Shown here one piece after another: positions 1 to 35,342 of a DNA stretch of 35,342 nucleotides (positions are counted from its first letter, which is position 1; each line of letters starts with the position of its first letter). The notes under the pieces were generated by a model. That model worked only from the letters and a program-made list of their open reading frames with translations, was not told the DNA's origin and ran no database searches. Origin of the DNA: Thermoplasmata archaeon (GTDB taxonomy: Archaea > Thermoplasmatota > Thermoplasmata > Lutacidiplasmatales > UBA184); assembly GCA_022749895.1 (NCBI GenBank), contig JAKIWS010000016.1:1-35342 (forward strand), in the 5' to 3' direction. Position numbers and translations under genes: made by a program.

Positions 1-1
1 A

Positions 2-838
2 TCGAAGGACGGCTTCCAGTTGGAAGTCGACGTCCGCATGGTCATCCGGATCCTCCCCGAGAACGCGGCGTTCATCATCGCCCGGTTCGGCTCGGTGTTC
101 AACCTGATCCAGCAGATCGTCCACCCGCTCATCGATTCGTCGTTCCGGAACAACGCGGGCGAGAAGAAGGCCCTGGAGTTCGTCCAGAGCCGCTCGCAGC
201 TCCAGCAGGAGGCGCTCGAGAAGGCGCGGACCGAGTTCGCCAAGTACATGGTCGAGGCGCAGAACCTCCTCATCTCCTACATCGCGGTCGACGCGTCGCT
301 CCTCGCGACCCAGACTCAGAAGGAGATCGCCATGCAGCAGCAGGCGCAGTACCAGCAGCAGGCGCTCGCGGAGGAGCAGCGCATCGCCGTGCAGGAGAAG
401 ACAGCGCGGGCGAACCTGCAGCCGCAGGTCGTGACGGCGGTCCTCCAGGTCGAGATCAACGAGAACGAGGCGAAGGCGCTCGTCAAGCAGGCGGAGGGAA
501 TCCGGGACTCCACCCGGATCAAGGCCGACGGCGATGCGGCCGCGGTTCGCACCGTCGGTCAAGCGCAGGCCGACGCGTACAACGCGCAAGCGACCGTGAT
601 CGGGGCCGACCGGGTGGCCCTCGTCAAGATCATGCAAGAGGTGAGCTCCGGCAACATTCGGATCACGCCCGACACGCTCGTCACCGCCGGCGCCGACTCT
701 GGTGGGGCCAACACGATGTTCACGGCCTACCTCGCCACCCTTCTGGCGCGGCAGGGCGGCAGTGCCGACGCGGCGTCCAAGGACGGAGGCGGTTCGGCGG
801 CCCCGTCGTCCAAGAAGACACCTGACCGCTCGAGCTGA
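2..838 (+). CDS. SPFH/band-7 domain protein, C-terminal part (5' end outside the window)
   Basis: The frame is open from base 2 to a TGA at 836-838, so the start lies upstream of the window. The visible 278 residues begin in the distal part of a band-7/SPFH fold, pass through a long Ala/Gln/Glu-rich helical stretch (many Q, E, K and R with heptad-like spacing, as in stomatin/flotillin relatives) and end in a Gly/Ser/Lys-rich tail. SPFH proteins oligomerise on membranes and scaffold microdomains or proteases. No membrane anchor is visible because the N terminus is missing. It differs from the second SPFH gene at 24802-25947, which carries zinc ribbons instead of a long coil. The family is fairly sure; the precise function is unknown. 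Confidence 0.8.
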   Translation, partial: SKDGFQLEVDVRMVIRILPENAAFIIARFGSVFNLIQQIVHPLIDSSFRNNAGEKKALEFVQSRSQLQQEALEKARTEFAKYMVEAQNLLISYIAVDASLLATQTQKEIAMQQQAQYQQQALAEEQRIAVQEKTARANLQPQVVTAVLQVEINENEAKALVKQAEGIRDSTRIKADGDAAAVRTVGQAQADAYNAQATVIGADRVALVKIMQEVSSGNIRITPDTLVTAGADSGGANTMFTAYLATLLARQGGSADAASKDGGGSAAPSSKKTPDRSS

Positions 839-888
839 CCCCAGCGTTCGACTCCTCGGCCCTCCGAGCTGGGGGTGGCGGGGGGCCT

Positions 889-1281
889 CTACATCACTCG
901 AGGGCGCTCGGTATCTTTGTGCTCCGGCTCCACGAACTCAAGGCGGTTGCCGAAAGGGTCTTTCGCGTAGAATCGCCGGAATCCGGGAAGGGGAAGGTCC
1001 TCGACGATCGTCACGCCATGTCGCTCGAGCCGTGCGCGGAGCTCGGCCAAGCCTTCGACGTGCAGCGCCACATGCGGTCGCTCCATTGCGTGAAACTCCG
1101 GTTCGATGCCGAGATGCACCTGGTGCGCGCCCGTTCGGAACCACAACCCACCCCGCACGGCCAGGTGCGGGGGCTTGGGGATCTCTTCGAATCCGAGTGC
1201 GGTCGTGTAGAATTCCCGAGCCTGCTCCTCGGAGCCGGGAGGAATCCCCATCTGAACATGGTGGAACCCGACGAATCGCAC
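889..1281 (-). CDS. VOC (glyoxalase/bleomycin-resistance/dioxygenase) family protein
   Basis: The 130-residue product has the size of a single VOC unit with two beta-alpha-beta-beta-beta modules. It opens with a strand containing His7/His8, has an extended central region with His53, His56 and His70, and ends in the family-typical DPFGNRLEFVEP stretch whose Glu (about residue 115) is normally a metal ligand. VOC proteins bind a divalent metal and act as lyases, isomerases, dioxygenases or drug-binding proteins; the substrate cannot be told from sequence. The start is GTG at 1281; no convincing TATA box or Shine-Dalgarno sequence marks it. It is convergent with the SPFH gene that ends 50 bases away. 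Confidence 0.8.
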   Translation of the reverse strand: MRFVGFHHVQMGIPPGSEEQAREFYTTALGFEEIPKPPHLAVRGGLWFRTGAHQVHLGIEPEFHAMERPHVALHVEGLAELRARLERHGVTIVEDLPLPGFRRFYAKDPFGNRLEFVEPEHKDTERPRVM

Positions 1282-1419
1282 GTCGCGGGTTACGTTGCGC
1301 GCCTCCTTGACGTTGGGCCGTGCCGGCCCCTCCGGATGAGGGACCCAACTAGAGGACGCCCGACAATGCTCGACACCCCGCGCAGTCTGCGGCAGGCTGG
1401 TAACTCTTTGGGCGGGGCA

Positions 1420-1492
1420 AGCCGCTAGAGAGGATCGAACTCCCGACCTGCTGATTACAAATCAGCCGCTCTACCGACTGAGCTATAGCGGC
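1420..1492 (-). tRNA. tRNA-Thr (anticodon TGT)
   Basis: Read on the minus strand from 1492, the cloverleaf is complete. The acceptor stem GCCGCTA/TAGCGGC has 7 pairs. The D arm is GCTC/GAGC, the anticodon stem GCTGA/TCAGC with loop TTTGTAA (anticodon TGT, reading ACA), and the T arm GGGAG/CTCTC with loop TTCGATC and one G-U pair. The length is 73 nt with discriminator U, as is common for archaeal tRNA-Thr. CCA is not encoded, and there is no intron. Confidence 0.95.
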
Positions 1493-1792
1493 ATCCGCCG
1501 AAATCAGATTCCCGCCGCTCTGATAGGAGCTTTTCGGCCCATGCCGTCTCCGAACGCCTGCCAGAGAGGCGCCTTCTCCGTGGAGGGCGCGCGGTCGATG
1601 GGGACCGCGATGGGCGCGCGAGAAGATCGCGAGGCGAGCCGGAGCAGGAAGTGCGAAGAATCCTTTATGGATGCGGCACGTTCGGGTTTGATCGACAGGC
1701 GGCGGTCGCGTCAGGGCGTTGAGGAGACCGAGACAGGCGGTTAAAGCTCGATTCCGGTCCGTCGATTATCTGCGAGAACCGAGGGATTGCTC
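1493..1792. other. Intergenic region without a convincing gene
   Basis: About 300 bases lie between the tRNA-Thr 5' end and the reductase start. A small plus-strand open frame (1541-1744, 67 codons) has no recognisable domain, is rich in Arg and Glu, and its codon use looks like chance. An element such as CCTATCAG on the minus strand (about 1520-1527) may serve the tRNA, and the TATA element at 1764-1770 serves the downstream gene. Nothing else was recognised. Confidence 0.5.
1764..1770 (+). promoter_or_regulatory. TATA-like element for the RibD/DHFR-type gene
   Basis: GATTATC is centred about 26 bases before the ATG at 1793. That is the spacing expected if transcription starts at or next to the start codon (leaderless mRNA). 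It supports ATG 1793 over the TTG two codons upstream. Confidence 0.45.
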
Positions 1793-2404
1793 ATGGCGAG
1801 AGCTGTAGTTGCAAACATGATCCTCACACTCGACGGCGTCGCAAAATTGGACGCGGTCCATGGGGCAATCATGGAGCTGATAGATGACCAGGTCGAGGGA
1901 CACTTCACCTCGAAGATCGCCGATGAAGATGCGATGCTCCTGGGACGGAAGACCTACGAGGAGTGGCTCCACTTTTGGCCCGATTCGGAAATCGAGCCCT
2001 TTGCGAGCCACATCAACGGGGTTCCGAAGTACGTTGTATCAAGGACCTTGAAGTCGGTCACTTGGCCTACGAAAGGTAGGGCGCACCTCCTTAGCGGCGA
2101 TCTTCGAGACGGCGTCTTAGCCCTCAAGAATCAGCCCGGCAGAAGCATTGGAGTCCACGGAAGCCCCACGCTAGTCGGGTCTTTGATCAAGGCGAACATA
2201 CTCGACCTCTTGCGACTCGCCGTCTTCCCCGTCGTTGCGGGGAGGGGCGCGCGCCTATTCGAGGAGGGCTTCCCACCCGAACGCTTTCAACTAGTCGATT
2301 CGTTGACGAGCAAGAGCGGAGTGGCCGTCCTTACGTACAAGCCCCTCGGACGGCTCGAGCGCGCTGAGGGCAGCGACTCTTCCGAAAAGGCGTTGGACAT
2401 CTAA
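1793..2404 (+). CDS. RibD C-terminal/dihydrofolate-reductase-like oxidoreductase
   Basis: The 203-residue protein fits the YyaP/YwjB-like branch of the RibD C-terminal/DHFR fold. It has an N-terminal strand with a TLDG motif near residue 15, a central LLGRKTYEEW block (typical NADPH-site signature of the fold), a VSRTL strand and a GSPTLV turn before the last conserved block RLAVFPVVAGRGARLFEEG. Such proteins are usually NADPH-dependent reductases of unknown substrate; true folate or riboflavin function should not be assumed. Base composition is clearly less GC-rich than the neighbours, with frequent A/T third positions, which suggests recent acquisition. It stands alone between tRNA-Thr and a convergent zinc-ribbon gene. 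Confidence 0.8.
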   Translation: MARAVVANMILTLDGVAKLDAVHGAIMELIDDQVEGHFTSKIADEDAMLLGRKTYEEWLHFWPDSEIEPFASHINGVPKYVVSRTLKSVTWPTKGRAHLLSGDLRDGVLALKNQPGRSIGVHGSPTLVGSLIKANILDLLRLAVFPVVAGRGARLFEEGFPPERFQLVDSLTSKSGVAVLTYKPLGRLERAEGSDSSEKALDI

Positions 2405-2502
2405 CGCGGGTTCAGGACGTAAGGAGCGGGTAACTCGCATTGGACCCCTAGCTTGCGAGCAGGTCAAGGAACGGCGCCATCCGTCAGAGGAAGTCGCGGT
2501 TC

Positions 2503-2724
2503 CTAGAACCCTCGCTGAGTCTTTGTGCCCAACAGGTGCATCCCCGATGACGGTCCACCGCCAAGCACGGCTCCGCACCATCCGCAATAGATGACCGAAT
2601 AGACGGAGCCGATCGAGATTCCCTGGTAGAGGACATCATTCTTCGGATCCAGGATGTGCTTGCAGTGTGGGCAGAACGGCCGCGGTGCGTCACCCGGACT
2701 CGGCGGCTGGTCGCTGGAGGCCAT
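2503..2724 (-). CDS. Small zinc-ribbon protein
   Basis: The 73-residue product has two CxxC knuckles, CPHC (Cys18, Cys21) and CGWC (Cys47, Cys50), separated by 25 residues: a compact zinc ribbon with little else. Pro-rich residues precede the first knuckle. The start is ATG at 2724; a weak AT-rich element on the minus strand (about 2750-2757) lies about 29 bases upstream. The function is unknown; small zinc ribbons like this are common in archaea and often bind nucleic acids or proteins. It is convergent with the reductase gene, and both sit in a GC-poorer stretch. Confidence 0.6.
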   Translation of the reverse strand: MASSDQPPSPGDAPRPFCPHCKHILDPKNDVLYQGISIGSVYSVIYCGWCGAVLGGGPSSGMHLLGTKTQRGF

Positions 2725-2985
2725 TCAAGTCCCACCAGGATGAATTCCCAACTACAAGAAGGGCGCACGCGATCGACGACGGCCCGGGTCTAACGCCCGA
2801 CTCTAAAGCCCGCCGGGACGAACGCGAGGGGGCCCGTGTACGTCGAGCCCCGGTCACCGCGCGCCTTCATGAACCATGGAGAAACCCGTCGCCCCACCAT
2901 TCCGTCCCCTCGGATGGGGGCTTGTCGCCGTCGTGTTCGGAGTGAGTTCGGGTCCGGCCGTGCCGAGCGTGGCAAGCCTCCCCGA

Positions 2986-4155
2986 CTACGGGGCGACGAC
3001 GCGTTCGATCCGGGGCTCGCGCACGGGGGGCGGGGGGGCCGCCTCCAGGGCCTGCACGTCGCCGTGTCCGAGACCGATTTGGGCGATGTCCCGCGCATAG
3101 GCTGTCGTGCGGTCGATCGACTGAAGGATGAGTCCTAGCGAAGTGAGGGCGGCCGCCGGTAGCGCGGACGGAACCGCCGGGGTCAAGAAGCGACCGGCGA
3201 GGGCGCCGTGCGTCGCCTCGAGCGCCGTAGCCCCATCGAGCACCTCGTTCGCCGTCGTAGCGTCGGGGTGCTCGGCGACGTTGAAGGCGGATCGAAGGTG
3301 ATCGAGCACCTGTCGGTGGTAACCCGAGAGCGCGCGGAGGGTCGTCGCCGGGATGGACGAATCCCGCAGGTGGGCACCGTTGTCCGCGAGGATCACGGCG
3401 TGGTCGGCGATGCGCTCGAGGCACCGCGTCAAGAGGAACACCGGCAAGGGCCCTTCGAACGGGCCGCCGAGCGACGCCCCGCCGGGATCGTCCCGCAGGC
3501 GGAGCGCGAGCGTGCGCTCGATGAGCCAGGCGTACCGGTCGACCTCGTCGTCACGCGACTCCATCGCTTCGTCGGAGCGCGCCGTGCCGGATTGCCATGT
3601 CTTGGCCGCGTCGTCGTGCATTTCGACGACCACCTGGAACATCCGACGAAGGAGGACCGGAATCCCGAGATTCGCGCCGTTCGACACATCGCGAAGGACA
3701 AGGTTCTCGCGGTCCTCGAAGACGATCTGCGGGTGGACGGTGCGTCGCTGGAACGTCCGAACCGTTGTTCGAGTGGTGGCCGCGAGACCGCCGTCCTGAT
3801 GCACGACGAACTCCTCCGCTCCGCGGAGGTACGCGCCCACGAGGCGGCGGAAGAGATGCTCGGGAGGCGGGCCGGTGTCGACGTCGATCTGGGCTCGCAC
3901 GCGGGCGTCGGCTCCCGACGGCGAACGAATGACGATCGCCCCGTTCGAGATCAGTTTCACGACCACGGGGCTGCCCACGCCCAGGTCCCGCTCGCTCACC
4001 CAGTTACGTGGGAGCGAAACGCCCACGGTCACGGCGCCCATGCGCTGGAGGCGACGGACCGAACCGGAACCGGTGTCATTGTTCGCGAGCGGCAGAATCT
4101 CCAATTGGCGCCCGGCCCCGGCGCGCGGGGCCCCGAATGCGTTGAACTGGCTCAT
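2986..4155 (-). CDS. AbrB-domain/PhoU fusion regulator (archaeal phosphate-uptake-type regulator)
   Basis: The 389-residue protein combines a SpoVT/AbrB-like DNA-binding segment (about residues 32-78, with the typical VSLPRNWV turn followed by a GSPVVV strand) with two PhoU-like helical bundles (about 100-370). The latter contain the acidic E/DxxxD metal-binding type helices, for example in ERIADHAV. The fusion is typical of archaea, where PhoU modules are thought to couple Pst-type phosphate transport to transcription. No transporter genes are next to it here. The ATG at 4155 lies about 29 bases from a strong TATA box on the same strand, so the mRNA is probably leaderless. The C terminus is Pro-rich. 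It is divergent from urocanate hydratase. Confidence 0.88.
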   Translation of the reverse strand: MSQFNAFGAPRAGAGRQLEILPLANNDTGSGSVRRLQRMGAVTVGVSLPRNWVSERDLGVGSPVVVKLISNGAIVIRSPSGADARVRAQIDVDTGPPPEHLFRRLVGAYLRGAEEFVVHQDGGLAATTRTTVRTFQRRTVHPQIVFEDRENLVLRDVSNGANLGIPVLLRRMFQVVVEMHDDAAKTWQSGTARSDEAMESRDDEVDRYAWLIERTLALRLRDDPGGASLGGPFEGPLPVFLLTRCLERIADHAVILADNGAHLRDSSIPATTLRALSGYHRQVLDHLRSAFNVAEHPDATTANEVLDGATALEATHGALAGRFLTPAVPSALPAAALTSLGLILQSIDRTTAYARDIAQIGLGHGDVQALEAAPPPPVREPRIERVVAP

Positions 4156-4180
4156 CGAGGGAGACGACGGTCGGTGCGAA

Positions 4181-4188
4181 TATATAGG
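4181..4188 (-). promoter_or_regulatory. TATA box of the AbrB-PhoU gene
   Basis: On the minus strand this reads CCTATATA, an AT island in GC-rich DNA centred about 29 bases upstream of ATG 4155. It fits an archaeal TATA box for a leaderless transcript. Confidence 0.65.
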
Positions 4189-4210
4189 TTCTGAAATTAG
4201 AATATAGCTC

Positions 4211-4219
4211 GATATATAG
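4211..4219 (+). promoter_or_regulatory. TATA box of the urocanate hydratase gene
   Basis: GATATATAG on the plus strand lies 21 bases (centre) before the GTG at 4236. It forms a divergent promoter pair with the element at 4181-4188, the two boxes being about 30 bases apart. A shared regulator binding between them is possible but not shown. Confidence 0.6.
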
Positions 4220-4235
4220 TGGTCGGTAGCGCCCC

Positions 4236-5969
4236 GTGGACCTTCGGGGCGGGTGGCAGCTCCCGAGCAACGTTCTTACCTCGACTCTGGATTCGTTCAC
4301 CGTGTCGAGCGCCGTCGGGGGGCCACGCCCGGTACGAGCTCCGCGGGGCCGGGAGCTCTCCTGCCGGGGTTGGGGTCAAGAGGCGGCGCTCCGTCTCCTG
4401 ATGAACAACCTCGACCCCGAGGTCGCTCGCGACCCGGACCACCTGGTGGTCTACGGCGGCCGGGGGAAGGCCGCCCGCAGCTGGGCCGCGTTCGACACGA
4501 TCGTGGGCGCACTGCGATCGCTGGCCGACGATGAGACGCTGCTCGTACAGTCCGGGAAAGCCGTCGGCGTCTTCGCCACACACCGCGACGCTCCGCGGGT
4601 CCTGATCGTGAACGCGATGGTGGTCCCGAAGTGGGCCACGGATGAGATCTTCTGGGAACTCGAGGCCCGGGGACTCACCATGTACGGGCAAATGACCGCC
4701 GGCAGCTGGATCTACATCGGGACCCAAGGGATCCTTCAGGGAACCTTCGAGACCCTGGCCGCGCTCGCGAGGGCCGAGTTCGGCGCCGATGATCTCGCCG
4801 GGAGGTGGTTCCTCTCCTCGGGTCTCGGCGAAATGGGAGGAGCGCAACCGCTGGCCACGACGATGCTCGGGGGAGTCGCCTTCATCGTCGACGTCGACCC
4901 GAGAGCCATTCGGCGACGGCTCGAGGGCAAGTACCTGGACGTGCAGGCGACCGACCTCGACGACGCTCTCGCGCGCGTTCGTCGGGCCACCGAGGAACGG
5001 CGGGCCCTCTCGGTGGGGCTTCTCGGAAACGCCGCCGACGTGTTCCCCGAGATCGGGCGCCGGAACATCGTGCCCGATATCGTTTCGGACCAGACCGCGG
5101 CCCACGACCTCATGGTCGGCTACATTCCGCAAGGGCACACCGTCGAGCAGGCCGCGCGCGCCCGGGCCCACGACCCGGCCGCGTATCGACATGAGGTCCA
5201 AACCTCGATCGCCGTGGAGGCCCGGGCGATTCTCGCCCTGCAGGAGGCCGGCGCGAAGGCGTTCGACTACGGCAACAACTTCCGGACGCAGGCTCGCGAA
5301 GCCGGGGTGGCGAAGGCCTTCGACATCCCCGGGTACGTTCCGCGGTACATCCGCCCGATGTTCGCCGTCGGGAGCGGGCCGTTCCGATGGGTGGCGTTGA
5401 GCGGCGACTCCGCCGACATCGCGCGGATCGACCGCCTGGTCCTCGAGGAGTTCGTCGGCGATGGCCACCTCGCTCGATGGATCCGACTCGCGTCGGAGCG
5501 GGTCAAGTTCCAAGGGCTTCCGGCGCGCATCTGCTACATGGGGTACGGGGACCGGGAGCGCTTCGGCCACCGGGTCAATGACCTGGTGGGATCCGGCGAG
5601 CTGACCGCCCCCATCGCCATCGGTCGGGACCACCACGACACCGGGAGCGTGGCGAGTCCGTATCGGGAGACAGAGGCGATGCGCGACGGCTCCGACGCGA
5701 TCGCCGATTGGCCGATCCTCAACGCGCTCCTCAACGTTGCCAGCGGAGCGACCTGGGTGAGCGTCCACCATGGCGGGGGGACCGGCATCGGAAACTCGAT
5801 CCACGCGGGCCTCGTCATCGTTGCCGACGGCACCGAGGAAGCCGACCGCCGGATCGGACGAACGTTGCACAACGACCCGGGGCTCGGCGTCGCGCGTCAT
5901 GCGGATGCGGGGTACCCGGCGTCGCTCGAATTGGCACGCCGGGCGAAGTTCCGGATTCCCGGCCCCTGA
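4236..5969 (+). CDS. hutU: Urocanate hydratase
   Basis: This enzyme converts urocanate to 4-imidazolone-5-propionate in histidine degradation, using tightly bound NAD+. The family signatures are clear throughout: NNLDPEVA and VVYGG near the N terminus, [16 protein letters not shown], the NAD-binding [10 protein letters not shown] (residues 196-205), [14 protein letters not shown], and QGLPARIC with the expected catalytic Cys433. The C-terminal HHGGG and HADAGY blocks are also present. At 577 codons it is slightly longer than the usual 550-560. Homology begins near residue 30, so the true start could be GTG 4302 instead of GTG 4236; the TATA position is nearer to the longer form. No other hut gene is in the window, so the rest of the pathway must lie elsewhere. 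Confidence 0.95.
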
Positions 5970-6117
5970 CCTGCGGTTTCTCCAAAAGCCGGCCCCGATT
6001 GCGACGGCCTAGCAAGGCGTCCAATCCAACGGCCGCCGAACGGAACATCCGTTGATATGGGCGCCGGCAGGTCGAAACGCCGACGGGACACCCGTCGGAA
6101 CGAGGTCGGATACAACG

Positions 6118-7566
6118 ATGAAGCGAACCGGACGAACGATGCGCTCCCTGACGGCCGCGGTGGCGGCGCTGATGATGGTGTTCATCATCCCGGCGCTCGC
6201 GCTGCCCGCCGCAGCGGCCCCGGTCACCACGGCGGGCAGCCCCGTCGCGTCGACCCAGTGGGCCTACGGGGCCGAGAAGTGGGTGAACGTGACGATCACA
6301 CTACCGAACGCGACCTACAGCGCCCAGGCGTTCTTCGGCTGGCACGTGATATTCACCGCGACGAACACGTCGGCCACGACCGTCGAGCTCGAAGCCCAAC
6401 GCGCCATGCTCGCCACGTACCAGGCTACGATCTGCTCGCCGAACTGCGTCCACCCGACGCTCCAGGGGAACCTGAGCGTCCGGGGATGGGAGAAGAACGC
6501 GGCGTTCGTCAACCTCACCTCGACCGCGGTGGTCTACGAGAACGGCACGCCGGCCGCAGCGCTCGGGATCATCAACGCCTCCGCGCAGACCATCGGGAAT
6601 CTGACGGAATCGATGGCGGTGACCGCCACGACGCATAACCTGACGCGGAGCGCCTCCGCGGCCCTCGCGGTCGCCGGGCACGCCCAGGCCTCGATCGCGT
6701 TTGTGCCGCCCCTCGGGCTCGTCCCGTGGAACCTCTCGAAGAACCTGACCTGGAACTCGACCAGCGCCTTTACCGCCCAGGGCTCCTGGGCGCTCGACTT
6801 CAGTTGGGCGCGGGTCTCGTTCCTCGGGGTCCACACGAACGGATTCGGGAACCCGAGCGGCGCGGTCAACGCGAGCGGCACGGTGGCCGTTCTGGGCAAG
6901 GACCTGGGTTCGATCACCTTGGACAACGGGAAGACCGTGCCGGTGATCGCCCTACTCATCGAGGGCCCGTTTGACGCGGTCGATGGCGTCATCCTGATCC
7001 CCCACGACTTCGACCTGTTCGGTGGCGGCGCGCACGTCTACGGCCACGCGGCGCTCGGTTCGGAGATGATCGCGACGTCCAACCTCGACGTCTCGGTCGA
7101 CGCCCTCCACCACCGCGCGGTGTTCGCGGCGGCCGCGACGACCGACGGTCCGCATGATGCCAGCCTGATGGGCGCGACGTCCGGAAGTGCGGGTCTCGGG
7201 CCGGCGGCGGCCCCGACCGGACCGACCCCCTCGCAATTTCAGGCGCAGCCGGAGAACGTGCCGACGGCCCAGCACGCCTCGAGCTGCCTCGTGGGCGGCT
7301 GCGGCGGTTCGACCGCCGGGGCCTCCAGCGTGCTGGCCTTCGCGCTGGTCATCGGCCTGGTCATCGCCGCGGTCGTCGGGACCGTCGCGGTGATCGAGTA
7401 CCGCGTCTGGCGTCTACGCCACGGGACTCTCGCGGCGAAGCCGGGGACCACCGGCCCGCTCCGGGAGCTTGGACCGATGCCCCCCTCCGGAGTGTACGCC
7501 TCGGCGCCGACCCCACCGAACGCCCCCTATCCGGGCGAGCCCCCTCGGCCGCCGATGGCGCCCTAA
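6118..7566 (+). CDS. Secreted, C-terminally membrane-anchored surface protein of unknown function
   Basis: The 482-residue product starts with a signal peptide (Lys/Arg-rich first ten residues, then a hydrophobic core and an Ala-Ala-Ala-Ala-Pro region near residue 38). It continues as a long Ser/Thr/Asn-rich ectodomain with many N-x-S/T glycosylation sequons. A single transmembrane helix lies near residues 400-428, followed by a basic stop-transfer and a Pro-rich cytoplasmic tail of about 50 residues. Two short Cys pairs (CSPNC, and CLVGGC just before the membrane) may form disulfides. No known domain was recognised. ATG 6118 was chosen over the in-frame TTG at 6052 because it puts the signal peptide at the N terminus and a GAGGT lies 11 bases upstream. 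It is convergent with the NUDIX gene. Confidence 0.8.
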   Translation: MKRTGRTMRSLTAAVAALMMVFIIPALALPAAAAPVTTAGSPVASTQWAYGAEKWVNVTITLPNATYSAQAFFGWHVIFTATNTSATTVELEAQRAMLATYQATICSPNCVHPTLQGNLSVRGWEKNAAFVNLTSTAVVYENGTPAAALGIINASAQTIGNLTESMAVTATTHNLTRSASAALAVAGHAQASIAFVPPLGLVPWNLSKNLTWNSTSAFTAQGSWALDFSWARVSFLGVHTNGFGNPSGAVNASGTVAVLGKDLGSITLDNGKTVPVIALLIEGPFDAVDGVILIPHDFDLFGGGAHVYGHAALGSEMIATSNLDVSVDALHHRAVFAAAATTDGPHDASLMGATSGSAGLGPAAAPTGPTPSQFQAQPENVPTAQHASSCLVGGCGGSTAGASSVLAFALVIGLVIAAVVGTVAVIEYRVWRLRHGTLAAKPGTTGPLRELGPMPPSGVYASAPTPPNAPYPGEPPRPPMAP

Positions 7567-7600
7567 CGGGGGAGCGGCGGCCCTCGTAGAGGGGCCGAGA

Positions 7601-8119
7601 TCAACCCCTTCCCTTTCGTTTTGCAACCACCCGAGAGCGACGACGCCCAGGTCCGCGCGCCCCGTGTCGAGAGCGAAGCCGGGCGCGCGCGGCCACGATC
7701 ATCTCCCGGTCGGTGTCGTACGCGACCCGAGCGAGTGCGACGGGTGCCGAAAACCAATCCGCGCGGTCGAACAACGGTTCCAGGCGAAGCTCGACCTGAT
7801 CGGTGAAGGCGAGAAAGTACACCGTCGTCTTGACGACGTTGCATCCGGTCCGGGGGCGGAAGAACCGGTACGCCACCTGACCCAGCTCGTCCTCGAGGAC
7901 GAACGAGGTCAATCCGGTCTCCTCGGCCACCTCACGCTGCGCCGTTCGCCGGAGACTCTCCCCTTGTTCTACGTGCCCCTTGGGGAAGCACCAGCGGTCC
8001 TCCTCGCTTTGGTGGAGGAGCAGGATGCGTCCGGTCCCGCGGAGAACGACCACCGCCCCCGCTGCGAGCTCCGCGGTTACCGGTCGATCCGGTCGAAACG
8101 CCCGAACCGTGCGACGCAC
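7601..8119 (-). CDS. NUDIX hydrolase
   Basis: A complete Nudix box spans residues 48-70 (G48-x5-E54-x7-R62-E63-V64-x-E66-E67-x-G69-L70), which binds the catalytic Mg2+ in hydrolases of nucleoside diphosphate-X substrates. The preceding FPKGHVE and the AAGAVVV strand fit small housekeeping members of the diadenosine polyphosphate/MutT type. The C terminus is a basic Arg-rich tail of about 30 residues that may contact nucleic acid. The product is 172 residues with a GTG start. The substrate cannot be assigned. The gene is convergent with the surface-protein gene (34 bases apart) and divergent from the acyl-CoA ligase. Confidence 0.9.
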   Translation of the reverse strand: MRRTVRAFRPDRPVTAELAAGAVVVLRGTGRILLLHQSEEDRWCFPKGHVEQGESLRRTAQREVAEETGLTSFVLEDELGQVAYRFFRPRTGCNVVKTTVYFLAFTDQVELRLEPLFDRADWFSAPVALARVAYDTDREMIVAARARLRSRHGARGPGRRRSRVVAKRKGRG

Positions 8120-8205
8120 GCACGTCCACCGCGACCGAGGGTATGACTCCTCGTGGGGCTCGCCGCCGCCTCGGGGAAGGAACGACCCTTACCCACCCGA
8201 ACGTT

Positions 8206-9828
8206 ATGCGGCGCACGGATGTCGTCCGACGCAGCGTGCTCGAGCGCGAGGAGGTCTACCACGATGTTGCCGCCCTCCTCCGGGCCAAAGCTCGCAAGAA
8301 CGGCGACCATCCTGCGGTGCGATTCTCCGACGTGACGTGGAGCTACCAGCAACTCGACCAAGAGAGCGACCGCGTGGCGCGCGGGCTCCAGGACGCCGGG
8401 ATCCACCCCGGGGATCGCGTGGCCGCGTTCCTGTACAATCGACCCGAATTCCTCTCGCTCTGGTTCGGGACCGCGCGAATTGGCGCGGTCCTCGTCCCCC
8501 TCAACACCGGGCTCAAGGGCGAGCTGCTGCGGTACGAGCTCGCGGATAGCGCGCCCGCCGGTCTCGTGCTGGAGCGTTCGCTCGTCACGCCCTACCTGAC
8601 GGTCCGCTCCCAGGTCCCCGTGCGTCGGGAGTGGGTCGTCGAAAGCGGAGGGAACACCACCGAGCTACCCGCCGAGGTTGCGGCGTGGTCCGAACTGCGA
8701 CGTTCGACGGCGAGCCCGACGCCCATCGAGCTGCGACCGTCGGATCCGGCGTCGATCCTCTACACCAGCGGGACGACCGGACCGCCCAAGGGGGCAGTGG
8801 TCCCGCACGAGAAGCTGATCACCACTCCGACCGAGATCGGACGCCGAAGCCGCCTGGAGCCCGATTCGGTCCTGTTCACGTCCCTGCCGCTGTTCCACTG
8901 CAATGCCCAGGAAATGACGACCCTTACGGCCCTGCTCAACGACCTCACCGCGGCGTTCGACGAGCGGTTTCACGCCTCGACGTACTGGGAGACCGCCGCC
9001 CGCCTCGGGGCGACGCACGTCTCGCTCCTGATCTCGATGGTGAACGTGCTGTTCAAGCAGCCCCCGCGCGCGACGGACCGGTCGCATCGTGTGCGCACCG
9101 CGCTCACGGCCGGCGCCACGAAGGAGATCTGGCCGGAGTTCGAGCGCCGGTTCGGCCTCACGATCATCGAGCTGTACGGCATGACGGAGTGCGGGTGCAC
9201 GACCCTGATGAATCCCCCCGGCGCCATCCGCGTCGGCTCCGTCGGAACGCCGCTCGGATTCGTCGAGGCCCAAGTCGTCGATGACGACGACCGGCCGGTC
9301 GAGCCCGGCGAGCGGGGCGAGCTCCTCGTCCGGCCTCGGCGGCCGTTCACGATGTTCCTGCGGTACCACAACAAGCCCGACGCCACCGTCGACGCGTGGC
9401 GCAACCTCTGGTTCCACACCGGCGACTACGTGCGGCGCGATGCGGACGGCTACTACTACTTCATCGACCGGAAGAAAGACGTGATCCGCCGTCGCGGGGA
9501 GAACATCGCGCCGTACGACGTCGAGAGCGTGCTCAACGCCCATCCGGCGGTGTTCGAGGCGGTCGTCGCCGGCGTACCCTCCGATCTCGGGGAGGAGGAC
9601 GTCAAGGCGTTCGTGACCCGCCGGCCCGGGGGCAGGGCCGACGCGAAGGAGCTGTTCACGTGGTGCGCGGAGCACTTGCCGTTCTTCATGGTGCCTCGGT
9701 ATCTCGAATTCGTGGAGGAGATTCCGAAGACCGCGAACCAAAAGGCGCAGCGGTACTTGCTGAAGGGACGGCGCGGGGGCGATGAGTACGACCGGGAAAA
9801 GCTCGGGATCGTCGTCCGTCGGCCGTGA
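8206..9828 (+). CDS. Acyl-CoA synthetase (ANL superfamily, AMP-forming; CaiC-like)
   Basis: This enzyme activates a carboxylic acid with ATP to an acyl-adenylate, then an acyl-CoA. Motifs are in order: phosphate-binding YTSGTTGPPKG (about 186-196), YGMTE (from 324), the ribose-binding HTGD (Asp407) with the DRKKDVIRRRGENIAPYDVE hinge region, and a C-terminal Lys513 at the usual A10 position. A10 reads TANQKAQR: Asn-Gln replaces the common Gly before Lys. The overall pattern resembles crotonobetaine/carnitine-CoA ligase-like members, but the substrate is not certain. The ATG at 8206 gives 540 residues, a normal length; an in-frame ATG at 8143 adds a non-conserved Arg-rich leader. The 3' end overlaps the PIN-domain gene by 47 bases. 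Confidence 0.9.
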   Translation: MRRTDVVRRSVLEREEVYHDVAALLRAKARKNGDHPAVRFSDVTWSYQQLDQESDRVARGLQDAGIHPGDRVAAFLYNRPEFLSLWFGTARIGAVLVPLNTGLKGELLRYELADSAPAGLVLERSLVTPYLTVRSQVPVRREWVVESGGNTTELPAEVAAWSELRRSTASPTPIELRPSDPASILYTSGTTGPPKGAVVPHEKLITTPTEIGRRSRLEPDSVLFTSLPLFHCNAQEMTTLTALLNDLTAAFDERFHASTYWETAARLGATHVSLLISMVNVLFKQPPRATDRSHRVRTALTAGATKEIWPEFERRFGLTIIELYGMTECGCTTLMNPPGAIRVGSVGTPLGFVEAQVVDDDDRPVEPGERGELLVRPRRPFTMFLRYHNKPDATVDAWRNLWFHTGDYVRRDADGYYYFIDRKKDVIRRRGENIAPYDVESVLNAHPAVFEAVVAGVPSDLGEEDVKAFVTRRPGGRADAKELFTWCAEHLPFFMVPRYLEFVEEIPKTANQKAQRYLLKGRRGGDEYDREKLGIVVRRP

Positions 9829-10249
9829 GGCTCCGGGGCCGAGGACGCGGGTCCTCCTCGACGCTAACGCCCTGTTCCTCCCGTTCGTCGCCGGAACGGA
9901 CCTCGAAGGCGAGATCCGCCGGTTGATCGAGCAGGCGGAGATCCGGGTCCCGAGCTCTGTCCTACGGGAGCTCCGACGCCTGGTTGCGCGGGGCGAGGCG
10001 CATGCGCGGGAGGCCCTCGAATTGGCCGGTCGGTTCGCCGTCACCCCGAATCAAGGGGTCGGCGACGCCGCCCTCGTGGCGCTCGCCCGCGCAGGGGATG
10101 CCGTCGTGACCGCCGACCGGGAGCTCCAGGGACGGCTTCGGGCGCGCGGCGTCGAGGTTCTCACGCCCCGCGACCGCGTGCACTTGCACCGTCAACGACG
10201 AGCGCGGTCGGGGCGACCTCCCCGTGCCTACGCGCGCGGGAACTATTAA
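9782..10249 (+). CDS. PIN-domain nuclease of the Fcf1/Utp24 type
   Basis: The 155-residue protein has the PIN fold and an N terminus typical of archaeal Fcf1-like proteins (LLDANALFLPF). The acidic residues expected to hold Mg2+ are present: Asp27, Glu63, Asp95 (GVGDAAL) and Asp112 (TADRELQ). Family members are single-strand endonucleases implicated in rRNA maturation; in eukaryotes Fcf1/Utp24 cuts in 18S precursor processing. A Ser/Gly-rich leader of about 20 residues precedes the fold, and a basic Arg-rich tail follows. ATG 9782 lies inside the acyl-CoA ligase gene and no later ATG/GTG/TTG precedes the PIN fold, so the overlap is real and implies co-transcription. Confidence 0.85.
   Translation: MSTTGKSSGSSSVGREAPGPRTRVLLDANALFLPFVAGTDLEGEIRRLIEQAEIRVPSSVLRELRRLVARGEAHAREALELAGRFAVTPNQGVGDAALVALARAGDAVVTADRELQGRLRARGVEVLTPRDRVHLHRQRRARSGRPPRAYARGNY
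10242..10249 (+). promoter_or_regulatory. TATA-like element for the dienelactone-hydrolase-like gene
   Basis: ACTATTAA overlaps the stop codon of the PIN gene and lies about 40 bases before ATG 10286. That would give a leader of some 15 bases. It is the only AT-rich island in this stretch. Confidence 0.45.
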
Positions 10250-10285
10250 GAACGAAATCCGGCTCGCTCGGCCGGCGCGAATCCG

Positions 10286-11314
10286 ATGACCGATGACGAC
10301 CTCATGCTCACCCTGCCGGACCTCGAATTCGGGAGCGGCGTGGTCGGCGTCTGCGACGTCTGCGGCACGCGGCAGGCCGTGATCGTCCTGCACAAAGAGC
10401 GGTTCAAGCTCTGCGTCCTCGATTTCCTCAACAAGAGCTGGATCGGCTCCCCCAAGGCGCCGGGCGCCCCCCTTCCTCCGTACCGGAGCGACCGGGTCTG
10501 GTTCGACACCCCGCTCACCCCCGACGGGACCGCCCCCGCCATCGTCCTCTCCCCCACGAAGATCGTCCGTCACCCGGTGGTCCTGATCACCCCGGACATC
10601 TACGGGCTCACGACCACGCTCCTCGACGGGGCGATCCGGTTCGCCCGGCAGGGGTTCGAGGTGCTGCTGCCGGATATCCTGAAGACCGCCGGCTTCGGAC
10701 CGCGGGAGCACCTCGCTCTCCGCGGTGGGCTCACGGGTCGCAAAGGGGTGCCTCTCGAGGCCCCCCGGGTCGCCCGGATGCTCGATCTGTACGGCGATGC
10801 CCTTCGCCACCTGCGGGGCCGGGAGATGGTCGATCCGGAGAAGTCGGCGATCTTCGGCGCCTCGTTCGGGGGTAGCCTCGCGATCGGACTGGCGGCCCGC
10901 GAGCAGAAGCTCTCCGCCCTTGCCCTGGCTTTCCCTCGTCCGGTCGAACCGGAACATTTCCTCCGCCTCGTCACGGCTCCGACCTGCCTCGTCCGCGGGG
11001 GGCACGACGCTTCCGGCCGGCGTGCGGAGGAGCAGCTCCGGGGGTCGTTCCAGGGCACCTCCGTTCCGTTCGAGGTGATCTACTTCGAAGCGGCCCGCCA
11101 CAACTTCCTCGGGCGGGACCTCCGGACGTACGACCTGGCCATGGCCGAAGAGGCCTGGAAGCGGATCGTCGGCTTCGTTCAGGCCCGGCTCAGCCCTCCG
11201 CCGCCGAGGCCGCCGCCGCCTCCGACCCGAACGACCGCGCCCCCGCCGCCCTCCGCCGCGCCGTCCCCGCCCTCTCCGCCGTCGGCGGCCGCCCGGGCCG
11301 GCGCACCCGGGTGA
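10286..11314 (+). CDS. Dienelactone-hydrolase-like alpha/beta hydrolase with N-terminal CxxC motif and Pro-rich tail
   Basis: The central part is an alpha/beta hydrolase of the dienelactone hydrolase type: a PDIYGL strand-turn, a nucleophile elbow GASFGGS with Ser193, an acid Asp241 in GGHDASG, and His272 in RHNFLG. Classical dienelactone hydrolases use Cys at the nucleophile, so the Ser is a notable variant shared with other esterase-like members. An added N-terminal module has Cys23-x2-Cys26 and Cys43, which could bind a metal. The last 45 residues are almost only Pro, Ala, Ser and Thr. The substrate is unknown. It is convergent with the SCP2-like gene, 7 bases away. Confidence 0.8.
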   Translation: MTDDDLMLTLPDLEFGSGVVGVCDVCGTRQAVIVLHKERFKLCVLDFLNKSWIGSPKAPGAPLPPYRSDRVWFDTPLTPDGTAPAIVLSPTKIVRHPVVLITPDIYGLTTTLLDGAIRFARQGFEVLLPDILKTAGFGPREHLALRGGLTGRKGVPLEAPRVARMLDLYGDALRHLRGREMVDPEKSAIFGASFGGSLAIGLAAREQKLSALALAFPRPVEPEHFLRLVTAPTCLVRGGHDASGRRAEEQLRGSFQGTSVPFEVIYFEAARHNFLGRDLRTYDLAMAEEAWKRIVGFVQARLSPPPPRPPPPPTRTTAPPPPSAAPSPPSPPSAAARAGAPG

Positions 11315-11321
11315 GCGCCGG

Positions 11322-11720
11322 TCAGATCTCCGCGGGCACCTGCGCGACGGTCTCGACGAGTTCCTTCGCGGCGCGCGTGAATCGCATCGCCTTCGCGAGG
11401 TTCCCCTTGATGCGGAAGGTGCCGTTGAAGAGCGCCTGGACCGGGTCGAGTTCCCGCCGGAGCAAGCGGGCCCAATCCTCCCGTCGACCCTGGTAGACGA
11501 ATTCGCACGGACGCTCGGCGGCCTCGGGAACGTACTGCGCGTCCCGACAACTCCCGGCGGCGAGGTCGAGGAAGATCCCCTCGCCCTTCGGCGCCGCGGG
11601 GTCCGGCGTCACCAGCAGGAGGATCTCGCCCTGCCACGCCGCGCCCGCCTCCCGGTACGCGGCGTTCGCGTTGAGCGCATCCTTGAACGCATCGGCCCAG
11701 GCTTGTGACAGGAACTTCAT
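11322..11720 (-). CDS. SCP2 sterol-carrier-like lipid-binding protein
   Basis: The 132-residue protein matches the SCP2 fold in length and pattern: an N-terminal helix (SQAWADAFKDAL), a beta-sheet core (GEILLLV, GIFLDLAAG), and a C-terminal segment with the family-typical DPVQALFNGTFRIKGNLAKAMRF block. Archaeal and bacterial SCP2-like proteins bind acyl chains or acyl-CoA and often sit near beta-oxidation genes. That fits here, because 3-hydroxyacyl-CoA dehydrogenase is directly upstream on the same strand, 173 bases away. A TATA-like CTAAGTAG on the minus strand (about 11755-11764) lies 38 bases before the ATG, so it may have its own promoter. Confidence 0.82.
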   Translation of the reverse strand: MKFLSQAWADAFKDALNANAAYREAGAAWQGEILLLVTPDPAAPKGEGIFLDLAAGSCRDAQYVPEAAERPCEFVYQGRREDWARLLRRELDPVQALFNGTFRIKGNLAKAMRFTRAAKELVETVAQVPAEI

Positions 11721-11893
11721 CGGTGACCCGAATCGGTGGCGAACGAGACCACCGACTACTTAGACCCGCCAAGGTTCCGCGAAGTACCGTCGCCGTCGTG
11801 TCCGGCTACTCGGCGGGAAAGTGTCTCTCGATCGCCCCGCCGCGCCGAGAAACCCCGAGCCACGGCTCGCCCTGGGTCGTCCGGCGCCGCCCC

Positions 11894-12856
11894 TCACGGA
11901 TACTCGTAGAATCCCCGGCCGGTCTTTCGGCCGAGGTGGCCGGCCGCGACCAGCCTCCGCAGCGACGGCGAGGGGCGGAACTTGGGGTCCCCGGTCTCTC
12001 GCTGGAGAACTTCGGCGACCTCAAGCGTCACGTCGAGCCCGATCAGGTCGGCGAGTTCGAACGGACCCATCGGGAGGCCCGCGCCGGTTTTCATCGCCAG
12101 GTCGATGTCGCGCGCCCCCGCGAGCCCCTCATCGAGCGCGAAGCACGCCTCGTTCAGCACCGGGATGAGGATCCGATTGACGACGAACCCGGGGGATTCC
12201 TTGACGCGAATCGGCTGCAGCGGGTATCGGTGATTCCGGAGGGACTGGAGGAAATCGACCACCTCGCCGAGGACCTCCTCGCGCGTGTCGACGCCGCCCG
12301 CGACCTCGACCAGCGGCAGCGTGAACGGGGGATTGAAAAAATGCATCACGACGGTGCGGCTGACGTGCTTCAGACCGCGCGCCAACCGCGAAACCGACAG
12401 CGACGACGTGTTGGAGGCGAGGACGGCATGCTCGGGGACCGCGTCGTCCAGCGCGGTCAAGACCGTCCGCTTGACGTCGACGTCTTCGAAGACCGCCTCC
12501 ACCGCCAGGTCGACGTCGCCAAACGCAGCGTACGAGGTCACGCCCGAGACCCGCGTGACGATCTCCGCTCCGCGCTCGGCGGAGACCTTCGGCGCGAGTG
12601 ACCGCCCGAGCGTGGCAACCTGGTCCGCCGTTAGGACGATCCCGAGCTCCCGCAACCGCCCGGCTTCCCGGTCCGCCCGACCAGTGTGGAACGCCACCAG
12701 CTCGTCGACGATCTTGCGAATCCTCGCGAGACCCCGTTCCACGGTCGGAGCGTCGACGTCCTTCAATACCACGTCGAGTCCGTTGAACGCGAACAGTTCG
12801 GCGATCGCTGCGCCCATCGTCCCGGCCCCGACGACCCCGACCCGGCGTACGCGCAC
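11894..12856 (-). CDS. 3-hydroxyacyl-CoA dehydrogenase
   Basis: This enzyme oxidises L-3-hydroxyacyl-CoA to 3-ketoacyl-CoA with NAD+ in beta-oxidation, or runs in reverse. It has the Rossmann motif GVVGAGTMGAAIAE from residue 7, the acidic residue at the end of strand two (KDVD), NTSS (149-152), the catalytic His172 in MHFFNPP with Glu184, and the ESPGFVVNR segment followed by the helical dimerisation domain ending in GRKTGRGFYEYP. At 320 residues it is longer than the typical 280-290; the extra length lies around residues 55-105, before the AVFED motif. It starts with GTG. It forms a fatty-acid cluster with the SCP2-like protein, the ligase and the thiolase. Confidence 0.93.
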   Translation of the reverse strand: MRVRRVGVVGAGTMGAAIAELFAFNGLDVVLKDVDAPTVERGLARIRKIVDELVAFHTGRADREAGRLRELGIVLTADQVATLGRSLAPKVSAERGAEIVTRVSGVTSYAAFGDVDLAVEAVFEDVDVKRTVLTALDDAVPEHAVLASNTSSLSVSRLARGLKHVSRTVVMHFFNPPFTLPLVEVAGGVDTREEVLGEVVDFLQSLRNHRYPLQPIRVKESPGFVVNRILIPVLNEACFALDEGLAGARDIDLAMKTGAGLPMGPFELADLIGLDVTLEVAEVLQRETGDPKFRPSPSLRRLVAAGHLGRKTGRGFYEYP

Positions 12857-12890
12857 GATGGCCCCCCGCGGCGCCTACCGCGGGCGGACG

Positions 12891-12896
12891 ATAAAG
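12891..12896 (-). promoter_or_regulatory. TATA-like element for 3-hydroxyacyl-CoA dehydrogenase
   Basis: On the minus strand this reads CTTTAT in GC-rich surroundings, about 37 bases before GTG 12856. That predicts a leader of about 10 bases. Confidence 0.5.
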
Positions 12897-12925
12897 CCCG
12901 GCGCCGGCGGCGACGTTCGATATCG

Positions 12926-12936
12926 AACCTTTTATG
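12926..12936 (+). promoter_or_regulatory. TATA box of tRNA-Ser
   Basis: ACCTTTTATGG is centred about 31 bases before the tRNA 5' end at 12962. That is the normal archaeal spacing for a stable RNA gene, and it supports the view that the interrupted tRNA-Ser is expressed. Confidence 0.6.
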
Positions 12937-12961
12937 GTGGTAGCGCGCTCGGCTGACCTGC

Positions 12962-13076
12962 GCGGGGATGGCCCAGCCCGGTAAGGCGCTGGATTGCTAA
13001 TCCAGTGGTGATTTCACCTCGGGGGTTCAAAGGGCCGCCGGAACCGACCGCCGGCCGGAGTCTCCCCCTCCCCGCG
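12962..13076 (+). tRNA. tRNA-Ser (anticodon GCT) interrupted by an intron in the T-loop
   Basis: The acceptor stem is GCGGGGA (12962-12968) with TCCCCGC (13069-13075) and discriminator G. The anticodon stem CTGGA/TCCAG holds loop TTGCTAA (anticodon GCT). A long variable arm GGTG-ATTT-CACC identifies a class II serine tRNA. The T stem GGGGG (13021-13025) pairs with CCCCC (13064-13068), but the T-loop TTCAAA-T is split by 31 extra bases. Removing 13032-13062 restores a canonical 7-base loop and an 84-nt tRNA, a normal class II length. CCA is not encoded. Seen in sequence: all stems. Inferred: splicing. Confidence 0.9.
13032..13062 (+). other. Predicted non-canonical intron in the T-loop of tRNA-Ser
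   Basis: The 31-nt insert folds on itself: 13033-13037 pair with 13052-13056 (GGCCG/CGGCC); then, after one C-C mismatch, 13039-13041 pair with 13048-13050 around a 6-base loop. Exon bases 13026-13028 can pair with 13058-13060. This leaves AAAG on the 5' side (with G13057 unpaired opposite) and TCT (13061-13063) on the 3' side as bulges that contain the two splice sites. It resembles a relaxed bulge-helix-bulge motif, the substrate of the archaeal splicing endonuclease. A one-base shift (13031-13061) would also give a plausible T-loop. Confidence 0.72.
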
Positions 13077-13104
13077 TCCCTTGGGCGGGGTCGGGTGCGG
13101 TGAG

Positions 13105-13446
13105 CTACGATGGCGATTCGATGGTGGTGAGATAGTACGTGTCTTGGTCCCGTTCGACCCGCACTCTCTGCCCGGGTGCGGGCAATGCGCCGCGGACGAT
13201 CCCGAGCACCCTGACACGGTCGTCGGTCTCCGCGAGGGCGATCCGGTGGGGGGTCGGCCACCCGGCCGCGGGCACCGTGAGTTCCGTCGCCGCCCGGACG
13301 GTCGCGACCGCCGGGGTTCGCCCGGGAACGAGCACACGACCGCCGCATCTCGCGCAGGGTCCGGGGCGCGGTAGGAACCGCGCGTGACAATGGGTGCACT
13401 CGCTCACGCGCAGCTCCAAGGGTTGCCCCGGGCCGGCGGCGTTCAC
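13105..13446 (-). CDS. DUF35-type zinc-ribbon/OB-fold protein, thiolase partner
   Basis: The 113-residue protein has a rubredoxin-like zinc ribbon with Cys17-x2-Cys20 and Cys31-x2-Cys34, then a small beta-rich OB fold to the end. DUF35 proteins bind CoA thioesters and bridge acetoacetyl-CoA thiolase to HMG-CoA synthase in archaea, or accompany thiolase-like enzymes in lipid breakdown. Its start codon overlaps the stop of the upstream thiolase gene by four bases (ATGA at 13446-13443), so the two are translationally coupled and very probably form one complex. No HMG-CoA synthase gene is adjacent here, which favours a role in acyl-CoA metabolism over mevalonate synthesis, though this is only inference. 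Confidence 0.88.
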   Translation of the reverse strand: MNAAGPGQPLELRVSECTHCHARFLPRPGPCARCGGRVLVPGRTPAVATVRAATELTVPAAGWPTPHRIALAETDDRVRVLGIVRGALPAPGQRVRVERDQDTYYLTTIESPS

Positions 13447-14582
13447 TGCGCCGACTCCTTCCCAAGTATCGTGACGAAGTTGTGGGCCCCGAGCCCTCCG
13501 ATCGATTGGGCCAAGCCAGTGGTCGGTCGTCGAGCGATCGCTATCGGACCGGCGTCACCGGTGAGCTGACGAGCGACCTCGACGATCTGAACCAGGCCGC
13601 TCGCACCGACCGGATGGCCGCGACCGAGGAGGCCGCCCGAAGCGTTGACCGGGCATCGGCCATCCGGAGCGGTCGAGCCGTTGGCGAACCAACCGGCCCC
13701 TTCGCCCGGACCGCAGAGCCCGACATCTTCGAGGTCGATCACGGCGAAGGGCGCGAACGCGTCGTGGAGCTCGGCGAAATCGACCGACTTGCGGGTCAAA
13801 CCGGCCATCGTATAGGCACGCTGCGCCGCGAGTCGCGTGGCACGGAACGAGGTCACGTCCTCCCGTTCGGTTACGGCCATGGTGTCAAACCCTTGACCGA
13901 GGCCGAGCACAGAGGCCGCACCCGGACCGGGTTCGAGGATCGCGGCGGCGGCTCCGTCGCTGACCGCCGAGCAGTGGAGCAGTCGAAGCGGTAGGGCGAT
14001 GGGCCGACTCGACGCCACCTCCTCGGCGGAGACCGCGGTGCGGAACTGAGCGTTCGGGTTGCGGCACGCGGCCGACCTCGCGGCGACCGATACGGCGTCG
14101 AGCGCGCGTTCGTCGAGGCCGTGCCGAGCCTGGTACACCTGCGTGACGAGGGCCGCCAGCGCCGGCATGGTGGCGCCGACACGTGCCTCCCGGTCGGCGA
14201 GAGAGTGCCCGAGCAACCGGGCGACTTCCGCCGTCGGGCGATCGGTCATCTTCTCCCCGGCCACCACGAGCGCGCGCCGGGCCTCACCCCCGTGGAGCGC
14301 CCATACACCAGCATGGAACGCCGCCGCGCCGCTCGCGCTCGCCGCGTCCACCCGGAGCGCCATCGCCGGGGCGAGCCCCAACCGGTCGGCGACGCGCGCG
14401 GCGAGGTTCTCGGTCTCCCCGAGAACGCTCGCCGCCATGTTCCCGACGATCAGCGCATCGACCGAGTGAGGGTCGACCGATTCGAGGACCCGCTCCCCGA
14501 CCTCCGCCAGGAGCTCGAGGAGCGGCTCCGGGCGTCGGCCGAATCGACCCACGGCCGTGGCCGCGACGTGAACTCCGGTCAC
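13443..14582 (-). CDS. Thiolase-family protein with Ser in place of the nucleophilic Cys
   Basis: The 379-residue protein follows the archaeal/SCPx thiolase pattern: VGNMAAS, GEKMTD, NPNAQFR, SDGAAAAIL, LHDAFAP, NASGGLLGRGHPVGASG and a final IGGLGAH. The His of HDAF and the His of GHPVGASG are kept. The nucleophile block, normally AACASG, reads AASASG, with Ser82 encoded by AGC at 14339-14337. This suggests either altered chemistry or a non-cleaving partner role. GTG 14582 was chosen because homology starts there and it overlaps the stop of the preceding gene by four bases (GTGA). The longer open frame upstream is antisense-like, without conservation. It is the middle gene of a three-gene operon ending in the DUF35 protein. 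Confidence 0.9.
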   Translation of the reverse strand: MTGVHVAATAVGRFGRRPEPLLELLAEVGERVLESVDPHSVDALIVGNMAASVLGETENLAARVADRLGLAPAMALRVDAASASGAAAFHAGVWALHGGEARRALVVAGEKMTDRPTAEVARLLGHSLADREARVGATMPALAALVTQVYQARHGLDERALDAVSVAARSAACRNPNAQFRTAVSAEEVASSRPIALPLRLLHCSAVSDGAAAAILEPGPGAASVLGLGQGFDTMAVTEREDVTSFRATRLAAQRAYTMAGLTRKSVDFAELHDAFAPFAVIDLEDVGLCGPGEGAGWFANGSTAPDGRCPVNASGGLLGRGHPVGASGLVQIVEVARQLTGDAGPIAIARRPTTGLAQSIGGLGAHNFVTILGKESAQ

Positions 14583-15154
14583 GCGGCACTCTCTCGGACC
14601 GGCTCGGCGAGCGAGGTCAGGAGGTCCAGGAACCGAACGAGCGGCATCCCGCTCGCCCAACGGAGCACGCCGTTCCCTTCCCGCGTCGCTTCCACCAAGG
14701 GCACGCGTCGGCGGACGATACGACGCCACCCGGCCCCGTCGGGACCCTCGGCGACGTAGACCCGCCACGGGTCGCCTTTTCCGCCGCCGATGCGGCGGTA
14801 CGCGTACACGACCACGAGGCCGACCCGGTTCACGGCCCGGGTATGCTCCGCGAGCTGCGCGTGCGCGCGGCCGCTCGCCGCACTGAACCGTATCGTCGTC
14901 TCGCGCGACGCCTTCACCTCGAGGGGAAACGAGAATTCGGAGCGTAGGGCGACGAGGTCGAATCCGAACGAACCGGCCGCCCGAACAACCAAGAACGGCG
15001 TCCGCGCGAGTCGTTCGACGACCTTGCGGTCGTCGGGAGGGAGCGTACGCGCGTAGCGCGCGAGCGTTCCCGGGTCGCCCTCGAGCAGGGCCCGCAGCTC
15101 CCGCTCGTAACCGGCCCCCCGGACCACGGGCCGTTCACGCCGACCCAAGCGCAT
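14579..15154 (-). CDS. Hjc-like archaeal Holliday-junction resolvase-type nuclease with an insertion
   Basis: The 191-residue protein shows the PD-(D/E)xK pattern of archaeal Hjc: Glu17/Glu19 in YERELRALL, Asp66 in GSFGFDLVAL, and Glu79-x-Lys81 in PLEVKAS, followed by the LxEHTRAVNRVGLVVVYAYR helix-strand. Compared with canonical Hjc (about 120-140 residues) there is an extra helical segment at about 28-50 between the first two motifs and a C-terminal extension of about 70 residues. Hjc cuts four-way DNA junctions in recombination. ATG 15154 starts right at the conserved part. Linkage to the thiolase by a four-base overlap is unexpected for a DNA-repair enzyme, so a different nuclease role is possible. 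Confidence 0.75.
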   Translation of the reverse strand: MRLGRRERPVVRGAGYERELRALLEGDPGTLARYARTLPPDDRKVVERLARTPFLVVRAAGSFGFDLVALRSEFSFPLEVKASRETTIRFSAASGRAHAQLAEHTRAVNRVGLVVVYAYRRIGGGKGDPWRVYVAEGPDGAGWRRIVRRRVPLVEATREGNGVLRWASGMPLVRFLDLLTSLAEPVRESAA

Positions 15155-15159
15155 ATACC
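15151..15159 (+). promoter_or_regulatory. TATA-like element in the divergent Hjc-like/AAA+ start region
   Basis: GCATATACC lies about 22 bases before the GTG at 15177 and overlaps the ATG of the divergent nuclease gene. Only 22 bases separate the two start codons, so the plus-strand promoter is embedded in the minus-strand gene start. Confidence 0.45.
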
Positions 15160-15176
15160 TTCGGGACTCGTGGAAG

Positions 15177-16643
15177 GTGAAGGTCGTGGCGGCGGGCGGC
15201 GCCCTCGAAATCGTCGAGGAGGAGTACGCCGTCGCGCGGCTCGTCGCGGAGCTCGCGCACGACGCAGATCGCCGTCGCCAGGTCCGCGGCATCGCGGGCT
15301 CGGCCGCGACGTTCCGCCTCTCCGACCTCAAAGGACGTCTCCTCAAAGAACGGGTCTTCGAGGACCCCAGCCGCCTGCTCACACGGTTGCGGCGGCGGGG
15401 GTTGCTGGAGGAACGACCGGAGGGGCGGAACGACCGGATCTACATCGTGCCCTACCCCGACGAGCTGGCCCGCCTCCTGATGGAGGAGGTCGGCCGCTCC
15501 GAGAACGACGAGCCCACCCCCTCGGCGCTCGCCCCGGTGCCGGATGAGCGGGAAGAGATCCGCAGCCTCGACGGGGAGTTCCTCTCCGAGCTCCGGGCCG
15601 TACTGGCGGACCGCTTGGATGCGACCATCGAATTCGGGAGGACCTTCGACATCGGTCGCCTCGCGAAGTATCTGCGGGACCTCTTCGGCGAAATCCTGTA
15701 TGTCGATTCGCTGATCTCCCTCCTGCAGCAGTACGCGCTCGCGGACGTGCCGCTCATGGCCCCGACCGGGCGACGAACCGGCACCACCGGTTTCCATCTG
15801 GCGCTGTTCGGCCCGCCGGGCACTGGCAAAACGTTCGCGATCGACGACATGGTCCGGGGGAACCCGCGCACCGGCGTTCCGCCGCACGGCCTCCCGGGCC
15901 GCAACCGGTACTGCGGCGGGATCACGCCGGCCCAGTTCCTTCGGGTCGGCTCGCACTACGCGGGGCGGACGTTCAATTTCATCGTCCCCGAGTTCAATGA
16001 CTGGTTCAAGTACCGCGGGATGGTCGAGCCGCTGAAGCTCGTCATGGAGCAGCGGGAGGTGAAGTGGGAAACGACGCTCGGCACCGTCGGGCCCTACACC
16101 TTCAACTCGTTCTTCACGGTCAACTACAATGTCCGGACGAGCGGCGCCGTGGACTACTGGACGACCGTCGCCGACCCGAACTTCGCGGCGCTCGAGGACC
16201 GGATGCTGCTCCGGTTCCACCCGATGACGCGAGCGCGGTTCCGCGCCGTCGAAGGCAGCCAGGAGCGGCTCGAGCTGGGAGGGTTGAGCTTCGACCTCGC
16301 TTCGAAGATCCGGGATCACATGATCCTGATTCACGCGATCGAGGTCGGCCACCCCTTGGTCGCCGGGCAGTTCCCGCGGAAACCCGTCCGGCTCGAGCCG
16401 AAGCTGTACGAACGGTTGCGCGCGGTCAGCGAGAGCGCGCTCGTCCGGACGGAGCACCCGAAGTTCTCGCCGCGACTCAAATCGCGCGCCGTCAAGCTCG
16501 CGGCCGCCGCCGCGGTGCTCGGCTACTTCCGTCACGAGGCGACGTCGACGCTCCCGATCGGGCGGGGCGAATCCGAGTTCGCGGAACGGTTCTATCGGGA
16601 GGAGATCGACGCCCGCGAAGGTCGGCGCGGCTCGGCGGCCTGA
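15177..16643 (+). CDS. AAA+ ATPase with N-terminal winged-helix-like domain
   Basis: The 488-residue protein begins with a winged-helix-like region (about 20-95: basic helices, then RIYIVPYP). A linker and a AAA+ core follow, with Walker A GPPGTGKT (212-219), a Walker B-like stretch NFIVPEFNDW (about 267-276), a sensor-1-like Asn in VNYNVR (about 316-318), and Arg342/Arg346 in EDRMLLRF as possible arginine-finger positions. The C-terminal helical lid ends near 460. The Walker B acidic pair is not a textbook DE. ATP-driven remodelling of DNA or protein is likely, but the family is not one I can name. It is divergent from the Hjc-like gene and followed 37 bases on by a zinc-ribbon gene. Confidence 0.78.
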   Translation: MKVVAAGGALEIVEEEYAVARLVAELAHDADRRRQVRGIAGSAATFRLSDLKGRLLKERVFEDPSRLLTRLRRRGLLEERPEGRNDRIYIVPYPDELARLLMEEVGRSENDEPTPSALAPVPDEREEIRSLDGEFLSELRAVLADRLDATIEFGRTFDIGRLAKYLRDLFGEILYVDSLISLLQQYALADVPLMAPTGRRTGTTGFHLALFGPPGTGKTFAIDDMVRGNPRTGVPPHGLPGRNRYCGGITPAQFLRVGSHYAGRTFNFIVPEFNDWFKYRGMVEPLKLVMEQREVKWETTLGTVGPYTFNSFFTVNYNVRTSGAVDYWTTVADPNFAALEDRMLLRFHPMTRARFRAVEGSQERLELGGLSFDLASKIRDHMILIHAIEVGHPLVAGQFPRKPVRLEPKLYERLRAVSESALVRTEHPKFSPRLKSRAVKLAAAAAVLGYFRHEATSTLPIGRGESEFAERFYREEIDAREGRRGSAA

Positions 16644-16680
16644 GCCTCCCCCCCGCCGGTATCGGCGGGCGAGTCCCGAG

Positions 16681-17124
16681 ATGGTGCGCACCGTGGCGCT
16701 CGAGCTCCTGCGCGCCCGCTCGCGACCGTTCCCCTCGCAGGTCGCGTTCGCCGCCGAGATCGTCGGTCGCCTGCAGCGCGTCGACCCCGGCCTCGTCGTC
16801 GGCGGGGCCCGACTGCGCCGGATCCTCTTGGAGACGACCGGCGTCGTGGTGCGGGTCCGGTACGGCGAGCGGGCGGGGCCCCCGGCGAGCGATCTCTGTC
16901 CGGTCTGTCGGTCGCCGTTGCGTCGCATCCCCAACCGCACGCTCGAGGGGGGCACCGTGACGGTCGGGTACCGGTGCCCGCGGTGCGGTTACTGGACCCA
17001 CCTACGGCGGCGGGTCCCGGTTCGGTACATCTTCGAGCGAAGCCGCGGGCGTCGGGAATCTACTCCATCTTCCCGAGCCACGTCGGGTTCTCCGGCTGCG
17101 CGCTCGACTCGAACGCCGACGTGA
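16681..17124 (+). CDS. Zinc-ribbon protein downstream of the AAA+ ATPase
   Basis: The 147-residue protein has an N-terminal basic helical region and a zinc ribbon formed by CPVC (Cys73, Cys76) and CPRC (Cys99, Cys102), then a basic HLRRRVPVRYIF stretch. The last 25 residues look like read-through and overlap the 3' end of the convergent surface-protein gene by 65 bases; no earlier stop exists. The gene follows the AAA+ gene after 37 bases on the same strand, so the two are probably co-transcribed. The basic character plus zinc ribbon suggests nucleic-acid binding. No specific function can be assigned. Confidence 0.65.
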   Translation: MVRTVALELLRARSRPFPSQVAFAAEIVGRLQRVDPGLVVGGARLRRILLETTGVVVRVRYGERAGPPASDLCPVCRSPLRRIPNRTLEGGTVTVGYRCPRCGYWTHLRRRVPVRYIFERSRGRRESTPSSRATSGSPAARSTRTPT

Positions 17125-19195
17125 ACTTTCCGGATTTCGAGGCGATCGCCATCGCGATCGGCCGGTTCTTGGTCGCGAGCCGCATGAACCCGGCCGCGAG
17201 CAGGCCCGCGGCCGTCGCCTGGAGCGATACCGAGCCGACCCCGACCTGGTTCGCGAGCCCGACGAGCTGCAGGATCGGGGTCCCGACCTGGGCCGGTACG
17301 GGGATCGCCGGCGCGAGCGTCGGGGGGGTCGGCGGAGGGGCCGGCGCCGGGGTCGGCGTGCTCGTCGGTTCGACCAGAATGGTGGCGACCGGGAACGACG
17401 GCTGGACCGGGGTCCCGTTGTCGACCGGGATATACAGGGCGTTCGTGAACAGACCCCCCGCGACGGCGTCGCTGCCGGCCTGACGGCAGGTCGTGAGGAT
17501 GCACGCGTCGACGGGTACGGTAGTGAACGGCGGACCGTTCGCCACGATGTTGAACGACGCCGTCCAGCTGTCGCCCACGTACATCACGTTGGCTTTCGGG
17601 TCCGTGCTCCAGTTCCACGCGAGCGTCGTTCGTCCGTTCGCCACGGTGATCGTGGGCGCCGTCTGGCAGGTCGGGAGCGTCAACGCCCCGCGCGCACAGC
17701 CGGCGGCCGCCTGCAAAAGGCTCCCGGGGGCGGGGACGATGTTGCCGTGGCCGACGAAGGTGAACATCGGCTTGTTCGTCGCCTTCGCGACCTGGGTCGC
17801 TACGACCGGCCCGAACGATGCCGTGCGGAACGCCGCCAGCAGCGACGGATTGTTCACGTTCGGTTTGTCGGCGGGGCCGTGCGGGACGTAGTTCAAGGTG
17901 CCTTGGGTCCCGTCGGGACAGGTGAACCACGTCGGTCCGTTCCAGCTCCCTCCGGTCGCCGCGGCCATGTCGCATCCCGCCGCCAGGACGTGTTCGACGT
18001 CGAGCTGCACCTGCGTGCCGCCGACGCCGCCGCCCGGGAACGTCTTGCCCGTCTGCCAGTCCTTGGACATGAAGTCCGTCGCGCTGTCCACAAGGTCGAT
18101 CATGTCGATCGGACAGCTACCGCCGATCGCCGAGGTGCACGCGGGCGCGCTGTGGGCGAACGCTGCGATCGTGTGGGCCGCGGTCCCGTCCTGCGACTTG
18201 ACCCAACCTTCGCACGCCGGCGAGGTCGTGGTGGGGAAGATGTAGCTCGGCTCGCACGTGGGTGCGGTGCACCCGGCGTAGTTGCCCCAGACGGTCACCT
18301 GGAACGAGGGGCTCACGCAGTAATTCTCGCCGTAGTTCGGGTCCCGTGGGGCCGTCGACCCCATCCAGATCACCACGTGGTGGGTGTTGTTGACCCAGTT
18401 CAAGCCCTGGCCCGCGAGGGTTCCGTAGAGCGCGGTGATCATCGACGAGTGGAGGAAATTGTCCTGGAAGCCGGAAAAGTAGTACGTCCATCCGCCGTTG
18501 AGCACGTCGGACTGGAACGTGGAGCGGACCGCGGCCCCGAACTGGTTCGCGGGGACGAAGTTCGACACGTCCACGTGGTACTCGGAGCCGCCGTCGAAGT
18601 CCCACTGGTCGTTGGTCGCGTAGTAGTCGACCAGCCCGAAGGTCACCGACGCATGGGGGTTGTTGGCCTGGATCGCGGACGCGACCTCGCCCGCGTTGGC
18701 GATGAAGAACGGAACCCCATTCGACTCCTCGCACGGTAGGCCCGCGGGAACTCCGCCCGACGGGCAGGTGATGTACGGGATCTTGTCCTGGGTCGGATTG
18801 TAGACACCGTCCAGCGGCGAGTACTCGAGCACGAAGACCACTTGGACCGCCGGGTACGAGACGAGGCCGGTGGTGTCCGCGCTCGCGGTGAGGGTCACGC
18901 GACCGACCCCGGTCCCCGAGGGGCAGGTCGTCGCCGTGAACCCGCAGATCGCGCTCGGCGTCGATCCGATCCCGAGGGCGAGGCGAGCGGGGGGCAGCGT
19001 CGTTCCGGTCGCGGCCGTGGTCCGCTGATGGGTGGACCCACCGAACTGAAGAGCGACCCGCCCGGCGCCCGGCACCGTCGGGCCGAGAGCGAACGCGGTG
19101 AGTGCAATCGCGGCGATGGCGAAGGTCAGCCCGAGCGTAAGCAGCCATCGGTGGGAACGCGGGAGGCGGAGGGAGCTAGCTCGAAGCTCGGCCAT
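17060..19195 (-). CDS. vWA-like surface protein, C-terminally membrane-anchored (downstream paralog)
   Basis: The 711-residue product has an N-terminal basic stretch and hydrophobic segment (RWLLTLGLTF..., a signal peptide or anchor), then a Cys-containing leader and a von Willebrand A/integrin-like domain. The latter shows the strand VVFVLEYSPLDG at the usual MIDAS position, TFGLVDYY, the helix SSMITALYGTLAGQG and the strand VVIWMGSTAPRDP. A beta-rich Cys-bearing region, a Pro-rich stalk, a hydrophobic helix near residues 640-665 and a short tail ending WLGKME follow. The MIDAS is degenerate: Glu stands where the first Asp is expected. ATG 19195 is supported by exact register with its paralog (MxEL at 1-4, RWLL at 16-19) and almost equal length. 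It probably mediates adhesion or recognition. Confidence 0.82.
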   Translation of the reverse strand: MAELRASSLRLPRSHRWLLTLGLTFAIAAIALTAFALGPTVPGAGRVALQFGGSTHQRTTAATGTTLPPARLALGIGSTPSAICGFTATTCPSGTGVGRVTLTASADTTGLVSYPAVQVVFVLEYSPLDGVYNPTQDKIPYITCPSGGVPAGLPCEESNGVPFFIANAGEVASAIQANNPHASVTFGLVDYYATNDQWDFDGGSEYHVDVSNFVPANQFGAAVRSTFQSDVLNGGWTYYFSGFQDNFLHSSMITALYGTLAGQGLNWVNNTHHVVIWMGSTAPRDPNYGENYCVSPSFQVTVWGNYAGCTAPTCEPSYIFPTTTSPACEGWVKSQDGTAAHTIAAFAHSAPACTSAIGGSCPIDMIDLVDSATDFMSKDWQTGKTFPGGGVGGTQVQLDVEHVLAAGCDMAAATGGSWNGPTWFTCPDGTQGTLNYVPHGPADKPNVNNPSLLAAFRTASFGPVVATQVAKATNKPMFTFVGHGNIVPAPGSLLQAAAGCARGALTLPTCQTAPTITVANGRTTLAWNWSTDPKANVMYVGDSWTASFNIVANGPPFTTVPVDACILTTCRQAGSDAVAGGLFTNALYIPVDNGTPVQPSFPVATILVEPTSTPTPAPAPPPTPPTLAPAIPVPAQVGTPILQLVGLANQVGVGSVSLQATAAGLLAAGFMRLATKNRPIAMAIASKSGKFTSAFESSAQPENPTWLGKME

Positions 19196-19230
19196 CGGAA
19201 GCTGCCAACGCCCTACCATCGTGAGGCTCC

Positions 19231-19238
19231 CTAAACAC
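19231..19238 (-). promoter_or_regulatory. TATA-like element of the downstream vWA-like gene
   Basis: On the minus strand this reads about GTTTAGGG, about 40 bases before ATG 19195. The same position relative to the start holds a similar GTGTAAAG element in the upstream paralog, so the promoter may have been duplicated with the gene. Confidence 0.4.
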
Positions 19239-19429
19239 CTATCCCGCCGATACACTCCGCCCACATCCTCGAAGGGCGAATCTCCTTCTGCGACGTCCGG
19301 TGAACGCCCAAAATCCGTCAACCATCGGCCTGCACGATCCCGAACCTACGACCTCCGGTCCGGACGCCCCTCGTCGCGTGCACGACGGCGGTGGTGGAGG
19401 GACCCGAAGATCGAGCCGCGATGGAACCG

Positions 19430-21568
19430 CTATTCCATCTTCCCGAGCCAGGTCTGGTTCTCGGGTTTGGTGCCCGAGTCGAACGCCGACTTGAACGCAC
19501 CGGATTTCGCCGCGACGGCCATCGCGATCGGACGGTTCTTGGTCGCCACCCGCATGAATCCGGCCGCCAAGAGGCCGGCCGCGGTCGCTTGGAGTGACAC
19601 CGAGCCGACGCCGACCTGGTTCCCGAGGCCGATCAGCTGGAGGATCGGCACCGCTGTCGGGGCCGGGACCGGGATCGCCGGTGGGACGGGCGGGGTCACG
19701 GGCGGCGGGACCGGCGGAGGCGCGGGGACGCTCGTTGGCTGGACCTGGATCGTCGCGATCGGGAATGACGGTTGGATCGCCGTGCCGTTCGTACTGGGAA
19801 TGTACAGCGCGTTCGTGAACAGTCCGCCGGAGACCGAATCGCTGCCGGCTTGGAGACAGGTGGTCAACGTGCACGCGTCGACCGGCACGGCGGACGCGAA
19901 CGGCGGACCGTTCGCGATGATGTTGAACGACGCCGTCCAGCTGTCGCCGACGTACATTGTGTTGTACTTCGGGCTCGTGCTCCAGTTCCACGCGAGCGTG
20001 GTCCGTCCGTTGACCACCAGGATCGTCGGGACGGTCTGGCACGTGGCGAGCGTGACCGCCCCGCGGGCGCACGCGGTCGCCGCTTGCAGCTGACCGCCCG
20101 GCGCGGGCACGATGTTCCCGAACGGAACGTAGGTGAACATCGGCTTCCCCGTCCCCTTCGCGACCTGGGTCTCGATGACCGGTCCGAACGCGGCGGTACG
20201 GAAGGCGGCGAGCAGCGACGGATTGTAGGTGTTCGGCTTGTCCGCGGGCCCGTGGGGAACGTACGTGAGGGTACCCTGGGTGCCGTCGGGGCACGTGAAC
20301 CACGTCGGTCCGTTCCAGCTCCCGCCAGTCGCGGCGGCCATGTCGCAGCCGGCTTCGAGAACGTGATCGACGTCGAGCTGCACCTGCGTGCCGCCGACGC
20401 CGCCGCCCGGGAACGTCTTGCCGGTCTGCCAGTCCTTGGAGAGGTAGTCGGTCGCGCTATCGACGAGATCGATCATGTCGATCGGGCAGCTGCCGCCGAT
20501 CGCGCCCGTGCAGACCGGGGAGGTGTGAGCGAGGGCCGCGATCGAATCGGTCGGAACGCCGTCCTGCGACTTGACCCACCCGTAGCAGGGGGGTGACGCA
20601 CCGGCGGGGAAGATGTAGCTCGGCTCGCAGGTGTTCGCGGTGCAGCCCGAGTACGAGCCCCACGTCGTCACCTGGAACGACGGGCTCACGCAGTAGTTCT
20701 CGGCGTAGTTAGGGTCCCGCGGGGCCGTCGATCCCATCCAGATGATCACGTGGTGGGTGTTGTTCACCCAGTTGAGGCCCTGCCCGGTGAGCGTACCGTA
20801 GAGGGCGGTGATCATCGAGGAGTGCAGGAAGTTGTCTTGGAAGCCGGAGTACCAATACGTCCACCCACCGTTCAGCACGTCGGATTGGAACGTCGACTTC
20901 ACCGCCGCGCCGAACTCGTTCGACGGGAGGAAGTTCGACACGTCGACGTGGTACTCCGCGCCGCCGTCCGTGTCCCACTGGTCGTTCGTCGCGTAGTAGT
21001 CGACGAGGCCGAACGTCACGGAGGAGTGCGGATTCTGGGCCTGGATGGCGGTCGCGACCGTGCCGGCGTTCGCGATGAAGAACGGCACACCGTTCGATTC
21101 CTCGCACGGCAGCCCTTGGGGTACGCCCCCGCCGGGGCAGGAGTAGGGCGCCTTGATCTCGTCGGGATTGTAGACGCCGTCGAGCGGCGAATACTCGATC
21201 ACGAAGACGACTTGGACGGCCGGCCACGCCACCAATCCGGCCGTGTCCGCGCTCGCCGTGAGCGTGACCCGACCGATCCCGGTTCCCGCGGGGCACGACG
21301 TCTCGCTGAATCCGCAGATCGCCTTCGGAACCGCGGAAGTGCCGAGCGAAAGCTTGGCGGGGGGGAGGTTGTTCGCGGGCGTCGCCGCCGTGACGATCTG
21401 GTGGGAGAGTCCCTTCGAAGCGAGAATGCTGTGGCCGCTCGCCGGCACCGTCGGGCCTACGGAGAAGCCGAGCACCGCGAACGTCGCAACGAACGCGGTG
21501 AGCGCGACGGGGAGGAGCCATCGGCGGGGACGACGCAGGACCTCTCGGCGTCGCTCCAGCTCGAACAT
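19430..21568 (-). CDS. vWA-like surface protein, C-terminally membrane-anchored (upstream paralog)
   Basis: The 712-residue product is a full-length paralog of the 17060-19195 protein, with the same order of parts: basic N terminus and hydrophobic segment, vWA-like core (VVFVIEYSPLDG, TFGLVDYY, MITALYGTLTGQG, VIIWMGSTAPRDP), Cys-rich beta region, Pro-rich stalk, hydrophobic helix and the conserved tail WLGKME. Differences cluster in the first 60 residues and the stalk, while the core is nearly the same at protein level but has many synonymous base changes. That indicates an old duplication under selection. The DNA between the two genes (234 bases) holds the second promoter. N-glycosylation sequons occur in the ectodomain. 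Confidence 0.83.
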   Translation of the reverse strand: MFELERRREVLRRPRRWLLPVALTAFVATFAVLGFSVGPTVPASGHSILASKGLSHQIVTAATPANNLPPAKLSLGTSAVPKAICGFSETSCPAGTGIGRVTLTASADTAGLVAWPAVQVVFVIEYSPLDGVYNPDEIKAPYSCPGGGVPQGLPCEESNGVPFFIANAGTVATAIQAQNPHSSVTFGLVDYYATNDQWDTDGGAEYHVDVSNFLPSNEFGAAVKSTFQSDVLNGGWTYWYSGFQDNFLHSSMITALYGTLTGQGLNWVNNTHHVIIWMGSTAPRDPNYAENYCVSPSFQVTTWGSYSGCTANTCEPSYIFPAGASPPCYGWVKSQDGVPTDSIAALAHTSPVCTGAIGGSCPIDMIDLVDSATDYLSKDWQTGKTFPGGGVGGTQVQLDVDHVLEAGCDMAAATGGSWNGPTWFTCPDGTQGTLTYVPHGPADKPNTYNPSLLAAFRTAAFGPVIETQVAKGTGKPMFTYVPFGNIVPAPGGQLQAATACARGAVTLATCQTVPTILVVNGRTTLAWNWSTSPKYNTMYVGDSWTASFNIIANGPPFASAVPVDACTLTTCLQAGSDSVSGGLFTNALYIPSTNGTAIQPSFPIATIQVQPTSVPAPPPVPPPVTPPVPPAIPVPAPTAVPILQLIGLGNQVGVGSVSLQATAAGLLAAGFMRVATKNRPIAMAVAAKSGAFKSAFDSGTKPENQTWLGKME

Positions 21569-21604
21569 CGAAGGTTCCGATTATATCCTCGAACCGTAAG
21601 GGCT

Positions 21605-21612
21605 CTTTACAC
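21605..21612 (-). promoter_or_regulatory. Candidate TATA element of the upstream vWA-like gene
   Basis: On the minus strand a GTGTAAAG-like element lies about 40 bases before ATG 21568. A stronger-looking GATATAA (21581-21587) is only 16 bases from the ATG, too close for a transcript that includes the start codon, unless it is used for something else. Confidence 0.35.
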
Positions 21613-21634
21613 CTTTCTCTCCCTTACACGACCG

Positions 21635-23701
21635 TTAGCCGGCGTTTAACCCCTCGTTCTCCGTGGAGGGGCCCGGAACTTTGGGCTCCGGAGGGGCCAT
21701 CCGCCGCCCGAGCGCCCGAACGACGATGGCCCCTCCGAACGCCCCGGCGAGAACGGCGATCGCGATCCCGCCGGGCCCTCCGAGGAGGGCATTCACGGGG
21801 TTCGCCCCGCCGTTCGACGCCGCGTTGACGGTCACCGTGAACGTGCGGACGGCGGGGTCTTGGTGGCTGTCGAGCGCCGACACGGTGACGGTGTAGACGG
21901 CCGCGCGAGCGAAGAGGTGCGATGCGTTCGCGCCGGCCGCGAATCCACCGTCCCCCCACGACCAGTTGACCGAGTACGGCGGGAATCCTCCCGAGAGCAT
22001 CGCGCGGACCGTGAGGTCGAACGGAGCGCTCGCGACGGTCGCCGCCGCGGTGTAGTTCAACTGGACCGGGGCTACGACGACGACGGGGACGGCTCGGCTG
22101 GTCGTGGTGTTGAACGCGTCCCACGCAGTGAACCGTGCGGTGAAGGAACCCGTGCGGGCGTAGACGTGCCACGTGAGGTTCGACGCGCTCAAGGTGCCGT
22201 CGCCGAACGACCAGAGATAATGGTACGGCGCGTCCCCGCTCGAGGCGACGCCGGAGAACGTCACGTTGAGCGGAGCGACGCCCGTCGGAGGCAGCGCGAT
22301 CGTCGCGACCGAAAAAGTCCCGTTGAGGGGGCCGGCGACGTTGATCGTGAGCACCGAGGTCGATTGCGCCCCGAACCGGTCCGTCACGGTGAGCGACGGT
22401 CGGTACGCTCCCCCGTACTGGTACTGATGGGTGGCAACGGTACCCGGTGCCTGGGCTCCGTCCCCGAACGACCATACCGGCGCGAAGGGGGTGAAGCCGT
22501 TGAACGTCGCCTCGGTGAACGAGACGTTGAGCGGGGCCAGTCCGCCGACCGGAACAGCGGCCGCGTTCGTCGCGATCGCATCGTACGCCCACGTGTCGTT
22601 GAGGAGGACGTTGCCCGGTCCGGCGCCACCGAACAGGATCAGGTACCCGTCGCCGGAGTCGTTCGACATCATCGCGAACTCCCGTAAGGAGGGCGATCGC
22701 GCCGGAGTCTCGGCGCGCCAGGTCCGGTGGACGAACCACCAGGTGTCGTTGACGAGGCCGAGCGTCCCGGTCCCGCCGAAGAGGACCATCTGCTGCAGCG
22801 TCACGTCGAACGCGAAGGCGGCGCCGTGGCGCGCGGAGGGGCTGAGCGGGGGGAGGACCTGCGACCAGGTGCCGTTCGCGAACCACCACGTGTCGTTGTA
22901 GAGGAGCGTCCCGTTGTCCCCGCCGAACAGGGTCATGAAGCCGTCCGCCGGGTCGTAGGCGAACGCCGCCCCCCCTCGGCCGGCCGGCGCGGACGTTGGA
23001 CTGAGGCGCACCCACGTCCCGCCCGCGAAGGTCCACGTATCGCTCAGCTCCGAATTGAGGCAGCCCCCGTAGAGGACGACCTCGCGGTCGCGCGGGTCAT
23101 ACCCCATCGACGCGGCCCATCGCGGGGTGGGGGCCACCGTCGGGGTGATGTTCGTCCAAGCGCCGCCGACGAACTTCCACGTGTCGTTGAACGACTTGGT
23201 CAGGTTCGATCCCCCGAAGAGGAGCACGTACCCGTCGCGGGCGTCGAACGCGAGCGAAGCGTGGTCGCGGGGCGGGGGGGAGATCGCGGGCGAGAGGTTG
23301 GTCCACCGACCCCGCGTGTACGCCCAGGTGTCCCCGAGGTAGACGTGGCGGTTCGTGTACCCGCCGAAGATCAACGCGTACTGGTCGATAGGGTCGTAGA
23401 CGGTCGCGGTGCCGAACGACCGCCCGGGCGGGGAGCCAACCACCGTCGCCGACAGGTTCGCCCAGATCGGGACCGATCCGTTCACGGGGATCGAGCTCGC
23501 CCCGAGCGTTCGCGCGTCCGTCGCTGGGGTCGCGGCCCGTGGTGCGGTGAGCTCGTTCAGGTGGGGCATGGGCCCTGCACGGGGCGTTGGGCTCGCGCTC
23601 GTCGACGACGGTCCCGTCGGGGCGATCGTCACCAGGAGCACCACCGCGACGAGGAGGCCCGCCGGCCACTGGGGAATCTTGTAGCCGGAGGGCGAGCTCA
23701 C
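21635..23701 (-). CDS. Kelch-repeat/PKD-domain surface protein with C-terminal anchor
   Basis: The secreted protein has about 688 residues. After a signal segment (WPAGLLVAVVLLVTIAP) come six kelch-type repeats, each with a L(I/L)FGG strand and a DTWxFxxxxW signature, forming a likely six-bladed propeller. Then come three PKD domains marked by WSFGDG, WSFGDG and WSWGDG, a hydrophobic helix (GIAIAVLAGAFGGAIVV) and a short charged tail. N-x-S/T sequons are abundant. Such proteins act in adhesion or substrate binding at the archaeal surface. The start is uncertain: GTG 23701 gives a normal signal peptide; GTG 23746 adds 15 residues. Further in-frame sequence upstream is out-of-frame shadow of the preceding genes. 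Confidence 0.85.
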   Translation of the reverse strand: MSSPSGYKIPQWPAGLLVAVVLLVTIAPTGPSSTSASPTPRAGPMPHLNELTAPRAATPATDARTLGASSIPVNGSVPIWANLSATVVGSPPGRSFGTATVYDPIDQYALIFGGYTNRHVYLGDTWAYTRGRWTNLSPAISPPPRDHASLAFDARDGYVLLFGGSNLTKSFNDTWKFVGGAWTNITPTVAPTPRWAASMGYDPRDREVVLYGGCLNSELSDTWTFAGGTWVRLSPTSAPAGRGGAAFAYDPADGFMTLFGGDNGTLLYNDTWWFANGTWSQVLPPLSPSARHGAAFAFDVTLQQMVLFGGTGTLGLVNDTWWFVHRTWRAETPARSPSLREFAMMSNDSGDGYLILFGGAGPGNVLLNDTWAYDAIATNAAAVPVGGLAPLNVSFTEATFNGFTPFAPVWSFGDGAQAPGTVATHQYQYGGAYRPSLTVTDRFGAQSTSVLTINVAGPLNGTFSVATIALPPTGVAPLNVTFSGVASSGDAPYHYLWSFGDGTLSASNLTWHVYARTGSFTARFTAWDAFNTTTSRAVPVVVVAPVQLNYTAAATVASAPFDLTVRAMLSGGFPPYSVNWSWGDGGFAAGANASHLFARAAVYTVTVSALDSHQDPAVRTFTVTVNAASNGGANPVNALLGGPGGIAIAVLAGAFGGAIVVRALGRRMAPPEPKVPGPSTENEGLNAG

Positions 23702-23793
23702 ATAGGGCCAGTCGAGCCCGGCTACATCGACCTTTGCCGTGGCCACGGTCGGGCCCTGCGAGCCGCGGACGGCCTCGGTGCCGCGTCGCCGGG

Positions 23794-24765
23794 TCAACTG
23801 GGAACGAACGTCGGCAGCACTTTCGCCGCGTGGGAATCGACCAGCACGATCGACTTCTGGCCCTTCCGGTCGAGGAGGATGTACCAGAGGGGCACGTGGA
23901 CGAGCTCCCCCTCGCTCACCTCGACCTGGCTCGACAGCTGGCTCACCATGGAGTGCTTCTTGTGGGCGAGCTCGCTCTGGTACTGCATCACGTACGACCG
24001 GGCGGCGTGCTGAGCGGCGTCTTCCCCCAAGTCCCCGTTGAGGATCGGAGCGCCCGCTGGGATCGACTTCTTGTCGAAGAACGTCCGCTCCTTCATCGGG
24101 AACTCGTACCCCCGCGGCTGGTAGTCGGTCATCCCCTTGACCGCGACGACGGGGAACTCGTAGGTGCCCTGGATCGTATCGTTCCGGCTCGGATTGATCG
24201 GCGGGCCCGTCATCACAGGGATCGGGAGGAAGCCACCGCGGCGCCCGCCGCCGAGCGCGGCGCCGAGGAGTTCGGCCGCGGCGATCGAGCCGACGGTACT
24301 GCCGATGCCGACCACCATATCGGTGTAGACGTAATTCGTGGTCGCCGACGACGGGATCACCCAGAACGGCACGAACGACAATTTCTGCTCGACGATCGTG
24401 GATTCCTCGAACGCGTGGCGGTGGAACATGCCCACATCGAGGAACTGATGAACGACCTCGAGCGCGCCCTTCTCGTCGACGATCTTGGGGACCAGCATCG
24501 AGTGCTTGCTGATCTCCTTCCAGCCTCCGCCGCCGAGCGCGACGACCCCGCCGCAGTAGTCGCACGTGATCACCATCTCGCCGAACACCGGCGCGAGCGG
24601 GGCCCCGCAGGCGGGGCAAGCGATCTTCTGGACCGCCGCGACGTTCGGGCTCGCGGGCGACGGCGCCCCCCCGGGGGTCGGGGGACCCGGGGTGATCGCC
24701 TTGCCGCACGTGAGGCAGAACTTGGCGTTGTCCGGAAGCGGGGTGCCGCAATTCGGACAGTTCAT
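23794..24765 (-). CDS. Double zinc-ribbon protein associated with the SPFH operon
   Basis: The 323-residue product starts with a CPNCG...CLTCG ribbon (first 21 residues), then a Pro-rich linker and a second ribbon CPACG...CDYCG (about 50-71). A folded domain of about 240 residues follows, with one hydrophobic Gly/Ala-rich segment near residue 160 and a C-terminal SIVLVDSHAAKVLP strand. Architecture and operon position recall bacterial YdjG-like proteins, which accompany a YdjI-type SPFH protein in membrane-stress operons; direct homology is not proven here. The ATG at 24765 follows the stop of the SPFH gene by 36 bases, so it is probably co-transcribed. Confidence 0.75.
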   Translation of the reverse strand: MNCPNCGTPLPDNAKFCLTCGKAITPGPPTPGGAPSPASPNVAAVQKIACPACGAPLAPVFGEMVITCDYCGGVVALGGGGWKEISKHSMLVPKIVDEKGALEVVHQFLDVGMFHRHAFEESTIVEQKLSFVPFWVIPSSATTNYVYTDMVVGIGSTVGSIAAAELLGAALGGGRRGGFLPIPVMTGPPINPSRNDTIQGTYEFPVVAVKGMTDYQPRGYEFPMKERTFFDKKSIPAGAPILNGDLGEDAAQHAARSYVMQYQSELAHKKHSMVSQLSSQVEVSEGELVHVPLWYILLDRKGQKSIVLVDSHAAKVLPTFVPS

Positions 24766-24801
24766 GCGATCCCTCGAGCTCGTTCGCGGCGGCCGGGCCG
24801 A

Positions 24802-25947
24802 TCAGCCGAGCGCCGTGCCGCAGTTCGGACAGAACTTGGTGCCCATCGGCACCGCGGCCTGGCACTTGGGGCAGCTCTGCATGGCGGGCGCCATCGACGC
24901 GCCGCAGTTCGGACAGAACTTGGTCCCGACCGGCACCGCGGCGTTGCACTTGGGGCAACTCGTGGTCGCGGCGGCGGGCGGCGCGGCTTGCATCGAGTTC
25001 CCGCAGGAGGGGCAGAAGCGGACCCCGACGGGGACCATCGTCTGGCACTTGGGGCAGGGGACACTGCTCCCGCCGCCGGACATCGCGCCGCCCATCTGCG
25101 CGCCCATCCCCATCCCGGCGCCGAAGCCGACCCCGGCGCCCACGAGCGTACCCGCCCCGCCGGACGGGTTGGCCGCGGCGGCCGTAAGCGCCTGGCCGGC
25201 CTGGTACTGCATGTAGTTGACCCCGAGGACCCCCATCGTCGACCGGGTATCGACGGCCTTCTGCACCTCGTCGGGCAGGTTGACCGAGATCCCCTGGAGC
25301 TGCTGGAGCTCCACGCCCAGCGGGCCGAAGTGGGTGGGCGCGGTGCCGAGGACGGCCTGCTCGATGGTGGAGAGCTTGGAGGCGATGTCGGTCACGCGCA
25401 TGCCCTGGTCCTTGAGCGTGCCGAGCGTGTTGTAGATCAGGACGACCATCTGCTCGCGCAGGCGCGCCTCGACGTCCGTCGACGCGGCCGCGCCGAACGT
25501 TCCGACGAACTGGTTGATGAACAGGTCGGGCGCGCCGACCCTCCATCGGAACTCGCCGAAGAGGCGGAGATTCACGAGGCCGAAATCCGGGTCTCGGAAG
25601 ACGTACGGTTCGCTCGACCCGAACTTGCCATCGAAGACCCGCTTCTGGAGATAGTAGACCTCGGCCTCCTGGCGGACGCCGGAGATCGCCTGGACGAGGT
25701 TGCCGAGGACCCCAACGTTCGTGCTGGTGAGGCCATACCGCCCCGGTTTGTCGAGGTACGCGAGAACCTTACCGTCCCGGAAGAAGACGGCCGTCTCGTC
25801 CTCCCGCACGACGATGTTGTCGCCGTAGTGGATGTTGCGGGGGACGCGCCACATGACGTTCGTGCCCTTGTAGACGTCCTCCCAGGCGACGGTCGTCGCG
25901 CCGAACAGACTGCCGCCCTTGCCGGGTATGGGGTTGTTGGTGACCAT
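24802..25947 (-). CDS. SPFH-domain protein with three C-terminal zinc-ribbon repeats (YdjI/virion-core-like)
   Basis: The 381-residue protein has an SPFH domain from about 15 to 240 (NVMWRVPRNI, VVREDETAVFFRDGK, LDKPGRYGLTSTN, FRWRVGAPDLFINQFVG), then a Gly/Ala/Met-rich hydrophobic linker. Three near-identical zinc-ribbon units follow, each CPxC-x11-CPxCG, ending at the C terminus. This layout is that of the YdjI family, formerly annotated as virion core protein-like, which binds membranes through partners rather than a transmembrane helix. The start is ATG 25947 with a clear GAGGA seven bases upstream (25955-25959), one of the few good Shine-Dalgarno sites in the window, as expected for an internal operon gene. 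Confidence 0.88.
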   Translation of the reverse strand: MVTNNPIPGKGGSLFGATTVAWEDVYKGTNVMWRVPRNIHYGDNIVVREDETAVFFRDGKVLAYLDKPGRYGLTSTNVGVLGNLVQAISGVRQEAEVYYLQKRVFDGKFGSSEPYVFRDPDFGLVNLRLFGEFRWRVGAPDLFINQFVGTFGAAASTDVEARLREQMVVLIYNTLGTLKDQGMRVTDIASKLSTIEQAVLGTAPTHFGPLGVELQQLQGISVNLPDEVQKAVDTRSTMGVLGVNYMQYQAGQALTAAAANPSGGAGTLVGAGVGFGAGMGMGAQMGGAMSGGGSSVPCPKCQTMVPVGVRFCPSCGNSMQAAPPAAATTSCPKCNAAVPVGTKFCPNCGASMAPAMQSCPKCQAAVPMGTKFCPNCGTALG

Positions 25948-25954
25948 GATGAAT

Positions 25955-25959
25955 TCCTC
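25955..25959 (-). promoter_or_regulatory. Shine-Dalgarno site of the SPFH zinc-ribbon gene
   Basis: GAGGA on the minus strand is seven bases before ATG 25947. It decides the start and shows that internal operon genes use leadered translation. Confidence 0.6.
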
Positions 25960-25967
25960 GTCGGCCC

Positions 25968-26645
25968 CTACGCGACCTGCGTTCCCTCGACGGCTTGCAT
26001 CCGAACCTGGAACGTCGACTGGAGCTGGTGGACCTCGTCGCGGATCTGCGCCACGGCCGTTCGCACCGCGACCGGGTCCCCGCCCATCACGGCCGTCTTG
26101 ACGGGGGCGACGCCTTGGGCCAGCTGGTCGGCCGCGACGGCGAACCCGTAGTCGTACTCGTACAACCGGTCCAAGCTCGTGGCCTGGACTTTGATGGGCG
26201 CGGAGATGCCGGAGTACCCTTGCTCGGCGTGGCGGATCGTCCCTTCCAGGATCTGGAGCTCCGCCAAGACCTGCGCGAGGTCGTTCAGGCTCGCGAGCTG
26301 ACCGGCCTGCGCCATGTTGGCCCGAACGTCGTTCATCTGCGCGAGAACTCCCTTCACCTTGTCGGCGATCTGGAGCCGCAGAAGGCTATCGGCCTCTCGA
26401 AGATCCTCGTTGACGCGGTACCCGTGGTATCCGGGGATGAGAAGTTGAAGACGCTTCAGGACCCCTCGGTCCTGGTCGACCCGCTGACGGATGTCGGTGG
26501 GGGGCGCGCCCGCCGAGGCGGGAAGTGGGGACGACGGCGAACCCGCCATCGCGGCGCCGCAGGCGGGGCAGAATCTGCTCGGCGTCGTGACGGTCGCGTG
26601 GCACGCCGGGCAGATCATCGGGGGCGCCGGAGCGGCCGTCGCCAT
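25968..26645 (-). CDS. Zinc ribbon plus helical-domain protein of the SPFH operon
   Basis: The 225-residue product has an N-terminal zinc ribbon (CPACH at about 12-15, CPACG at about 27-30) and a Pro/Ser linker. A helical domain of about 175 residues follows, starting with RLQLLIPGYHGYRVNEDLREAD and continuing as amphipathic helices rich in Ala, Leu, Gln and Asp. The helical part could form a coiled-coil bundle on a membrane-protein partner; no named family is certain. ATG 26645 is two bases after the stop of the preceding gene (26648), and the SPFH gene begins 20 bases after its own stop. The long open frame upstream of 26645 is antisense to nothing conserved and was not used. Confidence 0.75.
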   Translation of the reverse strand: MATAAPAPPMICPACHATVTTPSRFCPACGAAMAGSPSSPLPASAGAPPTDIRQRVDQDRGVLKRLQLLIPGYHGYRVNEDLREADSLLRLQIADKVKGVLAQMNDVRANMAQAGQLASLNDLAQVLAELQILEGTIRHAEQGYSGISAPIKVQATSLDRLYEYDYGFAVAADQLAQGVAPVKTAVMGGDPVAVRTAVAQIRDEVHQLQSTFQVRMQAVEGTQVA

Positions 26646-26647
26646 CG

Positions 26648-27187
26648 TCAGGGCCCCCCGGGAGGCGTGGGGGTGTTCGACGGGGGCGGGGGAGTTTCCG
26701 ACCCCGATGTTCCCCCCGCGCCGTATGCGAAGGCGGAGACGGCGGGTTTGCTCGCCCAGGCGTTCCGTTGGGCGGAGCGGACGTCGGTCGCGTGGCGGGT
26801 GCGCGACCTCCAGGCGATCCCGGCCATCCAGCCGATCAAAAGGACGATGAGAAGCCCGATCGGTACGACGGCGCTGGCGCCCGTCATCCCCGGATTCAAC
26901 GGGAGCAAGTAGGCCGCGAAGAGGACGGCGAAGCCCATGGTCGAAAAGCCCCACGCGAAGGCCCGCTGCAGGCCGGGGTTGGCGGCGAGGGCCTCCGTCA
27001 GGTAGCCGATCACGGCCAGGAGGAGCGCGATGACGCCGATCGTCGTGAGCGCGTAGAAGTGGTTCGTCTGGGGCAACGCGACGTAGATGCCCGCGAACAA
27101 GAGGAGCGCCACGAGAGCGAACAGGCCGGCCGCGATCGCGGGCGCGATGCGCATCATCGGTCGGGGCGCCGGGGGGTTGGTCGTCAT
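26648..27187 (-). CDS. Four-transmembrane protein, first gene of the SPFH operon
   Basis: The 179-residue protein has four predicted membrane helices (about 14-36, 44-63, 79-98, 106-126) separated by short loops, then a cytoplasmic tail with basic residues and a C-terminal Pro/Thr/Gly-rich stretch. No catalytic motif is visible. It could be the membrane anchor for the SPFH and zinc-ribbon proteins encoded directly downstream. ATG 27187 has a TATA box about 36 bases upstream, marking the operon promoter. Confidence 0.78.
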   Translation of the reverse strand: MTTNPPAPRPMMRIAPAIAAGLFALVALLLFAGIYVALPQTNHFYALTTIGVIALLLAVIGYLTEALAANPGLQRAFAWGFSTMGFAVLFAAYLLPLNPGMTGASAVVPIGLLIVLLIGWMAGIAWRSRTRHATDVRSAQRNAWASKPAVSAFAYGAGGTSGSETPPPPSNTPTPPGGP

Positions 27188-27218
27188 CGATCCCTACCGT
27201 CCGAGCATGGCCGGTTCG

Positions 27219-27226
27219 GGTATATC
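27219..27226 (-). promoter_or_regulatory. TATA box of the SPFH/zinc-ribbon operon
   Basis: On the minus strand this reads GATATACC, about 36 bases before ATG 27187, in the 64-base gap after the TPR gene. It implies that the operon can be transcribed separately from the TPR gene. Confidence 0.6.
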
Positions 27227-27251
27227 GCGCTAGTGGGCCCCACGGGTGCGT

Positions 27252-30200
27252 CTACAGCCGCGGCTCGTCGTCGGTTTTCTCACGCGTCGCCGGCCGGGGA
27301 CGGTTCGGGGGCGCCTCCTTCGGCAACGCCGCCGGCGGAGGCTCCGGCTTCGGCCGCGCGGTGACCGGCATCGCCGGCGTCGGATGGGGCGTGGGATGCT
27401 TCACCGGCTCGGCCGCGCGTTCGGGCGGGGCCCGCGGTTTCGCCGTCGGGGGCGGGGCCTTGTGGGCCGTCGCGTGGTGCGGTTCGCCCCCACCGCCGTG
27501 GGGCACCGCCGCGGCGATCGGTTGGCGGCTGCCGGGCCCGACGACGAGTCCGCATTTCGGGCACGTGGGGAACTGGGCGAGGCAGACCTGGCACAGCATC
27601 GCCCCGCAGCTGTGGCGGACCGAGGCGATGCCGCCGCAGCCCACACACCGCGCACCGGAGCCGGCCGACGACGTCGATTCCATCGCGCGAGGTTCGCGAC
27701 GGGGCGTCGCCGAGGGCGGGGATGCGGGGGGCACGGGCTCTGCCTCCGGGGCGAAGTACTGCACGCCCCCAGTCGCCATGGATGGCCCGGGAGCTTCGCC
27801 GCTGAACTCCGGCGAGAACGCGCCCAGGTCGAGCGACGGGAGGGGCGCGTGCACCGCGGTGCCGGCGGTCTCGACGGCCTTGATGAGGCGGGCCTTGTAG
27901 ATCCCGACCTTGAGGGTCCGAACGATCTGAAAGAGGGTCCGCTGGCTGTCGGGGAGGAGAAGGGCCCGACGCGCGAGCTCTTCGACGTCCGGGGCGAGCT
28001 TGAGGTTCTCCGGTCGGAGGTCGGTCTCGAGCACCGCCTTGAGGTAGCCGAACAGTTTCTGCGTCGCCGCCAGCGAGAGCGTGGGGGCGCTCAGCGCCGC
28101 GACGTCCGCGAGGGTGAACCCCCGCCGCTCGATCCCCTCCGGGCGTCGCTCGAGCGCGGTCGTGATCAAGGTGTACGACGCCGACTCGAGCTCCTGGAGC
28201 TCGCTCTCGCTGAGCCGGTCGACGTCGACTTTCGGGCTCCGCGAGAGTGCGGTCAAGACCGGGTCGAGCATCTCGTACGGGACGTGGAGCGTCACGAACA
28301 GGTCGTTCTTCGTCACGGGGCGGTGGAGGCGGGCTTCGAGGAGCAACGCCTCGCGGCCGTGGCGGTCGACGAGGCCCTCGCGGGATTTCTGCAGCGCGAC
28401 CTTCTTCCCTTCCTTCGCCGCGTCGAAATCGGAATCGAGCGCGAGGGCCCGCTCGAAGCTCGCGCGCGCGTCGTCGGCGCGTCCGAGCGTGATCAGGACG
28501 ACCCCGCGGCTCGTCCAGCCGTACTTGTCCCCGGGGGCGACCTGCGTCGCCCGGTCGTACAGCGCCAGCGCCTCGTTCGGGTGCCCGAGCTTCTCCGCGA
28601 CGAACCCGGCCTTGATCTGGAGCTCCGGTCGATTGCCGTCGAGCGCGATCGCGTGGGCGAACGCCCCCGACGCGTCGCTCCACTGTTCCCGGGCGACATG
28701 GAGCTCGCCCAGCCGCGTCCACAGCTCGACGGAGGCGGGCATCAACGCGACGCCTTGCTGGACGGCGTGGACCGCTTCCGCCGCGGAGCCGACCCCGCTC
28801 TCCGCCTCCGCGAGCAGGAGGTAGAGCCGGGGGTCGGCCGGGACCGTCGATAGGGAGCCCCGGAGGAGATCGCGCGCGCCGGCGTGCTGGCCCTGGTCGA
28901 GCAGGCTCCGCGCGATACCGGCGAGCGCGGTGGGTGAGTTCGGCTCGCGGCGCCGGACCTCCTCGTACACGGCCTTCGCCTCTTCCGGGCGCTCGAGGGC
29001 GGTCAGGATCTCGGCCCGGAGCGCCAGCGTTGCGAGACTTCGCTCGCCCGGCGGCGCCTTGGCGAGCGCGGCATCGATCGCCTCCAGGGCGAGGTCGGGC
29101 CGGCCGGCGACCAGGCGGGCGCGCGCCCGCCGGGACGCGATCTCCATCCCCTGCGCCGGGTCGAGGCTCGCGGCCTTCTCGTACGAGCGGGTCGCCGCGT
29201 CGGTGTGGCCGAGCGCGGAGCCGAGGTCCCCGTGGGTCAACCAGAGGGCGGCGTCCTGGGATTCCGGGCCGCCGGTGGTGAGGAGCTGGGTGAGCGCGTC
29301 GTACGCTTCGGCCGCCTCGTTCGCGCCGTGGTGGAGCTGGAACCGCTCGAACAGCGCCGGCCCGTTGTGCGGGTCGAGGAGCAGGATCGCTTTGAGGGAG
29401 TACTGGACCTCGCCGGGACGGTCCAAGGCCCGGTAGGCGTCGGCGCGGGCGCGCCAGGCCCCCAGGTCGTTCGGGTCTTCCCGGAGCAGCTCGTCGACCT
29501 GCGGTATCACCTCGTTGTACCGACCCGCGAGCTGGAGCGTCTCCGCGAGGGCGAGCCGACCGGGTCGACTCTTCGGGTCGAGGGCGAGGCCCTGGAGGTA
29601 GTACGTGATCGCATCCGCGTACGCTCCTTGGGCGCGGAGCGCCTCTCCGACCTCGAAGTACGCGTGCGGGTCGTTGCCCGCGCTCCCGACGGCGCTCTTC
29701 AGCGCCGCGAGACCTTCCGGCCGGTGGCCGGTCTTGAGCAGAAGCTGACCTTTGCGCCGCAGGAACATCGGGTTCGCGGGGTCGTGGGTGAGCAGAACGT
29801 CCAGGTACCGAACGGCGCGGGGGTCCTGGTTGAGCTGGGAGAGGACCTGCACTTCCCCCCACAGAAGGTCGGGGTCCTCCCGGCCGGCCTCGATCGCCTG
29901 CGTGTAGGCGACTTCCGCTTCGTTCGGCCGACCGACCTCGCGGAGCGCGTGGCCGAGCTCCTTGAGAAGATCATCGCGGCGACCGCCGCCGGGATTCGCG
30001 AGGATCGCGCGGTAGGCGACGATGGCGCGCTCCGGGTCCTTCACGAGGCGCGACGCGCGGGCCACGCCGAGCTGCGCCGGGACGCTCAGCTCCGGGTCGA
30101 GCGACGCGCGCTCGTAGGCGACGAGGGCGGATCGCGCCGCGGTTTCGCGGTCGGGCGAACCTTCCGCGGCCTCGAACGCCCGGCCGAGTTGGAGGTTGCC

Positions 30201-31685
30201 GCGGTCGATCGCCACGTCGCTCCGCGTCGGGTCGAGCCGGAACAGCTCGTCGTAGACGAGGGGGAGATCCGTGCCGCGGTCGAGCTCGACGAGAAGTCGG
30301 CGCTTTTCGTGCCAGTACGCGGTCTCGTTCGGAGCCAGTCGGAGCAGCTCGTCGACGACCGCGAGGGCCTCGGTCGGACGTCCGGCCTCGACCAGCGCGT
30401 GCTCCAGCCGTTCCCGCCCGGGCCCGTCGTCCGGCGCGGCCGCCACCAACGCGTGGGCGAACTCGAGGACGAGCTCCGAACGGTGGGCGTTCTCCGCGGC
30501 CTGCAGCGCCCGTCGCATCGCTGTCGCGTCATCCGGGTGGGATTGAAGGAGCGCCCGGAATGCTTCGAACCCCTCGTCCGGATGCCCACTATCCACGAGC
30601 AGCTCGGCGAGCGCTCGCATGGCGTCGAGGTTCTCGGGGGAGGCGTCCAAGATGGCGCGGCACGCCGCGATCGCGAGGTCGGGATGGCCGAGCTGTCCCG
30701 CGAGGACCCGCAGTCCGTTCAGGTTCTGGATGTTCCTCGGTTCGATCGCCTGCAGACGTTCGCGCGCCCGCAGGGCGAGCTCGGGGGCGGCGTGGGCGGA
30801 CTCGAGCCGTTCGGCGACGTCGCGGGTCATCGCCGCGTCGGGCAGCGCCGGACCCGCGAACAGGGTCTGCCATTGCGCGACCGCCGCGTCCCCCTGACCG
30901 AGGGCGAGATGCAGCCGTCCGGCGAGGTACGGGATCCGCAGGTCGGAACCGACGGGGAGCTTCTTGACGGACTCGAGCGCACCGGTCAGGTCGCCCAGCG
31001 CGAGGAGGAGCTCGATCCGGGTGATCGTGAGCTCGCGGTCCTCGGCGGCCGTCGCAAGGAGCGCGTCGCACGCTTCCAACGCCGCCTTGTCGGCGCCGTG
31101 GGCGCGAGCGATCGCGAGCTTCGCTCGGAGGACCGCGGTGTCCCCGGGGACGAGTTTCAGGGCCCGGTCCACGTATCGGGTGCTCGTCGGGTCGAGCTCC
31201 TGCGCCCGCAAGTAGGCGGTCGCGGCTTCGCGCGGCCGCTCGAGGAGCCGGAGGACGTCCCCCCGGGTTCCCCAGATCGCCTTGTCGTTCGGCTTGGCTT
31301 TCTCCGCGCGGTCGAGGAGGCCCAGGATCTCCTTCGGAGGATCGTTCAGCGCGATCAGGATCAGCGCCTTGTGGTGGAGGAGCGCGGCGGAACCGGGCGC
31401 GAGCTCCAGCCCCACGTCGGCGGCGCGGCGCGCGAGCTCGGGCTGCGAGAGGCGGTAGAACGCCATCGCCGTCTCGTCGAGCCGTCCCGCGACCTCGGCG
31501 GCATCGTCGCCGAGCCGGCGGCGGTGCGCCTCCACGTGGGCGAGGAACGCCTTGAGGGCCTCGTTGTACCGGGTCTTGTCGTGGTGGCTTTCGCGTTCCT
31601 CCGCCTGACGGAAGAGCCGGCGCGCCTCCTCGATGGGCGAACCCACCGCGGGAGCAGCGCGCGCGGTCCGTTCGGCCGTCGCCAC
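27252..31685 (-). CDS. Giant TPR protein with a C-terminal RING-like zinc finger
   Basis: The 1477-residue protein is mostly tetratricopeptide repeats (about 20-1120: regular A-x-x-x-Y/L-x-x-A and P at helix ends, with repeated LALDP- or LDP-type turns). A helical region (about 1125-1275), a short Pro/Ser linker and a Cys/His cluster near 1347-1378 follow (CxxC, HxC, CxxC, CPKC; spacing C-x2-C-x7-H-x-C-x4-C-x2-C-x6-C-x2-C), then a Pro-rich tail of about 100 residues. The Cys/His cluster resembles a cross-brace RING/B-box-type finger, with His and Cys order differing from classical RING. TPR arrays are protein-interaction scaffolds. GTG 31685 lies about 27 bases from a TATA-like element, so the mRNA is probably leaderless. 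It has no signal peptide, so it is cytoplasmic. Confidence 0.88.
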   Translation of the reverse strand: MATAERTARAAPAVGSPIEEARRLFRQAEERESHHDKTRYNEALKAFLAHVEAHRRRLGDDAAEVAGRLDETAMAFYRLSQPELARRAADVGLELAPGSAALLHHKALILIALNDPPKEILGLLDRAEKAKPNDKAIWGTRGDVLRLLERPREAATAYLRAQELDPTSTRYVDRALKLVPGDTAVLRAKLAIARAHGADKAALEACDALLATAAEDRELTITRIELLLALGDLTGALESVKKLPVGSDLRIPYLAGRLHLALGQGDAAVAQWQTLFAGPALPDAAMTRDVAERLESAHAAPELALRARERLQAIEPRNIQNLNGLRVLAGQLGHPDLAIAACRAILDASPENLDAMRALAELLVDSGHPDEGFEAFRALLQSHPDDATAMRRALQAAENAHRSELVLEFAHALVAAAPDDGPGRERLEHALVEAGRPTEALAVVDELLRLAPNETAYWHEKRRLLVELDRGTDLPLVYDELFRLDPTRSDVAIDRGNLQLGRAFEAAEGSPDRETAARSALVAYERASLDPELSVPAQLGVARASRLVKDPERAIVAYRAILANPGGGRRDDLLKELGHALREVGRPNEAEVAYTQAIEAGREDPDLLWGEVQVLSQLNQDPRAVRYLDVLLTHDPANPMFLRRKGQLLLKTGHRPEGLAALKSAVGSAGNDPHAYFEVGEALRAQGAYADAITYYLQGLALDPKSRPGRLALAETLQLAGRYNEVIPQVDELLREDPNDLGAWRARADAYRALDRPGEVQYSLKAILLLDPHNGPALFERFQLHHGANEAAEAYDALTQLLTTGGPESQDAALWLTHGDLGSALGHTDAATRSYEKAASLDPAQGMEIASRRARARLVAGRPDLALEAIDAALAKAPPGERSLATLALRAEILTALERPEEAKAVYEEVRRREPNSPTALAGIARSLLDQGQHAGARDLLRGSLSTVPADPRLYLLLAEAESGVGSAAEAVHAVQQGVALMPASVELWTRLGELHVAREQWSDASGAFAHAIALDGNRPELQIKAGFVAEKLGHPNEALALYDRATQVAPGDKYGWTSRGVVLITLGRADDARASFERALALDSDFDAAKEGKKVALQKSREGLVDRHGREALLLEARLHRPVTKNDLFVTLHVPYEMLDPVLTALSRSPKVDVDRLSESELQELESASYTLITTALERRPEGIERRGFTLADVAALSAPTLSLAATQKLFGYLKAVLETDLRPENLKLAPDVEELARRALLLPDSQRTLFQIVRTLKVGIYKARLIKAVETAGTAVHAPLPSLDLGAFSPEFSGEAPGPSMATGGVQYFAPEAEPVPPASPPSATPRREPRAMESTSSAGSGARCVGCGGIASVRHSCGAMLCQVCLAQFPTCPKCGLVVGPGSRQPIAAAVPHGGGGEPHHATAHKAPPPTAKPRAPPERAAEPVKHPTPHPTPAMPVTARPKPEPPPAALPKEAPPNRPRPATREKTDDEPRL

Positions 31686-31708
31686 GAACCTCAGAAGCCG
31701 ACGACGCT

Positions 31709-31716
31709 GTTAAGAA
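31709..31716 (-). promoter_or_regulatory. TATA-like element of the TPR gene
   Basis: On the minus strand this reads TTCTTAAC, about 27 bases before GTG 31685. It is half of a divergent promoter region with 31758-31766. Confidence 0.5.
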
Positions 31717-31757
31717 CCTTCAGACGCGCGGGAAACTCCACCGGCGTCGGGTGGCCC

Positions 31758-31766
31758 CCTTTAGTC
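31758..31766 (+). promoter_or_regulatory. TATA-like element of the HD-domain gene
   Basis: CCTTTAGTC is centred about 26 bases before ATG 31788, consistent with a leaderless transcript. Confidence 0.5.
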
Positions 31767-31787
31767 CCGGGTCGATTCCCGGGTCGC

Positions 31788-33044
31788 ATGCCCCGGGCCG
31801 GGTCCCGCACCTCGCGGAAGTCGATCTACGATCCGGTCCACGGGACGGTCACCCTGTCGGGAGCGCCGCTCGCGCTCGTCGGCGAGCCGGCGTTCCAGCG
31901 GCTCTGGGGGATCCGACAGACCGGGTTCGCCCATCTGGTCTTCCCGGGCGCGAACCACACCCGGCTCGAGCACTCGCTCGGCGTTTACTGGGTCGCCCGG
32001 ACGATGGCGGAGCGTCTCGACCTCGACGCCGACGCGATCACGACCGTGGCGTGCGGCGGTCTCCTGCACGACCTTGGGCACCCCCCGTTCTCGCACACCT
32101 TTGACCCGACGCTGCAGGAGGTGTTCGGGTACGGTCACGAGGCGATCTCCCGGGCCCGAATCCTCGGGGAGGAGCCGGACGCCGCCGCGATCCCCACGAC
32201 CTTGGAGCGATTCGGGGTCGACCCGCAGCGGGTCGCCGACCTGGTCGACCCGCAAGGTCGGGGCCGAAACCCCGAGCTCCTACGCTCCATGCTCCACGGC
32301 GCGGTCGACGCCGATCGCATCGACTACCTCCAGCGCGACGCCCATTACACCGGCGTCGCCCACGGCGCGATCGACGCGACGCGTCTCCTAGAGACGACCC
32401 GCGTCTACCGTCAACGGCTCGCGTTCGCGGAGAAAGGCCGGAGCGCGCTCGAGGGGTTCCTCGTCGGTCGGAGCCTCATGTACACCTCTGTGTACTTCCA
32501 CAAGACCGTCCGGGCCGCGGAACTGATGGCGCAGGCCGCCGTCGAGCGGATGCCGGGGTACCCCGCCGCGGCCGCGCCGCATTTGCGCGGGACGGATGGC
32601 GCGCTGCTCGCCGCCCTCGCGTCGGTAGGGGGCACTTCGGGTGCCCTCGTCCAGGGAGTTCTCGCCCGTCGTTTGCACAAGCGCATGACCGGCTGGAAAC
32701 CGGAGGAGCTCGGCGATCGTTCGGCCTGGACGCGGCTCCTTCGAGCTCCGGCCCGCCGACGCGCCATCGAGGACGAGCTCGCGCGCCGGCTCAAGGCCCC
32801 GGCCGCGTCCCTGCTGATCGACCTCTCCGGTCTCGTCCCCCGGACCGACCCGGTGAGCGACTTCGGCACCGTGCTCCTGGTCGAGGACGGTCGCCCGACC
32901 CGCCCGTTCGGACGCAGGTCGTCGTGGCGCTCGATCTGGGCCCGCCCCCCGCAGCCGTGGGCGGTCAACCTGTATGTCGCCGCCCGGTTCCGTGGGGAAG
33001 CGCGCGCGCTCCGCCGCGCTGCGGCCCGACTGGTCGAAGGATAA
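31788..33044 (+). CDS. HD-domain phosphohydrolase (archaeal dGTPase-like)
   Basis: The 418-residue protein has the full set of HD ligands: His62 in HTRLEHSLGVYWVA, His94-Asp95 in GGLLHDLGHPPFSHTFD, and the distal Asp in DADRIDYLQRDAHYTGV. This pattern is that of the archaeal/bacterial HD superfamily related to dGTP triphosphohydrolases and SAMHD1. The N-terminal SIYDPVHGTV segment is also typical. Likely substrates are dNTPs or other phosphoesters. ATG 31788 is the leaderless start; the very long open frame upstream is antisense to the TPR gene and is not coding. Confidence 0.9.
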   Translation: MPRAGSRTSRKSIYDPVHGTVTLSGAPLALVGEPAFQRLWGIRQTGFAHLVFPGANHTRLEHSLGVYWVARTMAERLDLDADAITTVACGGLLHDLGHPPFSHTFDPTLQEVFGYGHEAISRARILGEEPDAAAIPTTLERFGVDPQRVADLVDPQGRGRNPELLRSMLHGAVDADRIDYLQRDAHYTGVAHGAIDATRLLETTRVYRQRLAFAEKGRSALEGFLVGRSLMYTSVYFHKTVRAAELMAQAAVERMPGYPAAAAPHLRGTDGALLAALASVGGTSGALVQGVLARRLHKRMTGWKPEELGDRSAWTRLLRAPARRRAIEDELARRLKAPAASLLIDLSGLVPRTDPVSDFGTVLLVEDGRPTRPFGRRSSWRSIWARPPQPWAVNLYVAARFRGEARALRRAAARLVEG

Positions 33045-33082
33045 GGCGACACCCAGGAACGCCGAATAGCGACCCGACGCCA

Positions 33083-33091
33083 CCAAATATG
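33083..33091 (+). promoter_or_regulatory. TATA box of the propeller/FN3 surface-protein gene
   Basis: CCAAATATG is centred about 26 bases before ATG 33113. It argues against the in-frame ATG at 33089, which lies inside this element. Confidence 0.55.
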
Positions 33092-33112
33092 GGGAGTCGT
33101 AGGGAGCCGTCG

Positions 33113-35342
33113 ATGCTTCCTCTGGGGAATACCGAGTCGTGGGTGCGCCGACATGCCCGCCTTGTCGTCGCCGCAATCGTCGTCCTCACGATCCTCAGCG
33201 TGGTACCCTTGGCCGAGCGGGCTGGGCCATCGCTCGTTCCGACCCGGGGCCACGTGTCGGGGACGGCAGCGCCTCACGCCACCCTCGCGGCGCGCCTCGC
33301 CGGGATTCATCCCGGGAGCGCCGTGCTCGGTCCGTTCAACGGACACTACTTCCGCAACCTGACCTACACATCGCCCGGCGACGTCACGAACTCCGCGTTC
33401 GCGGACATCGATACGGTCCGCCACGTCGTCTTCGCGACCAACGGCGTCGGCAGCGACCTGGCCGCCTTCTGGGAATCCAACGGCACGCTGATCGCCCGAG
33501 TGGCCGCCGGCAATCCCCTCGCCGGGGAGACGGCGGGGTCGGTGGCCGTCGACCCAGTGAGCCACACGGTGTTCGTCGCGGTGGGGGGGGGCGGAGGTGC
33601 CCACCATGGGTTCGTTCGTCTGTACAACGAGACGACGCTGCAGCCGACGGGGAACGTGACGCTCGCGGGATCCCCCCGGCCCGACTTTCAGCCGTTCTTG
33701 GTGACGTACGATTCCGCGTCGAACCAGGTATTCGCGGTGAACTACTCCGACGGCTACATCGCCGCGATCGATGGGAATTCGGGGATCGTGACAACGTGGG
33801 TCGCGTGCCCGGTCCTCGGCTGCATCGGCAACGACCTCGTGGCCGTCCCGAATCTCCATGAGCTCGCGCTGGCGGCCGGCCAGAACGCGATCGTGCTGTA
33901 CAATACGACGAACGACCACGTCGTCACGACCCTGAGCTCGACGGTCGCGGCCTTCGTCCCGATCGCGCTCGCCTACATCCCGAGCAGCTTCACGCTCCTC
34001 GCGGCCAACTACTCCACGACGAGCACGCTCTTCTTCCGGTTCAACCTCGCGACCAACCTCTTCGCCGGGAGCTTATCCGGCGACCCCGGCTACGCCAACT
34101 GGATCGCCTACGACGCGACGGACAATGCGATCCTGGTCGACAATTTCTCGACGAACTGTCCCGGCGTCGTCATTTGCACCTACGGGTACTATTCCGCCGT
34201 CGAACTCATCGATGCCGGGACCGGAGTCGAGCTCGGCCACGCCCAAGCGTTGGGCCCGTTCGGCGCGGCGTACTACAAGATGGCCCTCGACGCGGGCACC
34301 TCGACGGTCATCCTCCCCGGTAGCGAGAGCGCGCCGACGGCCGCGCTGCACCTGCCGACCCTGGCCGTGACCCATCTCTACTCCGCCTACCCGACGCAGA
34401 CCGGCCCGACCATCGTCGATCCGTCGGCGGGGACGCTCATCAGCTACGGCCTGTTCCCGACCCAGCTCCAGTCGGTGGTCGAAGCGACCGGCGCGGTCGC
34501 GTGGACGACGGCCCTGCCGACGTTCGCCCCGGCCGCGGGCTCTCCCCCGTTGGCGATCGATGCCCAGTCAGGCATCGTGTACCTGGCCGACACGGTGAGC
34601 GCCACCGTTCTGACCGTCAACGCCAACACCGGCAGCCCCGGGGCTTCGATCCTCCTCCCGGTCGGCGCGAACGCCACCGCGCTCGCCGTCGACTCGGTCC
34701 ACCACCTGCTCTACGTGGGCGAGACCCGCGGCCAGGTCCAGATCTTCGGGAGCGTGACGGGATCCCTCGACGGAACCGTCAGCGCACCATTCCTCACCGC
34801 GTGCGCCGGGGCGGCCGACTCGGTGCTCACGGTGGCCTACTTCGTCAACTGTGGCGGCCCTGTGGGGAACGTCACCACGATCCAGTTCGCCGGCTTCAAC
34901 ACCGGTCGGGTCTTCGCGGTCGGGTTCGACCCGGTGAGCATCGTCTGGGACCCTCGTGGGGAACTGATCGTCGCGAACCTCGTTTCCGACAACCTCACCA
35001 CGATCCAGGTCTCGAACGGGGCCCGGGGGGCGATCCCGCTCGGCGTCGGGCAGCCGAGGTACATCGCGGAGGATGCGTCGGACGGCCTGCTCGCGGTCGC
35101 CGGCGTGGCGAGCGCCTGGGTCCAGATGCTGGACCTGACCAACGGCTTCCCACTGGGCATCGCGTACACCGGTAACGCGACGGGGGGGCTCGCTTTCGAC
35201 AACACGTCCGGAACGTTCGTCGTCGCGGCGAGCGTCGCCGGATCGGGCGCCCTCTGGAGCCGGGTCGCGATGCCCTCCGCGCCGACCGGTCTCGCCGTCC
35301 GCCCGACGAACAACACCCTCGCGGTCAACTGGACCGCGAGCA
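33113..35342 (+). CDS. Secreted beta-propeller/FN3 surface protein, N-terminal part (runs off the window)
   Basis: The frame is open from ATG 33113 to the window end (743 codons visible). The N terminus is a signal peptide (basic RRHAR, then VVAAIVVLTILSVVPLA). The ectodomain is built of short repeats typical of YVTN/NHL-type propellers: (A)VDxxxHxVFVAV, VTYDSASNQVFAVNY, LAIDAQSGIVYLAD, LAVDSVHHLLYVGE and similar, at intervals of about 45-60 residues, with N-x-S/T sequons. At the end of the window a fibronectin-III-like strand begins (PSAPTGLAV...LAVNWTAS). The C-terminal part, probably including an anchor, lies outside. A role in surface binding is likely. Confidence 0.85.
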   Translation, partial: MLPLGNTESWVRRHARLVVAAIVVLTILSVVPLAERAGPSLVPTRGHVSGTAAPHATLAARLAGIHPGSAVLGPFNGHYFRNLTYTSPGDVTNSAFADIDTVRHVVFATNGVGSDLAAFWESNGTLIARVAAGNPLAGETAGSVAVDPVSHTVFVAVGGGGGAHHGFVRLYNETTLQPTGNVTLAGSPRPDFQPFLVTYDSASNQVFAVNYSDGYIAAIDGNSGIVTTWVACPVLGCIGNDLVAVPNLHELALAAGQNAIVLYNTTNDHVVTTLSSTVAAFVPIALAYIPSSFTLLAANYSTTSTLFFRFNLATNLFAGSLSGDPGYANWIAYDATDNAILVDNFSTNCPGVVICTYGYYSAVELIDAGTGVELGHAQALGPFGAAYYKMALDAGTSTVILPGSESAPTAALHLPTLAVTHLYSAYPTQTGPTIVDPSAGTLISYGLFPTQLQSVVEATGAVAWTTALPTFAPAAGSPPLAIDAQSGIVYLADTVSATVLTVNANTGSPGASILLPVGANATALAVDSVHHLLYVGETRGQVQIFGSVTGSLDGTVSAPFLTACAGAADSVLTVAYFVNCGGPVGNVTTIQFAGFNTGRVFAVGFDPVSIVWDPRGELIVANLVSDNLTTIQVSNGARGAIPLGVGQPRYIAEDASDGLLAVAGVASAWVQMLDLTNGFPLGIAYTGNATGGLAFDNTSGTFVVAASVAGSGALWSRVAMPSAPTGLAVRPTNNTLAVNWTAS

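Follow-up and report, generated by a model that had tools for sequence, protein, structure and literature searches.

A tRNA-Ser(GCU) gene in a 35,342-nucleotide stretch of Thermoplasmata DNA (the whole of which is referred to here as the window) is interrupted within its T-loop, which raises the question of what the insert is and how it might be removed. The gene, whose anticodon is GCT, has intact acceptor, D, anticodon, variable, and T stems (Table 1), and removal of the insert leaves a normal class II tRNA. ARAGORN called the insert-free sequence tRNA-Ser(gct), a call unaffected by the 3' cut having been set one base off in this test, and made no call on the genomic, interrupted form. The ARAGORN scan of the window likewise missed the gene, and the Rfam tRNA model scored the interrupted form at 26.1 bits against a threshold of 29. 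A sequence-only reading of this DNA had described a 31-nt T-loop intron with these splice points, excision of which would give a class II tRNA, in a genome of the Thermoplasmatota lineage, and had warned that gene finders may overlook such a gene. Direct reading and comparison with relatives bear out the intron and its splice points, the ARAGORN and Rfam results agree with the expected product and with the warning, and the lineage assignment also held. Given the 7-nt length of a T-loop, the exon-intron boundaries would fall between positions 59 and 60, and the insert is very probably a protein-spliced archaeal tRNA intron at that position. The gene lies on the plus strand and is flanked on both sides by minus-strand genes. 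Upstream of it, CTTTTATGG may act as a TATA-box-like element; an AT-rich, TTTAAG/TTTATG-like block is found at about the same upstream distance in most Ser(GCU) orthologues, whose host genomes are GC-rich.

Table 1. Features of the window around the interrupted tRNA-Ser(GCU) gene and its predicted splice motif
Feature	Position	Strand	Details or basis
3-hydroxyacyl-CoA dehydrogenase gene, neighbor	11894..12856	-	Pfam 3HCDH_N and 3HCDH
CTTTTATGG, TATA-box-like element	12929..12937	+	putative function; ~26-33 nt upstream of tRNA-Ser(GCU)
tRNA-Ser(GCU) gene with insert	12962-13076	+	direct reading
5' exon	12962..13031	+	acceptor, D arm, anticodon arm, long variable arm, T-stem 5' strand, T-loop 54-59
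Acceptor stem	12962-12968 with 13069-13075	+	GCGGGGA with TCCCCGC
T-stem	13021-13025 with 13064-13068	+	GGGGG with CCCCC
T-loop before the insert	13026-13031	+	TTCAAA; loop resumes at T60 (13063)
Exon strand of BHB central helix	13026..13029	+	T54 T55 C56 A57; pairs with 13057-13060
5' bulge	13030..13032	+	A58 A59 ^ G, predicted cut after second base; 3-4-3 geometry, symmetric 7x7 loop
T-loop intron at 59/60	13032..13062	+	31 nt
Inner intron hairpin	13033..13056	+	13033-13037 with 13052-13056; covariation, fold
Intron strand of central helix	13057..13060	+	GGAG (p57 p56 p55 p54)
3' bulge	13061..13063	+	T C ^ T60, predicted cut after second base; 3-4-3 geometry, symmetric 7x7 loop
3' exon	13063..13076	+	T60, T-stem 3' strand, acceptor, discriminator G73 (13076); direct reading
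Small OB-fold-like protein, neighbor	13105..13446	-	weak Pfam OB_ChsH2_C match, below cut-off
Thiolase gene adjoining the OB-fold-like gene	13443-14768		thiolase domains
Long gene, predicted 753 aa	17060-19321	-	Pfam search of the protein without match
Long gene adjacent to, and clearly like, the preceding one, predicted 712 aa	19430-21568	-	

The T-loop intron described in the sequence-only reading is real, but it is not a lone oddity: 14 tRNA genes of the source genome carry a T-loop intron, all at the same bond. The tRNA inventory of this genome, a fragmented metagenome assembly of 2.02 Mb in 106 contigs that is 83% complete, was based on RF00005 and R1 searches. Ten of the 14 genes came from weak tRNA matches, namely Ser(GCU), Ser(CGA), Ser(GGA), Glu(CUC), Asn(GUU), Arg(UCU), Arg(UCG), Gln(CUG), Gly(UCC), and Ala(GGC); a covariance model built on these ten added Leu(UAG), His(GUG), Lys(UUU), and Asp(GUC). 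Removing the insert restored a standard tRNA in Ser(GCU) and nine further genes. R1 matches at five additional loci (L054-L058) were set aside as chance hits, since they either lacked tRNA context or overlapped loci already listed elsewhere. We also considered recent transposition, or a burst, of introns inside the genome. This is not supported, because no near-identical pair of introns was found within one genome and because orthologous introns of two genomes were slightly more alike than nonorthologous ones (permutation p = 0.006).

Other interruptions and arrangements were observed among the tRNA genes. Inserts in the D arm occur in Arg(GCG), which has no T-loop intron, in Leu(UAG) and Lys(UUU), each of which has both, and in iMet and others; the loci are L033, L049, and L053 in the source genome, L250, L258, L260, and L268 in the complete relative G029, and L220, L223, and L224 in G038, which belongs to another family of the same order. 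Because many cut points satisfy ARAGORN, the boundaries of these D-arm inserts cannot be given with single-base precision. In both the source genome and G029, Gly(UCC) with its T-loop intron lies just upstream of an intron-free Ser(UGA) (L035 and L245), and Gln(CUG) precedes Leu(UAG) in the same way (L049 and L260). tRNA-Trp carries a long anticodon-loop intron of about 90 nt (L024 and L265); in other archaea the anticodon-loop intron of tRNA-Trp holds a C/D box RNA.

To describe the splice motif, we compared 120 distinct T-loop introns, chosen on the basis of the T-stem, the acceptor stem, and a call by ARAGORN, with the motif itself playing no part in the selection. Their 3' ends follow one rule: four bases facing T54-T55-C56-R57 (termed p54 to p57), then two bases, then T60. 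The base at p56 is G in 119 introns, p55 and p54 are purines in all 120, and 117 introns have the first inner pair, between intron base 2 and the base that precedes p57. The identity of p57 depends on residue 57, G57 being opposite C in 42 of 42 cases and A57 being opposite G in 72, T in 6, and C in none (Fisher p = 2e-33 with relatedness ignored, the counts including related sequences); within the source genome alone, the comparison is 6/6 versus 0/8 (p = 3e-4). Shifting the partner by at least one base abolished the pairing pattern. A compensatory switch was found in orthologous tRNA-Asp, which has G57 opposite C in the genus of the source genome and A57 opposite G in G295 (genus g28). A geometry in which two 3-nt bulges flank a 4-nt helix fits the C56-G step in 119 of 120 introns and the T54 and T55 steps in all of them, whereas strict 4-bp central pairing is confined to the G57 genes and a few A57/U genes. 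Ser(GCU) has three standard pairs (U-G, U-A, and C-G), with A57 opposite G. This arrangement has the geometry of the canonical archaeal bulge-helix-bulge (BHB) motif, A58 A59^N and NN^T60, shifted to the T-loop, the A57 genes usually having an A-G step. The motif had earlier been read as a relaxed BHB; the 3-4-3 geometry is instead canonical apart from this one A57-G opposition. A relaxed 3-bp helix with 4-nt bulges was also tried and was dropped, since a one-base shift gave uniform 3-nt bulges and perfect covariation at R57.

Folding of the Ser(GCU) orthologues gave the T-stem, a symmetric 7x7 internal loop (4 + 3 nt per strand) for the majority of them, and an inner hairpin. In the A57 genes, including Ser(GCU), the energy model leaves the central helix unformed, with the 7x7 internal loop in its place. 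The inner hairpin covaries: in 16 Ser(GCU) orthologues of equal length, both members of alignment pairs 14-35, 15-34, and 16-33 vary, and inner-helix covariation was 0.294, compared with 0.140 for shuffled alignments (0/500 shuffles) and 0.03-0.11 for slid structures. The folding energy of the T-arm plus insert was close to that expected from base composition (z = -1.07), so the case for the intron rests on comparison and not on folding energy.

The source genome has a single locus for the tRNA splicing endonuclease EndA (353 aa; L039:1158-2216). The protein comprises two N/C repeats (PF02778 and PF01974), a structural N-terminal one and a C-terminal one that alone carries the Tyr, His, and Lys of the active site, which is the arrangement of alpha'2 enzymes. 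All three residues are invariant among 22 Thermoplasmata EndAs. Its AlphaFold model (pLDDT 91, pTM 0.84) matched Methanopyrus kandleri EndA (5X89) with TM scores of 0.81/0.85 and also matched Archaeoglobus fulgidus EndA. Sequence alignment with A. fulgidus EndA and with the CSL chimera 3P1Y revealed no insertion corresponding to the CSL/ASL specificity loop, a lysine-bearing insertion beside the active site in broad-specificity enzymes, and none was present at the CSL position in alignments of the 22 Thermoplasmata EndAs. An epsilon2 (ARMAN) assignment, alphaN-alpha-betaC of ~390 aa, was rejected in view of the 353-aa length, the two repeats, and the stronger, C-terminal catalytic domain. Judged from its sequence, the enzyme is alpha'2-like and lacks the broad-specificity loop. 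The genome also encodes RtcB (E = 3e-174).

These features bear on whether some other or specially adapted nuclease, or an accessory factor, cuts the intron, given that the A57-G step is no strict BHB. The alpha'2 enzymes are described as limited to the canonical BHB (PMC12397907, PMC4033280). Attributing the cut to EndA thus means assuming that it tolerates the A-G step, which occurs in 72 of the 120 introns. Nor can the specificity of this EndA be read by homology, because it is only 28-30% identical to the A. fulgidus and M. kandleri enzymes and because these differ: the alpha'2 enzymes of A. fulgidus and Thermoplasma acidophilum are rated narrow and that of M. kandleri constrained broad (PMC6379350). 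However, EndA has one locus in the genome and a conserved active site, the 3-4-3 geometry is otherwise exact, and homodimeric EndA reportedly cuts BHL-like motifs, which have one bulge and one internal loop (PMC8707768). We therefore regard a different nuclease or added factor as unlikely, and cleavage by the resident EndA as the preferred reading.

A second alternative is that the mature tRNA keeps the insert, which would extend its T-arm. It does form a compact hairpin that continues the T-stem. Nevertheless, the strict rule by which the 3' end of the intron pairs with the T-loop would be pointless in a retained loop, and the other tRNAs of the source genome have ordinary 7-nt T-loops. A retained insert of 13-41 nt would disrupt the elbow formed by the D-loop and T-loop, which also counts against an extended T-arm. 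Retention is accordingly very improbable, and removal of the insert remains the better account.

The lack of an ARAGORN call and the subthreshold Rfam score could also indicate a pseudogene or decayed copy, with another tRNA reading the Ser AGY codons. The earlier reading had raised the possibility of an uninterrupted copy, and a search of the source genome (83% complete) turned up neither a second Ser(GCU) gene nor one free of the insert. Among the 28 genomes of the same genus, the source genome included, 24 had a clear match to the Ser(GCU) exons; the remaining four have a completeness of 59-75%. Each genome had one copy except G027, in which two places on different contigs matched the intron model with equal score. 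In every gene parsed from the genus, Ser(GCU) is interrupted at 59/60, and drift is confined to the insert: the exons, including the 5' exon taken alone, are 94-100% identical and their stems intact, while the inserts have diverged yet still pair. The relative G029, which is 100% complete, has the same 14 tRNA genes interrupted, each the sole gene found for its anticodon. The 14 interrupted genes cannot all be dead, because among them are the sole genes detected in G029 for Asn, Asp, and His. This conservation pattern refutes the pseudogene reading, which is even less probable than retention. The chance that assembly or binning created the insert is negligible, for although the source is a fragmented metagenome assembly, the same bond and format with differing sequences recur throughout the 62 genomes of the family that were examined, several of which consist of few contigs, and this recurrence in independent assemblies excludes the assembly error that the earlier reading had allowed for.

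Within the family, the intron model detected T-loop introns in 61 of the 62 genomes, and those of the 62nd were found in a separate search. Applied to other families of the same order, the model gave no match. Direct reading of the tRNA genes of G038, from another family of the order, revealed introns only 13-15 nt long in the T-loops of Ser(GCU) (AATTTTTTGAAAA), Ser(UGA), Arg(UCU), and Arg(UCG); these short introns, at L222, L221, L223, and L229, still obey the pairing rule. In G037 and G039, T-loop introns of 31-34 nt occur in Ala(CGC) and Arg(CCG), and the T-loop of Ser(GCU) is intact, its insert lying beside the anticodon at about position 33/34 (L218 and L225). The site at which Ser(GCU) is interrupted therefore differs within one order. 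Elsewhere in the class, T-loop introns are scattered, occurring in Leu(UAA) in family f25, in Pro and Arg genes in G041, and in Lys(UUU), with a length of 22 nt, in G042. In a single-gene comparison by EndA, the closest named relatives were acidic-soil Thermoplasmata metagenome-assembled genomes (MAGs), among them AcS5-107, with an EndA 90% identical to that of the source genome; these MAGs are members of Candidatus Lutacidiplasmatales (PMC9287336), and the word "intron" does not appear in the paper describing that group.

We propose the following mechanism for the Ser(GCU) precursor. Once the gene is transcribed, the T-stem of the T-arm would stay paired, and T54-T55-C56-A57 would pair with the GGAG that precedes the 3' bulge. 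The hairpin of the intron itself would stack beyond this central helix, creating a BHB in which the 4-nt helix has a 3-nt bulge at either end. EndA would most likely cut after A59 and before T60, and RtcB is the most likely candidate to join the exons. The T-loop serves as the guide strand in this scheme, and its sequence, GTTCRAA, hardly varies among tRNAs; one intron format therefore fits any tRNA, which explains how 14 tRNA genes can share the T-loop intron. More broadly, the order may use the T-loop as a universal splice guide at 59/60, in the same 14 genes within a genus and with an alpha'2-like EndA relaxed to accept the A-G step, so that splicing would be required to supply the Asn, Asp, His, and Ser AGY tRNAs and for T-loop modification. 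We hold this wider proposal tentatively, at somewhat less than even confidence.

EndA type has been linked to intron repertoire, with the alpha4 and alpha2 Euryarchaeota having few introns, all of them canonical (PMC4090602, PMC4033280). An order with an alpha'2-like EndA in which T-loop introns outnumber anticodon-loop introns is unexpected for that enzyme type. Either strict BHB enzymes accept any position given the geometry, or the specificity of this EndA has broadened although it lacks the known loop. In practical terms, general tRNA finders can underestimate tRNA counts and isotype completeness in Thermoplasmatota. A search of the open-access literature yielded no description of T-loop introns from Thermoplasmatota, and a conserved, genome-wide set of 59/60 introns in an order of this phylum appears to be new.

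Several known systems resemble this one in part. The Asgard archaea Atabeyarchaeia and Freyarchaeia also have intron-rich tRNAs, with 92-95% of tRNA genes interrupted, often at noncanonical positions (PMC11291895), but they belong to a different phylum. Korarchaeum cryptofilum is said to be the only alpha2-type archaeon with noncanonical tRNA introns (PMC4033280); its alpha2 EndA has a specific loop, whereas the EndA studied here has no insertion at that place in the alignment with 3P1Y. Short protein-spliced introns at noncanonical sites, including 59/60, are known mainly from Crenarchaeota (PMC4090602) and are dense in Thermoproteales (PMC8450103). Our lineage shares with Thermoproteales and other Crenarchaeota the short introns, the noncanonical sites including 59/60, and the BHB-type motifs. 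In those groups, however, an (alpha-beta)2 EndA of broad specificity serves many positions, whereas here one position dominates, the motif is a near-strict 3-4-3, and the EndA is alpha'2-like. In having two repeats and a C-terminal active site, this enzyme resembles the alpha'2 EndA of A. fulgidus (1RLV/2GJW) and the M. kandleri fusion (5X89), the latter being its best match by both sequence and fold. In BHB geometry and enzyme class (alpha'2 or alpha4), the system matches the canonical 37/38 introns of Euryarchaeota. Yet fewer than 10% of euryarchaeal tRNA genes bear introns, one each and at the canonical position (PMC4090602), in contrast to the 14 genes with T-loop introns here, two of which also have D-arm inserts.
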